From Janthinobacterium sp. (GTDB taxonomy: Bacteria > Pseudomonadota > Gammaproteobacteria > Burkholderiales > Chitinibacteraceae), in assembly GCA_025360045.1 (NCBI GenBank), contig JANYCY010000057.1:1-64000 (forward strand): DNA of 64,000 nucleotides. Direction: 5' to 3'. Below are positions 1 through 64,000 of this stretch, in pieces (within the stretch, counting starts at the first letter, position 1; each line of letters starts with the position of its first letter). Position numbers and translations under genes: made by a program. Under the pieces are notes generated by a model. The model saw only the letters and a program-made list of their open reading frames with translations, was not told the DNA's origin and searched no databases.

Positions 1-172
1 TAGCGAGGCAGCGAGCGAGCAGCCTTTTTCGCCGAGCCGATTATCCGCAGTGAGGGGCCTTCGTGCTGGTCGGGGCGGCCTTCTTTGCTTACTTTCTTGG
101 CCGTTCAAGAAAGTGAGTCCCACGCGGGGGACTCCCGCACCTAAATCAACGTGCCGAAGGCACTAAAAAGAG
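1..172. repeat. Dispersed ~240 bp intergenic repeat, copy 1 (cut by window edge)
   Basis: The stretch shares long near-identical blocks with 8600-8854 and 28592-28840. The shared words include CCGCAGTGAGGGGCCTTCGTG-like, CTTTCTTGGCCGTTCA and GTGCCGAAGGCACTAAAA. Most of the unit visible in the other copies is present here, but its left end lies outside the window. It contains no credible gene. The longer readable frames on the reverse strand break at different places in the three copies, so I treat it as a non-coding repeat. Confidence 0.8.
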
Positions 173-202
173 GGTAGCTGCAGGATGATCAGTACCACGC
201 AT

Positions 203-233
203 AAAAAAATGCAAACCAGCGAACCAGTTTGCA
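203..233 (-). terminator. Intrinsic terminator of the substrate-binding protein gene
   Basis: Read on the minus strand, TGCAAAC and GTTTGCA form a 7 bp stem around a short loop and are followed by seven Ts. It lies about 50 bases after the stop codon of the gene ending at 281. Confidence 0.7.
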
Positions 234-280
234 TTATGAGAGAGTCTTGCAAGCCAGCCTGCAAGCAGGCTGAAATAATC

Positions 281-1474
281 TTATTTACCGCCTAGTGTTT
301 CCAATACTTCCCACTTGCCGCCCTTCACTTTGTAAACGGTCAAGCTACCGTCTTGCAAATCGCCTTTATCGTCAAAGCTGATATTGCTAGAGGTAACGCC
401 GCTGTGCTTGATTTTAGCCAACACAGGCAGGTATTTAGCAGGGCTGGCTGAGCCAGCAGCTTGCATCGCGGCCAACATCAAACGGGTAGAGTCGTAGCCG
501 TATGGGGTGTAGATTTCTAGCTCGCCGTATTTGGCTTTATAACGCGCGGCAAAGTCTTTACCACCTGGCATCAGATCCAATGGCTGGCCAGCAAGCGCAG
601 CAATCGTGCCTTCCCCATCTGGGCCCGCTAATTTCAAGAAGGTGTCTGAGCGCGTCATTTCACCAGAAACAATCGGTACATTGATAGCTAAGCGCTTCTT
701 TTGGCGCGCCATAGGGCCAGATTGCGCATCGGTGCCGCCGTAGAAAATCACATCGGGCTTAGCGCCTTTGATGGAGGTGAGAATCGAGGTGAAGTCGGTT
801 TCTTTATCGCTGGTGAATTCGCGCTTCACGATTTCTGCACCAGCAGCCTTAGCTGCTTTTTCAAACTCATCAGCCAAGCCTTGGCCATAAGCTGAGCGAT
901 CGTCGATGATGGCGATTTTCTTAGCGCCTAGTTTTTCTACCGTGTATTTACCAATCACCGAGCCCAGCTGTGCATCAGAAGTCAGCGAGCGGAAAGTGGT
1001 TTTAAAGCCTTGAGCGGTATAGGCAGGCGCGGTGGCCATGGCAATTTGCGGCAGGCCCGCATCAGAATAAATCTTGGATGCCGGAATAGCGCAGCCCGAA
1101 TTAAAGTGGCCGATAATCCCAGCAACCTTTGCATCTACAAATTTCTCGGCAACTTGGGTGGCTGTTTTTGGATCAGCCATATCGTCTTCGGCGACCAGTT
1201 CAAACTTAACAGGCTTACCATCGAACGTTGGTTTTGTTTCGTTTACATCGTCAATCGCTAGCTGCACACCATTTTGATAGCCCTTGCCATAATGCGCTTG
1301 TGGCCCTGTCAGCGGTGCTGCAAAACCAATTTTAACGACGGAGGAATCACCCGCTGCGGCTGCAACAGGGGCTGGGGCGGATGCTGCGGTATTGCTTTCT
1401 GGCTTTTGGCCACAAGCAGATAGCGCTAAAGCAAGAGCGGCGGATAGCACGGCTGATTTTTGAACGAATTGCAT
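281..1474 (-). CDS. Branched-chain amino acid type ABC transporter substrate-binding lipoprotein
   Basis: This is a periplasmic binding protein of the LivK/LivJ type (peripla_BP_6 fold). It would capture a small ligand, probably an amino acid, for an ABC importer. The first 21 residues form a lipoprotein signal with lipobox LSAC and lipidated Cys21. The body carries the family phrase KIGFAAPLTGPQAHYGKG near residue 50 and the two-lobe layout expected for about 397 aa. I place the start at the ATG at 1474: GAGGGG lies 9 bases upstream, whereas the TTG two codons earlier is only 3 bases from it. No permease or ATPase gene lies beside it, so it either serves a transporter encoded elsewhere or acts as a sensor. 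The ligand cannot be read from the sequence. Confidence 0.88.
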   Translation of the reverse strand: MQFVQKSAVLSAALALALSACGQKPESNTAASAPAPVAAAAGDSSVVKIGFAAPLTGPQAHYGKGYQNGVQLAIDDVNETKPTFDGKPVKFELVAEDDMADPKTATQVAEKFVDAKVAGIIGHFNSGCAIPASKIYSDAGLPQIAMATAPAYTAQGFKTTFRSLTSDAQLGSVIGKYTVEKLGAKKIAIIDDRSAYGQGLADEFEKAAKAAGAEIVKREFTSDKETDFTSILTSIKGAKPDVIFYGGTDAQSGPMARQKKRLAINVPIVSGEMTRSDTFLKLAGPDGEGTIAALAGQPLDLMPGGKDFAARYKAKYGELEIYTPYGYDSTRLMLAAMQAAGSASPAKYLPVLAKIKHSGVTSSNISFDDKGDLQDGSLTVYKVKGGKWEVLETLGGK

Positions 1475-1660
1475 AAACAAAATCCCCTCGAATGTGTTTA
1501 TGCAATGTGAGCGTGTTCATTTTTTACAGCAATCGGGGGTTTCCTGAACAGGGCTTTGCTTTATTCATTCATGCCATGCCAGCTAAAGCAGGCTTAAGCA
1601 GCAACGCCGCTTAAAACACCCGCTATAGCTGCGATAAGCAAGTAAACAGGAAGCTAAGTA

Positions 1661-2569
1661 TTACTTTTGTAATTGGCTTAATTGCTCAAGGCTAGGGGCA
1701 AAAAATGCGGCTCCTGTTACGGCCCGCGTAAAATTAAGCAGATGATCGACCCTACCATCGGAGGTAGGGGCCACCATTCTGGTCAACATTTTTTCAAATA
1801 CCACGGACGTTTTACAGTAGGAAATAAAGTAGAGGCCCTTTTCTCCGCCTGGCTGTCCATAGGGCATGGAATGCCTGAGCATGGCCAGCTCTTCGCCGTT
1901 TTCTTCAATAATCACTCGGCTGATATGCGACGTATGCGGCCTATCATCGTCAGCGAGCTCTTCATTGCTTTCTTTCGTTCGCCCCATTACCGCTTCTTGC
2001 TGGCGTACGTGTAGCTTTTTCCATTGTTCCATGCGATGCACATAGCGCTGCAAATGAATATAACTGCCACCGGCCCATTCCCCATCGGCAAGCAAAGCCA
2101 CTTTGGCTCGCTCATCCCCTTCTGGGTTTTCTGTGCCATCGACAAAGCCAGTTAAATCGCGTGAATCGCGGTAGCGAAAGCCATGAACTGTTTCAATCAC
2201 TTCCAACCATTCCGCCATATCGGCGCTCAGCTGGTCGGCAAATTCATGCAGCAAATCATAGCGCTCACCACGCAAATGCAGCAATACATCGACATCGCTC
2301 GTCGGTGCTGGATGTATTGCACCTGAAATGGAGGGGAAATCGCGAAGTAAAGCGGGCTTGCTGGCATATAGCTCAGGCCAAATATGTGGCCCAAAAGCGA
2401 TAACAACACTGGCTTGGCTATCTTCGCGTTGCAGCAGCTCAATACGCTCAGTCACACTGGCCAATAATGATTTAAGACGCGCATCAGCACGCCTGCCCAA
2501 ACGCCGCCGAAACATCGCAAAAAGGGCGTGTCCATTCGCAGGGGGAAGAATTCCACTTTGTGGAGTCAT
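1661..2569 (-). CDS. Dyp-type (dye-decolourising) heme peroxidase
   Basis: This is a heme peroxidase of the Dyp family, closest in length and motifs to the cytosolic YfeX-like group. The family GxxDG motif appears as GFVDGTEN, with the catalytic Asp at about residue 144. A His in SHISRV (about residue 215) fits the proximal heme ligand, and an Arg follows in MLRHSMPYG. The C-terminal GLYFISY segment is also typical. There is no signal peptide, which fits a cytosolic or encapsulin-cargo enzyme, but no encapsulin gene is adjacent. AAAGGA lies 8 bases before the ATG. The gene is followed 186 bases later by the substrate-binding protein gene on the same strand, with no evident functional link. 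Confidence 0.88.
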   Translation of the reverse strand: MTPQSGILPPANGHALFAMFRRRLGRRADARLKSLLASVTERIELLQREDSQASVVIAFGPHIWPELYASKPALLRDFPSISGAIHPAPTSDVDVLLHLRGERYDLLHEFADQLSADMAEWLEVIETVHGFRYRDSRDLTGFVDGTENPEGDERAKVALLADGEWAGGSYIHLQRYVHRMEQWKKLHVRQQEAVMGRTKESNEELADDDRPHTSHISRVIIEENGEELAMLRHSMPYGQPGGEKGLYFISYCKTSVVFEKMLTRMVAPTSDGRVDHLLNFTRAVTGAAFFAPSLEQLSQLQK

Positions 2570-2617
2570 GCAGCTAATCCTTTAGGGTATCTCTAATTCA
2601 ATCAATTTTATTTATAA

Positions 2618-2847
2618 GCAGCCAGTTCACCACGAAGGCTTCAAAAACGGAAGCGAGCCTGTCGAACATTCGATACAAATTCAATAAGCCTTCATCCTGC
2701 CATTGCAAGGCAGGGAGTGATTCAATATTGCAACTACCCAGGAGGCATCCACGAAAGGCACGAACAAAACCTAATCATTGCTCTTGGTTTTTTCCGTGAA
2801 ACTCTGTGCCCTCTGTGTTCTCCGTGGTTCAAGATTTGGGTTTTCGA
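2618..2847. repeat. Degenerate CCACGAAG / CACAGAG dispersed repeat remnants
   Basis: The gap between the peroxidase and esterase genes holds CCACGAAGGCTTC, CCACGAAAGGCACGAA and, at 2789-2847, one arm of the CACAGAG palindrome family (CTCTGTGCCCTCTGTG followed by CCGTGGTTCAAGATTTGG). The intact palindromes lie at 14108-14227 and 21382-21503. No gene is visible in this gap. Confidence 0.65.
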
Positions 2848-2879
2848 TGCGTCACATCAGTTGCTCATTATTTTATGAT

Positions 2880-3467
2880 TTAGCCTTGCTTTCCCTGAGC
2901 AAAGCTCCAGATTTCGGGCAACCACAGGGGAAAATCAACAAAGCCATGATCTCCGCCTTCAATAATTGTTTTGCGGCAAGCCGAATAGTGGTCGACGCCC
3001 GCTTGGTAATCCAAAACCTCATCACCAGTTTGGGTTAGTAACCAATAGCGATCAAAATGACTTGGCGGTCTTTCAAACGCTTTTAATTGTTCAAAAAAAC
3101 CGGCTTCAATCAGATGGACTTCGTCCGTTTGATAATTACGCTGTGGCCCCAAATAATCTTTTAGGCGCTCATAAGGGCGCACCGCAGGATTAATCAGCAC
3201 GGCTCGGCAAGCAAACGTTTCAGCCGCCCATGTGGCAAAAAAGCCACCCAGCGAGCTGCCCACAACACAGATATCTTCACCCGCCAGCTGAAAAAACAGG
3301 CCCTGCAGCAAAATACCTGCCTCATATGGGTTCATCGGCAGCTGTGGGCAGTGAAAATAATCTTGCAGGCCTTGTTGCTCCATCCACACAGCCATTTCCT
3401 GTGCTTTTTTGGAAAGGGGGCTGGATAAAAAACCATGCAAATAAACAATGTGTGGGCGTTCTCTCAT
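2880..3467 (-). CDS. yqiA: YqiA-like esterase (UPF0227, alpha/beta hydrolase)
   Basis: This is a small cytosolic alpha/beta hydrolase of 195 aa; E. coli YqiA is a carboxylesterase of this family and size. IVYLHGFLSSP near the N terminus forms the oxyanion-hole strand. GSSLGG holds the nucleophile at about Ser72, and GGDHGF holds the catalytic His at about residue 174. The acid is probably in the TGDEVLDY segment. The ATG is 4 bases after the stop codon of the upstream quinone reductase gene, so the two are very likely cotranscribed. The natural substrate is unknown. Confidence 0.85.
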   Translation of the reverse strand: MRERPHIVYLHGFLSSPLSKKAQEMAVWMEQQGLQDYFHCPQLPMNPYEAGILLQGLFFQLAGEDICVVGSSLGGFFATWAAETFACRAVLINPAVRPYERLKDYLGPQRNYQTDEVHLIEAGFFEQLKAFERPPSHFDRYWLLTQTGDEVLDYQAGVDHYSACRKTIIEGGDHGFVDFPLWLPEIWSFAQGKQG

Positions 3468-3471
3468 TTTA

Positions 3472-4449
3472 CTATGGCCGTAATAATGTGGAACCTTGCG
3501 TTTTACGCAGGGCTAAATCTTGATGAGCCAGTGCCGCATCTTTTAAAGCATAGCTTTGGCCAATTTCTGGCTTAATAAAGCCACGGCTTACAGCATGGAA
3601 ATAGTCTGCGGCAGTATTCACCAGCTCGGCTCTTGTTGAGGTGTAATGACCCAGTGTAGGACGTGTAAAGAAAAGTGAACCCTTCTGCGCCAAAATAGCA
3701 GGCTCAAAAGCAGGCACAGGCCCAGATGCATTGCCAAAACTCACCATCATGCCGCGCGTAGCCAAGCAATCTAGCGACCCTGCAAAAGTATCTGCACCTA
3801 CTCCGTCATACACCACAGACACGCCTTTGCCACCCGTTATTTCTCGAACATGCTCGACAAAGTTACTGGTTTTATAATTAATCACGTGATCGCAATAGTG
3901 GCTAGCCATCTCGGCCTTCTCTACCGAGCCCACCGTGCCAATCACCGTAGCACCGAGTTCACGCGCCCATTGGCAGGCCAGTTGCCCCACTCCACCGGCT
4001 GCAGCATGAAATAAAATAGTTTGCCCTACATGAACTGGAAACGTTTGCTTAAGCAAATACTGCGCCGTCATGCCGCGCAGCAAAGTGCCTGCGGCAATCT
4101 CATCGCTAATTTTAGCGGGCACTGGCACTAATTTATCCACAGGCATAATTCGGTGCGAGGCATAAGCACCCACAGCGCCGCCTGCGTAAGCCACTCGATC
4201 GCCGATTTTAAATTCTGTTACGCCTAAGCCCAGCGCCTCAATCACACCGCACGCCTCTACACCCAAACCAGAGGGCATGGTCAGCGGATATAGCCCTGAA
4301 CGATGGTAGATATCAATAAAATTGACGCCAATTGCAGTTTGGCGCAGCAAGACTTCGCCAGCTTGCGGTTCCCCCAATATAAGCGTTTCAAGCTGCATTA
4401 CACTACGATCACCATGGGCATGAATACGAATCACCTGATGCATCACCAT
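3472..4449 (-). CDS. qor: NADPH:quinone oxidoreductase (QorA-type, MDR family)
   Basis: This is a zinc-free medium-chain dehydrogenase/reductase that reduces quinones with NADPH. The N-terminal GroES-like domain includes [15 protein letters not shown], a hallmark of the quinone reductase branch. The nucleotide-binding Rossmann motif [14 protein letters not shown] is near residue 150. The length of 325 aa matches the family (E. coli QorA is 327). The zinc-ligand cysteines of alcohol dehydrogenases are absent. The gene leads a two-gene unit with the YqiA-like esterase and is divergent from metH, with about 270 bases between the starts. Nearby alternative ATGs (MVMHQ) leave the exact start uncertain by two codons. 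Confidence 0.88.
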
Positions 4450-4716
4450 TTCCTCTCAGTAAGCACATTGAGCGAAGCTGACAAAAATGTCCAGCTCACA
4501 ATAAACTGGCAAATAAAGAACCATAGCGCGACTGCAAGCTTGCCGCACCGGAATTATGTTGAACCGCCATCAATATTTAATTTATATCCAGCAGCTCGAC
4601 GCAGTAGCCAAAACGATAAACGAGCAAAGCCACGCTACACGCCTAAAACCACCGACTGGCGTGGTAAAATTGCCAGCTTTGCAGCCGTATTACTTAGACA
4701 TCCAAGGTATATGCCC

Positions 4717-7700
4717 ATGACCCGCCCCCTCAGTCTTCATGCAGAATTACAAAACCAGCTCAAACAACGCATTCTGATTTTGGATGGCGGCATGGGAACG
4801 ATGATTCAAGCTTACGATTTGCAAGAAGCCGATTATCGCGGTACGCGTTTTGCCGATTGGGCTTGTGATGTAAAGGGCAATAACGATTTGCTGGTGCTAA
4901 GTCAGCCGCACATCATCGCTGAAATCCACCAAGGATATCTGGATGCGGGCGCGGATATTATCGAGACCAATACCTTTAACGGCACCTCGATTGCCATGGC
5001 CGATTACGAAATGGAAAGCCTCGTTTGGGAGCTAAATTTTGCTGCTGCCAAGCTGGTTAAAGAATTATGCGTGGCACAAACCGCCAAAACACCGAATAAG
5101 CCACGCTACTGCGCTGGGGTTTTAGGGCCAACCAACCGCACCTGCTCGATCAGCCCCGATGTAAACGATCCGGGCTATCGCAATGTGACCTTTGATGCGC
5201 TAGTTGAAAGCTATTTAGAGGCCATCGACGGCCTCGTGAAAGGCGGCGCGGATATCCTGCTGGTTGAAACGATTTTCGACACGCTAAACGCCAAAGCCGC
5301 GGTATTCGCGATTAAGCAGTATTTCCGCAGAAATAATATTGCCAAAGACGATCAACTGCCGGTGATGGTTTCCGGCACGATTACCGACCAATCTGGCCGC
5401 ACCTTAACCGGCCAAACCACCGAGGCGTTTTACAACAGCCTGCGCCACTCAGACGCCATCAGCTACGGGCTGAACTGTGCGCTGGGGCCAGATTTGCTGC
5501 GTCAGTATGTAGAAGAAATGAGCCGTATTTCTGACAGCTTTGTTTCAGTACACGCCAATGCAGGCTTGCCTAATGCCTTTGGCGGCTACGACTTAGACCC
5601 AGAGATGATGGCCGAGTCGATCAAAGAGTGGGCGGCATCGGGCCTGATCAATATCGTTGGTGGCTGTTGCGGCACCACGCCAGCCCATATTGCCGCCATG
5701 TACCAAGCAGTAAAAGACATCGCACCGCGCGCCCTGCCTAAGATTGAGGCCAAATGCCGCCTCTCTGGCCTAGAGCCCTTTAATATTGGGGATGAAGATT
5801 TATTTGTGAATGTGGGTGAGCGCACCAACGTTACCGGCTCCAAAGCCTTTGCGCGGCTGATTTTAAATGGCGATTATCCACAGGCCTTGGTGGTGGCGCG
5901 TCAGCAGGTAGAAAACGGCGCGCAAGTGATCGATATCAATATGGACGAGGGCATGTTGGATGCCCATAAGGCCATGGTCACCTTTCTGAACTTAATCGCT
6001 GCCGAGCCAGATATCTCACGCGTACCGATTATGATCGACTCATCTAAATGGGATGTGATCGAGGCGGGGCTGAAGTGCGTGCAGGGCAAGTGCATTGTTA
6101 ATTCGATCTCAATGAAAGAAGGCGTAGAAGCCTTTAAACACCACGCCCGTCTGGTCAAAGACTACGGCGCAGCGGTGATCGTCATGGCCTTTGATGAAGT
6201 GGGTCAGGCTGACACTTACGCCCGCAAGATCGAAATCTGTGAAAAAAGCTACCGCATTCTGGTCGATGAAGTGGGCATGGACCCGGCCGATATTATTTTC
6301 GACCCCAATATCTTTGCCGTGGCCACAGGAATTGAAGAGCACGCCCGCTACGGCCTCGACTTTATCGAAGCCACCGGCTGGATTCACCAAAATCTGCCAC
6401 ACGCCAAGGTCAGCGGCGGCGTATCGAATGTCTCGTTCTCTTTCCGTGGCAATAATAAGGTGCGCGAAGCCATCCACGCCGTTTTCCTCTATCACGCCAT
6501 TAAAAAAGGCATGACGATGGGGATTGTGAACGCGGGGGCGCTAGAAGTTTACGAAGAAGTGCCGCGTGAGTTGCGCGATATTATTGAAGACGTGGTGCGA
6601 ATGTTACCCGCCGGAACCAGCGCCGGAGCACCGCTCACCGAGGGCAATCTAGATGTCACCGAACGCCTGATCGAAATTGCCGAGCGCTTTAAAGGCGACG
6701 CAAATCAAGCCAAGGGTGAGGATTTAAGCTGGCGCAATGGCACGCTGCAAGAGCGCATTACCCACGCGCTGGTGCGCGGCAATACCACCTATATTCTGGA
6801 AGACGCCGAAGAAGCGCGGCTTGCGGTAGAGCGCCCGATTCATGTGATTGAAGGCGTGCTGATGAACGGCATGAACCACGTAGGCGATTTATTTGGTTCC
6901 GGCCAGATGTTTCTGCCGCAGGTGGTGAAATCCGCCCGCGTGATGAAGGCCGCCGTGGCCCACCTAGAGCCGTTTATTGAGGCAGAAAAAATCGCCATGG
7001 GCCTGCAAGACGCGCCCGCCAAGGGCAATATCGTGATGGCAACGGTGAAAGGCGATGTACACGATATCGGCAAGAATATTGTGGGCGTGGTACTGCGCTG
7101 CAATAACTACAAGGTGACCGACCTTGGCGTGATGGTACCGGCACAAAAGATTCTGGACACCGCCAAGGAAATTGGCGCAGATATGATCGGCCTATCCGGC
7201 CTGATTACCCCAAGCCTAGAAGAAATGAGCCATGTGGCCAAAGAAATGCAGCGCCAAGGCTTTGATATTCCGCTGCTGATTGGCGGAGCTACCACGTCCA
7301 AAGTGCACACCGCCGTCAAAATTGAGCCGGGCTACGCCAATGGCCCCGTGGTGTATGTGCCGGACGCCAGCCGCGCGGTAGGCGTATGCTCCAATCTATT
7401 AAGCGACGAGCTAAAGCCCGCCTTTATGGAAAAGCTGCGCGCCGAATACCAGAATATCCGCACCATTCATGAGAACAAAGGCAAGAGCAAGCTACTACCG
7501 ATTGCCACCGCCCGTGCCAATAAATTTGAGATCGATTGGGACAGCTACACCCCGCCCAAACCTAAGCAGCTGGGCGTGCTGCGCTTTGAAAAAGTACCTC
7601 TTGCCGATATCGCCCCCTATATCGACTGGAGCCCCTTCTTTAACGCTTGGGAGCTGGCCGGGAAATATCCGCGCATCCTCACCGACGAAGTGGTTGGCGA

Positions 7701-8466
7701 GGCTGCAACAGCCCTATTTGCCGACGCCCAAGTGCTGCTGGCGCAAATGATAGAAGGCGAGTGGGTACAAGCCAACGGCGTAATCGGCCTCTTCCCAGCA
7801 AACAGCGTGGAGGACGATATTGAAATTTATCACCCAGACAGCGGCGAAAAGCTAATGACTTGGCACAATCTGCGCCAGCAAAATGCCAAGGCGGCAGGTA
7901 AGCCTAACTGGTGTCTGGCTGACTTTATTGCACCAAAAGACAGCGGCGTAACTGACTATATCGGCGCGTTTGCCGTAACGGGCGGGCTGAATATTGACCA
8001 GCATGTAGAGCGCTTTGAAAAAGCCGATGATGATTACAACGCCATTATGGTGAAAGCCTTGGCCGATCGTTTTGCCGAAGGCTTTGCCGAATATATGCAC
8101 GAGAAAATCCGCAAAGAGCTATGGGGCTATGTGCCGGATGAAAACCTGCATGTGGATGATTTAACCGACGAAAAATACCAAGGCATCCGCCCCGCCCCCG
8201 GCTACCCCGCCTGCCCCGATCACACGCCAAAAACCGGCTTGTTTAATCTGATCGACCCGGGCAGCATCGGCATGAGCCTCACCGAGGGCTACGCCATGCT
8301 GCCTACCGCAGCCGTCAGCGGCTTCTACTTCAGCCACCCCCAAGCTCAATACTTTGCCGTGGGTAAAATTGAGAAAGATCAGGTGGAAAGCTACGCAACA
8401 CGACGTGGGGTAACAGTTGAGCAAGCCGAACGCGATTTGGCGCCTAATCTGGGATATAACGCCTGA
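4717..8466 (+). CDS. metH: Cobalamin-dependent methionine synthase
   Basis: The enzyme transfers a methyl group from 5-methyltetrahydrofolate to homocysteine through methylcobalamin. All four modules are present in about 1249 aa (E. coli MetH is 1227). The homocysteine-binding barrel has zinc ligands Cys254, Cys317 and Cys318 (NCALGP and [10 protein letters not shown]). The pterin-binding barrel follows ([12 protein letters not shown]). The B12 domain has DVHDIGKN, whose His at about residue 782 is the lower cobalt ligand. The C-terminal AdoMet reactivation domain has [12 protein letters not shown]. The frame stays open for 138 codons upstream, overlapping the divergent qor gene. I choose the ATG at 4717 because AAGG lies 9 bases before it and homology begins there. 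No cobalamin or SAM riboswitch is visible in the leader. Confidence 0.97.
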
Positions 8467-8492
8467 TTTTGTGGGTGGATAATTTACTCAAA

Positions 8493-8552
8493 ACAAACCC
8501 AAGTCTTGAACCACGGAGGGCACAGAGAACACGGAGGAAAACCTATTTTCAA
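8493..8552. repeat. CACAGAG-family dispersed repeat, half copy
   Basis: CAAACCCAAGTCTTGAACC followed by ACGGAGGGCACAGAGAACACGGAGG matches the left arm of the palindromic repeats at 14108-14227 and 21382-21503, with CCACGG in place of CCACAG. The right arm is missing. Confidence 0.75.
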
Positions 8553-8599
8553 CTAGGCCATTTATTATGGGTTTGAGTAGTTTCAACCTCAGCCAAATA

Positions 8600-8854
8600 A
8601 ATATATATCGCGGCTCTCTACACGGGGCTTCAAATCCCCTTGAAGCCGCGACACGAGGAATAAGCGGCTCGGGGTTTCGGAAAAGGGGTAGCGGCTTGCT
8701 CCCGAGCAGCCTTTTTCGCCGAGCCGATTATCCGCAGTGAGGGGCCTTCGTGTTTTTGAGGTTGCGGTTTTGCTTACTTTCTTGGCCGTTCAGAAATTAA
8801 ATACTTCGCGGGGATGCCGCACCTAAATCAAGGTGCCGAAGGCACTAAAAAGAT
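8600..8854. repeat. Dispersed ~240 bp intergenic repeat, copy 2
   Basis: This copy begins with a block like CTCTACACGGGGCTTCAAA, has AAGCGGCTCGGGGTTTCGG in the middle, and ends with CCGCACCTAAATCAAGG and GTGCCGAAGGCACTAAAA. The same order is seen at 28592-28840, and the right-hand two thirds at 1-172. Together with the half copy at 8493-8552 it fills the 487-base gap between metH and the next gene. A terminator for metH is not obvious here. Confidence 0.82.
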
Positions 8855-8953
8855 ATACATGGCGCTGCATCAGTTATTCACAAAGAGCAAACAAATATCT
8901 ACAGCAACGCCTCATCGATTCATAATGAACAATCAAATTAAGTGGAGCAGGCA

Positions 8954-9130
8954 ATGTCTCTTCTTTTAATGAAACAAGCCTATATCGCAAGCACTCGGCT
9001 CAGCAATTACAACGCCAGCCTTAAACTGGAAGGTTCTACTCCTGTGCAAGCTCGCCCTAGCTCCAATGACTTGCATGCATACAAAGCAGCCCTCATCGCA
9101 AAATACAAAGTAAATGCCCATGGCAAATAA
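8954..9130 (+). CDS. Small YhfG-like protein
   Basis: This is a 58-residue basic protein. The segment RLSNYNASLKLEG resembles the conserved core of the YhfG family (DUF2559), where a pattern like RNxNFxASxxLEG occurs. In E. coli YhfG sits before the fic gene and has been described as an antitoxin-like partner of Fic. Here no Fic gene follows; an HD-domain hydrolase gene starts 13 bases downstream. GGAG lies 6 bases before the ATG at 8954, which decides against the in-frame GTG at 8942. The gene itself is well supported by this site and by operon spacing. The family assignment rests on one short motif and is tentative. Confidence 0.6.
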   Translation: MSLLLMKQAYIASTRLSNYNASLKLEGSTPVQARPSSNDLHAYKAALIAKYKVNAHGK

Positions 9131-9143
9131 ATAAGGATAAAAA

Positions 9144-9779
9144 ATGCAGCTCAGTGAATGGGAAAAACAATTTGAAAATAAGATGGCTACCATCGCAACA
9201 AGTGACGACCCAGCTCATGATCTGCTGCACTTTAAAAGAGTCGTTCAACTTGCTAAGAAAATAGGCAAAGAAGAAAACGCCCAATTAGAAGCTATTATCC
9301 CTGCGGCATGGCTGCATGATTTTGTGATCGTGCCCAAAGACAGCCCACTGCGCAGCCGTGCTTCGAAATTATCTGCCGAAGGCGCTATTAAGTTTTTAAG
9401 CTCAATTCAATATCCGGCAGAATTTTATCCCGCGATTGCCCATGCCATTGAAGGGCATAGTTTTAGTGCCAATATTGAAGTCACCACACTAGAAGCCCAA
9501 ATTGTTCAAGACGCCGACAGGCTAGATGGCCTTGGTGCAATAGGCATCGCCCGATGCTTTGCAACTGCAGGCTTATTGAAAAGAGCTTTTTACGCTGATC
9601 ATGATCCCTTCTGCACCGTAAGAGCGCCAGATGATGCTCAATTCACCATTGATCATTTCTATAAGAAATTATTCAAAACAGCTGAAACTTTAAAAACAAA
9701 AGCAGGCAAAGCAGAGGGCCTAAGACGAATTGAAATCATGAAAAACTATTTAGCCGCCTTAGAAACAGAAATTCTCTAA
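9144..9779 (+). CDS. HD-domain phosphohydrolase (YedJ-like)
   Basis: This is a 211-residue cytosolic metal-dependent phosphohydrolase of the HD superfamily. Metal ligands are seen in order: His in HDLLHFKRV, the HD pair in AAWLHDF, a later His in AIEGHSF, and the Asp in QDADRLDGLGAIGIAR. This arrangement and length match the YedJ group, whose substrates are poorly known. AAGGA lies 6 bases before the ATG, and the gene starts 13 bases after the YhfG-like gene, so both are probably cotranscribed. Whether it acts on nucleotides or another phosphoester cannot be told from the sequence. Confidence 0.85.
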   Translation: MQLSEWEKQFENKMATIATSDDPAHDLLHFKRVVQLAKKIGKEENAQLEAIIPAAWLHDFVIVPKDSPLRSRASKLSAEGAIKFLSSIQYPAEFYPAIAHAIEGHSFSANIEVTTLEAQIVQDADRLDGLGAIGIARCFATAGLLKRAFYADHDPFCTVRAPDDAQFTIDHFYKKLFKTAETLKTKAGKAEGLRRIEIMKNYLAALETEIL

Positions 9780-9843
9780 GATGGGCTAAAGCGACACCGC
9801 TTACCCACGCACCAACAATCCCACCACCAGCCTCGGACTCCCC

Positions 9844-10518
9844 ATGCCCAACTCACATCGTTTTTTAGATAGCGAAATCGAAAGCCTGACTCGGCTGATG
9901 AGCCAGCGGCGGGATATTCGTCAGTTTAAAGCTGGGCCTCTGCCAGAGGGGCTGATGCCACGCTTAATTGAAGCGGCACAAATGGCCCCTTCGGTGGGCT
10001 TTATGCAGCCTTGGCGCTTTCTGCATATCACCGATGAGGCATTGCGTGGGCAGGTGCATGCCTTGGTGGATGCCGAGCGTGAACGCACCTCGGCGGCGCT
10101 GCCTAGCCGTCAGCAAGAATTTATGAAGCTCAAGGTGGATGGCTTAACAGAATGCGCCGAAGTCTTGGTGGTGGCTTTAATGGATGGGCGTGAGAAACAT
10201 ATCTTTGGCCGCCGCACCCTGCCAGAAATGGATTTAGCATCCGCCTCCTGCGCCATTCAGAATATGTGGCTACTGGCCCGAGCCGAAGGGATAGGGATGG
10301 GTTGGGTGTCGATCTTTGAGCCTAGTGATCTGGCTAAGCTTTTAAAAATGCCAGAGGGCGCAAAGCCGATTGCCATTCTTTGCTTGGGGCAAGTCGAAGC
10401 CTTCCCGGAAAAACCCACGCTGGAGCGCTTAGGCTGGGGCTGCCGCCTGGAGCAGGAACAAATCTTCTTTGAAAACAGCTGGCCGGAAGGCGATCACAGT
10501 ACGCCGATCAGCTATTAG
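9844..10518 (+). CDS. bluB: 5,6-dimethylbenzimidazole synthase
   Basis: BluB is a flavin-destroying enzyme that converts reduced FMN and oxygen into 5,6-dimethylbenzimidazole, the lower ligand of vitamin B12. The 224-residue protein has the nitroreductase-like fold. It shows the BluB-typical SQRRDIRQF and the flavin-site stretch APSVGFMQPWRF near residues 50-60. The GMGWVSIFEP segment and the C-terminal LGWGCRLEQEQIFFENSWP further fit BluB rather than a generic nitroreductase. The gene lies 1.4 kb downstream of the B12-dependent metH on the same strand. No cobalamin riboswitch is visible in the short leader, and the ribosome-binding site is weak. Confidence 0.88.
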   Translation: MPNSHRFLDSEIESLTRLMSQRRDIRQFKAGPLPEGLMPRLIEAAQMAPSVGFMQPWRFLHITDEALRGQVHALVDAERERTSAALPSRQQEFMKLKVDGLTECAEVLVVALMDGREKHIFGRRTLPEMDLASASCAIQNMWLLARAEGIGMGWVSIFEPSDLAKLLKMPEGAKPIAILCLGQVEAFPEKPTLERLGWGCRLEQEQIFFENSWPEGDHSTPISY

Positions 10519-10548
10519 GCTTTGTTTGAAGATGTTCGACATTCCAGA

Positions 10549-10610
10549 ACAGCAAGAAGCCAGTAGTGCGGCTGGATCCCCGACAAATACACTCGGGGAT
10601 GACGCTTCAA
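10549..10610. repeat. GGATCCCCGA...TCGGGGATGACG dispersed repeat
   Basis: A short palindromic element (CGGCTGGATCCCCGA...CTCGGGGATGACG) related to the sequences at 11611-11690 and 20440-20513. It lies between bluB and the tRNA-Gln terminator. Confidence 0.6.
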
Positions 10611-10643
10611 GCCTCAAAGTGACTAATATTTAGACGTAAAAAA

Positions 10644-10661
10644 AGCCGCTTTTCAGCGGCT
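10644..10661 (-). terminator. Bidirectional terminator between bluB and tRNA-Gln
   Basis: AGCCGCT and AGCGGCT form a 7 bp stem with a 4-base loop. On the minus strand it is followed by seven Ts and would end the tRNA-Gln transcript. On the plus strand TATTTTT follows, so it can also stop bluB transcripts. Confidence 0.8.
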
Positions 10662-10674
10662 ATTTTTATGCTCT

Positions 10675-10751
10675 TGGCAGGGGAAGAAGGATTCGAACCT
10701 TCGCATGTCGGAATCAAAATCCGATGCCTTAACCAACTTGGCGACTCCCCT
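10675..10751 (-). tRNA. tRNA-Gln (anticodon TTG)
   Basis: Read on the minus strand, a 77-base cloverleaf starts AGGGGAGTCGCCAAG, has the anticodon loop TTTTGAT (anticodon TTG, codon CAA), a T arm with GGTTCGAATCC, and an encoded CCA end. The acceptor stem pairs over seven positions with one G-U at the base. Confidence 0.95.
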
Positions 10752-11011
10752 GAAGAGAGCGGCATATTACATGAAGGGTAGAAAATTAGGAAGCATTAAA
10801 CGACGATTTGTAAGGACATTACGATAAATCGCTGTATTAATTCATTTTTATAATGGCTTGTACCACGAATTTTCTGTGTTTTTACTATTCTTTAGCCTCA
10901 AGCTGTGGCCCTCTAGCCACAACACTATCTTTCAAATTACTTTCTATTTTCCATTCAAATACTTTCCGTATACCATTGCCATACATAATACTATGTACAT
11001 GTGGTGAAACG

Positions 11012-11536
11012 ATGGATGAAACACACGACCTAGAAATATTTTTCGAACGTTTTTCAAAGGTCTACGCTCGCTTAGATGTCGATGGCGTGACGGATATGTT
11101 TTGCCTGCCTTTTTTTACCCTTATCAATGGTGAAAAAACCAACTGGCCTAAGCTGGAAGAGCTTTATCACACCACCTGCATTTTGTTTGATTGGTATAAG
11201 CAACAGGGTTTTTATAACGCCCAGTATACGATTGTAAGCATGCTTAAACTGGATAAGAATCTAGCTACAGCAAGGCTGCGCTGGCGAGTCACGCTAAAAG
11301 ACGGTAGCCCTTGGGAGTACTGCACCAGCTACCAGCTCAAGCGGATATATGGTGAATGGGCCATGGTGGGCGTGATTCAATACGAAGAAAAAATATCGCC
11401 CATGCAGCCCAATCACAAAACATTAAAACACCCTTTGGCAAGAGCTGAGGATGCATTACGGCATTTAGTCGACTTACCAAAATCAGAAGAAATCCAGCTA
11501 TTACCCTGCGAATCTGCAGACGATTGGCTAGGCTAA
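11012..11536 (+). CDS. Hypothetical protein, possibly NTF2/SnoaL-like fold
   Basis: This is a 174-residue protein of unknown function. The pattern of an N-terminal helix pair (LEIFFERFSKVYARLDVDGV), a short FFTLINGE strand and later strands with WRVTLKDGSPWEYCTSYQL and GEWAMVGVIQYEE is what NTF2/SnoaL-like cone folds look like. I see no catalytic motif. I start it at the ATG at 11012, where a weak GGTGA precedes and the composition becomes protein-like. The upstream in-frame stretch from 10853 looks non-coding. It stands alone between tRNA-Gln and a cysteine-rich protein gene. Confidence 0.65.
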   Translation: MDETHDLEIFFERFSKVYARLDVDGVTDMFCLPFFTLINGEKTNWPKLEELYHTTCILFDWYKQQGFYNAQYTIVSMLKLDKNLATARLRWRVTLKDGSPWEYCTSYQLKRIYGEWAMVGVIQYEEKISPMQPNHKTLKHPLARAEDALRHLVDLPKSEEIQLLPCESADDWLG

Positions 11537-11610
11537 AGTAATCGTCGTAGATTGCACGACGGCCCTAAAAATTGAACTCGAAATAACGAGGCAAAATGAC
11601 GCCCATCATC

Positions 11611-11690
11611 GTCATTCCCGAGTATTTCTACCCAGAATCCAGCGGCTATGTAAGATCCCCGATCAATAGCTTCGGGGATGACGAGAATGT
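11611..11690. repeat. ATTCCCG / GGGGATGACG dispersed repeat
   Basis: GTCATTCCCGAG, AGAATCCAGCGGC, AGATCCCCGATC and TTCGGGGATGACGAG occur in the order seen at 20440-20513. It fills most of the gap between the two small hypothetical genes. Confidence 0.65.
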
Positions 11691-11789
11691 CATGTTGGGA
11701 AATGAATATGCAGCAAATCCTAAAAACACTCTGAGCTAAATATAATCTGCGCTTGCTTCAGGTAAAATCTCCCTTTGCCTGCCCTTCCC

Positions 11790-12134
11790 ATGACAGATTC
11801 CCCCGCTATTCCCTCGCCTTGTATTAATCAATGCAAGCTAGACGACGCCCAAACGTGTACCGGTTGCCGCCGTACCCTCGATGAAATCCGTGCATGGTCG
11901 CAGGCAACAGATGCAGAGAAAACCATCATCTGGCAACGCTTACTCGCCCTGCCTTTAATGATCAAAAGCAAGCAATGCCAACGTTGTGGCACCGAATTTA
12001 GTTGTGGCGATGGAGGCAAGCAGGGCGGCTGTTGGTGTATGGATTTCCCGCCGGTTTTATCAGTAACGACCACAACAGGTGATTGCTTTTGCCCTCGCTG
12101 CCTTGGCTTGGTGATTACTGAGCGCGGTCACTAA
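11790..12134 (+). CDS. DUF1289 and cysteine-rich CWC-type fusion protein
   Basis: This 114-residue protein joins two small cysteine modules. Residues 8-60 match DUF1289 (YdhL-like): SPCINQCKLD, CTGCRRTLDEI and the AW residues, with Cys at 11, 15, 23 and 26. Residues about 65-110 have CQRCG, GGCWCMDFPP and CFCPRCL, the pattern of the Cys-rich CWC family, probably another zinc site. The functions of both families are unknown; metal binding is inferred from the cysteine pairs. The ATG at 11790 fits better than the upstream TTG at 11775 because the DUF1289 homology starts just after it. It stands alone, with repeats on both sides. Confidence 0.8.
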   Translation: MTDSPAIPSPCINQCKLDDAQTCTGCRRTLDEIRAWSQATDAEKTIIWQRLLALPLMIKSKQCQRCGTEFSCGDGGKQGGCWCMDFPPVLSVTTTTGDCFCPRCLGLVITERGH

Positions 12135-12149
12135 GGATCGCGAGGAAAT

Positions 12150-12226
12150 TCAGTCATTCCCAAGTATTTTTATCAGAGATCCAGTAGCTCAGCCAGCTTC
12201 CCGCCAAAGACATGCGGCAATGGCGG
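12150..12226. repeat. Degenerate ATTCCCG-family repeat
   Basis: AGTCATTCCCAAGTATTTTTATC, AGATCCAGTAGC, CTTCCCGCCAAAGACATGCGG and AATGGCGG are an eroded version of the repeat at 20440-20513. Confidence 0.5.
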
Positions 12227-12277
12227 TTTTGCGTTGATAAGACATTTAGAAAGATTATTTCTGGCCACATCCTAAAC

Positions 12278-12313
12278 AAAAAAAGCGAGCCCAAACGTGA
12301 GCCCGCTTTTTTT
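12278..12313 (-). terminator. Intrinsic terminator of the ABC transporter operon
   Basis: On the minus strand GCGGGCTCA pairs with TGGGCTCGC (two G-U pairs) around CGTT and is followed by seven Ts, 16 bases after the ATPase stop codon. Confidence 0.8.
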
Positions 12314-12329
12314 AACCCACACCAAGCAA

Positions 12330-13124
12330 TCAGCCTAAGAGCAAGGCATCATCGTCGATTTTCTCACCGCGGGTTTTTTCAAACATCGCCAACAAATCGC
12401 CCACTTCCATGGTATGGCGCTCGTCCCCTGCCACATCCAGCACCACCTGCCCCTGATGCAACATAATTGTGCGATGGCCATGATCCAGCGCTTGGCGCAT
12501 GGAGTGCGTCACCATCAGCGCAGTTAAATTGTTTTCTTTTACGATGCGATCCGTCAGCTGCAATACAAAGGCCGCTGTTTTGGGATCGAGCGCAGCGGTG
12601 TGCTCATCCAGCAGCAGTAAACGCGATGGCTGCAAAGATGCCATCAACAGGCTAACCGCCTGCCTTTGCCCGCCAGAAAGCAAATCCATCCGGTCGCCAA
12701 GTCGGTTTTCCAAGCCCAGCTCTAAGGTCGCCAGCTTTTCACGGAAAATCGCCCGTTGCTCGTTTTTGACCGCACGACCAAAGCCGCGTTTTTTACCGCG
12801 CTGCCAAGCTAAGGCCATGTTTTCTTCGATGCTTAGCCCTTCGCAGGTGCCTGCCATCGGGTCTTGAAACACCCGCGCCACCATGCCTGCTCGCTGCCAT
12901 GCCGACTGCCTTGTGACATCTTGCCCATCGATATGAATGCTGCCGCTATCCATTTGCAAATCGCCGGAAATCGCATTCAGAAAGGTCGATTTTCCCGCGC
13001 CATTACTGCCGATCACGGTAATAAACTGGCCGGATTCAATCGTCAGTGATAAGCCACGCAAAACCAGGTTCTCAATCGGTGTGCTGGGGTTAAAAGTTTT
13101 ATATAAATCACGAACTTCCATCAT
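12330..13124 (-). CDS. ABC transporter ATP-binding protein (TrpXYZ/BCAA-like)
   Basis: This is the ATPase subunit of an importer. It has 264 residues with Walker A GSNGAGKST near residue 40, signature LSGGQRQ, and Walker B LLLLDEHTAALDP. The His in place of the usual Pro in DEHTAALDP is, as I recall, characteristic of the ATPases that pair with PF04392 substrate-binding proteins. The ATG overlaps the permease stop by four bases (ATGA), so the two are translationally coupled. Together with the permease and the binding protein it forms a complete importer. Families of this type have been linked to tryptophan/tyrosine uptake, but the substrate here is not shown by sequence. Confidence 0.9.
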   Translation of the reverse strand: MMEVRDLYKTFNPSTPIENLVLRGLSLTIESGQFITVIGSNGAGKSTFLNAISGDLQMDSGSIHIDGQDVTRQSAWQRAGMVARVFQDPMAGTCEGLSIEENMALAWQRGKKRGFGRAVKNEQRAIFREKLATLELGLENRLGDRMDLLSGGQRQAVSLLMASLQPSRLLLLDEHTAALDPKTAAFVLQLTDRIVKENNLTALMVTHSMRQALDHGHRTIMLHQGQVVLDVAGDERHTMEVGDLLAMFEKTRGEKIDDDALLLG

Positions 13125-14020
13125 GATTTTTTCCCCTTTTTACGAAATATTTTGGCTTTTAATTTTGGCAAGACCAAAGCAAAACCCACTAATACGGCAG
13201 TAATCAGATTTAAATCTTGTGCCTTTAGACCAATAAAATCGGCATTGAGCGCCAATGCAATCAGCAGGCGATACAGCAATGCCCCCAGCACAGTCGCCAG
13301 CGTAATCACCCATAAGCTGCGCGATGGCAGCAGCGTTTCGCCGATAATCACCGCAGCCAAGCCCACCACAATGGTGCCCACGCCCATAGACACATCTGCC
13401 CCGCCCTGCGTTTGCACATACAGCGCACCGGCAAAGGCAATCAGCGCATTCGATAAGGCCATGCCAATCAGAATCATTCGATCAGTAGCAATACCCTGAG
13501 CACGCGCCATTCGAGGATTGGCCCCCGTTGCCCGCATCGCCAAGCCTGCTTGCGAGGCAAAGAAGACATCCAAGCCTAGCTTAGCCAACACAATAATCAC
13601 TGCCAACACCGCGGGTTGCACCAGCCAGCCACGCTCAAATTGCTCGCCAATAAAAGGGGAGAACACTGTTGGAGCGCCAATCAGCGGTAAATTAGGCGCG
13701 CCCATAATGCGTAAATTGATCGAATAAAGGCCAATCATCACCAAGATACTGGCTAAGAGCTGCAAGATATTCAGCCGCACATGCAGCCACGCCGTTAGCC
13801 AGCCCGAAGCCGCCCCAGCCAACACGGCCATTGCACAGGCAAACCAAGGATCATGGCCACCCGCAATTAAAGTGGCCGCCACCGCGCCACCCAGTGGGAA
13901 ACTACCATCAGCAGTTAAATCGGGGAAATTCAGCAGGCGAAAAGAAATCAGCACCCCAAGCGCCACCAGCGCAAAGATCAAACCAATTTCCAATGCGCCC
14001 ATTAAGGCAATGGGAGTCAT
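13121..14020 (-). CDS. ABC transporter permease (TrpXYZ/BCAA-like)
   Basis: This is the membrane subunit of the importer, 299 residues with about eight hydrophobic segments and a basic C-terminal tail (KLKAKIFRKKGKKS). The N-terminal LGVLISFRLLNFPDLTADGSF and the cytoplasmic loop ATGANPRMARAQGI are typical of the branched-chain amino acid permease-like branch that accompanies PF04392 binding proteins. It overlaps the ATPase gene by 4 bases. A 120-base palindromic repeat separates it from the upstream binding-protein gene. One permease gene is present, so the transporter is presumably a homodimer in the membrane. Confidence 0.9.
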   Translation of the reverse strand: MTPIALMGALEIGLIFALVALGVLISFRLLNFPDLTADGSFPLGGAVAATLIAGGHDPWFACAMAVLAGAASGWLTAWLHVRLNILQLLASILVMIGLYSINLRIMGAPNLPLIGAPTVFSPFIGEQFERGWLVQPAVLAVIIVLAKLGLDVFFASQAGLAMRATGANPRMARAQGIATDRMILIGMALSNALIAFAGALYVQTQGGADVSMGVGTIVVGLAAVIIGETLLPSRSLWVITLATVLGALLYRLLIALALNADFIGLKAQDLNLITAVLVGFALVLPKLKAKIFRKKGKKS

Positions 14021-14107
14021 AAGTATTCCAAGGGGTGAACGTCAAAAATATTAGCAAAAGCACAAAAACAGCCTGAAACAAATGTCTTCAGCAGATCTTG
14101 ATACAGA

Positions 14108-14227
14108 GCTAAACCTTGAACCACAGAGTAAAACGAGGACACAGAGCACACAGAGTAAACCATCAAATCATTGATTTTCTCTGTGGACCTCTGTGCTCTC
14201 TGTGACCTCTGTGGTTCAAGATTTAGC
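14108..14227. repeat. CACAGAG-family palindromic repeat (full copy 1)
   Basis: A 120-base imperfect palindrome: GCTAAACCTTGAACCACAG at the left and CTGTGGTTCAAGATTTAGC at the right, with internal GGACACAGAG, CACACAGAG and CTCTGTG words. It is nearly identical in its outer arms to 21382-21503. It lies between the binding-protein and permease genes of one ABC transporter operon, so it would be transcribed and could fold into a long hairpin. Confidence 0.85.
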
Positions 14228-14245
14228 CCTCTTAAAAAGAAGCGA

Positions 14246-15208
14246 TTACTTCACCACTTCTTTAGCTTCTTTTAGCAGTGCTGCAGACAGCGTCACGCCT
14301 TGTTTCTTAGCGGCGCCAGCATTCACCATCAGCTCTTGCTTAGCGCCCACTTCAGGCGCGATATCTCCGGCTTTTTCACCTTTCAGAATACGCACAACCA
14401 TCTTGCCGGTTTGGCGGCCTAAGTCGTAATAGCTCATGCCCATCGCCGCAATCGCACCGCGTTTAACCAAGCTGGCATCGCCCGAGATCAAAGGAATCTG
14501 CGCTTGCTGTGCCACGCCGACTAAAGATTCGTAGCTAGACACCACGTTATTGTCGGTATTGGTGTAAATCGCATCCACCTTGCCCACTAAGCTTTTAGCC
14601 GCAGTCGAGATATCCACAGTGCGCGCTGCTGGCGCTTCTACCAGCGTCATGCCGCGTTTAGCCAATTCGGCTTTTAATTCTTTGGCCACGATGGTGGAAT
14701 TCACTTCACCTGGGCTATACACCATGCCAATCCGCTTAGCCGTCGGTTTCACTTTGAGGATTAAATCGATCTGTGGGGATAATTGCAGCATATCGGATAC
14801 GCCGGTTACATTATCGTTGCCCGTCTTCCAGCTTTTAACCAACTTAGCCGCCACTGGATCAGTCACAGCCGTAAACACCACAGGAATCGTACGTGTTGCT
14901 GCTACTACCGCTTGAGCGCTAGGCGTGGCAATGGCCACGATTACATCTGGCTGATCGCCCACAAACTTACGCGCAATTTGTGCGGCAGTTGCGGTATTGC
15001 CTTGGGCGCTTTGAAATTGATATTTGATTTGCTTGCCCGGCTCAAAGCCTGCTGCTTTTAATTCGTCTTCAATCCCTTTACGCGCCGCATCCAGTGCAGG
15101 GTGATCAACAATGGCCGTAACTGCCACGGATTTCATGTCCGCAGCACCCACAGTAAACGACAAGCTAACAAGTGCAGCTAAAAGAGTAGGTTTCAATAAT
15201 TTAAGCAT
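14246..15208 (-). CDS. ABC transporter substrate-binding protein (PF04392/TrpX-like)
   Basis: This is a periplasmic binding protein with a cleavable signal peptide (MLKLLKPTLLAALVSLSFTVGAA, cut after about residue 23). The mature domain starts KSVAVTAIVDHPALDAARKGIEDELKAAGF, the hallmark of the ABC_sub_bind (PF04392) family. The length is 320 aa. I start at the ATG at 15208, preceded by AAGGA 8 bases away; the 31 extra upstream codons have no ribosome-binding site. It is first in the importer operon (binding protein, permease, ATPase). The family includes TrpX of streptococci, implicated in tryptophan uptake; other ligands are possible. Confidence 0.9.
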   Translation of the reverse strand: MLKLLKPTLLAALVSLSFTVGAADMKSVAVTAIVDHPALDAARKGIEDELKAAGFEPGKQIKYQFQSAQGNTATAAQIARKFVGDQPDVIVAIATPSAQAVVAATRTIPVVFTAVTDPVAAKLVKSWKTGNDNVTGVSDMLQLSPQIDLILKVKPTAKRIGMVYSPGEVNSTIVAKELKAELAKRGMTLVEAPAARTVDISTAAKSLVGKVDAIYTNTDNNVVSSYESLVGVAQQAQIPLISGDASLVKRGAIAAMGMSYYDLGRQTGKMVVRILKGEKAGDIAPEVGAKQELMVNAGAAKKQGVTLSAALLKEAKEVVK

Positions 15209-15301
15209 CGGGCAAATCCTTATTTCAATTGAGCTTGCAAGGGAGGATGTACGGGGCAATTTAATAAAAATAATAAATAGTGCTTTGTGCGTATGAAACA
15301 A

Positions 15302-15930
15302 TCGTTTTATTTTTCAATTTAATGACAAGCAAATGGTAAGACACCTGCTTTAGTTAACAAATCATAGAAAATAAAATACCTACGCAGATAGGCGCATACC
15401 GCGCCGTTGCGTCAAAGATAATAGAGGCAAGTAGCCTATAGATACAAAGCGGGGATATCCCTAATAGAGCACCTTTATTCTAATCCTTATTCATTCCCAC
15501 ACCGGCAAAAAATACTGTGGATAACTTTGTGGGTAAGATAAAAATCAAGGGCGAATTAAGGCGACATAAATAGCGAAATACGGACGTATAAATAGCAAGG
15601 AAATATGGCGAAGACTCAGGCCTAATGCCATTTAGCCAGCAAAATATCGGGGACAATAATAGGTGTGAAATCAAGCCATATACACATTAGCTGCCTGTGT
15701 GTAAAGACCCTCAGCACGCATTGATCTGCAGCAAAAAAATCACAAGTAATGTGTCATCAGTACGACAAGTTTGAATATGTTTTAAAGAAACAGGGAGTTA
15801 TCCAGAAAGGTGAACATCAGCTTAGTTCATGAAGCAATATATTCCATATAAATATTCATACGGTAAATTGTAAGCTGAAGAACGGTCCCTCTCCTTCCCA
15901 AACAATGCCCTTTGCATGCTTTGGGGCAAA
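15302..15930. other. Long AT-rich gap without a recognisable gene
   Basis: About 630 bases between the upstream region of the ABC operon and the hslU terminator. I see no tRNA, repeat of the local families, or riboswitch motif. The only open frame of note (15480-15674, minus strand) has no ribosome-binding site and an unconvincing composition. Confidence 0.5.
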
Positions 15931-15933
15931 AAA

Positions 15934-15967
15934 TTAAGGCGAAAAAGCATCTGCTTTTTCGCCTTAA
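15934..15967 (-). terminator. Intrinsic terminator of hslU
   Basis: TTAAGGCGAAAAAGCA and its exact complement form a 16 bp stem with a 2-base centre. On the minus strand six Ts follow. It lies 38 bases after the hslU stop codon. Confidence 0.9.
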
Positions 15968-16004
15968 TAAGGTCACCACAGGCTTAGCCCGCTTCCTTTA
16001 CGCT

Positions 16005-17300
16005 TTACAGCACATAGCGCGCCAAATCTTCATCGGCGGCAATGCCACCTAATTTGCTGCTCACAAATTCTGCATCCACCACAATCTTGCCGCTTTTTGC
16101 ATCAAAAGAGATTTCCTCTAGCAGACGCTCCATCACGGTATACAAGCGGCGCGCGCCGATATTCTCGGTGCTCTCATTTACCTGCCAAGCAATTTCAGCC
16201 ATGCGCTTTACACCAGCATCGGTGAAATCCAGCTCCACGCCTTCAGTTCCTAGCAAGGCTTGATACTGCTTCACAAGGCAGGCATCGGTGCCGGTCAGAA
16301 TGCTGGCAAAATCGCCAACGGTCAGAGAATTGAGCTCAACCCGAATCGGGAAGCGCCCTTGCAGCTCAGGAATTAAATCCGAAGGCTTGGCTAGGTGAAA
16401 TGCACCGCTGGCAATAAACAGAATATGGTCGGTTTTCACCATGCCATATTTAGTCGTAACCGTTGTGCCCTCTACAAGCGGCAGTAAATCACGCTGCACA
16501 CCTTGGCGGCTAACTTCACCACTGCCCGTTTCGGCACGGCTGGTGACTTTATCAATCTCGTCGATAAACACAATGCCGTTTTGCTCAACCGCTTGCAGCG
16601 CTTCGGTTTTAGCGTCTTCTTCATTCACCAGCTTGCCCGCTTCTTCCTCGGTCAGCAGCTTCATCGCCTCGGCCACTTTCAGCTTCTGCGCTTTCTTTTT
16701 ATCCGAGAACGCGCCTTTAAACATTTGCTGGATCTGGCTAGAGAAGTCTTCCATGCCCGGCGGGCTCATTACCTCCATGGTTGGCACGCTGGCTGCCACT
16801 TCGATTTCAATGTCCTTATCGTCAAACTTTCCTTCGCGCAACATTTTGCGGAATTTCTGACGGGTATCTGATTCATCGTTGCCACCCGGTGGCAAGAGCA
16901 CATCCAAGACTCGCTCTTCTGCGGCATCAACGGCACGATGGCGATTGCGGCTAATGACTTTATCCCGCACCTGCTTTACAGCAACTTCAACTAAATCGCG
17001 AATAATGCTGTCTACATCTTTACCGACATAACCCACCTCGGTGAATTTAGTCGCTTCTACCTTAATAAAGGGCGCATCCGATAATTTGGCAAGGCGACGG
17101 GCAATTTCAGTCTTACCTACACCCGTTGGCCCAATCATGAGAATATTTTTCGGCGTGATTTCACTCCGCAAGGGTTCCGCCACCTGCTGCCTACGCCAAC
17201 GATTACGCAGCGCAATCGCTACCGATTTCTTGGCTGCTGCTTGGCCAACAATATGCTTATCTAGCTCGTGAACGATTTCTTGCGGCGTCATATGGCTCAT
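16005..17300 (-). CDS. hslU: ATP-dependent protease ATPase subunit HslU (ClpY)
   Basis: HslU is the AAA+ unfoldase that feeds proteins to the HslV peptidase. The 431-residue protein (E. coli 443) shows HIVGQ at residues 16-20, Walker A GPTGVGKT at 57-64, an intermediate I-domain, Walker B IVFIDEID, the sensor phrase [14 protein letters not shown], and [11 protein letters not shown]. The C-terminal tail EDLARYVL, which docks into HslV, is intact, so a partner peptidase is expected. AAGGA lies 6 bases before the ATG at 17300, which decides against the TTG at 17306. Unusually, hslV is not upstream: the next gene is divergent and encodes a response regulator. Confidence 0.96.
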
Positions 17301-17349
17301 GATCAATCCTTAACAATATATAAAAAGCAGATGGCGGCACAGGCGCTAA

Positions 17350-17378
17350 ATTTAAAGCCTAATCGATAGATATTTCAA
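17350..17378 (-). promoter_or_regulatory. Candidate sigma-70 promoter of hslU
   Basis: On the minus strand TTGAAA and TTAAAT are separated by 17 bases, about 50 bases upstream of the hslU start codon. No good heat-shock (sigma-32) pattern with CCCCAT was found. Prediction by eye only. Confidence 0.35.
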
Positions 17379-17503
17379 TGTTTTTTGCCTAATTAACACT
17401 CGTAGAAAATACGTCATTAATATGTAAAAAAATGTGCACAGGCACACAAATTAAGCCGATAAGTTCTACACTAGCTGTATGTGAGCCTTACGCAGAGAGA
17501 AAT

Positions 17504-18508
17504 ATGAGCAATAGCGTAGATGATGATTGGCTAGATGAAGATATTACTGATGACACGACTAGCAACAATCATAAAGCCGAATTCTGGACCATTTTGGTGG
17601 TAGATGATGAGCCCGATATTCATCATGTCACACGTTTAGCACTCGCCAATATCGAATTCTTAGGTAAACGCTTAGAGATTCTCTCCTGCTACTCTGGCGC
17701 AGAAAGCTTGGCACTGCTCAGTACCCGTCACGATATCGCCTTAGTATTACTTGATGTAGTGATGGAGCAGGAAGATTCCGGCCTGCAAGTAGCCCATGCC
17801 ATCCGTGAAACCCTAGGCAATCACCAGATTCGTATTATTTTACGCACCGGCCAGCCCGGCGTTGCCCCTGAGCGGCGGGTGATTGAAAGCTACGATATCA
17901 ATGATTACAAAGCCAAAACCGAACTCACCCGCGATAAGCTTTACACCGCTATTCTGGGCACTTTGCGCTCGTATAAAGACATTATGCTGCTCGAACATCA
18001 GCGCCAAATGCTCGCCGCCAATCGCCGAGGGCTCATTAAGGTGATCGAAGCCTCGGCCAGTATTTTTAAACAGCAATCTATTCAGCAATTTGCTCAAGGC
18101 GTGCTGGAGCAATTGCAATCGCTACTGTTTTTTGAGCAAGAGGCTTTATATGTCGTTGTGCAAGGCGGAATGGCAGCCCTGTCACAAGATGGCGGCGTTC
18201 AAGTCATGTATGCCACTGGTGGCTATCAGACGCTTTGCGGCAAAAAACTAGAAGTTGCCCAGCTCGCCCAATTTGATGCATCGATCAAACAAGCAATGCA
18301 AGAAAGCCACAGCGTTTACGCACCCGATCATTTTGTCGGCTTTTTTCATACCGAACGTGGGCCGGTTAATTTACTGATTATCGACGGCCCCGTGGCCTTA
18401 TCTAATCCAGATAAAGAACTGATCGAATTATTCTGCCGCAATGTGAGTATCGCTTTTGAAAATCTAATGATGAATAAAGAAATTCAAGCACTGCGCGGGG
18501 TGGAGTAA
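17504..18508 (+). CDS. Response regulator with DUF3369 output domain
   Basis: This is a two-component receiver protein of 334 aa. The receiver domain spans about residues 28-160, with the acidic pair in TILVVDDEPD and the phosphoacceptor Asp84 in LVLLDVVM. The C-terminal part matches DUF3369, a GAF-like sensory or dimerisation module (QSLLFFEQEALYVVVQGG and the NVSIAFENLMMNKEIQ end). No DNA-binding, GGDEF or HD-GYP output is present, so it may act by protein contact. I start at the ATG at 17504, where GAGAGA precedes; the 24 upstream codons lack coding character. No kinase gene is adjacent. It is divergent from hslU. Confidence 0.85.
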   Translation: MSNSVDDDWLDEDITDDTTSNNHKAEFWTILVVDDEPDIHHVTRLALANIEFLGKRLEILSCYSGAESLALLSTRHDIALVLLDVVMEQEDSGLQVAHAIRETLGNHQIRIILRTGQPGVAPERRVIESYDINDYKAKTELTRDKLYTAILGTLRSYKDIMLLEHQRQMLAANRRGLIKVIEASASIFKQQSIQQFAQGVLEQLQSLLFFEQEALYVVVQGGMAALSQDGGVQVMYATGGYQTLCGKKLEVAQLAQFDASIKQAMQESHSVYAPDHFVGFFHTERGPVNLLIIDGPVALSNPDKELIELFCRNVSIAFENLMMNKEIQALRGVE

Positions 18509-18552
18509 ATCGCTTATGGCAGGTGCAGCTTAGCTAGATACCGCAGCACAAT

Positions 18553-18632
18553 AACAAGCATTGAATCATCGTAGGACGGGTGCAACCCGCGTATTTTTTT
18601 GCATTGCTCGCGGGTTGCACCCGCCCTACAAA
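18553..18632. repeat. REP-like 80 bp palindromic unit, copy A
   Basis: ACAAGCATTGAATCATCG leads into GTAGGACGGGTGCAACCC, a T-rich loop, and GGGTTGCACCCGCCCTAC. The same lead and hairpin occur at 24722-24802, and the hairpin alone at 28863-28924. It lies between the response regulator and ilvA; the rest of that 330-base gap shows nothing recognisable. Confidence 0.85.
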
Positions 18633-18837
18633 AAATAAAACTTATGATCTTAGCCTAAGCAGATGCAGAGATAAGCCTGCTAGCCCAGCCTACCATTGCA
18701 GGCACAAGCTAACGGAGCTAATCCCCCTTCAGCAAAATAAATCACTCCGATTTGCTACTGCCTGCTTTTGCAAAGCCCCAAGCCCACACTTTCAACGGTA
18801 GAATCATCCATTCCCACTCACCAACCCGTAGCATGCT

Positions 18838-20352
18838 ATGTCGAAAGATTATCTGGAAAGTATTATCAAAGCCCGTGTCTACGATGTGGCTATTGAATCT
18901 CCGCTAGAATTCGCCCCCAATCTATCGCGCCGCATTGGTAATAAAGTACTGTTTAAGCGTGAAGATATGCAGCCCGTGTTCTCGTTCAAAATTCGCGGCG
19001 CGTATAACAAGATGTCTAAGCTTAGCCATGCCGAGCTAGAACGTGGCGTAGTGGCCGCATCCGCTGGCAACCATGCGCAAGGCGTGGCGATGGCCGCCCA
19101 GTATTTAAATTGCCGCGCTACCATTGTGATGCCAACCACCGCCCCACGTATCAAGGTAGACGCCGTTACCCGCCGTGGCGCTGAAGCGGTGTTAGTGGGT
19201 GATTCTTACTCTGATTGCTATCAGCACGCGCTTAATTTATCCGAGCAAACCGGCGCTACGCTGATTCACCCTTTTGATGATCCTGATGTGATTGCCGGGC
19301 AAGGCACGGTGGCGATGGAGATTTTGCGCCAATACCCCGATCATATCGACGCGATTTTTATTCCAGTAGGCGGCGGTGGCCTGTTGGCGGGGATGGCGGC
19401 ATATATCAAACGCCTGCGCCCAGAAATTAAAATCATTGGTGTAGAGCCAACTGACGCCAACGCCATGTACTTAAGCCTGAAACTAGGCGAGCGCATTACC
19501 TTGCCGCAAGTCGGCATCTTTGCCGATGGCGTGGCAGTGAAGCAAGTTGGGGAAGAGACTTTCCGCCTCTGCCGCCAATTTGTAGACGACGTGATTCTGG
19601 TCGATACCGACGCCATGTGCGCGGCGATTAAAGATGTATTCGAAGACAATCGCTCAATTCTAGAGCCTGCCGGTGCACTGGCCATTGCTGGCCTAAAAGC
19701 TTGGGCAGCGCGTGAAGGCAAGCAAGACGCCACGCTGATTGCCGTAGCATCTGGCGCAAATATGAATTTTGACCGCCTGCGCTATATCGCCGAGCAAGCC
19801 GAAATGGGCGAGCAGCGCGAAGCGATTGTGGCCGTGACGATTCCTGAGCAGCCGGGCTCCTTCCGCACTTTCTGTAAGCTCATTGGTGCGCGCAATATCA
19901 CCGAATTTAACTACCGCTATTCCACCGCCAGCGAAGCCCATGTTTTTGTCGGCTTATCGATTCAAAATCGTAGTGAAGTGGTCGATTTAATTAGCGATCT
20001 TGCTAATGCAAAAATTGCGGCTGTCGATCTCACCGATAATGAACTCGCCAAGCTGCATATCCGCCATTTAGTCGGCGGCAAAGCACACAATGTACAAAAT
20101 GAGCGCCTGATGCGTTTCGAGTTTCCAGAACGCCCCGGCGCCCTGCTCAACTTCTTGAATGGCATGAGTGGCGAGTGGAATATCAGCCTCTTTCATTACC
20201 GCAACCACGGTGCAGATTACGGCCGCATTTTGGTTGGCATTCAAGTGCCTGAGCAAGACAACGATGCGTTTAAAGCCTTTGTGGATAAACTGGGCTATAT
20301 GCATTGGGATGAAAGCGATAACCCTGCGTATAACTTGTTCCTGAGCGCATAA
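18838..20352 (+). CDS. ilvA: Threonine ammonia-lyase, biosynthetic
   Basis: The enzyme deaminates threonine to 2-oxobutanoate, the first step of isoleucine synthesis. It has 504 residues (E. coli IlvA 514). The PLP lysine is Lys51 in FSFKIRGAYNK, and the phosphate-binding glycine loop is VGGGGLLAG near residue 185. Two ACT-like regulatory domains follow from about residue 330 (EQPGSFRTFCKLIGARNITEFNYR and ERPGALLNFLNGMSGEWNISLFHYR), which give isoleucine/valine control. The ATG opens at the family start MSKDYLE. The gene is single and ends in a strong terminator. The two ACT-like domains make the biosynthetic rather than the catabolic enzyme very likely. Confidence 0.95.
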   Translation: MSKDYLESIIKARVYDVAIESPLEFAPNLSRRIGNKVLFKREDMQPVFSFKIRGAYNKMSKLSHAELERGVVAASAGNHAQGVAMAAQYLNCRATIVMPTTAPRIKVDAVTRRGAEAVLVGDSYSDCYQHALNLSEQTGATLIHPFDDPDVIAGQGTVAMEILRQYPDHIDAIFIPVGGGGLLAGMAAYIKRLRPEIKIIGVEPTDANAMYLSLKLGERITLPQVGIFADGVAVKQVGEETFRLCRQFVDDVILVDTDAMCAAIKDVFEDNRSILEPAGALAIAGLKAWAAREGKQDATLIAVASGANMNFDRLRYIAEQAEMGEQREAIVAVTIPEQPGSFRTFCKLIGARNITEFNYRYSTASEAHVFVGLSIQNRSEVVDLISDLANAKIAAVDLTDNELAKLHIRHLVGGKAHNVQNERLMRFEFPERPGALLNFLNGMSGEWNISLFHYRNHGADYGRILVGIQVPEQDNDAFKAFVDKLGYMHWDESDNPAYNLFLSA

Positions 20353-20387
20353 GTAAAAAGGCCATCGCAATGATGGCCTTTTTACTT
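20351..20387 (+). terminator. Intrinsic terminator of ilvA
   Basis: AAGTAAAAAGGCCATC and its complement form a 16 bp stem around a short loop, with a run of Ts in the right arm. It starts inside the ilvA stop codon and can work on both strands. Confidence 0.9.
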
Positions 20388-20439
20388 GCTAAGGATACGG
20401 TTCGAAATAAATCCTGAAATGACGTATCAACACAAACAG

Positions 20440-20513
20440 TCATCCCCGAATGTTCTTATCGGGGATCCAGCAGCGCAGCTGGATTCCCGCCAAAGGCACG
20501 CGGGAATGACGAG
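20440..20513. repeat. ATTCCCG / GGGGATCCAGC dispersed repeat
   Basis: The element reads CATCCCCGA...TCGGGGATCCAGC, then GGATTCCCGCC...GCGGGAATGACG, that is, two consecutive small hairpins. Related copies are at 10549-10610, 11611-11690 and 12150-12226. It lies downstream of the udp stop codon. Confidence 0.75.
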
Positions 20514-20550
20514 GGTTTATAGCGGGAAGTTAAGCCAAACCCTCAAACAA

Positions 20551-21312
20551 TTACAGCAGATTACGCGCCGCTTCAATCACGATATCTACGGCAGTATGTT
20601 CAGCCAATTTCATGGCTTCTGCATCTGGAATTTCTTGTTGGGTACGATTCACGATCACACCTGCCACCATCCCTGCACGCCACCCTTGGGTCGCACACAT
20701 GGTTAGCAAAGTGGCGGATTCCATTTCGTAATTCATCACGCCCATCGCCTGCCATTCTTTCATCGAGCCTTGCATGCTGCTCACTACACGGCCGCTGCAT
20801 GTATCGTAACGCTCCTGGCCAGGGTAAAAAGTATCTGATGAAGCAGTCACACCGATATGCAGTGGTTTGCCGGCTTTTTTAGCCGCGTTAACTAGCGCTG
20901 TAGTACAGTCAAAATCGGCCACAGCGGGGAAGCTCATCGGGGCAAAGTGCAAGCTTGCGCCATCCAAACGAACCGAACCGGTAGTCACCAGCACATCGCC
21001 CACATTGATATGCGCTTGAATCGCACCGGTTGTACCCACGCGCAGGAAGGTATTGATCCCCAGCTGAGCCAGCTCTTCTACCGCAATCGAAGTAGATGGG
21101 CCGCCAATACCGGTCGAGCAAATCACAATCGGCTTGCCATCAAGTTCAGCAAGGTAAGTGGTGAATTCACGATGGCTGGCCAGCAACTTGGCATTGCCCA
21201 TTTTTTCAGCAATACGCTGCACACGAGCAGGATCACCCGGAACAATCGCAAGAGTGGCACCGGCTAAATCGCTTTTAGCGAGACCTAAATGGAAAACTTC
21301 AGATTTAGACAT
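20551..21312 (-). CDS. udp: Uridine phosphorylase
   Basis: The enzyme splits uridine with phosphate into uracil and ribose 1-phosphate. At 253 residues it has the same length as E. coli Udp. It shows the phosphate-site GDPARV near residue 26, [23 protein letters not shown] around residue 91-99, and the purine/uridine phosphorylase signature ending [13 protein letters not shown], where Glu and Met contact ribose. AGGA lies 5 bases before the ATG. It is the last gene of the minus-strand nucleoside cluster, separated from cdd by a 122-base palindromic repeat. Its product ribose 1-phosphate can be isomerised by DeoB, encoded two genes upstream. Confidence 0.95.
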
Positions 21313-21381
21313 GAGAGTCCTACTTAATCAAAAAAACGAAAAACACCTGATTCTAAGAATGCTTCAGCTTAATTTGAGCGT

Positions 21382-21503
21382 GCTAAACCTTGAACCACAG
21401 AGTAAAACGAGGACACAGAGGATCACAGAGAAAACCATCAAAGTATTGATTTTCTCTGTGATCCTCTGTGATCCTCTGTGCTCTCTGTGGTTCAAGATTT
21501 AGC
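21382..21503. repeat. CACAGAG-family palindromic repeat (full copy 2)
   Basis: A 122-base palindrome whose outer arms (GCTAAACCTTGAACCACAG and CTGTGGTTCAAGATTTAGC) equal those at 14108-14227. The inner part differs in the number of GATCCTCTGT words. It lies between cdd and udp and would be transcribed with them. Confidence 0.87.
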
Positions 21504-21563
21504 TCTCTATTCGGTCAAGCTGAAGCATCTTGCTAATCAAGTGAAAATTAGATCCGTTGGAGC

Positions 21564-21992
21564 TTAAAGCGCGGGTGTATCTTTTGGGTCGAGGTAGAAA
21601 GCACCCGGCAGCAGATCGCCTGCGGTGGTGATTTCCATATCTTCTTTCATATTGCCCAAGATCACTGGCAGTGCAGGTGTACCGATTTCTATCATCACCT
21701 GACGGCAAGCACCGCAAGGCGCGATTGGGCCAGGAGTATCACCCACTACGGCAATGGCAGAGAAATCACCCGGCTTATAGCCATTAGCTACCGCGCTAAA
21801 CAGCACCGTGCGCTCTGCACAGTTGCACAGGCCATAAGAAGCGTTTTCTACATTGCAGCCATGAAACACACGGCCATCTTTAGTAATGAGCGCAGCGCCA
21901 ACTAAAAAGCGCGAATACGGCGCATAGGCCGAAGTACGGGCAATACGGGCTTGATCGAGTAATTCTCTTGCATCGAGTTCTTCACGAGTCAT
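21564..21992 (-). CDS. cdd: Cytidine deaminase
   Basis: The enzyme deaminates cytidine and deoxycytidine to uridine and deoxyuridine. This is the short, tetrameric type of about 142 aa. The zinc site is complete: CNVENASYG precedes NCAER (Cys58 and catalytic Glu60), and PCGACRQV carries Cys93 and Cys96. Tyr-Ser in YAPYSRFLVGAA near residue 25 is also typical. Two ATGs lie close together. GGGA is 6 bases before the one at 21992 and adjoins the one at 21998, so I prefer 21992. It begins only about 16 bases after deoB and is surely cotranscribed with it. Confidence 0.94.
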   Translation of the reverse strand: MTREELDARELLDQARIARTSAYAPYSRFLVGAALITKDGRVFHGCNVENASYGLCNCAERTVLFSAVANGYKPGDFSAIAVVGDTPGPIAPCGACRQVMIEIGTPALPVILGNMKEDMEITTAGDLLPGAFYLDPKDTPAL

Positions 21993-22008
21993 GGTCATTC
22001 CCAAAAGT

Positions 22009-23223
22009 TTATTCCAGAAAGGCTTTCCCAACGGGGAAAGAAGAAAGATTGAACCAGTTAGCCAAGCTCTGACCCACATCGGCGAAAGATTCGCGAATAC
22101 CAATGCTGCCAGCCGGAACACATTTGCCGTAGACCAAGACGGGCACATGTTCACGGGTATGTTCAGTGCCTGGCCAAGTTGGATCGCAGCCGTGATCGGC
22201 CGAGATAATCAGAATGTCGTCATCTTTAAGCAGGGCCAGCATTTCTGGCAGGCGCTTATCAAATAACTCCAAGCCACGGGCGTAACCTGCAACATCGCGA
22301 CGATGGCCAAATTTTTCGTCGAAATCCACAAAATTGGTCATCACAATGCTGTTGTCCGGTGCTTCTGCCGTGGCTTTTAGCGTGGCATCCCATAGCGCGG
22401 TTAAGCCGCTGGCTTTAATGCCCTTGGTGATGCCGCAATGCGCGTAAATATCCGCGATTTTGCCGATAGAAACCACGGTACCACCTGCATCGGTCAGCTT
22501 CTCCAATACCGTTTTAGCGGGCGGTGCAACGGCGTAATCATGGCGATTGCCAGTGCGGGCGTAAGTGGCAGGTGTTTCACCATCAAACGGACGGGCAATC
22601 ACGCGGCAAATATTGTATTGCAGCATTTCTTCATGGGCGATCTGGCATAGCTCGTAGAGTTTTTCTAAGCCAAAGCTTTCTTCGTGCGCAGCAATCTGGA
22701 ATACCGAATCGGCCGAGGTATAAAAAATCGGCTTGCCCGTAGCGCGATGCTCATCACCCAGCTTGGCAATGATATCGGTACCCGAAGCATGGCAGTTGCC
22801 CAAATAACCGGGCAGGCCAGCACGTTTTACCAAGGTTTCCAGCAGCTCTGGCGGGAAAGTATCGGTTTTTTGAGTGAAATAGCCCCAGTCAAACAAGACC
22901 GGCACACCGGCTAACTCCCAGTGGCCCGATGGCGTGTCTTTACCGGATGAAATCTCGAATGCTGCGCCATAAGCCGCAATCGGCTTAATAGTGGCAGATA
23001 AGCCAGCTGGCACTTTGCCGCTGGCTAGGCCACAAGCCAGCCCCATTCCCAGCTCTTCAAGATGAGGAATTTTCAGCGGGCCGCTGCGTTCAATATCGGC
23101 CTCGCCATTAAAACAACGCTCTGCAATATGGCCGAGGGTGTTGGAGCCTACATCACCAAACTTATCTGCATCGGGTGCAGCACCTACACCAAGTGAATCC
23201 ATAATCAGGAAGATGGCACGCAT
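22009..23223 (-). CDS. deoB: Phosphopentomutase
   Basis: DeoB interconverts (deoxy)ribose 1-phosphate and 5-phosphate, linking the phosphorylases to DeoC. The 404-residue protein (E. coli 407) has the alkaline phosphatase superfamily metal-binding residues: [12 protein letters not shown] at the N terminus and [24 protein letters not shown] near the C terminus. The cap domain typical of DeoB lies between them. AAGGAG lies 6 bases before the ATG. It sits between deoA and cdd in the nucleoside cluster. Confidence 0.96.
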
Positions 23224-23236
23224 GGCTGACTCCTTA

Positions 23237-23353
23237 GGACGGGTGTACCCGCCAAAATATTCATTAATAAACGTAACGATTCAGGTATGCGAACAAAACC
23301 CAAATCTTGAACCACGGAGAAGACCAAGAACAATGTTGCCTTGTGTTAATCGT
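23237..23353. repeat. Repeat remnants between deoA and deoB
   Basis: GGACGGGTGTACCCGCC (23237-23253) is a shortened form of the REP-like hairpin. AAACCCAAATCTTGAACC plus CACGGAGAAGACCAAG (from about 23289) is a left arm of the CACAGAG family, ending near a CGTGGAGACC word. Confidence 0.6.
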
Positions 23354-23380
23354 GGAGACCTGCCTTAAACATCCGATTAC

Positions 23381-24691
23381 TTATGAATAAATAATCGGAT
23401 TGCTGGCAACGGCAACTAAGCCGTATGTAAACGCAGCCTGTATTTCTTGTACTGCCAGCTCGGCCGCCTGTGCGGTTTGTGCATGCACAATCGCCAATGG
23501 CTCGCCCGCTCTGACTTCCTGGCCTAAGCCAATAATTTGTGTCATCCCTACCGCGTAATCCAGCGCATCACCCGGCTTACGACGGCCTCCGCCCAAGCTG
23601 ACGACTGCCATCCCTAGCGCACGAGTATCAATACCCACAATAAAACCATTTTGCGCCGCTGGCACCGCAATTTGTAGCGCGGCCTGTGGCAGATATTCAT
23701 CTGGCTTTTCAACAAAATCAATCGGCCCGCCAAGGCTGGCGATCATACGGCCAAATATTTCTGCGGCACGGCCGCTATCTAAGGCCACCATAAGCTTGCT
23801 TTCTGCCTCAGCCACATTCGCCGCCAATTTACCCAGCACCAGCATTTCGCTACACAGCGCCATGGTCACCTGATGCAAACGCGCTGGGCGATGTTTGCCG
23901 CTTAGATAATCCAGCGCACAACGCACTTCGATGGCATTGCCCGCACATGGAGCCAGTGGCTCATTCATATCGGTGAGCAGCGCAGCTGTGGGCAGGCCTG
24001 CGCCATTGCCGACTTCTACAATACTAGTCGCCAGCTCACGCGAAGCGGCTAGATTAGGCATAAATGCCCCGCTGCCTACTTTGACATCCATCACCAGCGC
24101 ATCCAGCCCTGCCGATAATTTTTTCGACAAAATCGAGCCGGTAATCATGGCCACCGATTCCACCGTGGCCGTCACATCACGAATCGCATAGAGGCGTTTA
24201 TCGGCTGGGGCTAAATCACCGGTCTGGCCGATAATGGCCACGCCCACTTCACGCACCGTTTTGCGAAATAGCTCGGTGCTTGGCTCGGTGTTGTAGCCGG
24301 GAATCGCGTCAAATTTATCTAGCGTGCCGCCAGTGTGACCCAAGCCTCGGCCAGAAATCATCGGCACAAAGCCACCACAAGCCGCAATCATTGGCCCAAG
24401 CAACAAGGAAACTAGATCACCCACGCCGCCGGTTGAGTGTTTATCCAGCACAGGGCCGGATAAATCCAGGCTGCGCCAGTCTAAAACCTGGCCCGAATCA
24501 CGCATGGCCAAAGTCAGCGCCACACGCTCATCCAGCTCCATACCTTTAAAGTAAACCGCCATCGCAAGGGCAGCGATCTGTCCTTCAGAAATGCTTTGAT
24601 CACTGATCCCGCGCACAAAAAAACGAATCTCATCACCACTTAAAACATCGCCATTGCGCTTTTTACGGATGATTTCCTGGGGCAGAAACAT
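23381..24691 (-). CDS. deoA: Thymidine phosphorylase
   Basis: DeoA splits thymidine with phosphate to thymine and deoxyribose 1-phosphate. The 436-residue protein (E. coli 440) shows [18 protein letters not shown] at the start and the family signature [20 protein letters not shown] near residue 110. It also has [10 protein letters not shown] for phosphate and [16 protein letters not shown] lies 5 bases before the ATG at 24691, and family homology begins there, so the upstream longer frame is rejected. It lies between deoC and deoB, with repeat elements filling both gaps. Confidence 0.96.
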
Positions 24692-24721
24692 ATAAACCTC
24701 TTTGAAACAAATCACATGCCA

Positions 24722-24802
24722 TCACAAGCATTGAATCAGCGTAGGGCGGGTGAAACCCGCATTTTTTCAACATCACTCGCGGGTTTCACCCGCCCTACAA
24801 AT
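24722..24802. repeat. REP-like 80 bp palindromic unit, copy B
   Basis: CACAAGCATTGAATCAGCG leads into GTAGGGCGGGTGAAACCC and, after a loop, GGGTTTCACCCGCCCTAC. The element occupies almost the whole deoC-deoA gap. Confidence 0.87.
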
Positions 24803-24811
24803 ACCAGATCA

Positions 24812-25588
24812 TCAATACGCCGATTTAGCCGTTGCGCCTGCATCATGGCCCAAGGTAGTCAGCAAACTGCCCATCAGGCTGGATGCGCCAAAGCGGAAAG
24901 TGGCCGCCTGTGCCCAATCTGGCCCCATGATGCGATCAGCAATGGCTAAGTATTCCAGCGCATCTTGCGCAGTACGCACGCCGCCTGCAGCCTTAAAGCC
25001 AACCGCTTTGCCGCTGTCTTTAATCGCTTGAATCATAATTTCAGCCGCTTCTTGCGTGGCATTGACCGGCACTTTACCGGTAGAGGTCTTAATAAAATGC
25101 GCGCCTGCGGCAATTGAAATTTCGCTGGCTTTGCGAATCAGTGCAGGGGTTTTTAGCTCGCCACTTTCGATAATCACTTTCAGAATTTTGTTGCCCACTG
25201 CAGCGCGGCTTTGTGCCACTACATCAAAGCCAACTTGCTCATCACCCGCCATCAGCGCGCGCCATGGAAACACCACATCCACTTCATCTGCGCCATTGGC
25301 AATGGCGGCGGCTGTTTCAGCAGCAGCCTCAGCCGGTGTTGGCTCGCCTTTAGGGAAATTGGTCACGGTGGCCACCGGAATATTTAAACCGTGAGCCGCC
25401 AGCGCCGCTTTTGCAGTGGGTACAAACTGTGCGTAAACACAAAGCGCAGCAGGATTACCTACTGGGGTTTTAGCCGATGCGGCCAAAGCTTCAATCGAAG
25501 CCACGGTGTCAGAGTCGTTCAGCGCAGTTAAATCCATTAAATGCAAACCACGCAGGGCTGCGGCACAGAGTTGATTTTGGGTCGTCAT
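24812..25588 (-). CDS. deoC: Deoxyribose-phosphate aldolase
   Basis: DeoC cleaves 2-deoxyribose 5-phosphate to acetaldehyde and glyceraldehyde 3-phosphate. The 258-residue protein is of the E. coli type (259 aa). It has [14 protein letters not shown] at the N terminus, the class I aldolase Schiff-base lysine in HFIKTSTGK, and the second catalytic lysine in [17 protein letters not shown] lies 6 bases before the ATG at 25588; the extra 35 upstream codons are in a repeat-bearing leader and are rejected. It is the second gene of the nucleoside cluster. Confidence 0.96.
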
Positions 25589-25646
25589 GATTTTTCCTTT
25601 AACAATTATTTGGGCGGTTCGCCTCAAAGATGAAGCTTGATCTTGA

Positions 25647-25827
25647 TCTGAGCATGTTGGCTTAGCTGGTTTATTAGGCAAAACAGCCAACAACCCAGCT
25701 AAACCAAACTACCCAATTCATATGGGCCAAGCCCTTGCTTCACGAATAAAACATTGTCTGAGCATGTTGGGTTACGCAGATTTGTTGGCAAAAAACAGCC
25801 AACAACCCTGCTAACCCAACCTACCCA
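25647..25827. repeat. Two tandem 70 bp hairpin repeats (TCTGAGCATGTTGG units)
   Basis: Units at 25647-25717 and 25757-25827 both start TCTGAGCATGTTGG, have GGCAAAA(AA)CAGCCAACAACCC in the middle, and end with CTAAMCCAAMCTACCCA. The left TTGGGTTA and right TAACCCAAC segments pair. They lie in the gap between the transporter gene and deoC. Confidence 0.8.
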
Positions 25828-25886
25828 TCAGGCTCTATTGACTTGTATTTCACAAGGGAACAAATCAACAGAGCCTGCTTTAAAAC

Positions 25887-27164
25887 TTAAGCCATGCTGA
25901 TAAACAAACCAGCAATCGTTGCGCTCATTAAATTAGACAGCGTTGCAGCAGCTACCACACGCAAGCCATAACGGCTTACTTCGGAACGACGCTCTGGCGC
26001 TACCGAGCCAAAACCACCGGCCAAAATAGCAATCGACGAGAAATTGGCAAAGCCACACAGCGCAAAAGACAGAATCGCCAGTGTTTTAGCATCCAATACT
26101 TGCAAGCCAGCAGCCGTTACCGATGCCGCGTCTTTAAGGTAAGGAGCTAGGCCAACAAAGGCCACAAACTCGTTCAAGATCATTTTTTGGCCAAGGAAGT
26201 TACCCGCCAGCGCCGCATGTTCCCAAGGCACACCAATTAAGTAAGCCAATGGCGAGAACACATAACCCAGAATCAATTCCAGATTGTATTCAGGATGGCC
26301 AAACAAACCGCCAACACCTGCAACCAAGCCATTGACCAGCGCAATCAAGCCAATAAACGCCAACAACATCGCGCCTACATTCAGTGCAATCTTCAGACCC
26401 ACCGATGCACCTGCCGCACCCGCTTCGATCAGATTAGCCGGGCGCTCGTCGTCAAAAGTCAGGTCTTTAATTTCTACTGTGCTTTCTTCGGTGCTTGGAC
26501 AAATGATTTTGGCAAAGAGCAAACCACCTGGAATCGCCATAAATGAAGCGGCAATCAGGTATTCCATACGCACGCCAAGGCCTGCATAACCCGCCAATAC
26601 CGAGCCAGCAATCGCAGCCATACCACTCGACATCACCGCAAACAGCTCGGGGCCGCTCATGGTTTTCATAAACGGCTTAACCACCGCAGGCATTTCGCTT
26701 TGACCTAAGAAAATAGTCGTTACCGCTGAAAAAGATTCCAGCTTGCTCACGCCCAACAGCTTTTGAAAGATCGTGCCTAAAATGGTCACAATCCAGCGCA
26801 TTACACCGAGGTAGTAAAGCACTGAAATAAATGAAGTCATAAAAATAATCATCGGCAATACACGGAATGCAAATACAAACCCGCCGTTGCCAAAGACCTC
26901 AAACATTTTTTTATCGACTAAACCGCCGAATAAAAAGGAGATACCATGATTGCCGTATTCCAATACATGATTCACGGCATTAGCCACATTGAGTAAAATA
27001 TCTTTACCAAGCGGGATAAACAGTACAATTGCACCAATTGAAATCTGTGTTAATAATGCGGCGATAATAACGCGGGGTTTAATTTCTTTTCTATTCATTG
27101 AAAGCGCAAAAGCAATCAATAATAAAACCGCGATACCGATTAGGCTGCGTCCAACTTCTAACAT
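25887..27164 (-). CDS. nupC: Concentrative nucleoside transporter (NupC family)
   Basis: This is an inner-membrane nucleoside importer of the CNT family, driven by protons or sodium. The 425-residue protein has about ten hydrophobic segments. The CNT signature region is LGQSEMPAVVKPFMKTMSGPELFAVMSSGMAAIAG in pieces, and the C terminus carries ALCGFANFSSIAILAGGFGSVAP. Both are substrate-binding hairpins in this family. AGGAG lies 6 bases before the ATG at 27164. As first gene of a minus-strand series followed by deoC, deoA, deoB, cdd and udp, it supplies their substrates. No clear DeoR, CytR or CRP site was found upstream. The gene symbol is by family, not by proven orthology. Confidence 0.9.
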   Translation of the reverse strand: MLEVGRSLIGIAVLLLIAFALSMNRKEIKPRVIIAALLTQISIGAIVLFIPLGKDILLNVANAVNHVLEYGNHGISFLFGGLVDKKMFEVFGNGGFVFAFRVLPMIIFMTSFISVLYYLGVMRWIVTILGTIFQKLLGVSKLESFSAVTTIFLGQSEMPAVVKPFMKTMSGPELFAVMSSGMAAIAGSVLAGYAGLGVRMEYLIAASFMAIPGGLLFAKIICPSTEESTVEIKDLTFDDERPANLIEAGAAGASVGLKIALNVGAMLLAFIGLIALVNGLVAGVGGLFGHPEYNLELILGYVFSPLAYLIGVPWEHAALAGNFLGQKMILNEFVAFVGLAPYLKDAASVTAAGLQVLDAKTLAILSFALCGFANFSSIAILAGGFGSVAPERRSEVSRYGLRVVAAATLSNLMSATIAGLFISMA

Positions 27165-27500
27165 CTTCGTCTCCTGAAATTTCACATACCGCTTTATTTA
27201 GCGTGCGCTGCGGCTTGTTTTTTACGGGTTTTCACTCAGCCTGCAATATAGGCTTGGCAATATTTGAAGAAATAAGGTGTTTTACTTATACGCCAAACAC
27301 TAAAAACAAGAATGAATGTTTAGCAAATCTAGCTTTGTAAGCTAAATAGCCATTTTTCAAAAAAAGCGGCAAATATTAATATATTTCACACAAAATTACT
27401 CAATTTACCTGCCAATCGGCAGTCAACCAGCCTATTTCCGTTTCACATTTGCACACCATGTAAGAAACATGCATTTACTGTTTTATTTGAGAGAAATCAA

Positions 27501-27533
27501 AAAAGGCGCATACCCAGAGGGTTGCGCCTTTTT
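27501..27533 (-). terminator. Intrinsic terminator downstream of the inositol phosphatase gene
   Basis: AAAAGGCGCA pairs with TGCGCCTTTT around a 12-base loop, with a T run on either strand. On the minus strand it ends the gene stopping at 27627 before the nucleoside cluster begins. Confidence 0.85.
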
Positions 27534-27626
27534 CCACATATGCCTATTTAATTTTCATATGTAATTAAATAGATTAGCCATTTAAAATATGAAGATGATC
27601 TAAATCCACCTCATAGTTAAATTAGC

Positions 27627-28427
27627 TCAGCGATTATTCTTAACCCATTCCAACCAAGGCTTAAATAAAGATGGGCAACGTGCGGCCACCACCGATCTTT
27701 GCCAAATATTATCCTGCCAATAATTATCATGATGAATGCTGGCGATTTGTCCGCCAGATTCCAATAAAATCAGCACGCCTGCCGCGTAATCCCATAATTT
27801 TTGTGAGCCATGCAGCATTAAATCGGTGCGCCCTGCCGCCAGCCAGCACCAGTCGATCGTCGAAGAGCCATAATTGCGTAAGCTACTAAAAGGAGCCACG
27901 CTCACCACCCGAGCGGGCAAGCGTCCGCCTAAATACTTCGGCTCCACCGCCGCGACGGCTTCACATAAAGATTTGGGTACTTCTTGGCGCAGCGGTAAAG
28001 ATCGCCCATTCATCCACGCGCCATAGCCTGCGGCCGCCGAAAAACACTCATCCAAAGCAGGTACATACACCACGCCCAACACCGGCCGCCCTTGGCGAAA
28101 TAAGGCGATCGACACCGAAAAATGCGGTAAGCCGTGCACAAAATTAGTTGTGCCATCAATCGGATCAACAATCCACAAACCATCCTCATGATCTGCCCAC
28201 AGCGCTTTTTGCTCGGCCACACTCATTTCTTCGCCCAACACTGGGCAATTTACAATCTTAGGGAGCTCACGCTGCAATGCTGCTTGCGATGCCATATCCG
28301 CCTCGGTAAACAAGCTGCCATCGTGTTTACGTGCGGACGCCACCTGCTGAAAGCGCGGCATAATTTCTTCAGCCGCCACCCGTCGAGCCAAAGCTACCAG
28401 ATCAGATAAATGCTCAAAATCGCTCAC
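27627..28427 (-). CDS. Inositol monophosphatase family protein (SuhB-like)
   Basis: This is a magnesium-dependent, lithium-sensitive-type phosphatase. The 266-residue protein carries the two family signatures: WIVDPIDGTTNFVHG, with metal-binding Asp88 and Asp91, and KLWDYAAGVLILLESGG near residue 212. The third ligand is Glu66 in LGEEMS. Members hydrolyse inositol 1-phosphate or related sugar phosphates; some, such as SuhB, also bind the transcription machinery. Sequence alone does not separate these roles. It stands alone, with repeats upstream and a terminator downstream. Confidence 0.87.
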   Translation of the reverse strand: MSDFEHLSDLVALARRVAAEEIMPRFQQVASARKHDGSLFTEADMASQAALQRELPKIVNCPVLGEEMSVAEQKALWADHEDGLWIVDPIDGTTNFVHGLPHFSVSIALFRQGRPVLGVVYVPALDECFSAAAGYGAWMNGRSLPLRQEVPKSLCEAVAAVEPKYLGGRLPARVVSVAPFSSLRNYGSSTIDWCWLAAGRTDLMLHGSQKLWDYAAGVLILLESGGQIASIHHDNYWQDNIWQRSVVAARCPSLFKPWLEWVKNNR

Positions 28428-28591
28428 AGCTTTCTCCCTTGTTTACCCCTCATTGTAAGACAGTAAGATGACTTTGTTGCATGTGCACATGAAAAAACGT
28501 TGGGGAATATGTGTAGGGTGAGTGAAACCCCATACACGCCAAGCAAATTGTTTTTTTATTAGCAAACAGCGAAAAAGCACAATAACCACGC

Positions 28592-28840
28592 TCTCTGCGT
28601 AGGGCTTTTTAAAGACCCCTTGAAACACGCCGGAGTGAGGAACAAGCGGGGCGGGGTTTCGGCCAGGGAGCGAGGAACGAGCCAATCCCGCCTGCCGCCG
28701 ACTCGATTGTCCGCAGCGCAGGGGCCTTCGTGTTTCGTGGGGCGGCCTTCTTTGCGTACGATGATTTCTGGCCGTTCAAGAAAGTGAGGCCCCCGCGGTG
28801 GCCACCGCTCCAAAATCAACGTGTCGAAGGCACTAAAAGA
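28592..28840. repeat. Dispersed ~240 bp intergenic repeat, copy 3
   Basis: Blocks in order: TCTGCGTAGGGCTTTTTAAA, GGAACAAGCGGGGCGGGG, CGACTCGATTGTCCGCAG, GGGGCCTTCGTGTTTCG, TGGCCGTTCAAGAAAGTG and GTCGAAGGCACTAAAA. These match 8600-8854 and 1-172 with more divergence. A partial REP-like word (GTAGGGTGAGTGAAACCCC) lies just left at about 28512. Confidence 0.78.
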
Positions 28841-28862
28841 GCTTTTTTTGTTTTGGTTGGCG

Positions 28863-28924
28863 CTTATGGGGTGAAACCCACGTATTTATTCGACATGGCT
28901 CGCGGGTTTCACCCGCCCTACAAA
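28863..28924. repeat. REP-like palindromic unit, copy C
   Basis: GGGGTGAAACCCACG, a short loop, and GGGTTTCACCCGCCCTAC match the hairpin of 24722-24802, without the CAAGCATTGAATCA lead. It abuts the end of the ~240 bp repeat. Confidence 0.75.
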
Positions 28925-28940
28925 AGATCCCACCCATAAA

Positions 28941-28971
28941 AAAACCGCTCCCCCATCAGGAAAGCGGTTTT
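28941..28971 (-). terminator. Intrinsic terminator of the phosphoketolase gene
   Basis: AAAACCGCT pairs with AGCGGTTTT; on the minus strand a T run follows. It lies 28 bases after the phosphoketolase stop codon. Confidence 0.85.
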
Positions 28972-28999
28972 TGTGGGTTTTGTAGCTAAACAGCGCTAA

Positions 29000-31399
29000 T
29001 TAATAAGGCCACTTCCAGTTTTTAACTTCTGGCATATCGTCGCCGTGTTCAGCAATATATTGGCCGTGTTCTACCAATTTATCCGACAGTTTTTGACGAA
29101 CATGTGCGCCGATTTTTTGCAAGGAAGGCACACGGTCGATCACGTCGATGGCTAAGTTATAGCGATCCAGCTTGTTCACTACCACCATATCAAACGGTGT
29201 AGAGGTCGAGCCTTCTTCGATATAACCACGCGCATGGATATTGCTATGACCATTGCGACGGTAAGTTAGGCGGTGAATCAGCCATGGGTAGCCGTGGAAG
29301 GCAAACATCACTGGCTTATCAGTCGTAAACAGCGAATCAAACTCACGGTCTGTCAGGCCATGTGAATGCTCTTCTTCTGGCTGCAAGGTCATCAAATCGC
29401 AGACGTTTACAAAGCGAATTTTCAGATCAGGAAAATGCTGGCGCAGCAAATCAGTTGCAGCCAGTGCTTCCATGGTCGGTACTTCACCCGCGCAAGCCAT
29501 CACCACATCTGGCTCGCCGCCTTGATCGTTAGACGCCCAGTCCCAGATCCCCAGACCCTTGGTGCAATGGGTAATGGCTTGATCCATGGTCAGGTATTGC
29601 AGCGCTGGCTGCTTACCGGCGACCACTACGTTTACATAGTGACGGCTGCGTAATACGTGGTCGGTTACGCTGAGCAGGGTGTTGGCATCTGCTGGCAGGT
29701 AAACGCGGATCACTTCGGCGCGTTTGTTGATCACATGATCAAGGAAACCCGGATCTTGATGGCTAAAGCCGTTGTGATCCTGACGCCATACATGCGATGT
29801 CAGCAGGTAATTAAGCGACGGCAAAGGTTTGCGCCAGTTGATGGTGCGTGTTGTTTTCAGCCATTTTGCGTGCTGATTAAACATCGAATCAATCACATGG
29901 ATAAACGCTTCGTAGCAGCTAAAGAAGCCGTGACGACCGGTCAGGTTGTACGCTTCCAGCCAACCTTGGCAAGTGTGCTCAGACAAGATTTCCATCACGC
30001 GGCCATCTTGCGCAAGGTAATCATTGTTTTTATCGGCTTCTAGGTAATCAGCAAACCAAGTTTTGCCAGATACATCAAACACATCATTCCAGCGGTTGGA
30101 TGCGGTTTCATCCGGCCCAAAGATGCGGAAATTCTTTTGCTCTTCGTTTTCTACCATCACATCGCGCAGGAATTTACCCATTACGCGAGTGGCTTCGGCG
30201 TTTACTGTACCTGGCTTGTCAAACGTCACCGCATATTTGCGGAAATCTGGCATGCGCAGATCTTTGGACTCTTGGCCGTGCACCACGGGATTAGAACCCA
30301 TACGCAGCAAGCCTTCAGGGGCTAGCTCGGCCAGCTCGGCCTTGAATGAGCCATCGGCATTGAATAATTCGGTCGGACGATAGCTCTTCATCCAATTTTC
30401 TAAGTTGTGGACGTTTTCTTCATCGATATCAGAGAACGGCACTTGATGGCTGCGCCAGTAATCTTCAACTTTCTTACCCTTAATTTCTTTCGGGCCAGTC
30501 CAGCCCTTAGGGGTACGCATCACAATCATTGGATAACGTGGGCGAACAATAGGCTGGCCGGCATCCATTTCAGCCTGCGCCTTAGCGCGAATCGCATCTA
30601 GCTCCGCCATACACAGATCCATGGTCGCAGCCATTTTTTGGTGGATCTCAGTAAACGATTCATTCTTTTCATTGAATGTTTCGGTTTTTAGCTCAACAAA
30701 GTGCGGCTTGTAACCAAAACCTTCGAACATCTTGGTGATTTCTTCGTGGCTAATACGGGATAGCAGGGTTGGATTAGCAATCTTGTAGCCATTTAAATGC
30801 AAGATAGGCAGCACAAAACCATCATTCACTGGGTGCAGGTATTTATTGGAATGCCAAGAAGCCGCCAGCGGGCCAGTTTCAGCTTCGCCATCACCCACAA
30901 CGGCAATCACCGTTTGAGTTGGATTATCAAATGCAGCGCCAAAAGCGTGTGAAAGCGAATAACCCAACTCGCCGCCTTCGTGCATCGAGCCTGGGGTTTC
31001 TGGGGCTACGTGCGAAGGAATACCGCGTGGGAAGGAGAATTGCTTAAACAGGCGTTGCATACCGGCCGCAGTACGGTCGATATGTGGATAGAATTCTTCG
31101 TAGCTACCTTCCAGATAAGTATTTGCCACCAAACCTGGGCCGCCATGGCCAGGGCCAGTGATATAAATCATTGGGCTTTTGCGTTGTTTAATAATGCGAT
31201 TGGCATGAACATAAATAAAATTCAGACCGGGTGTTGTACCCCAGTGGCCCAACAGGCGTGGCTTAATATGTGCAAATTTAAGCGGCTCGGAAAGGAGCGG
31301 ATTATCTAACAGATAAATTTGACCAACAGAAAGATAGTTAGCCGCACGCCAGTAAGCGTGCATTTTGTCGATTTGTGCAAGAGATAGCGGTTGAGTCAC
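29000..31399 (-). CDS. xfp: Xylulose 5-phosphate/fructose 6-phosphate phosphoketolase
   Basis: This thiamine-diphosphate enzyme cleaves xylulose 5-phosphate (and often fructose 6-phosphate) with phosphate to acetyl phosphate and an aldose phosphate. The 799-residue protein matches family length. It has [20 protein letters not shown] in pieces near residue 80, the TPP/Mg site [19 protein letters not shown] near residue 178, and [19 protein letters not shown]. The C-terminal [14 protein letters not shown] is also typical. GAGG lies 6 bases before a GTG at 31399, whereas the ATG at 31411 has none, so I choose GTG. It is monocistronic. AckA, encoded at 57.8 kb, could convert its acetyl phosphate to acetate and ATP. 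Confidence 0.94.
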
Positions 31400-31640
31400 G
31401 TAACACCTCATTTAGGTTTGCTTATCGGGAAATTTATTTATTATCAGTTACTTAAACATCCAAACATTTAACGCAAGGGTTTGACCTTAGCCTCGACTTA
31501 TCGCTCCCTGTTCAAAGCAACTCACTAATATTGCTTACTTAGACATCTTGCCCACTTACTGCTGCAGGTGGTCTGCCTTGCTGCCTCACAAACGACTATA
31601 CACAGTGCTTAACTTCAGACTTCTGACTAAGGTCAATGCT

Positions 31641-31693
31641 TTATGTTTTTCTAATAAAAAACGCTCGAACTGCAAAAAACTAGAAAAACATAA
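31641..31693. promoter_or_regulatory. Perfect 13 bp inverted repeat upstream of phosphoketolase
   Basis: TTATGTTTTTCTA at 31641-31653 recurs as its exact complement TAGAAAAACATAA at 31681-31693, with 27 bases between. It lies about 240 bases upstream of the xfp start in an otherwise featureless 480-base gap. It could be a two-site operator or a transcribed hairpin. No known operator matches it that I recognise. Confidence 0.5.
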
Positions 31694-31880
31694 GAACTAA
31701 AAAATGCCAACAAGCTAACTTACACCGCGTAGCTTGCTTACTCTGCATAACAAATTAAACAGCCTTATCCAAATACGATATTGCAATAATGCCAATCTTG
31801 ATAAGAATCACGCAAACCATCGCCTTACCACAAATAAATACCGTGCAAATCCCAACTAAATAGAAATAAGTCGATAAAAA

Positions 31881-31910
31881 AAGGGCGCTTGCTCTGCAAG
31901 CGCCCTTTTT
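31881..31910 (-). terminator. Intrinsic terminator of nhaD
   Basis: AAGGGCGCTTG pairs with CAAGCGCCCTT around a 5-base loop with Ts on either strand, 16 bases after the nhaD stop codon. Confidence 0.9.
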
Positions 31911-31925
31911 AAAAACCAAATTACT

Positions 31926-33332
31926 TTAAAAAGAATGACTAAAGAAAATTAAAGTCATCACGACAAATAACGGCAAGAGGATTGCGCAAGACCAAGCCAT
32001 ATAGCCAAAGAAGCTTGGCATTTTAATCCCACGGTCTTCTGCAACCGCCTTCACCATAAAGTTAGGTGCATTACCGATATAACTTAATGCGCCCATAAAC
32101 ACCGAGCCAGCCGAAATAGCCAATAGAGTAGAGGCCATAGGGCCCATCATATGTGCAGCATCGCCATGAGCTAGATTAAAGAACACCAAATAGGTCGGGG
32201 CATTATCCAAGAATGCCGATAGCAAACCTGTCATCCAGAAATACATATAATCAATCGGGCCGCCGCTGGCATTGCTGACGGTATTGACCAAGGGTGCTAA
32301 ATGCCCTGCCTCGCCCGCGCGCAATATTGCAATTGCCGGAGCCATTACAATAAAGATACCAGCAAATAATTTAGCCACTTCTAGGATAGGTCCCCAATTA
32401 AAATCATTGCCGGCCCGGACTGGCTTGGGCGTAAACTTCAAGGAAATCAATGCCAATGCTAATAAAATTAAATCACGCATTAAATCCTGAATAGCCAACT
32501 CGGTACCTGCAATATTCCAACTAATCCCCGGCTTCCATACTCCCGACATCACTACGGCCGCAACCACAGCAACAATCAAGAAGAAATTGAATTTTCCATG
32601 AATTTTAATTGGCTTATCTTTAGTTTTATCAATCTCTAGCACGCCTTCTTTTTTGAAGTAATAGCTATCAATAAAATAAAATACGGTAAGCAGCACTGCA
32701 GCAGCAAAAGCCACTAAAGGCAACATATGACTAAAGGTCCAGAAAAAATCAATCCCTTTTAAAAACCCAAGAAATAGTGGCGGATCGCCCAAGGGAGTTA
32801 AACCACCGCCAATATTAGCCACCAAGAAAATAAAGAATACCACGACGTGCACATTATGCTTACGGTTGTCATTGGCCTTAATTAAGGGACGAATCAAGAG
32901 CATGGCCGCGCCAGTCGTTCCCATAATAGATGCCAATACCGTGCCTAAAGCTAAAAGAGCCGTATTAAGCTTGGGTGAGCCATGCAAGTTGCCCCACACC
33001 AAAATTCCGCCCGAAATGGTGTAGAGGGCAAACAAAATCAGGATAAAAGGAATATATTCAGCAATCATCGCATGCGCGATCACGCCCAGCGATGTAGGCA
33101 AGCCAAACACCATGGTAAACGGCAGTAAAAGACATGCCACCCAAAAAGCGGTGACCTTACCAAAATGGCTGTGCCAAAAATGCGGTGCAAACAGCGGAAA
33201 CAGCGCAATCGAGAGCAAAATACCCACAAAAGGCAGCGCCCAAAGCAAGCTTAAGCTAGCACCATCAAAATCTGCCGCCAGCGCAAAGCTAGGTAGCAGA
33301 CTTAAAGCAAGAAGTAAGTTTTTTTTCATCAT
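31926..33332 (-). CDS. nhaD: NhaD-type sodium:proton antiporter
   Basis: This is an inner-membrane Na+/H+ exchanger of the NhaD branch of the ion transporter superfamily. The 468-residue protein starts with a signal-like segment (KNLLLALSLLPSFALAADF) and has about eleven further hydrophobic segments. Typical stretches are TTGAAMLLIRPLIKAN near residue 139, NIGGGLTPLGDPPLFLGFLKG near residue 175, and FLDNAPTYLVFFNLAHGD in the second half. Each lies in a conserved helix break of the family. Its ATG overlaps the gloA stop (ATGA), so both are cotranscribed and translationally coupled. Confidence 0.9.
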   Translation of the reverse strand: MMKKNLLLALSLLPSFALAADFDGASLSLLWALPFVGILLSIALFPLFAPHFWHSHFGKVTAFWVACLLLPFTMVFGLPTSLGVIAHAMIAEYIPFILILFALYTISGGILVWGNLHGSPKLNTALLALGTVLASIMGTTGAAMLLIRPLIKANDNRKHNVHVVVFFIFLVANIGGGLTPLGDPPLFLGFLKGIDFFWTFSHMLPLVAFAAAVLLTVFYFIDSYYFKKEGVLEIDKTKDKPIKIHGKFNFFLIVAVVAAVVMSGVWKPGISWNIAGTELAIQDLMRDLILLALALISLKFTPKPVRAGNDFNWGPILEVAKLFAGIFIVMAPAIAILRAGEAGHLAPLVNTVSNASGGPIDYMYFWMTGLLSAFLDNAPTYLVFFNLAHGDAAHMMGPMASTLLAISAGSVFMGALSYIGNAPNFMVKAVAEDRGIKMPSFFGYMAWSCAILLPLFVVMTLIFFSHSF

Positions 33333-33712
33333 GACTTTTGGATAAATTCGATTTTGTAACCATCCGGATCTTCCACAAAGGCAATAATCGTACTGCCATG
33401 CTTCATTGGACCCGGCTCGCGAACCACCTTACCGCCTTTTTGGCGTACATCGTTACAACAGGCAAAAATATCGTCTATTTCAATGGCGATATGTCCGTAC
33501 GCATTGCCAAGATCATATTGTGCGGTATCCCAGTTATGGGTTAACTCAAGCACTGTACCGTTGGCTTCATCTTCATAACCTAAGAACGCCAAAGTAAAGC
33601 GCCCCTCAGGGAAATCTTTGCTACGCAGTAAACGCATCCCTAGTACTTCGGTATAAAACTTGATCGATAGTTCCAAATTGCCCACACGGAGCATGGTATG
33701 CAGCAAGCGCAT
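33329..33712 (-). CDS. gloA: Lactoylglutathione lyase (glyoxalase I)
   Basis: The enzyme turns the methylglyoxal-glutathione hemithioacetal into S-lactoylglutathione. In 127 residues all four metal ligands sit at the E. coli GloA positions: His5, Glu56, His74 and Glu122 (MRLLHTML, VLELTHNW, YGHIAIEI, YKIEFIQKS). The length fits the short, nickel/cobalt-preferring type. The ATG at 33712 puts His at position 5; the upstream frame to 33730 is rejected. It overlaps nhaD by four bases. Coupling to an Na+/H+ exchanger suggests shared pH and electrophile stress protection; this is inference. Confidence 0.95.
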   Translation of the reverse strand: MRLLHTMLRVGNLELSIKFYTEVLGMRLLRSKDFPEGRFTLAFLGYEDEANGTVLELTHNWDTAQYDLGNAYGHIAIEIDDIFACCNDVRQKGGKVVREPGPMKHGSTIIAFVEDPDGYKIEFIQKS

Positions 33713-33919
33713 GACGATTGTCCAATTCAAGAAAACTCAAGTTTACCGTGTTTCTATTGCCCTGCTGTATTAAGGCCACGGCATAAATTCACGCTTTTTT
33801 CCCATTGCTGACTTTATAAAATCCATCTCCCGACTCTTTTCTTAAAAAAATAAAATTATATAAATCAGTGAGTAAGCAATTAATACGCACGTTTTATACC
33901 AATTTATATGGCCTAAGGG

Positions 33920-33947
33920 TTGACACAAAATCTCAATATATTACAAT
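33920..33947 (+). promoter_or_regulatory. Promoter of the tRNA-Lys pair
   Basis: TTGACA and TACAAT with a 16-base spacer, 22 bases upstream of the first tRNA-Lys gene. A closely similar promoter precedes the third tRNA at 36135. Confidence 0.75.
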
Positions 33948-33969
33948 GCGTCCTCTCTGAAGTGCGAGC

Positions 33970-34045
33970 GGGTCGTTAGCTCAGTTGGTAGAGCAGTGGA
34001 CTTTTAATCCATTTGTCGCAGGTTCGAATCCCGCACGACCCACCA
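33970..34045 (+). tRNA. tRNA-Lys (anticodon TTT), copy 1
   Basis: A 76-base cloverleaf: GGGTCGTTAGCTCAG, anticodon loop CTTTTAA (anticodon TTT), T arm GGTTCGAATCC, acceptor ACGACCC and encoded ACCA. It is identical base for base to the gene at 36135-36210. Confidence 0.97.
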
Positions 34046-34072
34046 CTCACACAATCAGATACAAAGATTTTA

Positions 34073-34148
34073 GGGCTGTTAGCTCAGCTGGTAGAGCAGC
34101 GGACTCTTAATCCGTAGGTCGACAGTTCGAATCTGTCACAGCCCACCA
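34073..34148 (+). tRNA. tRNA-Lys (anticodon CTT)
   Basis: A 76-base cloverleaf: GGGCTGTTAGCTCAG, anticodon loop CTCTTAA (anticodon CTT, codon AAG), T arm AGTTCGAATCT, acceptor ACAGCCC and ACCA. It follows tRNA-Lys(TTT) by 27 bases and shares its promoter and terminator. Confidence 0.97.
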
Positions 34149-34164
34149 AAATAATCAAATACTT

Positions 34165-34191
34165 AGCCCAGCCAACTAGACTGGGCTTTTT
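34165..34191 (+). terminator. Terminator of the tRNA-Lys pair
   Basis: AGCCCAG pairs with CTGGGCT around a 9-base loop and is followed by TTTTTG, 16 bases after the second tRNA. Confidence 0.85.
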
Positions 34192-34537
34192 GTTGTCTGC
34201 CAGATTAGAACCGAAGCATAAAAACGCAACTTAAACCCGTCCCCTTTTCGGTGTTTACAGCCCTTCCCTCACCAAAAAAACTTAATAGCAACTCGCGTAT
34301 CCATCCAACACAAAGAAGCGCTCAGCTTGTTGGGCTATACTCACGTCATTATTCTTGACAGCACCACTTACACCTACTGATCCCCTTATAAATACCACCT
34401 TCACCCCTAAACAGCGTAGCTTGATCTCGTAGAGATCGCTATTTACCATTCCTCAGCTCAAACCGTGAGGTAGATGGTCTCAAGATACCTATCGACAGAT
34501 AAATTCGATGATCTTATTGCGTTGGAAAATAACTTAC
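34192..34537. other. Gap upstream of the histidine kinase gene
   Basis: About 350 bases with no convincing gene, repeat of the local families or promoter. A TTGACA at about 34355 lacks a matching -10 hexamer. Confidence 0.4.
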
Positions 34538-36070
34538 ATGCATTCGATTCGTATTCGACTCATTGTATTATTTATCGTCATGACAACATCGATTCTTGCT
34601 GCATTTGGAATTTATGCGCAGGCCCTACTTTCCCGCGAGCTAGAACAACGTTTTGAGCAACTACAGCAAGAAACAATCAGCCGACTAGCGATTAGCTTAC
34701 CTCGTTCGCTTTGGGATCTAAGCCCTGCCTCTGCGCAAAGAATTTTGGCTGCTGAAATGCTGCCAAAAGAAGTGCTCGCCATCTTAGTTGTTGATCTTGA
34801 TGGCCAACAATTCGCACAAGCCAGCAGAGATAAGAACAGCAAGCAGATCAAGCAAGGGTCAGCCCCCAAAGGCCCTTACCTTTCTCGGCCTATTTACCGA
34901 GATGTGGACGAGTCTCAGGCAACGGCAAGCAAGTTAATCGGAAAGGTAACCGTCTATTTCACAAGAGAGCATATCGATACGGCCCTGCGTACCAATATCC
35001 GGCGCAGAGTGCTGGAGATTCTAGTCATCGACCTTATTCTACTATTCGCACTGACGATTAGTTTACGCATGGTCTTTATCCCTCTCGCCCAATTGCGCGA
35101 TGCCTTGTTTGCTCTATCACGCCACGATGGCGATGAGGTTGAAGAGCTGGTAGAAACCCAACGCAGCGAATTTGGTGAAGTCATTCAAGGCTTCAACCAG
35201 ACCCAACGCAAGCTCAAACGGATTATGGCTCGTCGTCGTCAAGCAGAAGAAGCCACACAGCAGGCCTTTGTCGACTTACAAGCAGCACAAACCTCCCTTT
35301 TGCAATCAGAAAAAATGGCCTGCTTAGGTGGCTTAGTGGCCGGTGTCGCGCATGAGATTAATACCCCCGTAGGCATTGTACTAACCAGTGCATCAGTCCT
35401 CAATGACGCGACCCTCCATTTACACAAATCCATCAGCAATGGCGCAATTCGTAAATCAGAAGTCGTCCAATATATGGAAACCGCACAACAAGCCTCCCAG
35501 CTGATTATGAGTAATGCCGAGCGAGCAGCCACTCTGATACAAAGCTTTAAGCAAGTTGCCGTTGACCAGACTAGCGAGCTACGCCGCGAATATAAGTTAA
35601 AAGAATATATCGACGAAATCACTTCCAGCCTGCACCCCGCACTCAAGCAAAGCGGCACTCAGGTCACGGTTATTTGCCACAATGACATTGTGTTAGAAGG
35701 CTACCCAGGCGCGATGGCTCAGGTATTAACCAACCTCACAATGAATGCCTTAGCTCATGCATTTATTGCAGGAGACAGAGGGCAGATCGAGATTTTAGCC
35801 GAGCAAATTGGCCCATCAGTCCGCATGATGTTTAAGGACAATGGCAAAGGGATATCAGAAGATCATCTTGGAAAAATATTCGATCCGTTTTTCACTACCC
35901 GCCGAGGCCAAGGTGGTACAGGGCTAGGTCTTAATATTGTTTTCAACATTATCAATAAACAATTTGGCGGCACAATAGACGTATTAAGTAAGCCAAATAA
36001 TGGCACTTGCTTCGTCCTCCTTTTCCCGCGCATCAGCCCACTGGCGGAGCCAGAGTCAGTAGGCGGATGA
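34538..36070 (+). CDS. Orphan sensor histidine kinase
   Basis: This is a membrane sensor kinase of about 510 aa. A transmembrane helix lies at residues 5-26, a periplasmic sensor domain at about 27-160, and a second helix at about 163-183. A HAMP-like linker and a coiled-coil segment follow. The H box is AGVAHEINTPVGI with phospho-His272. The ATPase domain has NLTMNALAHA, KDNGKGIS and FDPFFTTRRGQGGTGLGL. AHEINTP and the merged G boxes are typical of the HPK4 group. No response regulator gene is adjacent. The start is uncertain: the ATG at 34538 has a weak GGA, and the one at 34508 has none. It lies between two identical tRNA-Lys genes. Confidence 0.88.
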   Translation: MHSIRIRLIVLFIVMTTSILAAFGIYAQALLSRELEQRFEQLQQETISRLAISLPRSLWDLSPASAQRILAAEMLPKEVLAILVVDLDGQQFAQASRDKNSKQIKQGSAPKGPYLSRPIYRDVDESQATASKLIGKVTVYFTREHIDTALRTNIRRRVLEILVIDLILLFALTISLRMVFIPLAQLRDALFALSRHDGDEVEELVETQRSEFGEVIQGFNQTQRKLKRIMARRRQAEEATQQAFVDLQAAQTSLLQSEKMACLGGLVAGVAHEINTPVGIVLTSASVLNDATLHLHKSISNGAIRKSEVVQYMETAQQASQLIMSNAERAATLIQSFKQVAVDQTSELRREYKLKEYIDEITSSLHPALKQSGTQVTVICHNDIVLEGYPGAMAQVLTNLTMNALAHAFIAGDRGQIEILAEQIGPSVRMMFKDNGKGISEDHLGKIFDPFFTTRRGQGGTGLGLNIVFNIINKQFGGTIDVLSKPNNGTCFVLLFPRISPLAEPESVGG

Positions 36071-36089
36071 AAAAAAAATCTAAAAAAAT

Positions 36090-36117
36090 TTGACTATCTC
36101 AATATATCCGCTATAAT
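36090..36117 (+). promoter_or_regulatory. Promoter of tRNA-Lys copy 2
   Basis: TTGACT and TATAAT with a 16-base spacer, 17 bases upstream of the tRNA. The intervening ATCTCAATATAT word is shared with the promoter at 33920, suggesting duplication of promoter plus tRNA. Confidence 0.8.
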
Positions 36118-36134
36118 CCGCATCTCTTTAGAGC

Positions 36135-36210
36135 GGGTCGTTAGCTCAGTTGGTAGAGCAGTGGACTTTTAATCCATTTGTCGCAGGTTCGAATCCCGCA
36201 CGACCCACCA
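36135..36210 (+). tRNA. tRNA-Lys (anticodon TTT), copy 2
   Basis: Identical over all 76 bases to 33970-34045, including the encoded CCA and the four bases GAGC just before it. The anticodon is TTT. Confidence 0.97.
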
Positions 36211-36224
36211 AGTATTTGTTAAGC

Positions 36225-36254
36225 AAAAAGCCCAATCTTCGGATTGGGCTTTTT
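36225..36254 (+). terminator. Terminator of tRNA-Lys copy 2
   Basis: AAAAAGCCCAATC pairs with GATTGGGCTTTTT around a TTCG tetraloop and is followed by GTTTTTT. Confidence 0.92.
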
Positions 36255-36479
36255 GTTTTTTACCCTCTTATCCGCCACACCCCCTTCCCTTTACCTCATT
36301 CATCAATTACGCCCCACCCTATTTCACCAGCCTACTGCCCCCAGTTCTTTACTTTTATTATTTATATTTAATATACCCAGCATTTCTTACAACTCCAGCC
36401 GGTTTAAGTTAATATTTACCACTTCTAAAAAACTGGCAATTCCTAGCCCTATCAAATAATATCGATGTGATATCAACAA

Positions 36480-36498
36480 TTGCTTGCTTGCTTGCTTG
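36480..36498 (+). repeat. Short TTGC tetranucleotide tract
   Basis: Four full TTGC units plus TTG lie about 45 bases before the start of the GGDEF-EAL gene. The rest of the gap from 36255 is AT-rich with nothing else recognisable. Confidence 0.7.
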
Positions 36499-36542
36499 TG
36501 CATTGCCTAATGAATGTATCGGCAATAAAAGGATCCTTTAAA

Positions 36543-38276
36543 ATGATTAATTTACTAGGGACCATCTGCGCTATTTTATTGGTATTCCTAGTGCTAGCGA
36601 TTCGCTATATACATCACTCACGCAAAGATAATCAACGATATCAGGCATTACTCGATAGCATTCCAGATTTAGCTTGGGTTAAAGACAAGCAACATCGTTT
36701 TGTGGTGGTTAACCAAGCCTTTCGCCATATTTGGGGCGTTGAAGATCCCAATTGGCTGATCGGTAAAGATGATTATTCTCTTTCCCCACCAGACCTAGCG
36801 GCAAAATATCAAGCGGATGACCAAAGTGTCATCAATAACGCTAAAACAATGCGCTATGAAAGTAATTTTGAGCACACTCAAGACGGTGAGCGCTGGATGG
36901 AACTCATCAAAGTACCGGTTTATATAAAGAAACAGATCATTGGCACTGCCGGTATTGCCCGAGATATTAGCGAGCGTAAATCAGCCGAGGCGCGCCTCTC
37001 TTGGCTCGCCCTCCATGATCCACTCTCTCAACTTGGTAATCGCAGCTTTTTAACCCAGCAGCTCAATCAAAAAATTGCAGCCGCACTGCCATTTTGTCTT
37101 TGGTTAATTGATTTAGACCACTTTAAACGAATTAACGATGCGCTGGGGCATCGTGCTGGGGACCAAGCGCTCACTCAAGTGGCCTACAACCTGAGCAACT
37201 TAGGTACGGAAGTATTTCGCTTAGGCGGTGATGAGTTTGTGCTACTCGATGAATTCACTCACGCCGATCGCATCAATCACACCCTCACCCAGCTCTTAAA
37301 TATCCCCGTGATCATCGAAGGTTTAAAATTTAACCAAGCCTTTACCGCAGGACAAGTCAGCTTTCCAAATGATGGGACTTCAGCAGAGCAATTACTAAAG
37401 CATGCAGATGTTGCCCTCTACGAAGGCAAAGCCTTGGGACGAGGGCATATTCGCCGCTTTGAAGCCAGTATGGCTACACAAGCGGTTAGGCAATTAGAAC
37501 TTGAACGTGATTTGCGCAGTGCCTTACAAAATAAGCAATTCAGGCTCGCCTATCAGCCCCAAGTTGAATTAGCCACCCAACAACTAATTGGCCTAGAAGC
37601 ATTATTACGTTGGCATCATCCAGAGCGCGGTGAAATTCGCCCTGCTGACTTTATCCCCTTTGCAGAAAAAACCGGCATTATTTGCGCCATTGGCGAATGG
37701 GCATTAGATCAAGCCATCATAGAACTCCGCCACTGGGATCAATTGGGCCTGCCCTTAGTCCCAATCTCGGTCAATGTTTCTGCCCTGCAATTAGACATCC
37801 CCCATTTTGCTCATTCCGTGATTACACGTTTGAACAAACTACCCAAGCATTTGCGTGGCAAGATCGCTCTAGAGCTCACAGAATCAACCCTAATGCACGA
37901 GCAAGCCTTAGAAAACGTACATGCTTTAAGTGCAGCAGCAATTCCTTTGTATATGGATGATTTTGGTACGGGTTATTCTAATTTATCGATTATTTCGCAA
38001 TTAGGTTTATCTAAATTAAAGTTTGATCGCAGCTTAATTCAAAATGTTCCTAACAATAATGCGCATCAAAAAGTCTGTAGCGCTCTGCTCGATTTAGCAG
38101 CCGCTTTAGAATTAGAGGTGATTGCAGAAGGTGTAGAAACGCTCGAAGAAGCACAATGGCTATTAGAACAAGGTGTTTTATATGCGCAAGGCTTTTGGTT
38201 TAGCCACCCACTCGAAAGCAGCCAAGTGATTAACTACCTAGGAAAAAGCGCATTAAATAGCCATAAACTAGACTGA
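36543..38276 (+). CDS. PAS-GGDEF-EAL cyclic di-GMP protein
   Basis: This membrane-anchored protein of 577 aa can in principle both make and break cyclic di-GMP. One transmembrane helix lies at residues 3-22. A PAS domain follows at about 33-150 (LLDSIPDLAWVKDKQHRF). The GGDEF domain has an intact GGDEF at 228-232, and no RxxD inhibitory site is seen five residues before it. The EAL domain has EALLRW from residue 352, NVSALQL, ELTES, DDFGTGYS, KFDRSL and EGVET, all of which suggest an active phosphodiesterase. AAGGA lies 9 bases before the ATG at 36543. It is unlinked to a receiver. Cyclic di-GMP often controls pili, and the Pil chemosensory genes lie just downstream. Confidence 0.92.
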   Translation: MINLLGTICAILLVFLVLAIRYIHHSRKDNQRYQALLDSIPDLAWVKDKQHRFVVVNQAFRHIWGVEDPNWLIGKDDYSLSPPDLAAKYQADDQSVINNAKTMRYESNFEHTQDGERWMELIKVPVYIKKQIIGTAGIARDISERKSAEARLSWLALHDPLSQLGNRSFLTQQLNQKIAAALPFCLWLIDLDHFKRINDALGHRAGDQALTQVAYNLSNLGTEVFRLGGDEFVLLDEFTHADRINHTLTQLLNIPVIIEGLKFNQAFTAGQVSFPNDGTSAEQLLKHADVALYEGKALGRGHIRRFEASMATQAVRQLELERDLRSALQNKQFRLAYQPQVELATQQLIGLEALLRWHHPERGEIRPADFIPFAEKTGIICAIGEWALDQAIIELRHWDQLGLPLVPISVNVSALQLDIPHFAHSVITRLNKLPKHLRGKIALELTESTLMHEQALENVHALSAAAIPLYMDDFGTGYSNLSIISQLGLSKLKFDRSLIQNVPNNNAHQKVCSALLDLAAALELEVIAEGVETLEEAQWLLEQGVLYAQGFWFSHPLESSQVINYLGKSALNSHKLD

Positions 38277-38419
38277 GTGCCAATCTATAAAAAAACTCAA
38301 TCGATTAAAGTTAGCCCCAATAACGCTAAGAATTACAGCTTAGTCCCCATTTAACGCCTTTTACAAAAAGCGCAGCTTAAGTCGGTCTATAACGATGAAT
38401 CTCAATGAGGAGCATCTTT

Positions 38420-38887
38420 ATGCGCGCCTTCTATATCTTAAGCTTGCTAAGCTCAATTAGTATCGCAGCCGAAATCATGCCGCAAGTAGGGCAATGGGAA
38501 ATCATCAGTGAAATGCCGCCCGAGCAAAAGGCGATGATGAGCAAAATGAAGCCCGATATGCTCAAACAAATGCAGCAGCCCAATATGCGTTTTGATACAA
38601 AGACAGGAACGATGACCATGTCGACCTGTTTATCCAAAGAACAATTGGGGAAATGGCATCAAATGGGACAAAAACCACAGCAAAACTGCGATGCGCCCAA
38701 AATCAGTAATACGGGCAATACCGTCACGATGGATATGCAATGCCACAAACCACGGGCATCTACCCTGCATAGCGTGATTCAATTTAGCCCTGCTAGAGAT
38801 AGCTACCAATACGAGCACACCATTCAAGCAGAAAGCAAAACGATGCTACTCAAGGGCAATGCAAGGCGAATAGGGGATTGCAAGTAG
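38420..38887 (+). CDS. DUF3617 periplasmic protein
   Basis: This is a secreted protein of unknown function, 155 aa. A signal peptide (MRAFYILSLLSSISIAAE) precedes PQVGQWEIISEM, the start of the DUF3617 domain. The domain repeats short strands (TMTMSTCLSKEQL, NTVTMDMQC) and has Cys residues near positions 75, 97, 114 and 154 that could form disulfides. GAGGAG lies 7-8 bases before the ATG at 38420. The N-terminal part is rich in Met and Gln (MMSKMKPDMLKQMQQP), as in many members. It is monocistronic and convergent with chpA. Confidence 0.83.
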   Translation: MRAFYILSLLSSISIAAEIMPQVGQWEIISEMPPEQKAMMSKMKPDMLKQMQQPNMRFDTKTGTMTMSTCLSKEQLGKWHQMGQKPQQNCDAPKISNTGNTVTMDMQCHKPRASTLHSVIQFSPARDSYQYEHTIQAESKTMLLKGNARRIGDCK

Positions 38888-38891
38888 AAGA

Positions 38892-38912
38892 AAGGGCAAT
38901 CATATTGCCCTT
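38892..38912. terminator. Bidirectional hairpin between DUF3617 gene and chpA
   Basis: AAGGGCAAT and ATTGCCCTT form a perfect 9 bp stem with a 3-base loop between two convergent genes. On the minus strand TTCTTC follows; the T tract is modest. Confidence 0.65.
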
Positions 38913-38922
38913 CCCTTCACCC

Positions 38923-41900
38923 TTATTCCGCAACAATAAAACTGCGAATCTGACTAAGCAACTCTTCTTCCTGATAAGGCTTACCTAAGAATGCATTTAC
39001 ACCTAGCTCAAATGCATAATTCTTATGTTTATCTGCTGTACGCGAGGTAATCATAATGATAGGGATATGCTTGGTCCCCTCATTCGCCCGCACATTACGA
39101 GTCAACTCAAAGCCATCCATACGCGGCATTTCAATATCGACCAACATCACCGCGGGGGTTACATCAGAGAGCTGCTGCAAGGCATCTAAACCATCTTTAG
39201 CGGTCAATACTTGGAAGCCTTCACGTGCTAACAGGCGACCGGTGATTTTACGTACCGTCAGCGAGTCATCCACCACCATCACCAGTGGCGTTGTTTTAAG
39301 CACTTCTGGAACAATTTGCACCGCACTGCGTGTTTCACCGCGAGCCAAGAGGGTCAGTGGATTCATAATCATCACCACATCACCATTACCCAGCACGGTC
39401 GCGCCAGTCACGCCAGGAATCCGTGCCAGCTGCGGCCCAATGGTTTTCACCACGACTTCCTGATTGCGTACCAGCTCATCCACATGCAGCGCCATACGGC
39501 TGCTACCACTGCGCAGCAACATGATGGTGTTGTAGCGCTTTTGCTCAGGTACAGATTTTGCATCGCCTAATAGCCGTGGGAAATAAGCAAAGGGATAGTG
39601 GTGATCCATCCACTCCTGAAAGCGATTCTCATAAATTCGCTCTAAAGCGCCGAGCTTAATTTCCTGAACCTGCTCGATCATGCCCGAAGGAATAGCAAAT
39701 TGCTGTCCACCCGCCTTCACCAGCACCACCTGCGTTACGGCAAGGGTTAAAGGCAGATAAATGGTAAAGGTTGTCCCCACACCCGCTTGGCTGGATACAT
39801 CAATACGCCCGCCTAAATCGCCTAATTTATTTTTCACCACATCCATGCCAATACCACGGCCAGAAAGTGGGGTTAGCGTGTTGGCGGTACTGATGCCCGG
39901 CTCAAAAATCAGCTCGGTCACCATTTGATCGCTGGCATTGCTGCTGAGTAGACCATGCTCCAAGCCCTTAGCTCGCAATTTTGCGAGATCTAAACCCTGA
40001 CCATCGTCTTTAAGGATCAGCACCAATTCATTGCCTTCTTGACGCACTTCAACTTGTACTTCACCAAATTCTGGCTTACCTAAGGCAATGCGTTGCTCGG
40101 TACTTTCTAGGCCGTGATCGATGGCGTTGCGCAACATATGCTCAAACGGCGACATCATTTGATCCAACACGCCGCGATCGACCTCTACCCGTCCGCCACG
40201 CAGCTCCAAGTTCACTTTCTTGCCGACTTCCTTACCGGTCTGACGGGTCAGGCGGTAGAGGCGATCAGACAAGCTGCTAAACGGCACCATGCGCACACGC
40301 ATCAAGCTTTGTTGCAGCTCTTTGGTCATCCGTGCCTGCTGCGTCAGCGCAGCCGTCGAATCATCGTGATTTTTCAGCAAGTTTTGCTGGATGGTGGCCA
40401 CGTCGTTGACGCTTTCGGCAATAAAACGAGTGACTTCTTGCAAGCGTGTAAAGCGATCGAATTCGAGCGGGTCAAAGTTGGCTTCATGGCCTTCTTGGAT
40501 CTTGGCCTGCATTTGCGTTTCGGCCTGAATCTCCATTTCTCGCAATTGGCTACGCAAGCGATTCACGTTTTCAGTTAGATCCAGCAAGGAAACTTTCATG
40601 GTCAGCATTTCGGCTTCGATGCGCGATCTGGCGATAGACACTTCACCGGCCTGATTCACCAACTGATCCATCAACTCAGATTTAACCCGAATGGTCGTAC
40701 CGCTTTCGATATCGCCTTGATTAAGCGGCACCACTTTCGCTTCAGGAACCGGCTGCTTAACCCCTTTTAACTCGTCCGCTAGGGTTTGAATTAAATCGTA
40801 ATCGGCATCCAAGGCATCTAATAATGCGGAAGAATAATGCGTGCCTGCCGCCAACAAACGGCTTTCCATTTGGTGGCTCACTTCACCCATCCGCATGGCA
40901 CCGGCCATCCGTGCGCTGCCCTTAAAGGTATGCAAGAGCCGCTTCAAAGCGTTCGCGGCCTGTTGTACTTCATCAGGCAGACGTAAACCACGTAATGATG
41001 CACTGATTTGCTGCATCAACTCGTCGGCTTCTTCAATGAACACCGGCAGCAGCTGCTCATCAATATCATCAGCCTGCTGGCTGTCTAGCTCAGATTTACG
41101 CTGCACATCATGTTTATCGATCAGCTGCTCAAGTGGCGTCAGCGATTCCATATCCAAAAGCTCAATCGCGATGTTTTCTTCTAGCGGCAAGCTCGGCTCA
41201 GCAAGCGCATTCATCGCGACTTCGCTCGCCTCTAATGCACGCTGCTGATCTAACAAAGCATTCAAGGCCGCAAGATGATCATTAACGCTGTTGTCATTCA
41301 ACTCAGTCGCCAACGCCAGCTCATCGACGTGCTCAATAGGGCGCTCATCTCGCACATCAAGGGCGCTAACTTCTGGCTCAAGCTCTGCTTGCGAAACACT
41401 GATCGTGGCAGCCTGCGGCTCTACAGTGCGATCCAAGAATGTCTCGCTCGCCACAACGGCATCCGCACGCCTAGCATCATACGGAGTCAATTCATCCGAG
41501 CCAGCCAGCTCACTCAGCTCAAAGGAGGCCTCTTCGGCAAGGTCAACGACGTCGGCTTCCAGCACAAGCTCAGGCTCATTTAAATGGGTATCGGCCAGCT
41601 CCAAATCTAAGCGGCTATCTGCTGGCTCCGCCAACTCATCCAAAGAAATTTCAAAGGTTTCAGCTTGCAGACTTTGCAGAGCGAGAATTTCAGCTTCGGC
41701 AAAACCAGGGGCCTCAAGCGCAAAAATCGAAGCCAGCATACTGGCAATACGATCCACGGCCTGATCGAGTACGGGCGATTGGCCAATCACCGTTTCGCCC
41801 ATTTGCTGTACCACATGTTCCAAGGTATAAGCCAGCTCACCTAGGCTGCGGAAACCCGCTGTCGAGGCAATCCCACCGAGGGTGTGCGCCGCTAAGAGAT

Positions 41901-44241
41901 ACTGAGCTGGATGGCTATTTTTACCTGCTTGTAGTGTCTGCAAATACTGTGCCGCTTCGTTGCAAAACAGCGCAAACAGCGTAGCAGATACCGTCACCGT
42001 ACCAATCATCACCTCATCGCTTGGGCTATCACTAGCCAGCGATATGCTGTCCTCAGATAGGCTTGGAGCGGCATCAAGCTGAGCTTTTAGTTGCTCTGCC
42101 GCAGCGATTAAATCACTGCCTTCAACCTGCGCGACCCCCTCGCGATGAAGCTCCTCTACCCACGTTGAAAATGCAGCGTGCGCTTGGGCCAGCAATTGCA
42201 ATAAATCAGGCGTCGCTGATTTTTCAATTTGCATCAGTTTATTCAGCAGCTGCTCAATTGCCCAAGCGACTTGGGCTAAATGATTCAGCCCCACCATCCG
42301 GCCACTGCCTTTTAGTGTATGAAAGCTACGACGTAAAGTGGTTAAGGCTTCCCGATCATGCGGTGTTTGCTGGCATAGCTGTAATTGCTCAGCCACATTA
42401 TTCAAGACCTCGCCAGCTTCTTCTAAGAAGACTTCCAATAGCTCCGCATCCACGGCGGCATCAGAAAGCGGCAAAGCTTTACTTGGATCAGGCTGTACCT
42501 TAGGTAGGGAGACTAAAGGCGCGGCATCCAGCTGAGGCTCTTCCTCTAGCTGCTCAAGCTCATCAGGCAAGCTCACGACCGGCATCGCGCCAGTGAGCTT
42601 ATCAATCATCGGTAAGAGCGAGGCCGCCTCGTCTCTATTTTGTGCAATGCTGTCGATATAAAAACCAAGACTAGATAAGCCTTCGGCCAATAATTCTAAT
42701 TCTGTTTGAGCAGGAAGCAACAACTCACTCTGAGTAAATTGCTCAATGCGCTGTTGACAGCGTTGTAATAATTCAACCGCTTGATGCTTCTCTAGCATCA
42801 GCAATGCACCCTGAATCTGGCGCAAATTCGGCTCGATTTTGCTTAATTCTCGATGATCATCTGGCTGACGAAACCACACATCAAGAATGTCTTCAACCAT
42901 CTGCAAATTACTACGCATTTCATGCGCCAGCTGTGCTTGCAACAGCCGCTCTTGTGCTTGCCGAGTAATCTCATCCAGATGAGGGACGTCATTTTTTAGC
43001 GATGGATTGAGTAAGCGCTGACACATGGCGGCTACTTGCTCAGGAAAATCATCGGCGATTAAGGGATAAATCGCTAAGCAGTTATCCAACAATAACAAGG
43101 CCGTTGCCACTTCTAACGCTTGTGCATCACTCAGCGCCTGATCCTGCAAAGCCTGCACCGCCTGGATGAGAGTGGACCACAGCTGATCTAAGCCAGGAAT
43201 CGCTAAGGGCATAGCGCGTTCGGCAAGGGGCTGTAAATCAGCCAAAAATGTATTTAATCGTTCATATTGCCCCGAGCTAATCCTGCCCCAGCTCTCTTTG
43301 CAACCATCCAAATCATCACGCAAGCTGCGTGATAGCAAGAGCCGAAACTCTGCGGCGGGAGAGAGTAGATCATCATCACCCACGGGTAATAAGCTATCCA
43401 GCGCAAAGGTTTTGCGTAATACCAAAGCCAGCGGACTTGCTGTATGCAGCATTAATAGTGCATATAAAATATCGCGGTATAAGCGCTCGGCCACTTTGCC
43501 CGAGCCATCACTCAAGCGACGCAATTGCATATTCAGCCGCATAATTAACTGCTTCAAATCTACATCGAGATCAACTTGCTCCTGCTGGCGGCTTAAACCA
43601 TCAAGCAAACCTGCCGCTGCCCACCAAAAATGACGCGCAATCGCGGTGGATTGAGTGGCAGCAATTTCTGCCACACTTTTGGCCATTGAGCTGGCCGCAG
43701 TAGGATCGTTACTCATCCAACTCAGCAACGCCGCTTCAAAACGTTGCCGCCGCAAACGGATAAACGCATTTGCTTCCGCCTCGGGCAAAGCATGAGTGGG
43801 CAAGCCCTTAGGTAGAACGAGCTCAGAAAGCTGAGGAAAAAATAACTCTGCACCGCTATCAGATGCTTGGCGCAAAGCGGCCATTTTTTTAAAACTAGGC
43901 AGTAGCCTCAGTGGCTGATTTGGCGCGCCTACGGCGATTTGCTCTAGGTAGTGGCTGGCCTCAACAATCGCTCTTTGAATAATTGCCAGCGTGTCCTCGT
44001 TGATTTCGTCCACCGCCAAAATTTGCTCAATTTCTTCACAAAAACGAGCGAGGCCAGTCAACTCAACCATTTGCACCGCACCATATGCTTGGTGCAAAAA
44101 GGTTCGAGCATGCTTCAGCAACGCGCTATCCTTGGTCTCACCAAATTGAGCCAAAGCGTGCGACGCTTTTTGTAAAGTTTGCTCGATTTCGCTCTTAACC
44201 CAGACCAGAGAGCCCAGATCGAATTCGGTATGCGCGCTCAT
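38923..44241 (-). CDS. chpA: ChpA/PilL hybrid chemosensory histidine kinase
   Basis: This is the CheA-like kinase of the type IV pilus (twitching) chemosensory system, 1772 aa. An N-terminal degenerate Hpt-like segment has HQAYGAV at His50. Later Hpt modules have FHTLKGSGRM (His641), AAHTLGG (His786) and LHTFKGSARM (His1104). Then come the dimerisation and ATPase domains (MLRNAIDHGLES near 1370, then GRGIGMDVV), a CheW-like domain (about 1500-1630), and a receiver domain with MVVDDSLTVRK and phosphoacceptor Asp1702. P. aeruginosa ChpA is much longer (about 2470 aa, eight such modules), so this is a reduced version. It ends the pilG-H-I-J-chpA cluster. Acidic, Glu/Leu-rich linkers fill about residues 880-1060. 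Confidence 0.95.
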   Translation of the reverse strand: MSAHTEFDLGSLVWVKSEIEQTLQKASHALAQFGETKDSALLKHARTFLHQAYGAVQMVELTGLARFCEEIEQILAVDEINEDTLAIIQRAIVEASHYLEQIAVGAPNQPLRLLPSFKKMAALRQASDSGAELFFPQLSELVLPKGLPTHALPEAEANAFIRLRRQRFEAALLSWMSNDPTAASSMAKSVAEIAATQSTAIARHFWWAAAGLLDGLSRQQEQVDLDVDLKQLIMRLNMQLRRLSDGSGKVAERLYRDILYALLMLHTASPLALVLRKTFALDSLLPVGDDDLLSPAAEFRLLLSRSLRDDLDGCKESWGRISSGQYERLNTFLADLQPLAERAMPLAIPGLDQLWSTLIQAVQALQDQALSDAQALEVATALLLLDNCLAIYPLIADDFPEQVAAMCQRLLNPSLKNDVPHLDEITRQAQERLLQAQLAHEMRSNLQMVEDILDVWFRQPDDHRELSKIEPNLRQIQGALLMLEKHQAVELLQRCQQRIEQFTQSELLLPAQTELELLAEGLSSLGFYIDSIAQNRDEAASLLPMIDKLTGAMPVVSLPDELEQLEEEPQLDAAPLVSLPKVQPDPSKALPLSDAAVDAELLEVFLEEAGEVLNNVAEQLQLCQQTPHDREALTTLRRSFHTLKGSGRMVGLNHLAQVAWAIEQLLNKLMQIEKSATPDLLQLLAQAHAAFSTWVEELHREGVAQVEGSDLIAAAEQLKAQLDAAPSLSEDSISLASDSPSDEVMIGTVTVSATLFALFCNEAAQYLQTLQAGKNSHPAQYLLAAHTLGGIASTAGFRSLGELAYTLEHVVQQMGETVIGQSPVLDQAVDRIASMLASIFALEAPGFAEAEILALQSLQAETFEISLDELAEPADSRLDLELADTHLNEPELVLEADVVDLAEEASFELSELAGSDELTPYDARRADAVVASETFLDRTVEPQAATISVSQAELEPEVSALDVRDERPIEHVDELALATELNDNSVNDHLAALNALLDQQRALEASEVAMNALAEPSLPLEENIAIELLDMESLTPLEQLIDKHDVQRKSELDSQQADDIDEQLLPVFIEEADELMQQISASLRGLRLPDEVQQAANALKRLLHTFKGSARMAGAMRMGEVSHQMESRLLAAGTHYSSALLDALDADYDLIQTLADELKGVKQPVPEAKVVPLNQGDIESGTTIRVKSELMDQLVNQAGEVSIARSRIEAEMLTMKVSLLDLTENVNRLRSQLREMEIQAETQMQAKIQEGHEANFDPLEFDRFTRLQEVTRFIAESVNDVATIQQNLLKNHDDSTAALTQQARMTKELQQSLMRVRMVPFSSLSDRLYRLTRQTGKEVGKKVNLELRGGRVEVDRGVLDQMMSPFEHMLRNAIDHGLESTEQRIALGKPEFGEVQVEVRQEGNELVLILKDDGQGLDLAKLRAKGLEHGLLSSNASDQMVTELIFEPGISTANTLTPLSGRGIGMDVVKNKLGDLGGRIDVSSQAGVGTTFTIYLPLTLAVTQVVLVKAGGQQFAIPSGMIEQVQEIKLGALERIYENRFQEWMDHHYPFAYFPRLLGDAKSVPEQKRYNTIMLLRSGSSRMALHVDELVRNQEVVVKTIGPQLARIPGVTGATVLGNGDVVMIMNPLTLLARGETRSAVQIVPEVLKTTPLVMVVDDSLTVRKITGRLLAREGFQVLTAKDGLDALQQLSDVTPAVMLVDIEMPRMDGFELTRNVRANEGTKHIPIIMITSRTADKHKNYAFELGVNAFLGKPYQEEELLSQIRSFIVAE

Positions 44242-44348
44242 TTAAAACCTATTTTCAAGTGACACTTCCACGTAATTCAAAAGCACATAGGGATGACTAA
44301 GGATTGACCCTGAGCATCCCCCTGTACTATGACCTAAAACCAAGCTAA

Positions 44349-46520
44349 TTAAAGCTTAAAGCCCGAAGCAGAATCTTTCAGCTCTTGCGCCAAGGAGGTG
44401 AGCTGACCCACCGCCACAGCGGATTGCTTCGTACCCGCCGTAGTTTGCTCAGTAATTGCCAAAATATCCCGCATAGACACGTTCACCTTACTTGCCAATA
44501 AGGTTTGATCCTCAGTTTCATGCGCAATCGATTCAATCAAACGTGCTAGATCACGAGAAACTTGACCAATCTCGGTCAGTGCCCTACCCGCCGCATCCGA
44601 TAATTTCGCCCCTTCAACCACACCCTGCGTGGAAACTTCCATCGCCGCTACCGCATCATGGGTATCGGTCTGAATCGTTTTCACAATCGCACTAATCTGC
44701 TTGGTCGCCTCACCAGAGCGCTCCGCCAATCGCTGCACTTCCTCGGCAACGATAGAGAAGCCTCGGCCCGCATCACCCGCAGCTGCCGCCTGAATCGCCG
44801 CGTTCAAGGCCAAAACGTTGGTCTGTTCGGTAATATCGGAAATCAATTCAACGATTTCACTAATTTCTTGTGAGCTTTCACCCAAGCGCTTAATCCGCTT
44901 CGCCGTTTCCTGAATCTGCTCGCGAATATCGCCCATACCCTTGATCTGATTCTGTACTGCCTCAGCGCCCTTCTCAGCAGCCATCAAGGACGACTGCGCC
45001 ACGTTCGCTGATTCAGCCGCATTACTCGATACCCCACGAATCGAAGTCACCATCTGCTCAACCGTACTATTGGTGCCTTTAATTTCTGCAGATTGACGCT
45101 CGGCAGCGGCCAATAACTCATCCGAAATCCCCTGAGCTTCTTGGGTCGCAGAGGTTACCTGCCCTGTAGCGCGGTTAATCTTGGTAATCAACGAGCGCAG
45201 CTCTTCAATCGTATAGTTAATCGAATCGGCAATGGCACCGGTCAAATCTTCAGTAACCGAAGCACGCACCGTCAAGTCACCGTCGGCCAAATCAGCCATT
45301 TCATTCAGCAAGCGCAAAATAGCTTCCTGATTCTTTTTGTTTTCGCCTTCCAATACCAAACGACGACGCACCGCTTCTTGATTAAAAACGCGAACCAATA
45401 AAAAGAGCGCCAAAATTGCAATTGCACTAAACGTAATCTGTAAAACAGTAACCATCAAACTACCTATTTTATTTTCATAGGTTTCAGATAGTTTGCGTGT
45501 TTCTGTTAATAAATTTTCCGAATCCAGCATAATATTTTTGCTGGCCATGCGTGAACTAACCAAGGGCTTCATATCTTTAGAAAAAGAAACCATCATAACT
45601 TCAAACTCAGTAAATCGACGGCGAATATCATTTAACTTCACCAGCATTTCTGGATTAGAAATAGCACGCACGGCAATGTCAGGGTTATTCCCTTCACTAA
45701 ACGCAGTGACAATATCTTTAAATAACACCACATCAACGCCAAGCAGAGTAACAACCTCTAAATTAATTAAATCGCCACTAAAAATAGTATTCGCATTTTT
45801 TGCCATTCTTTGCGATAACATCGACAATTGATGTGCATAGTTTATTTCGCGCGCCGTACCACCACTCTCCCCTAGCATTTCTGCAAGCTGTTGGGTATTC
45901 CCAAGCAACAAGGCATCATTATTATTAATGGTGACGATCGATTTACCAATATTAATTAAAGATTTTTCTTGTTGTAAAATCGTATCTACGGTTGGATGTG
46001 CTGGATTAGGGCCAAATGATTGTTGCCAAGTAGCTTTCACAGCATTAATCAGCTGATCCGGATTCACGCCCACTAAACTATTAAAAAAATCATTCGCAGC
46101 TAGCTTAGATAAATTACTATCAAATTTTGTATATGCATCTTTAAGAATAGGAAAAGCATCTGGCTTACCCTGCACCGCTTGTGTCGCAGCCCGTGCAATT
46201 CGCTGGGAAAGCATTTGCATTTCTGTTGAAGTTGCCCGCCGTTCACCATTTAAAGAGGAAGCTTGGAACGCCACAAAAGCCGTTACAATAAATAATGCTG
46301 CAGCGGCCAACATCACCATGAGCAATATAGACATTTGTTGCCGCAAAGGCAGATGGCCAATCAAAGGCAGTGGCTTAGTTATCTTTGAATCATCGAGATC
46401 AGGCAAATTAAGCCGTTCCATCATCGATGTAGTTTTGGTTGGCTCGTAATTACTTAAAGCGGATATCGCTTTTTTACGCCCAGAAAAAAGGCGCTTCACG
46501 CCATCCAAATTCAATACCAT
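44349..46520 (-). CDS. pilJ: PilJ methyl-accepting chemotaxis protein
   Basis: PilJ is the receptor of the Pil-Chp system in the inner membrane, 723 aa. The cytoplasmic N terminus precedes a helix at about residues 62-88. The periplasmic part has two PilJ-type helical modules, recognisable by the repeated [12 protein letters not shown] and [13 protein letters not shown] second helix lies near residue 345-365. A HAMP domain follows, then the signalling hairpin, with the tip containing [17 protein letters not shown]. Pairs of Glu/Gln that could be methylated are present in the flanking helices. No methyltransferase (pilK) gene is in the cluster. The gene lies between pilI and chpA. Confidence 0.95.
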
Positions 46521-46565
46521 TTTTTATTACCCCCGATCCCGTATGTATTTTTTTAAATACTGCAA

Positions 46566-47081
46566 TTAGATTTGGCCTGTTTGTAAAAAAGCAGGCTGCG
46601 ACACTAAAGCTTTAATATCTAAACTACGCCAAGAGACACCCGCCGCATCACGATATGCATCAAGTGCCCAAGCAGATTGATGACTTAATGCGGGATCAGG
46701 TTTTAAATCAGCCAAGTGTTTTAAACCCAACATACGATCCACTAAAATAGCGGAGTGCAGGATATGCCGAGAATGAATTAACAACAACCTTGCCGCAGGG
46801 GCCGCAACTAAGCTCCCCAAGCCCATAAATGCAGCTAAATCACTCACGCTCACTAAATTGCCACGTACATTGGCCACGCCTTTAAACCAAGAATGGACTA
46901 AAGGAACCGAGGAAATAGCAGGCAAAGGCATAACCTCAGCCACATCGGATAAATCAAGCAGCCAATTTTCTCCACCAATTTTCACACCTAAACGAGCATC
47001 AACTTGAGCCGTTGCCGCGACGTTTTTTAATCGCGCCATTACCCCTTCTTGATAATCACGCAGGCTAATCCGTTTGGCCAT
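46566..47081 (-). CDS. pilI: PilI CheW-like adaptor
   Basis: PilI couples the PilJ receptor to the ChpA kinase. The 171-residue protein consists of one CheW domain: LGVKIGGENWLLDLSDVAEVMPLP in the first half, the conserved WFKGVANVRGNLVSVSDLAAFMG near residue 65, and LLLIHSRHILHSAILVDRMLGL. The gene precedes pilJ by 45 bases. A 207-base gap with a stem-loop separates it from pilH upstream, longer than other gaps in the cluster. Confidence 0.92.
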   Translation of the reverse strand: MAKRISLRDYQEGVMARLKNVAATAQVDARLGVKIGGENWLLDLSDVAEVMPLPAISSVPLVHSWFKGVANVRGNLVSVSDLAAFMGLGSLVAAPAARLLLIHSRHILHSAILVDRMLGLKHLADLKPDPALSHQSAWALDAYRDAAGVSWRSLDIKALVSQPAFLQTGQI

Positions 47082-47171
47082 GATATTTCCGCTTAAAAAG
47101 CTTCAATTTAAATTACATACAAAATCGGCAACGCAAACCATACACAAGGAGTGTTGTTTTTAAACACCCAC

Positions 47172-47200
47172 ATCCTCCCAATCATACAACTCGGGAGGAT
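47172..47200. other. Stem-loop in the pilH-pilI gap
   Basis: ATCCTCCC and GGGAGGAT form an 8 bp stem with a 13-base loop, without a T run. It may modulate read-through from pilGH into pilIJ-chpA, or be a protein site. Confidence 0.4.
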
Positions 47201-47288
47201 ATACTTGTGCACGTCTTCACGGCTTTTCACTGGCTTAATTTTTACTTAAATAAGCGAATTCTTTCTTATTGGTACACAAAACGCCATT

Positions 47289-47651
47289 TTACAAAGCCGC
47301 AATTTTAGCGAGTAATTCTTGCGGATCAACCGGCTTAACCACATATTCCACAGCGCCTTGCCGACGTCCCCAAACCATATCTGTTTCTTGATTTTTGGAG
47401 GTGCACATAATAATTGGAATATGCTTGGTCGCCTCATCACGGCTAATGGTGCGGGTGGCTTGAAAGCCATTCATGCCAGGCATCACCACATCCATCAAAA
47501 TTAAATCTGGCATCAATTCTTTAACTTTAGCCACGGCCTCTTCGCCTGATTCTGCCGTCACAACTTGAAAGCTATTTTTGGAAAGTAACTCACCCAAAAA
47601 ATGACGCTCTGTTGGCGAATCATCAACAATTAATATTTTTTTGATACTCAT
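47289..47651 (-). CDS. pilH: PilH single-domain response regulator
   Basis: PilH is a CheY-like receiver of the twitching-motility system, 120 aa. It has the acidic pocket in ILIVDDSPTERHF, the phosphoacceptor Asp54 in LILMDVVMPGM, Thr/Ser in IIMCTSKNQ, and the Lys in YVVKPVDPQEL. No output domain is present. AGGAC lies 4-5 bases before the ATG at 47651, so the longer frame that overlaps pilG is rejected. The gap to pilG is 17 bases. In Pseudomonas, PilH is thought to serve pilus retraction or signal decay; here this is inferred from the cluster. Confidence 0.93.
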   Translation of the reverse strand: MSIKKILIVDDSPTERHFLGELLSKNSFQVVTAESGEEAVAKVKELMPDLILMDVVMPGMNGFQATRTISRDEATKHIPIIMCTSKNQETDMVWGRRQGAVEYVVKPVDPQELLAKIAAL

Positions 47652-47668
47652 TAGTGTCCTACCCATAG

Positions 47669-48052
47669 TCATGCGCTACGAATATGCGCAGTAACAGCCA
47701 GCAATAGGCTGTCTTTAGTAAAAGGCTTAGTTAAATACTCATCCGACCCTACCATTCTGCCCCTAGCACGATCAAATAAACCATCTTTAGAGGACAGCAT
47801 AATAACGGGGGTCATTTTATATCGAGGGTTTTTTTTAATCAGCGAGCAGGTTTGATAGCCATCGAGCCTAGGCATCATCACATCAACAAAAATCACATCG
47901 GGTAAACGATCGCTGATTTTAGCTAAAGCATCAAAACCATCCTCGGCAAGAATCACTTCGCAGCCTGCCTGCCCTAAAAAAATCTCCGCGCTTCTGCGTA
48001 TGGTATTGCTGTCATCAATCACCATGACTTTTACTCCGGCGAGCTTTGACAT
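47669..48052 (-). CDS. pilG: PilG single-domain response regulator
   Basis: PilG is a CheY-like receiver and the first gene of the cluster, 127 aa. Motifs are VMVIDDSNTIRRSAEIFL, phosphoacceptor Asp57 in VIFVDVMMPRLDGYQTC, PVIMLSSKDG, and the Lys of LTKPFTKDSL. The phrase NTIRRSAEIFLGQAGCEV closely follows known PilG proteins. AAGGGG lies 8 bases before the ATG. The order pilG, pilH, pilI, pilJ, chpA matches the conserved cluster of pilus-bearing gamma- and betaproteobacteria. Confidence 0.95.
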   Translation of the reverse strand: MSKLAGVKVMVIDDSNTIRRSAEIFLGQAGCEVILAEDGFDALAKISDRLPDVIFVDVMMPRLDGYQTCSLIKKNPRYKMTPVIMLSSKDGLFDRARGRMVGSDEYLTKPFTKDSLLLAVTAHIRSA

Positions 48053-48224
48053 TCCTTTTTCCCCTTATCAATTATCTGGCCGGTGCATTGTCTCTACATG
48101 GCTTTATCTGCGGAGCAAATCAGTACATGCACCCTATATTTAAGCGGCAAACATTTCATTTGCGATCACAATATAAGGCAATACTAAGACAATACGAAGA
48201 TGGAGGGATAAGAAAAAAAAAAGA

Positions 48225-48256
48225 AACCCCGGTCTGAGCAGGCATCGACCGGGGCT
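48225..48256 (-). terminator. Intrinsic terminator of engB
   Basis: CCCCGGTC and GACCGGGG form an 8 bp stem; on the minus strand a tail TTTC plus ten Ts follows. It separates engB from the pil cluster. Confidence 0.85.
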
Positions 48257-48366
48257 ATACAGGCTTTGGCACGTTGCCAAAGCACCCGCTCAGGGAGGAA
48301 AAAGCGGGAGGTGCAGGGGCGCACCTAGAATCAAGATAGAACGCTGGCATAAAACTGCAAGCCAGA

Positions 48367-49032
48367 TTAGTCCCCGTCTATCAGATCTGAATTGTCATTA
48401 GAATGATCCGCTTCATTATTAAGCAGCTCTGTCTGATAATTCATGGCATCAAACCAACCGCCAACCACTTTTTCGGCCACATCTACACCTAGCTTTTTAG
48501 AGCTAGAGAACAGTTGCACCGTAATCATGGCTTCGTCAGCGAATTCCGCCTCGACCTTACGCAAAATGGCAATTTGATCTTGGCGATTCAATTTGTCACA
48601 TTTGGTCAAAATGCAGTGAATGGGTTTGCCCGTTGGGCGAAACCAGTCGAGCATTTGACGATCTAAATCGGTAAGCGGACGGCGAGAGTCCATAATCAGT
48701 ACCAGACCGATTAAGTTGGTTCGCCTTACCAGATACTGGCTAAGCAGTTTTTCCCAGTGTTGTCTTACTGACACAGGTACTTCAGCGTAACCATAGCCTG
48801 GTAAGTCAACCAAACGGTTGTTGGCGTTACCAAATTTAAAATAGTTGATATGTTGAGTACGGCCCGGTGTTTTAGAAACAAAGGCAAGCCGCGTATGGTT
48901 AGCCAGTGTATTGATAGCACTGGACTTGCCGGCGTTGGAGCGTCCGGCGAATGCAACTTCCATACCGTCAGCCGGAAGAGCCTTCAGGTCATTAACGGTT
49001 GTCAGGAATTGCAAGCCTTGGAAAAGCGACAT
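48367..49032 (-). CDS. engB: Ribosome biogenesis GTPase EngB (YihA/YsxC)
   Basis: This is an essential-type GTPase for large ribosomal subunit assembly. The 221-residue protein (E. coli 210) carries G1 GRSNAGKSS at residues 30-38, switch [12 protein letters not shown]3 [12 protein letters not shown]4 TKCDK and G5 near SSSKKLG. A short acidic C-terminal tail ([17 protein letters not shown]) extends beyond the domain. It is divergent from the cytochrome c4-like gene, an arrangement I recall from Neisseriales and other betaproteobacteria. Confidence 0.95.
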
Positions 49033-49134
49033 TGGGTAACCACTGTGGTTTGTGAACGGGTCTTGTTATAGAATACCAGCATTTGAATGATCGTCGGCTG
49101 GTTCAGCCCTGCCACACTGCACTTTTGAGGATAA

Positions 49135-49758
49135 ATGCTTATGCGCCGCGCGCCTGTTGCAGCAATCATTGCCACGCTATTCATCGTAGCCCCGACCGCA
49201 TTTGCCGCTGGCGGCACTAAAGCAGATCCGGCAAAAGGTAAAATATTAGTCGAGCAAGTCTGTGCGGCCTGTCATGGTGTGGATGGCAACAGTGCTGCAT
49301 CTGCCAATCCTAGCCTTGCGGGCCAGCATCCTGAGTATATTGTAAAACAATTGACCGAATTCAAGGCTGCCAAACGTAAAAATCCCGTGATGATGGGAAT
49401 GGCTGCACCTTTGTCACCTGCTGATATGGCCAATGTGGCGGCGTATTTCTCTAGCCAACAAGCCAAAGATCGCGGCGCGTCTGACAAAACCCTGATCGAA
49501 GCCGGTAAAAAAATATATCGCGGCGGCATTATGGCGAAAGGTGTTCCTGCCTGTATGGCCTGCCACGGCCCATCAGGAGCGGGGATTCCGGGGCAGTATC
49601 CACGTATGGGCGGCCAGCACTCGGCTTATACCTTGGCGCAGCTCAACACTTTCCGCAGTGGTGAACGCACCAACAATGATGTGATGAAAGATGTAGCCGC
49701 CAGATTATCAGACGCAGAAATCAAGGCCGTTGCTGAATATATCCAAGCCTTACATTAA
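49135..49758 (+). CDS. Diheme cytochrome c (c4-like)
   Basis: This is a periplasmic electron carrier with two class I heme domains in 207 aa. A signal peptide covers about residues 1-25 (AAIIATLFIVAPTAFAA). Heme 1 binds at CAACH (Cys43 to His47) and heme 2 at CMACH (Cys140 to His144). The Met ligands are probably in NPVMMGMA and TNNDVMKD. GAGG lies 5 bases before the ATG at 49135. Cytochromes c4 pass electrons to terminal oxidases. The ResB/CcsA heme attachment genes follow on the same strand. Confidence 0.93.
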   Translation: MLMRRAPVAAIIATLFIVAPTAFAAGGTKADPAKGKILVEQVCAACHGVDGNSAASANPSLAGQHPEYIVKQLTEFKAAKRKNPVMMGMAAPLSPADMANVAAYFSSQQAKDRGASDKTLIEAGKKIYRGGIMAKGVPACMACHGPSGAGIPGQYPRMGGQHSAYTLAQLNTFRSGERTNNDVMKDVAARLSDAEIKAVAEYIQALH

Positions 49759-49769
49759 TCGAAGATCTG

Positions 49770-49805
49770 ACAAAGGTTTTCTGTGATAGAAAACCTTTGT
49801 GTCTT
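49770..49805 (+). terminator. Intrinsic terminator of the cytochrome c4-like gene
   Basis: ACAAAGGTTTTCT pairs with AGAAAACCTTTGT around GTGAT and is followed by GTCTTTTT, 11 bases after the stop codon. Confidence 0.9.
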
Positions 49806-49887
49806 TTTACTTACCGGAACTTTATTCGGTAGCGGGGCTCTTTTAATAACTACAAAGTTCCTGTAGCTGATAACTGATCCCTAAAAC

Positions 49888-49909
49888 AAGGGGCCTTCCG
49901 CCCCTTTTT
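49888..49909 (+). terminator. Terminator-like hairpin in the resB leader
   Basis: AAGGGGC and GCCCCTT form a 7 bp stem with a 5-base loop, followed by TTTTTG, ending only 7 bases before the resB ATG. It looks like an intrinsic terminator or attenuator in the leader and would also affect the ribosome-binding region. Confidence 0.65.
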
Positions 49910-49916
49910 GAATTCT

Positions 49917-51929
49917 ATGACACCCAAAACTTCTTTTCTAAAAGCACTGTACGAGTTGTTTTCGTCGATGCGATTTGCCGTAAGCCTGCTGACTATCCTC
50001 GCAATCTCATCGATTATTGGCACCGTTTTAAAGCAAAACGAGCCTTACGCTAATTATAAAATCGAATTTGGTGAGTTTTGGTTTCAGGTTTTTCACCCAT
50101 TAGGCTTGTTTGACGTCTATCACAGCGCTTGGTTTTTGCTGATTCTCACCTTCTTAGTGCTCTCCACTAGTCTGTGTATCTGGCGTCAATTGCCAGGGAT
50201 TTGGCGTGATATTCGCGGCTATCGAGAAAACGCCAGCAACAACTCCTTACGCCTGATGTCGCATCATGCCGAGCTAACCACCGAGTTGCCCACAGAAGAA
50301 GTAATCGATGTGCTGGCTAATCGTGGCTTTCGCAGCCGGATTAAGGAAGAGCATGGCCATGTACTGATTGCCGCCAAAAAAGGCAGCTTTCAGCGCCTCG
50401 GTTATTTATTTGCACATGCTGCCATTGTGGTGATTTGCGTTGGTGGCTTGCTCGATGGCAATGTGCCGCTCAAGCTCACCGAGTTATTTGGCTTTAAAAC
50501 ACCAGAAACACGTGATTTACCCCAAAGCAAAGTGCCTGAGCAAAGCCGCTTGCCCGCAGATAATTTGTCTTTCCGAGGCAACGTCACCCTGCCAGAAGGC
50601 TCGATTGCCGATGTGATTTTCTTAAATGCAGGCCAAGGCTATTTTGTACAAGAGCTGCCCTTTGCCCTGCGCTTAAATAAGTTTTATATCGAACATTACT
50701 CCACAGGTCAGCCCAAACTCTTTGCTAGCGATATTGATTTACTGGATAAAAAAACCGGTAAGGTGCTGCGCAGAGCCAAAATCGAAGTCAATAAACCGCT
50801 TATTTATAATGGCGTAGCCGTTTATCAAGCTAGCTTTGGCGATGGTGGCTCTAAGCTTGCCATGCGGCGTTGGGATTTAAACACCCATACCGCCCAAACG
50901 CTCAATGCACAATCGCAAAGCAGCCAAGCCATTCAAATTAACGGCCAGCCTTATCAATTAGAAATGGGCGATTTCCGCGCATTTAATATTGAAAATATGG
51001 GCAAAGTCGCCAATAACGCCATGGCAGTGAGTAAATTTGCCCAAGCCATGGCCTCTGCCCAAACGGTACAAAGCGAGCACAATCTAAAAAATATCGGCCC
51101 ATCGATTCAATTTAAATTACGCGACAAAAATGGCCAAGCCACCGAATACCTCAATTACTTTGCCCCTTTCTTTGAAAAAGGTGCGGGCTATGCGGTTACA
51201 GGGATGCGCACGACCGTCGCTACTCCCTTCCAATTTATCCGCATTCCGCTCGACGCCCAGATGGAAGCCAAAGCCTTTATGCGCTTGCGAGCAACGCTCT
51301 TGGATAAATCACTTTATCCAGAAATTGCGCGCCGAACGGCGGCCAAAGCCTTTCAAAGTGGCGGTATTTCTAAAGACGGTGAAGCCCAATTTAGGGATGT
51401 CACCATCGGCGTGCTGACTCGCTTTAGTGAAGGCGGCTTCCCTGCCATCGAAAGCTTCCTCGATGACAAAGTGCCCAAAGATCAGCGCCAGACTGTCGCG
51501 CAAACCTATATCAAGATTTTGCAAGGTACGGTGATCGATGCGATGGATGTGGCACAAGGGCGAGCAGGTCTGCCAGTGCTGCCGATTGATGAGGCACAAT
51601 ACCGCTTTCTGATGGATAGTCTGGTTGCGGTGAGTAGCTTGTTTGAATATGGCCCGCCAATCTGGCTAGAAGCGGATCGCTTTGAAGAAGTAAAAGCCAG
51701 TGGCTTTCAAATTACCCGCGCGCCCGGCCAAAATATTGTGTACTTAGGATCTTTATTATTGGTGATCGGTATTTTCTGCATGTTTTATATTCGTGAAAAT
51801 CGCGTTTGGGTCCGCCTTGCTGGCGGAAAAACCTTAATCGCCATGAGTAGCAATCGCAAAAACTCCGATTTGGATCGAGAATTTACCGAGCTCAGCGCAG
51901 ATCTGGCTGCAAAAGGAAAAACACTATGA
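49917..51929 (+). CDS. resB: Cytochrome c biogenesis protein ResB (Ccs1)
   Basis: ResB works with CcsA in System II heme delivery to apocytochromes c across the inner membrane. The 670-residue protein has three N-terminal membrane helices (SSMRFAVSLLTILAISSIIGT, the SAWFLLILTFLVLSTSL segment near 80-100, and LGYLFAHAAIVVICVGG near 165). A large periplasmic domain follows, then a last helix near residue 600-625 (NIVYLGSLLLVIGIFCMFYI). FGEFWFQVFHPLGLFDVYHSAWF is typical. I use the ATG at 49917; no strong Shine-Dalgarno is seen, and a hairpin abuts the start. It overlaps ccsA by four bases. Confidence 0.93.
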   Translation: MTPKTSFLKALYELFSSMRFAVSLLTILAISSIIGTVLKQNEPYANYKIEFGEFWFQVFHPLGLFDVYHSAWFLLILTFLVLSTSLCIWRQLPGIWRDIRGYRENASNNSLRLMSHHAELTTELPTEEVIDVLANRGFRSRIKEEHGHVLIAAKKGSFQRLGYLFAHAAIVVICVGGLLDGNVPLKLTELFGFKTPETRDLPQSKVPEQSRLPADNLSFRGNVTLPEGSIADVIFLNAGQGYFVQELPFALRLNKFYIEHYSTGQPKLFASDIDLLDKKTGKVLRRAKIEVNKPLIYNGVAVYQASFGDGGSKLAMRRWDLNTHTAQTLNAQSQSSQAIQINGQPYQLEMGDFRAFNIENMGKVANNAMAVSKFAQAMASAQTVQSEHNLKNIGPSIQFKLRDKNGQATEYLNYFAPFFEKGAGYAVTGMRTTVATPFQFIRIPLDAQMEAKAFMRLRATLLDKSLYPEIARRTAAKAFQSGGISKDGEAQFRDVTIGVLTRFSEGGFPAIESFLDDKVPKDQRQTVAQTYIKILQGTVIDAMDVAQGRAGLPVLPIDEAQYRFLMDSLVAVSSLFEYGPPIWLEADRFEEVKASGFQITRAPGQNIVYLGSLLLVIGIFCMFYIRENRVWVRLAGGKTLIAMSSNRKNSDLDREFTELSADLAAKGKTL

Positions 51930-53062
51930 GCATCTCCAAACCTCGGCTATCACCGTTTGATATGCTGTTTACCGCAGTCATTATTGTCGCTGGGCTGTTT
52001 GCCTATAAGCAATATGCTGCTTTTATGGATTATTACGAGGAAGGCATCCTGCTGGGTGCCGTCGCGGCCATTGTCTGGTTTGGCCGCTTTTGGCCTGCCA
52101 TGCGGATTTTCTTGCCCCTTAGCGCCCTCTTCGCCTTAGCAGGCATTGGCTTATATCAAGGCCAGCTTGCCAATGGCCAAAGCGTCTTTTGGCTTAAATA
52201 CATCCTTTCTAGCCAGTCGGCCGTAATGTGGATGTGTGTACTGTATTTGCTTGCTACGTTGATGTACTGGCTGGGCATGTTGCGCCGTTCCAACACTGCG
52301 CTCGATATCGCCAGCAACCTAACTTGGGCTGCGGCCTCTGCAGCGCTGATCTCCAAACTAGTGCGCTGGTATGAAAGCTATTTAATTGGCAGCGATGTGG
52401 GGCATATCCCCGTCTCAAATTTATACGAAGTTTTTATTCTGTTTTGCCTGATTACCACCCTAATGTATTTGTACTACGAGCAAAAATTCAAAGTGCAAGG
52501 CATGGGTAAAGCCAAAACCATGGGCGCGTTTGTTATGCCCATTATCATGGCGGCGGTTGGTTTTATTCTTTGGTATAGCGTCGATCGCCAAGCGCATGAA
52601 ATCCAGCCCCTCATCCCTGCCCTGCAATCTTGGTGGATGAAAATCCATGTGCCGGCTAATTTTGTTGGCTACGGTGCATTCGCACTGTCTGCAGGCCTTG
52701 GCGCTGCCCAGCTGCTGGTTTCACGCGGCATTCTAGCAAGCCGCTTGCCGAGCTACGAAACGCTCGGCGAGGTCATGTATAAGGCCATCTCGATCGGCTT
52801 TTTATTCTTTACCATCGCCACTATTTTGGGCGCAATGTGGGCTGCCGAAGCATGGGGCGGCTACTGGAGCTGGGATCCTAAAGAAACATGGGCACTGATT
52901 GTGTGGCTTAACTACGCCGCATGGCTGCATATGCGCTTAGTTAAAGGCTGGCGTGGCAATGTACTGGCATGGTGGGCTCTGATTGGCCTGCTGGTGACCA
53001 GCTTTGCTTTTATTGGTGTGAATATGTTTTTATCAGGCTTACACTCCTACGGTGGTCTGTAA
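51926..53062 (+). CDS. ccsA: Cytochrome c biogenesis protein CcsA (ResC)
   Basis: CcsA is the heme-handling partner of ResB. The 378-residue integral membrane protein has eight or so helices. The WWD domain appears as WGGYWSWDPKETWALIVW near residue 310, flanked by conserved histidines (VGHIPVSNLYE before, AAWLHMRL after) that ligate heme. It starts in the ATGA overlap with resB, so both proteins are made together, as expected for a 1:1 complex. This is the last gene of the cytochrome maturation unit. Confidence 0.94.
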   Translation: MSISKPRLSPFDMLFTAVIIVAGLFAYKQYAAFMDYYEEGILLGAVAAIVWFGRFWPAMRIFLPLSALFALAGIGLYQGQLANGQSVFWLKYILSSQSAVMWMCVLYLLATLMYWLGMLRRSNTALDIASNLTWAAASAALISKLVRWYESYLIGSDVGHIPVSNLYEVFILFCLITTLMYLYYEQKFKVQGMGKAKTMGAFVMPIIMAAVGFILWYSVDRQAHEIQPLIPALQSWWMKIHVPANFVGYGAFALSAGLGAAQLLVSRGILASRLPSYETLGEVMYKAISIGFLFFTIATILGAMWAAEAWGGYWSWDPKETWALIVWLNYAAWLHMRLVKGWRGNVLAWWALIGLLVTSFAFIGVNMFLSGLHSYGGL

Positions 53063-53492
53063 GCAATATCCCGCAATAGCATAAATCAAACGGCTATCCT
53101 GAAAGCTGGCACCACGGACATGGTGCCAGCATCTATAGCGAAATCAGCCACGCGCTGCTAGCACGGCTATTTCTGGCAAATCTTTGTCAAAAGTGATCTG
53201 TATCAATTGAGCTGGCAAGGAAAGGTCAGCTCTACTTGTGCGGGTCAACACCTTGATATGTGATCACAGAGCCATTCATTTACTACGGAAAAAAGCAATT
53301 AGATTTAGAGTATTGATACAAAGACCCTATTTACTTTTTTTAAGCGATAGATTTTCTATCTTAGCCAAAAGGCAATCGCGCCCCCGTAAATCGATTTAAA
53401 AAAAATTAATAAATACGTCATCAAAAGTTAGTATTGGCTTATATGCTAGAGTGGGTTAATCTCTTTGCACACAATCACCTCTGGCCATAAAA
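53063..53492. other. 430-base gap after ccsA with one perfect hairpin
   Basis: GCTGGCACCA at 53105-53114 pairs perfectly with TGGTGCCAGC at 53121-53130 around a 6-base loop, 43 bases after the ccsA stop. No T run follows, so it is a weak terminator candidate. A palindrome TGTGATCACA at 53259-53268 lacks the spacer of a CRP site. Nothing else is recognisable. Confidence 0.5.
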
Positions 53493-53960
53493 ATGGATCA
53501 GCAGCGTTTCAGTAAAACAGCCAAAGGCAGTAAAGAAATCGAAGAGCGTAGCGGCCTACTCTCGCCCCTTGCTCGCCGTCTGTTGATTATGATGGATGGC
53601 AAAAGAACCCGAGGCGATCTACTTCAAACATTTAGCTTAGATGAGCTAGAAGAAGCCTTGGCAAGACTAGAGCTGCTTAAATTAGTAGAAGAAATAAGCG
53701 GCCCAATCACGGTAGCAGCCAGCATCGATTCACGGGCCATGTCTCAAATTCGCCAAATGATGTATATGAGCAATCAACAATACTTAGCGGGCCAACTTGA
53801 TCGATTTTTAAATGAAGACTTTACCCAAATCCATGATAGAGCGGGTTTAGAGCCCGTATTAGAACACTGGCATCGGCTACTCTGTGATGCGGGTCAAGAG
53901 GTGGTTGCCTATGCCTACCTCAGACAAATTAAGACCACTTTAGGCTGGGATAAAAAATAA
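53493..53960 (+). CDS. Conserved hypothetical protein with N-terminal winged-helix-like region
   Basis: This is a 155-residue cytosolic protein of unknown function. The N-terminal part (FSKTAKGSKEIEER, PLARRLLIMMDGKRTRGDLLQ, then ELEEALARLELLKLVEEI) resembles a winged-helix domain. It is the kind seen in short hypothetical proteins of betaproteobacteria that begin with KTxKGxxEI. The C-terminal half (about 75-150) is helical. No catalytic residues stand out. The ribosome-binding site is poor. It is convergent with the TPR gene pair and stands alone. Confidence 0.65.
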   Translation: MDQQRFSKTAKGSKEIEERSGLLSPLARRLLIMMDGKRTRGDLLQTFSLDELEEALARLELLKLVEEISGPITVAASIDSRAMSQIRQMMYMSNQQYLAGQLDRFLNEDFTQIHDRAGLEPVLEHWHRLLCDAGQEVVAYAYLRQIKTTLGWDKK

Positions 53961-53983
53961 GCGATGCGCGAAATGAAGATCGG

Positions 53984-55009
53984 CTAGAGTAGCCGCATCC
54001 GGCTTTGTGTTTCTAAATGCAAAATTTGCTGTCGATATTTAATATTTATTTTAAAGACTTCGGCTTCTGTATTTTGCACTAGCGCATTAAAACTAGGCAA
54101 AGCCAATTCAAAATGATGATGCTTTAGATGCCACTGAATCAGCGCCGTATGGCAACGATCTTGTAATAAGCGTATCCCCGCCTGATTAGCCAAATTTAAA
54201 GCACGCTGCAATATATCCCCTGCTGTTTCATCCTCTAATGCCAATAACACTTCGCCCAAAGCCGTTAATGCATGTACTTTGCCCCAAAGGTTATCGTTTT
54301 GATCACTGAGCGTAAATGCAGTTTCTAATTCTATCTTAGCTTGAGCAAACAATTCTTGTTCGGCATGAACAATGCCCAAATAATAAATAATCTCGGCCGA
54401 CCAAATTGGATTAACAATCGATTGCTGTAATATTTTTTCTGCTTCTGCAATACATTGCAATGTGTAAGAGAAGCGCTTTAGTCGATAGGCATCACTCGCG
54501 ATATTTAACAGCACCTCGCACTTTAGATAATCACTACCCAACTTACGAGCTAGCTCCAAAGCCAATTCATTAAAACTCAATGCCGCTTTATCATCGCCAA
54601 AACCAATATAAACCTGACCAATCCCCATATAAATCTGAGCGCATAGTTCTCTATCATTGAGCTTGCGGGCAAGTTTAAGTGCATCTGACCAGTCATCAAG
54701 AGCAAGCAGCGGTTCATTGCTCAACAAGTGTGAAAAACCAAGCAAGATCAGCGTTTTAGTTTGCTCTTGCTTATTTTGTGTCGCTTTAAAACCATGCACA
54801 CCCGCCAAAAAAGCCTGCTGCGCTTGGCTATGTTCGCTTAAATGCTGCCATGAATGCCCCAAAATCACTTGCGCTATAGCCAAGAGCTTTGGCTCAGGCT
54901 TTGCCCTTGCAAGTAGCTGTAGTGCTTCACAGGGGGATGGCGGGGCACCACATAGGGACTGTTTAGCAATCACCTCTAATTGGGCTGCAAATTGCAATTT
55001 TGCGCTCAT
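53984..55009 (-). CDS. TPR-repeat protein
   Basis: This 341-residue cytosolic protein is built of tetratricopeptide-like helix pairs over most of its length. Examples are YMGIGQVYIGFGDDKAALSFNELALELARKLG, split at about residues 125-155, and the following LNIASDAYRLKRFSYTLQCIAEAEK. No enzymatic domain or signal peptide is present. Its ATG overlaps the stop of the upstream TPR and degenerate-GGDEF gene by four bases, so the two are made together and may interact. Function unknown; TPR scaffolds usually mediate protein contacts. Confidence 0.75.
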   Translation of the reverse strand: MSAKLQFAAQLEVIAKQSLCGAPPSPCEALQLLARAKPEPKLLAIAQVILGHSWQHLSEHSQAQQAFLAGVHGFKATQNKQEQTKTLILLGFSHLLSNEPLLALDDWSDALKLARKLNDRELCAQIYMGIGQVYIGFGDDKAALSFNELALELARKLGSDYLKCEVLLNIASDAYRLKRFSYTLQCIAEAEKILQQSIVNPIWSAEIIYYLGIVHAEQELFAQAKIELETAFTLSDQNDNLWGKVHALTALGEVLLALEDETAGDILQRALNLANQAGIRLLQDRCHTALIQWHLKHHHFELALPSFNALVQNTEAEVFKINIKYRQQILHLETQSRMRLL

Positions 55010-56319
55010 TTTTCCTCTTCATCCCAGAGTAATGGCCCAACCCCTTGGCGTAGTGCTAAGAACAGAGCTAAATCTGCCCGCAAATGTAAAATCTCTGCCG
55101 TATCGCCTAATTGAAAAAAAGCACCGCCCATACTCACACTCAGTGGCTGTGATAAATGAACGCTTTCTAACTTGGCTATATCCTTTTGAATATGCATGGC
55201 AATCTGTTCAATTTGTATTTTATTCATTCTCGGTATTGCCAGCGAAAATGAACCTAAACCTGAACACACTAAAACTGCATTAGCAGGAGTGTGAATTTGC
55301 AAAATACGCGCCACCTGATGATAGGCAATGTAGGCAAGCTCACTGCCAAACACTTCCCGAATACTGGCAAAATGATCAATTCCTAAGCTAAGCAAGCAAA
55401 GTGCTTCACTTTGGGCTTGATCCAATAATACCGGCCAGCGCATCTCTAGATAGCGGGCATTGTGTAAGCCACTGAGTTCATCTCGAAAAGTAACATTTTC
55501 TAATTCTTGCACCTGTTGGTGCTGTGCTACATTTTTTTCACGTAATAACTCAATTTCAATTTCACTCGTCATTTGCCGCAATTTGTATTCAACTGCAGCT
55601 AAACGCCTTGGTCGTGATTTTTTTGCGGATTTTGTGGGTAGTTGTAATGCCTTGCTGAAGTATTCAACAGACTCTGCAAATTGCTCTAAGCGCTGATAAG
55701 CACGACCAAGCTCAATATGAATTTCTCGACTGGAACGAGGCAGATGGTGCATATATTTTTTTAGCACCTCCACATTATTGAGCAATTTAGCGCGATCTAA
55801 CGACCCAGCACTTATCGCCACCTTGGCGTCTAGCTTTAATAGCGCTAAAGCACAGCCTGCCATGGCAGCAGGCTCTGTCTGATAAAGGTCCATTGCCTTT
55901 TCAAGTAAACTCAGCGCCAATTGCCATTCTTCTTGCAAGCTATATAGCTGGCTTAATCGCTCTAACAAATAGGCACAGCTATATAAGGCAGAATTATCTA
56001 GCGCCTGCTGCATCATATTCAGCGCCGAATCTCTTTTATTGAGCAACCATAAATCTGCAGCTAAACCCAGTCTTGCAGCGCAAATCAAATACGCATCATC
56101 ACCCGCTAATTGCAATCCATATTGATTAAGCGTTAAGGCTCTTTCCACTTGCCCCGTTTCACGAAATAAATGAGCAAGCTCAACCCAATAGATAGTTTCA
56201 TTTTCATAGAGATCTAATGATTCTTCGATACCCACCAGAAAACTACTCATTGCCAAAGCGGGCTGACCTTGTCGATACAAACGTCGGCCTTTAATCAACA
56301 ATGCCTGCTCATGACTCAT
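55006..56319 (-). CDS. TPR protein with degenerate GGDEF domain
   Basis: This is a 437-residue protein. About residues 1-235 are TPR-like repeats (YWVELAHLFRETGQVERALTLNQYGL, in parts, and IHIELGRAYQRLEQFAESVEYFSKAL, in parts). A short coiled coil leads to a GGDEF-type domain from about residue 280 (FRDELSGLHNARYLEMRWP, matching the usual RDxLTGLxNR start). The signature GGDEF is replaced by SGLGSFSLAIP, so cyclase activity is very unlikely. It may bind nucleotide or protein instead. The layout resembles TPR-GGDEF regulators. The gene overlaps the downstream TPR gene (ATGA). Confidence 0.78.
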   Translation of the reverse strand: MSHEQALLIKGRRLYRQGQPALAMSSFLVGIEESLDLYENETIYWVELAHLFRETGQVERALTLNQYGLQLAGDDAYLICAARLGLAADLWLLNKRDSALNMMQQALDNSALYSCAYLLERLSQLYSLQEEWQLALSLLEKAMDLYQTEPAAMAGCALALLKLDAKVAISAGSLDRAKLLNNVEVLKKYMHHLPRSSREIHIELGRAYQRLEQFAESVEYFSKALQLPTKSAKKSRPRRLAAVEYKLRQMTSEIEIELLREKNVAQHQQVQELENVTFRDELSGLHNARYLEMRWPVLLDQAQSEALCLLSLGIDHFASIREVFGSELAYIAYHQVARILQIHTPANAVLVCSGLGSFSLAIPRMNKIQIEQIAMHIQKDIAKLESVHLSQPLSVSMGGAFFQLGDTAEILHLRADLALFLALRQGVGPLLWDEEEK

Positions 56320-56362
56320 TGTGATCTACTCATACAAGCCCCAACAATCTGCGTTGCTTTGC

Positions 56363-56737
56363 TCAACCTAGCAAGACCAAACACCACATCAAAGCCAAAT
56401 TAAGTAAACAGACCAACTGCGCTGCGCTACCTAAATCTTTGGCACGTTTAGCCAAGACATGCCGCTCTAAAGAGGTGTGATCCACCGCCGCTTCAATCGC
56501 TGAATTCAGCAGTTCGACAATCATCGTGGCAAAGTGACTACCAATCAAAAGTGCCCGCCCCCAATGAGGTAGGCCTGGAATTAAAAAAGCCGTTGGGATA
56601 CCAATCAAGGCCAATAAACTCACTTGGCGAAAAGCAGCTTCATTCAACCAGCCTGCTTTTAAACCGTCTAAGGAATAGCCAAGAGCATTAAAAATACGCG
56701 CAACTCCGGTTTTGCCTTTAAATGGGCTTTCCAGCAT
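56363..56737 (-). CDS. dgkA: Diacylglycerol kinase
   Basis: DgkA is an inner-membrane enzyme that phosphorylates diacylglycerol and undecaprenol-type lipids and recycles the diacylglycerol from membrane-derived sugar synthesis. The 124-residue protein (E. coli 122) has an N-terminal amphipathic region (GVARIFNALGYSLDGLKAGW), three membrane helices, and the catalytic motif ELLNSAIEAAVD near residue 70. KRAKDLGSAAQ follows. GGAG lies 6 bases before the ATG at 56737, just after the upstream stop codon, so it is coupled to the preceding membrane protein gene. Earlier in-frame starts are rejected on spacing and length. Confidence 0.94.
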   Translation of the reverse strand: MLESPFKGKTGVARIFNALGYSLDGLKAGWLNEAAFRQVSLLALIGIPTAFLIPGLPHWGRALLIGSHFATMIVELLNSAIEAAVDHTSLERHVLAKRAKDLGSAAQLVCLLNLALMWCLVLLG

Positions 56738-56738
56738 T

Positions 56739-57488
56739 TCACACTCCATCAACGCCGCTTGGCGTTACATCAAAAATTTCTTGGTAAGCAATATACTGCA
56801 TCAACATCATTACAGGCAGCGCAACGAGCAAGCCTAGAAATATCGTAAATGCCGATAAAACAAACAAGCCCAAAGAAATCAAACCACTGAGTAAAAAAGC
56901 CTGCCAATTACGGTAAACACCCGAAAAAGAGAGCTTCATCGCCTCTGTTGGGCTATACCCCTTAAAGAGCACTAAAGCAGGTGCAAACCAAATCGCACAC
57001 ATCACGGGCGTCATTAAAATAATGCTCAATGAAGTATGCAAGTAAAGGGCTTTCATCTCTTCTGGGCTAGGTAAGCTGCCCGCTGGAATATCCGCAAGGC
57101 TAGGCTGACTACCAAATAAGCTTAATATCAGCGTAACCAACATTGCAGCAACAACATTAATAAAGCCAATAAAAAGTAATGGTTTTACTTCACCGCGAAA
57201 AGCAGTAAATAAATCCAGAGGGCCAATTCTATTACCCGAATCACATTGTTTAGCCGCCAAATAAACACCAGCGGATAGCACGGGGGAGACCAAGGTATAA
57301 GCCAAAGCACCCACCGCAGGCAGCACGCCGGCCAATAACGCTAAAACAAAAAACTGCAATGCCAGCACAATCCACATGCCAGGCTGACGACGAAACAATT
57401 TAAATCCCTGCACATACCAATGCCATCCACGGCCAGCCACAAGGCGACGTGGCTCAGGCAATAGATCAATGACGTTATCTTTTTCCAT
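56739..57488 (-). CDS. BPSS1780-like membrane protein
   Basis: This is a 249-residue inner-membrane protein with about six hydrophobic segments. The N-terminal cytosolic part PEPRRLVAGRGWHWYVQGFKLFRRQPG is typical of the BPSS1780 family of betaproteobacteria, which has no known function. A conserved FKGYSPTEAMKLSF stretch lies near residue 190. GGGA lies about 6 bases before the ATG at 57488; the 28 upstream codons are rejected. It is directly followed by dgkA with a one-base gap, which suggests a membrane-lipid or envelope context, as inference. Confidence 0.8.
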   Translation of the reverse strand: MEKDNVIDLLPEPRRLVAGRGWHWYVQGFKLFRRQPGMWIVLALQFFVLALLAGVLPAVGALAYTLVSPVLSAGVYLAAKQCDSGNRIGPLDLFTAFRGEVKPLLFIGFINVVAAMLVTLILSLFGSQPSLADIPAGSLPSPEEMKALYLHTSLSIILMTPVMCAIWFAPALVLFKGYSPTEAMKLSFSGVYRNWQAFLLSGLISLGLFVLSAFTIFLGLLVALPVMMLMQYIAYQEIFDVTPSGVDGV

Positions 57489-57617
57489 TATTTTCCCACT
57501 CGTACTCCGGCAAGGCTTGAAGGATACGTGAACCCTTAACTTACTCAAAGGTAAACATAACAGCCTGCCCAACTTGAGGCTTCCTTACTAAATCAAAGCG
57601 AGGTTTAGGATGATTTC

Positions 57618-57725
57618 ATGCACAAAAAAGTAATCGCTCGTCTGACTGCCCTGCCTATTCAAAAAATGATCACCGAGCTAGCCATTGTGCAGATCTTAAA
57701 TAAATTTTTAATTTCAAAAAATTAA
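57618..57725 (+). CDS. Candidate small gene, 35 residues
   Basis: An open frame encodes a 35-residue, basic, leucine/isoleucine-rich peptide starting MHKKVIARLTALP and ending KFLISKN. AGGA lies 7 bases before the ATG, and a strong terminator hairpin (57766-57800) follows 40 bases after the stop. The predicted peptide could form one amphipathic helix over most of its length. No promoter was firmly recognised; TTGAGG with TACTAAAT is a weak guess. I do not recognise the family. It lies in the gap between the divergent membrane protein gene and the convergent ackA. Confidence 0.45.
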   Translation: MHKKVIARLTALPIQKMITELAIVQILNKFLISKN

Positions 57726-57765
57726 ATAGCTAAATGAAATTTTATCCATTGATGTTTCACCCACA

Positions 57766-57800
57766 AAAAAGCCACATGAATGAACTCCATGTGGCTTTTT
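57766..57800. terminator. Bidirectional terminator between small gene and ackA
   Basis: AAAAAGCCACATG pairs with CATGTGGCTTTTT around a 10-base loop. T runs follow on both strands, so it ends ackA (minus) and any transcript of the candidate small gene (plus). Confidence 0.92.
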
Positions 57801-57815
57801 GTTTGAAGCTAAAAA

Positions 57816-59009
57816 TTATGCAGCGACACGCTTTAAAGCATGACGAGCAATCATCAGCTCTTCATTGGTAGGGATGATGTACACAGGAACACGACTGCTT
57901 GGCAGAGAAATACAACGCGCTTCACCTGAGCGCTTGGCATTTGCTACTTCATCAATTTCCACGCCTAACCAGCGCAATTCATTACATACCGTGGCGCGAG
58001 CAATATCGTCGTTCTCGCCAATGCCTGCAGTAAACACCAGCGCATCCAAGCCTTGCATCGCCGCAGCTAAAGACGCGGTTTCACGCACTACACGGTGAGC
58101 AAAGTAATCAACAGCAAATTTAGCACGTGGATCTTTGCTAGCGTGCAAATCGCGCATATCGCTAGAAATACCTGACATACCCAATAAACCTGATTTTTTG
58201 TAGATGAGTTCTTCAATTTGTGAGGCATCCATTTTCAAATGGCTCATAAAGTGCAGAATCAAAGCAGGATCAATCGTACCGCAACGAGTGCCCATAGGCA
58301 GGCCTTCCAAGGCGGTGAAGCCCATGGTAGTCGCCTGACATTCACCACCCAGTAAAGCAGCCATCGACGAACCATTGCCCAAGTGAGCCACTACCGTGCG
58401 ACCCGCTGCCGCTTTGGCATCAATCGCAGGCAATACGCTGGCAATAAACTCATAAGAAAGGCCGTGGAAGCCATAGCGACGAATACCATGCTGTTCGCTA
58501 AATTCGTAAGGCAAGGCGTATTGCTGCTCGATTTCTGGCTGAGTGCGGTGAAACGCAGTATCAAAGCAAGCTACTTGCGGCACGGTAGGCAATAGCTGAG
58601 CCAAAACGCGCATCGGCATAATATTGTGCGGCGCATGCAGTGGCGCTAGCGCAATCGTTTCATCCAAGCCTGTCAATACTTCTTCAGTAATCAGAACGGG
58701 GTGACAAAAGTTTAAACCACCATGCACGACACGATGGCCAATCGCGGCAATGGAGCGGCCTTCGATATGGCTATTGAGCCAAGCAAGCATATGACGCAGT
58801 GCAGAGTCGTGGTTCTTAGGCATATCTGCCGGCATAGATTCGGAAACCAGCTTATTGTCATCCGCATCTTTAGCCACAAATTTAGGATCGACATAAATGC
58901 CGTCTGCTAAGCCTTTAAACAGCAAGACAGGATCTGCTGCGGTGGTTTCAAACAGGGAAAATTTGATGCTGGACGAACCGGCATTGATAACTAGAACCAA
59001 CTCACTCAT
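57816..59009 (-). CDS. ackA: Acetate kinase
   Basis: AckA converts acetyl phosphate and ADP to acetate and ATP, or the reverse. The 397-residue protein (E. coli 400) shows the sugar-kinase-fold phosphate motif VINAGSSSIKFSLF at the N terminus and signature GHRVVHGGLNF near residue 87. It also has FDTAFHRTQP, HLGNGSSMAAL near residue 205 and FTAGIGEND near residue 320. It is monocistronic; no phosphotransacetylase gene (pta) is adjacent. Its substrate acetyl phosphate is the product of the phosphoketolase encoded at 29-31.4 kb. Confidence 0.96.
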   Translation of the reverse strand: MSELVLVINAGSSSIKFSLFETTAADPVLLFKGLADGIYVDPKFVAKDADDNKLVSESMPADMPKNHDSALRHMLAWLNSHIEGRSIAAIGHRVVHGGLNFCHPVLITEEVLTGLDETIALAPLHAPHNIMPMRVLAQLLPTVPQVACFDTAFHRTQPEIEQQYALPYEFSEQHGIRRYGFHGLSYEFIASVLPAIDAKAAAGRTVVAHLGNGSSMAALLGGECQATTMGFTALEGLPMGTRCGTIDPALILHFMSHLKMDASQIEELIYKKSGLLGMSGISSDMRDLHASKDPRAKFAVDYFAHRVVRETASLAAAMQGLDALVFTAGIGENDDIARATVCNELRWLGVEIDEVANAKRSGEARCISLPSSRVPVYIIPTNEELMIARHALKRVAA

Positions 59010-59383
59010 AAACTACTCCTTAGTTTTTCACTGACCTCTGCACAGCTCGTCGCACAGCGGATAAATTTATTAGTGATGAACACCGCACAAGCAAGCGTTC
59101 ATCGTTTTCAGTATCTTGCTCAAAAATAATACACCTCAGCGCTTGTAAGCTCAGACCCAGCATGCAACAAGCATTCACTACGCCAAATTATGCTGAGCAC
59201 GCTCACCTGCTGCGGTAATATCCATTGAAATCGATTGGTATTGCTCGCTGTTCTGCCGAATATTAGGAACTGGCATGCTGCACTGCAATGGAATAATTAC
59301 TGCTGCATATTTTAAGCAGGACTAAAAAGACCCGTATTGGTCAAAATCAAGCTAATTCGCCCATAAATAGGTGCATATTCACC
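59010..59383. other. Divergent intergenic region of ackA
   Basis: About 370 bases between ackA and the lipoyl-like gene. No repeat of the local families, terminator or clear -35/-10 pair was recognised. Confidence 0.4.
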
Positions 59384-59857
59384 ATGACCGCATTCACTAC
59401 CCACCTAATCTGCGTGCCCGAGCTAGAAAATACTGCCACCGTCAGCGGCTTGCATATTTTGCCTGGCAAGCATGTCCAGAGTAATACACCGCTGCTTACC
59501 TTAAGCAGTGGCGGAGTTACAATTGAAATTTGTGCTCCAGAAGCAGGCTTAGTTTCACACCTCATGGTGTCTCTTTGCGAAACCGTTGCCTGTGGTGATT
59601 TATTGCTGCAAATGGAAATCGAAGAAGCACCTGATGTTTTTGGTACAGAAGCCGCCTTTATAAGCGCCAGCCAAGTCGCTTGGCCAGAAGAAACACCCGC
59701 CATACTTAGCGTTAGCCCGCAAGCAGCCCAATTTGCAGCAAGGCTAGGGGTCGACCTCAGCACCGTCGTGGCTCGAGGTAAATATATTGAAATGTACGAT
59801 GTAGAAGCACATATACGATCAGTCATGCTGCAATGGCAAGCTGCAGACCATCACTAG
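59384..59857 (+). CDS. Standalone degenerate lipoyl-like plus E3-binding-like protein
   Basis: This 157-residue protein looks like the non-catalytic front end of a 2-oxoacid dehydrogenase E2 subunit. Residues 1-80 read as a biotin/lipoyl-type fold (VPELENTATVSGLHILPGKHV, then IEICAPEAGLVSHLMVSLCETVACGDLLLQM). The lipoyl-lysine hairpin (usually DKA or similar) is replaced by SSGGVT, so no lipoylation is expected. Residues about 105-148 match the peripheral subunit-binding domain (SPQAAQFAARLGVDLSTVVARGK in parts, then DVEAHI). No acyltransferase domain follows. It is monocistronic and divergent from ackA. It could dock to E3 or another partner as a regulator; this is inference. Confidence 0.7.
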   Translation: MTAFTTHLICVPELENTATVSGLHILPGKHVQSNTPLLTLSSGGVTIEICAPEAGLVSHLMVSLCETVACGDLLLQMEIEEAPDVFGTEAAFISASQVAWPEETPAILSVSPQAAQFAARLGVDLSTVVARGKYIEMYDVEAHIRSVMLQWQAADHH

Positions 59858-59931
59858 CAAACCTGCCAAACTTGCTTGCATAGCAACAGCTTGCCTCGCT
59901 ACGATCACTGAAGCCCAACAGGTTGCTAGCG

Positions 59932-60213
59932 CTATTTTTTTTGTAGCTGCTCCATAATCGCAGCCGGCTCTTGGCTCACCGCCAACACCGCCCGCACCAG
60001 ATTAAAAGCAGTACTTGCCTCATTAGGATGCTTGCCATACGACACCACACTGGCATGCTTCCAGCCTGCAGCCAGTAAAGCATTACGCTTAAAAGTGGTT
60101 CCCTCAATGCCACCACCCCCTAATTGCATTAACGCTTGTTCAATCAAGACATGCGGCAGAGGTGTGCGAGAGATAATATTAAAATGGTCTGGAATAACTT
60201 CATCAAATTGCAT
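59932..60213 (-). CDS. Hypothetical protein, 93 residues
   Basis: This is a small protein I do not recognise. It begins MQFDEVIPDHFNIISRTPLP, has a GGGGIEGTTFKRNALLAAGW stretch in the middle, and a helical, charged C terminus ending QLQKK. AGGAG lies 7 bases before the ATG at 60213, which supports a real gene and this start over the frame to 60234. No signal or membrane segment is present. It is convergent with the lipoyl-like gene. Confidence 0.6.
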   Translation of the reverse strand: MQFDEVIPDHFNIISRTPLPHVLIEQALMQLGGGGIEGTTFKRNALLAAGWKHASVVSYGKHPNEASTAFNLVRAVLAVSQEPAAIMEQLQKK

Positions 60214-60433
60214 GGACTTGCTCCTGATTGACACGGCATTGACGTCTCATTGCCCCTTAATCTGAATTGCAAAAAAGGAAAATGGGGCTGATTTTTCTAG
60301 CGGCTGTTTTCAATCTTAGTAAAGACCCGAGCCAAATCCAGCAATTCAACGCCCTGCGGTCGGGAGATCCTTTGCTCCCCCTTAAAAAAACACTACAAAA
60401 TTCAATCATGGACGATGCACTTAGCCCAATAAA

Positions 60434-60463
60434 AAACGCCTCGATTAACGAGGCGTTTGATTT
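60434..60463 (-). terminator. Intrinsic terminator of aroG
   Basis: AAACGCCTCG pairs with CGAGGCGTTT around a 5-base loop; on the minus strand a T run follows. It lies 23 bases after the aroG stop codon. Confidence 0.9.
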
Positions 60464-60485
60464 TTTAGCGATTAAAAACAGCGCT

Positions 60486-61556
60486 TTAAATATGCACTTT
60501 GGCAATCGCGCGACGATCAACCACCGCCTTGGCTAAATCTGCCAGCATGGTTTCAGTTTGATCCCAGCTAATGCAGCCATCAGTAATTGACTGACCATAG
60601 GTCAATGGCTTGCCTTCTACATGGTCCTGACGACCACCCACTAGGTGGCTTTCAATCATGACACCAAATACCGCGTTATTGCCTCTAGCAAGCTGACCGC
60701 ACACATCGGCGGACACTTCAACTTGGCGACGGTAATCTTTGCTGCTATTGGCGTGACTAAAATCCACCATAATTTTTTGTGGCAAGCCTACAGCCGCTAA
60801 ATCGGCCATCGCAGCACGCACATGATTCGTATCAAAATTAGGCTCTTTACCACCACGTAAAATAATGTGGCAATCAGGGTTGCCGCCTGTCGCCACAATG
60901 GCCGAGTGGCCCATTTTGGTTACCGACAAGAAATGATGTGACTGGCTAGAAGCGCGGATTGCATCCAGCGCAATACGCAAATTGCCGTCAGTACCATTTT
61001 TAAAGCCAACTGGGCAAGATAAGCCTGAAGCCAGCTCACGGTGCACTTGGGACTCGGTAGTGCGAGCACCAATTGCGCCCCAGCTCATTAAATCAGCCAT
61101 ATATTGTGGCGTGATCATATCGAGGAATTCACCGGCGGTCGGCATGCCATCGTTGTTTAAATCAACCAATAATTTGCGTGCAATACGCAAGCCATCGTTG
61201 ATATTAAAGCTGCCATTTAGGTAAGGATCGTTAATCAACCCCTTCCAACCCACGGTGGTGCGCGGCTTTTCAAAATAAACCCGCATCACGATTTCTAAAT
61301 CGTCTTTATGCAGCTCACGTAACACTTTGAGCTTAGCGCCATACTCATGGGCAGCCTCGGTGTCGTGAATCGAACAGGGGCCGATCACCACTAAGAGACG
61401 GTCATCTGTGCCTTGTAGGATGCGCTGAATCGCTTGCCTCGTTTCAAAAACCGTGACAGAGGCAATTTCGCTGACGGGGAATTTTTCCATCACCGCAACA
61501 GGGGGAAGTAGCTCTTTAATTTCTCGGATACGGACATCATCTGTTTGATATTGCAT
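60486..61556 (-). CDS. aroG: 3-deoxy-7-phosphoheptulonate synthase (DAHP synthase, type I alpha)
   Basis: The enzyme condenses phosphoenolpyruvate with erythrose 4-phosphate, the first step of aromatic amino acid synthesis. The 356-residue protein (E. coli AroG 350) has the family stretches VVIGPCSIHD near residue 57, RVYFEKPRTTVGWKGLINDP near residue 92, SWGAIGARTTESQ near residue 158, VGFKNGTDG, and VDFSHANSSK with metal ligands. The N-terminal region that gives feedback inhibition is present; which amino acid inhibits it cannot be told from reading. AroG, AroF and AroH are similar, so the symbol is by family. Confidence 0.93.
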   Translation of the reverse strand: MQYQTDDVRIREIKELLPPVAVMEKFPVSEIASVTVFETRQAIQRILQGTDDRLLVVIGPCSIHDTEAAHEYGAKLKVLRELHKDDLEIVMRVYFEKPRTTVGWKGLINDPYLNGSFNINDGLRIARKLLVDLNNDGMPTAGEFLDMITPQYMADLMSWGAIGARTTESQVHRELASGLSCPVGFKNGTDGNLRIALDAIRASSQSHHFLSVTKMGHSAIVATGGNPDCHIILRGGKEPNFDTNHVRAAMADLAAVGLPQKIMVDFSHANSSKDYRRQVEVSADVCGQLARGNNAVFGVMIESHLVGGRQDHVEGKPLTYGQSITDGCISWDQTETMLADLAKAVVDRRAIAKVHI

Positions 61557-61623
61557 ATTCTTCCCTAATCAAGCGGATGCCTTGCACCACGACAAGCACA
61601 TCATAAAAGGAAGAGATTATCGC

Positions 61624-62040
61624 CTATCGACAGTCGGCGCAAATGCCTTTGACCGTGATTTCAACCATGCGAGCTAGGAATTGTGCGGGTAGGCTTACAG
61701 GTAAATCACTGCTGACGTTTTCCAGACAGAAAAAACGACCGCAATTCTCACATTGAAAATGCGCATGATGGTGTGGGGCAGGTGCAACAGAAAAGCGCCA
61801 AACCCGATCGTCGCCGGATAATTTATGCGCAAGATTTTGTTCTGTCAGCCAATCCAGCACCCGGTAAACCGTTACTCTATCAATGGCTGGCTGAAGGGCA
61901 GCCAATACATCCAGATGCGATAGCGGGCGCTGTGCATCTAAAAGTGCCGCCAACACCCGTACCCGTGCAGGCGTGGTGCGGGCACGGGTTTGGGCGACTA
62001 AATCACGTGCTTTCGCAACAGTTTCAGTGGCATTACTCAT
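61624..62040 (-). CDS. Fur-family regulator, probably Zur-like
   Basis: This is a metal-responsive DNA-binding repressor of 138 aa. The winged helix covers about residues 20-85 (TPARVRVLAALL, then VTVYRVLDWLTEQNLAHKL). The metal-binding part has PHHHAHFQCENCG, with Cys97 and Cys100, and a second pair in GICADC, with Cys134 and Cys137. These give a structural Cys4 zinc site as in Zur and several Fur proteins. Short length and the HHHAHFQCENCG phrase favour Zur over Fur, but this is not decisive. The gene lies 18 bases after dksA on the same strand. No znuABC genes are in the window. Confidence 0.85.
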   Translation of the reverse strand: MSNATETVAKARDLVAQTRARTTPARVRVLAALLDAQRPLSHLDVLAALQPAIDRVTVYRVLDWLTEQNLAHKLSGDDRVWRFSVAPAPHHHAHFQCENCGRFFCLENVSSDLPVSLPAQFLARMVEITVKGICADCR

Positions 62041-62058
62041 CAAAGCAGTGCAGCAGCA

Positions 62059-62475
62059 TTAATCTGCATACTGCTTTTTCATACGCTCACGACGCTCTTG
62101 CGCTTCCAGAGACATCGAAGCGGTTGGACGTGCGACTAAACGCGGTAGGCCAATCGGCTCACCGGTGTCTTCACAATAGCCATAATTGCCATCGTCGAGC
62201 TTACGTAAGGTTGATTCAATCTTCATCAGCAACTTACGCTCACGATCCCTTGTGCGCAGCTCTAATGCGTATTCTTCTTCCAAAGTAGCGCGATCAGCTG
62301 GATCCGGCGTGGCTTCTTGCTCTTGCAAGTGCTGGCTAGTCTGATTGGCATTCGCCAAAAGCTCTGCTTTCATTTGCAGAAGCTTAGCCCGGAAAAACTC
62401 GAGGTGATCCGGGTTCATGTAATCATCTTCTGAGCCGTTCCAGCTAATGATTTCTTGTTCCGTGAGTTTGGCCAT
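62059..62475 (-). CDS. dksA: RNA polymerase-binding factor DksA, Cys-poor
   Basis: DksA binds the RNA polymerase secondary channel and, with ppGpp, resets transcription in starvation. The 138-residue protein (E. coli 151) has the coiled coil with tip residues DPADRA at about 58-63, matching the functional DxxDxA. It ends in the usual C-terminal helix. The zinc-finger region reads YCEDTGEPIG...ARPTASMSLEAQ: only Cys101 of the usual four remains, so it cannot hold zinc in the classic way. GGGAG lies 7 bases before the ATG at 62475. A Zur-like regulator gene follows after 18 bases. No Zur box was recognised upstream. Confidence 0.93.
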   Translation of the reverse strand: MAKLTEQEIISWNGSEDDYMNPDHLEFFRAKLLQMKAELLANANQTSQHLQEQEATPDPADRATLEEEYALELRTRDRERKLLMKIESTLRKLDDGNYGYCEDTGEPIGLPRLVARPTASMSLEAQERRERMKKQYAD

Positions 62476-62639
62476 GGTCGTTCTCCCTTTCTGCAAATGG
62501 GGGCGGGGCAAAATCGCTCTGCAGCTTTATTTCATCTTACTGAAACAAAAACTAGACAGAACATAAACTTACGAGCATACACCCCACCAAATGGGGAGGC
62601 AGCATAATCAAGTCCTCGCCGCAATGCAATAACTCGTTT

Positions 62640-62660
62640 TGCCATACAGGCGGTATGGCA
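62640..62660. other. Hairpin at the end of the cytochrome c gene
   Basis: TGCCATAC and GTATGGCA form a perfect 8 bp stem with a 5-base loop directly after the cytochrome stop codon. The minus-strand tail is AAAAC, so it is not a standard terminator. Confidence 0.45.
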
Positions 62661-62963
62661 TTAATGAGACAGTACCCAACGTACAATAATCTTTAAATCT
62701 TTCTCTTCAATTTGCTGTGCAGGCATAGGAACTTTGCCCCATTTCCCACCTGGCAAACCACTGCGTACTTCATTCATCAACATGGCTTCTGCGTCTTTTT
62801 GCCCACGATATTTAGCGGCTACTTCTTTGTAAGCGGGCCCCACAATCTTGGTATCGACCGCATGACAGCCTAAGCAATTGTATTTAGCGGCTACTTTTGC
62901 CCCATCTTCCGCCCAAGCCAACGGTGTACAGATCAGTAAGAGCGGTAAAAAATACTTAATCAT
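62661..62963 (-). CDS. Monoheme class I cytochrome c
   Basis: This is a periplasmic electron carrier of the c551/c552 type, 100 aa with a signal peptide (IKYFLPLLLICTPLAWA, cut near residue 18). Heme binds at CLGCH (about residues 30-34), and the axial Met is in KVPMPAQQ near residue 80. DTKIVGPAYKEVAAKYRGQ after the heme site and the final helix DLKIIVRWVLSH are typical of this family. It is monocistronic and divergent from the TonB-like gene. The ResB/CcsA proteins encoded at 50-53 kb would mature it. Confidence 0.92.
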   Translation of the reverse strand: MIKYFLPLLLICTPLAWAEDGAKVAAKYNCLGCHAVDTKIVGPAYKEVAAKYRGQKDAEAMLMNEVRSGLPGGKWGKVPMPAQQIEEKDLKIIVRWVLSH

Positions 62964-63074
62964 TATTTTTCCTTACAGGTAGATGAGACATTGACGTATT
63001 TTAGCAGCAAGCAGAGCTCATGCCTCGTGCTACACTCCCGCGATTAAATAATCTTAGGTAGTGCAGGCTGGCAA

Positions 63075-63929
63075 ATGGATAGAGCGCAACGTTTTATGGC
63101 TCTGGGCGGGATCCTTTCGATACTCGCACATGCTATTCCCATTTTTGGCATGAAATTTGTGATGCCCAATCCTAAGACCCTATTTTCGGCTCAGCCGCTT
63201 GAAGTGGTGCTCGTGAATCAACGCACCCTGCAAGACGCGCACAAGGCAGATGCCCTCGCACAAGCCAACCTCAATGGCGGCGGCAATACCGACGTGCTCA
63301 ATCAGCACGTTAAATCGCCTCTACCTGCCAGCAATAATGTGCAATCCAAAGAGCTTGAGCGCGTCAAAGAGCAGCAAAAGAAACTTGAAGCTGATGCAGA
63401 AAAACTGATGTTGCAGCTCAAGGCTGATACGCATATTGCACAAGATCTAGGCAAAAGCACGCAAACTAGCAATGCAGGTTTAGATAATGAGCAGCTAAAA
63501 CAACAGGCGCGAGAAATTGCCGGTTTAGCGGCACAAATCAGCAAGCAAACCAGTGATTATCAAAGCCGCCCACGAATGACTTTTATTGGTGCACGAGCGC
63601 GCGAATATCGCTTTGCCCGCTATGTAGAAGACTGGCGAATGAAAATGGAGCGGGTGGGTGCGCTGACTTATCCACTCGATGCGCATGGGCAAAAAATGTA
63701 TGGACGCTTGCTGGTTTCAGTGGAAATTGATGCCAATGGCAATGTGCGCCATGCAGAGATCACCAAATCATCGGGCAATAAAGAACTCGACTCGGCCGCT
63801 TTACGCATCGTAAAAATGGCCGCGCCTTTTGGTAAGTTTCCCGATGATATTCGTAAAGACACCGATGTCATTAGCATCAGCCGCACTTGGACTTTTGCCA
63901 AGGGCGATACTGTTTTAGGTAATGAGTAA
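63075..63929 (+). CDS. TonB-like energy transducer
   Basis: This is an envelope-spanning protein of 284 aa. An N-terminal membrane anchor (FMALGGILSILAHAIPIFGM) is followed by a periplasmic linker. The linker carries a charged coiled coil (about residues 92-160, ELERVKEQQKKLEADAEKL) instead of the usual proline-rich stretch. The C-terminal TonB fold spans about 200-280 (GRLLVSVEIDANGNVRHAEITKSSGNKELDSAALRI in parts). No exbB or exbD gene is nearby. Its stop overlaps the ruvC ATG (TAATG), so the two are coupled. It may power an outer-membrane receptor or serve another envelope role, as TonB/TolA-like proteins do. Confidence 0.8.
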   Translation: MDRAQRFMALGGILSILAHAIPIFGMKFVMPNPKTLFSAQPLEVVLVNQRTLQDAHKADALAQANLNGGGNTDVLNQHVKSPLPASNNVQSKELERVKEQQKKLEADAEKLMLQLKADTHIAQDLGKSTQTSNAGLDNEQLKQQAREIAGLAAQISKQTSDYQSRPRMTFIGARAREYRFARYVEDWRMKMERVGALTYPLDAHGQKMYGRLLVSVEIDANGNVRHAEITKSSGNKELDSAALRIVKMAAPFGKFPDDIRKDTDVISISRTWTFAKGDTVLGNE

Positions 63930-64000
63930 TGCGCATTTTAGGAATTGACCCCGGCTCTAGAATCACCGGCTTTGGGGTGATTGATGTCGATGGGCAAAAT
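63929..64000 (+). CDS. ruvC: Holliday junction resolvase RuvC (5' part only)
   Basis: Only the first 24 codons are in the window. They read MRILGIDPGSRITGFGVIDV, the family N terminus, and hold the first catalytic Asp (residue 7, in GIDPG). The gene runs off the window end. It starts in the TAATG overlap with the TonB-like gene. Confidence 0.92.
   Translation, partial: MRILGIDPGSRITGFGVIDVDGQN

Follow-up and report, generated by a model that had tools for sequence, protein, structure and literature searches.

The window, a 64,000-nucleotide stretch of a Janthinobacterium sp. genome (GTDB family Chitinibacteraceae), encodes a 157-amino-acid protein that resembles the front end of an E2 subunit of the 2-oxoacid dehydrogenases and that is probably an undescribed regulator. 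We refer to it as pseudo-E2. Its gene lies at 59384..59857 on the forward strand, from an ATG start through the stop codon. The pseudo-E2 family spans two related bacterial families, the window's own (f1) and a second one (f21), and we found no earlier description of it: the available portions of the open-licence literature gave no account of such a bacterial protein, nothing that links Chitinibacteraceae with lipoyl, and nothing under "E3 binding domain-containing protein." As a tentative best explanation, pseudo-E2 may be an E2 mimic that cannot be lipoylated and that acts, possibly depending on oxygen, as a decoy at the core of pyruvate dehydrogenase, at the branch point to acetate.

A preliminary description of this locus had read the protein as a remnant of E2 with a lipoyl-like domain and a peripheral subunit-binding domain (PSBD), and this reading held up. 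(Features of the protein are on the forward strand.) Pfam's Biotin_lipoyl family (PF00364) matches residues 20-76 of the window protein (E = 2.1e-5; 24.7 bits, with a cut-off of 22.1), which corresponds to a lipoyl-type domain at 59441..59611. A linker (59633..59701) separates it from a degenerate PSBD (59705..59818). Of the two domains, only the lipoyl domain scores above the cut-off in the window protein: E3_binding (PF02817) matches residues 111-133 (59714-59782) weakly, at 15.4 bits, below the cut-off of 23.7. Among 19 family members that were scanned with Pfam at E ≤ 1, all 19 match PF00364 and 14 match PF02817 (best E value, 4e-6). Overall, the profiles support the assignment of both domains. 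The acyltransferase domain is missing, as had been stated: Pfam returned PF00364 and PF02817 only, and the protein ends at residue 157.

The profile scores also favor the E2 subunit of pyruvate dehydrogenase (E2p, or AceF) as the nearest relative. The best NCBIfam models are two for pyruvate dehydrogenase E2 (40.4 and 35.6 bits), followed by one for 2-oxoglutarate E2 (34.9 bits), and all of these scores are far below the models' cut-offs. When a profile of 19 relatives was compared to solved structures, the best match was E. coli E2p (PDB 7b9k), in a single 71-bit stretch that covers both lipoyl domain 3 and the PSBD; the best 2-oxoglutarate-type E2 reached 41 bits. The likeness to E2p lies in the order of lipoyl domain, linker, and PSBD. 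Unlike E2p, pseudo-E2 lacks the lipoyl lysine, the docking arginines, and the acyltransferase domain, the charge of its PSBD is inverted, and it has a new strand with an H-x-x-C motif. AlphaFold2 gave a mean pLDDT of 46 for the whole protein and of 40 for residues 1-86, in each case from an input alignment of two rows only, and these models lend no support to the two domains. An antisense open reading frame (59347-59826, reverse strand) was also considered and was rejected: its Pfam matches are at chance level only (E = 0.12 and 0.13).

We aligned 46 members of the family (37 from f1 and 9 from f21) with 11 E2 controls, of which two are from the window genome and nine are the family profile's best E2 matches in the order. 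None of the 46 members has a lysine at the lipoyl-lysine column, whereas all 11 controls do. The members have glycine (21), aspartate (18), asparagine (3), serine (2), or glutamate (2) instead. In the window protein, the hairpin reads SSGGVT (59504..59521), as the preliminary description had reported, and G44 (59513-59515) replaces the lysine. Just three of the 46 members have a lysine within four columns of this position, and in B. stearothermophilus, a lysine that was shifted by one place escaped lipoylation (PMC6270654, a review available to us in part). Because it is not lipoylatable, pseudo-E2 should be unable to carry acyl groups.

The lipoyl-type domain is acidic, with a net charge of -14 to -8 in the members versus -9 to -6 in the 11 controls. 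According to the accessible part of one study, E2 cores bind acidic patches of lipoyl domains at a basic entrance (PMC8421416), and this attraction is why a decoy at the core is our first choice. In such a mechanism, oxygen would determine whether pseudo-E2 is made; the acidic pseudo-lipoyl domain and the H-x-x-C surface of the protein would bind a basic surface in pyruvate or acetate metabolism, of which the site for lipoyl domains on the pyruvate dehydrogenase core is the likeliest; and the decoy would lower pyruvate dehydrogenase flux while acetyl-CoA goes to acetyl phosphate and acetate. The hairpin does not fit as well. Its first acidic position is glutamate in all 11 controls and is glutamate or aspartate in 3 of the 46 members; the second is aspartate in 9 of the 11 controls and is aspartate or glutamate in 11 of the members. 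Because both acidic positions are mostly lost, a close copy of the contact with the E2 core is disfavored, and these counts make the decoy reading slightly less likely.

Control of bacterial pyruvate dehydrogenase is thought to act mainly through transcription and small molecules. If the decoy reading is correct, bacterial pyruvate dehydrogenase would be held back at the protein level by a copy of one of its own subunits. More broadly, a dedicated accessory protein from a dead E2 front end would add protein-level control, and it would show the conversion of a carrier domain into an interaction module.

The position of the gene opposite ackA, in acetyl metabolism, had been pointed out from the window, and it recurs across most of f1. 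In the window, acetate kinase (ackA; 57816..59009, reverse strand) is the divergent neighbor, and an aroG-type DAHP synthase (60486..61556, reverse strand) is the convergent one. Either ackA or pta-ackA is divergent from the pseudo-E2 gene in 34 of 37 f1 genomes, including the window's. In 12 of these 34 loci (L034, L036, L037, L039, L042-L044, L046, L049, L053, L062, and L064), ackA and the pseudo-E2 gene are separated by a pta-type gene, which we presume resembles a MaoC-Pta fusion; this gene is absent from between the two in the window's genus. On the opposite side, 23 of the 37 genomes, again including the window's, have aroG no more than about 2 kb away. The three exceptions to the ackA linkage belong to one genus, g7 (L047, L048, and L050), in which the pseudo-E2 gene follows argH, away from ackA. 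In f21, aroG is near the pseudo-E2 gene in 8 of 10 loci, and the sequence read around these loci showed neither ackA nor pta. The ackA link, although strong, is limited to f1. All nine genomes of the window's genus also encode a conserved hypothetical protein of 100 amino acids (59932-60234 in the window, reverse strand) in the interval that separates pseudo-E2 from aroG; in the other genera, the stretches read did not show it.

Upstream of the gene is an FNR/ANR-like box, TTGGTCAAAATCAA (59337..59350, forward strand), 33 bp from the start codon. Of the 37 f1 loci, 34 have the form TTGG-N5-ATCAA in the 150 bp ahead of the gene, as compared to a mean of 0.05 and a maximum of 1 in 60 rounds of shuffling; the case for the box is this conservation over ten genera, with the caveat that relatives are not independent trials. 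The 34 loci with the box are exactly those that adjoin ackA or pta-ackA, and the three without it are those of g7. None of the 10 f21 genes has TTGG-N5-ATCAA upstream. The 3' end of the box is 21-124 bp from the start codon of pseudo-E2, and its center is 65-706 bp from the divergent start. The FNR consensus is TTGAT-N4-ATCAA, and partial matches occur among FNR sites (PMC3688515, in the part available). This canonical form was not found upstream in any of the 37 f1 loci, and because position 4 is G in all 34 boxes, FNR itself is not established as the regulator. Within the window, a looser pattern, TTGRYNNNNATCAA, has three matches, which is not exceptional, as 10 of 100 shuffles reach as many. 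TTGGYNNANATCAA occurs 13 times in the genome (control, 1), and according to a rough script, 10 of these 13 occurrences are inside frames, including the window's own by way of the antisense open reading frame.

The window genome does encode an FNR-type regulator with an N-terminal cysteine cluster (named from its sequence). Canonical FNR boxes occur at 14 places in the genome, versus 4 for the reversed control pattern, and one is before an adhE-like gene (a name assigned by reading the sequence). At another locus (L163; G000:C19 near 48274), a single canonical box is shared by divergent fnr-like and hemN-like genes (also named from their sequences), which suggests that FNR is autoregulated in this genome. 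For pseudo-E2, the upstream box is the one feature that possibly ties the protein to oxygen. The most specific version of our proposal, in which a lineage-specific lipoyl-domain decoy is switched by an FNR-type regulator along with the acetate genes and blocks substrate channeling within the core of pyruvate dehydrogenase under oxygen shortage, is a speculative one that we think unlikely to be right in full. Closer to the gene, GGTGCATATTCACC (59370-59383) is an imperfect inverted repeat that abuts the start codon and does not vary among the nine genomes of the window's genus; in a locus from another genus (L021), GTGAATATTCAC lies two bases ahead of the start codon. The GGTGCATATTCACC repeat could be an operator, or it could merely overlap the ribosome-binding site.

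The same genomic context could be explained if pseudo-E2 acts on Pta or AckA as an adaptor or regulator, with the E2-derived domains serving as a generic protein-binding scaffold and with pyruvate dehydrogenase left untouched. The linkage on the ackA side is more widespread than the linkage to aroG on the other flank, and the box goes with the ackA-linked locus. However, the protein persists in the three g7 genomes and in f21, where this linkage is missing. The f21 gene is by aroG and does not have the box, which counts against the decoy reading as well: the link to acetate does not hold everywhere, and part of it may reflect inherited gene order. We rank this explanation second, behind the decoy at the core, and consider it rather unlikely.

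The preliminary description had instead proposed that the protein could use its subunit-binding domain to take up the place on E3 or E1 where E2 docks, and so modulate the 2-oxoacid dehydrogenases. The PSBD-type domain is indeed E2-like, and the window genome also encodes E2p, a lipoyl-bearing E3, and the 2-oxoglutarate-type E2 (E2o). But the PSBD docks on E1 and E3 via charged side chains of helix 1, and this docking is described as electrostatic (PMC6270654 and PMC9974300, each available in part), and the charges are what pseudo-E2 has lost. At the first arginine position, the members have alanine (37) or leucine (9), while the controls have arginine (10) or lysine (1); in the window protein, Ala115 (59726-59728) stands where the first docking arginine would be. 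At the second position, 43 members have alanine and one each has serine, leucine, or glutamine, while 10 controls have arginine and one has alanine. The third position is arginine in 5 of the 46 members and in all 11 controls, with an adjacent gap that makes the alignment less sure. The net charge of the PSBD ranges from -7 to -1 (mean, -3.3) in the members, as compared to +1 to +3 (mean, +2.5) in the controls. With the first two basic positions gone in all 46 members and the charge inverted, ordinary docking on E3 or E1 is unlikely, and we now consider the proposal improbable. It would need a different binding surface, through which 2-oxoacid dehydrogenases might still be modulated.

Besides E2p, three kinds of known proteins are partly comparable to pseudo-E2. 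First, MRPS36/KGD4, the E3 adaptor of eukaryotic 2-oxoglutarate dehydrogenase, is not, to our knowledge, derived from an E2 front end. The likeness is of role only, as it is a small, noncatalytic accessory, and it is described as having no prokaryotic orthologues (PMC9974300, in the part available). Second, eukaryotic pyruvate dehydrogenase contains E3BP (protein X), which is also a noncatalytic homologue of E2 and includes both a lipoyl domain and a PSBD; its core domain is inactive, and it anchors E3 on the core (from the accessible text of PMC6270654). Unlike E3BP, pseudo-E2 has neither a core domain nor a lipoyl lysine. Third, single-domain biotin/lipoyl attachment proteins possess the attachment lysine. 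They are also small, separate barrel-sandwich proteins, but the match to pseudo-E2 is weak (PDB 1z6h, 23 bits), and they do not have a PSBD.

Besides its losses, the family has gained a signature in the first strand: all 46 aligned members have H-[LM]-[IV]-C-x-P, with the histidine, cysteine, and proline invariant. In the window protein, the strand reads TTHLICVP (residues 5-12; 59396..59419). None of the 11 E2 controls has histidine or cysteine at these positions. The position of the signature leucine is aspartate, glutamate, glutamine, or asparagine in all 11 controls, and the position of the cysteine is lysine or arginine in six of them and leucine or isoleucine in the other five. We infer that the H-x-x-C strand forms a new conserved surface. 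In g7 (L047, L048, and L050), the signature is a variant, either ISHMICAP or TSHLICAP. An additional cysteine is found in the linker of 29 of the 46 members. The invariant histidine and cysteine, together with this frequent linker cysteine, might form a metal or redox site, which would make pseudo-E2 a small sensor or carrier, and an FNR-like box upstream would suit such a role. However, just one cysteine is invariant, and the linker cysteine is missing from 17 of the 46 members, including the window protein, so we doubt that this is the explanation and give it little chance.

Homologues of the protein exist in both families. A family-wide profile search identified pseudo-E2 in all 43 genomes and all 11 genera of f1, with one match each (E ≤ 1e-30), and an initial search of 61 genomes gave a standalone match with an E value of 1.8e-12 or better in each of the 37 from f1. 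A relative is present in all 10 of the sampled f21 genomes; in the tenth of these (G335), the signature is present, the lysine and all of the PSBD arginines are absent, and aroG adjoins the gene. In a sample of 399 genomes from the order, among the matches listed, those in short frames belong to f1 and f21 and the others are in E2-sized frames. When TTHL[IV]C[AT]P was searched for as a DNA pattern, 18 of the 399 genomes matched (10 from f1 and 8 from f21), and the reversed control pattern had one match. This pattern is stricter than the family, as the window genome itself goes unmatched, along with two more genomes of f1 and two of f21, and its lack of matches in 369 genomes from the class does not prove that the family is absent elsewhere.

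Across nine genomes of the window's genus, the median dN/dS of pseudo-E2 is 0.109 (25 of 36 pairs were usable), with a median dS of 1.8, which is close to saturation. The ratios for ackA and aroG are 0.032 and 0.029, respectively, and one of seven neighbors (the open reading frame at 56739-57572; dN/dS = 0.125) is equally loose. The hairpin is the least constrained region of the protein (dN/dS = 0.22, from 14 of 36 pairs). These ratios indicate that the gene is under purifying selection, and because it is also retained in every f1 genome, pseudo-E2 is a real gene and not a chance reading frame. That both known functional sites are lost might suggest a decaying E2 fragment without function, but the retention in 43 of 43 genomes and a dN/dS of about 0.11 led us to reject a pseudogene, and with the new invariant residues as well, decay is extremely improbable.

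In a FastTree phylogeny of 165 columns, the 46 members fall into a single clade (support, 0.87), and a second clade (0.91) comprises ten E2p-type sequences; this tree was rooted on the genome's single E2o, so its topology cannot tell which E2 is nearer. The E3 of the window genome (L140; G000:C88:17500-27500, at 6871-8649) carries a lipoyl domain of its own at the N terminus, in which the DKA motif is intact, and its gene adjoins aceE-like and aceF-like genes.
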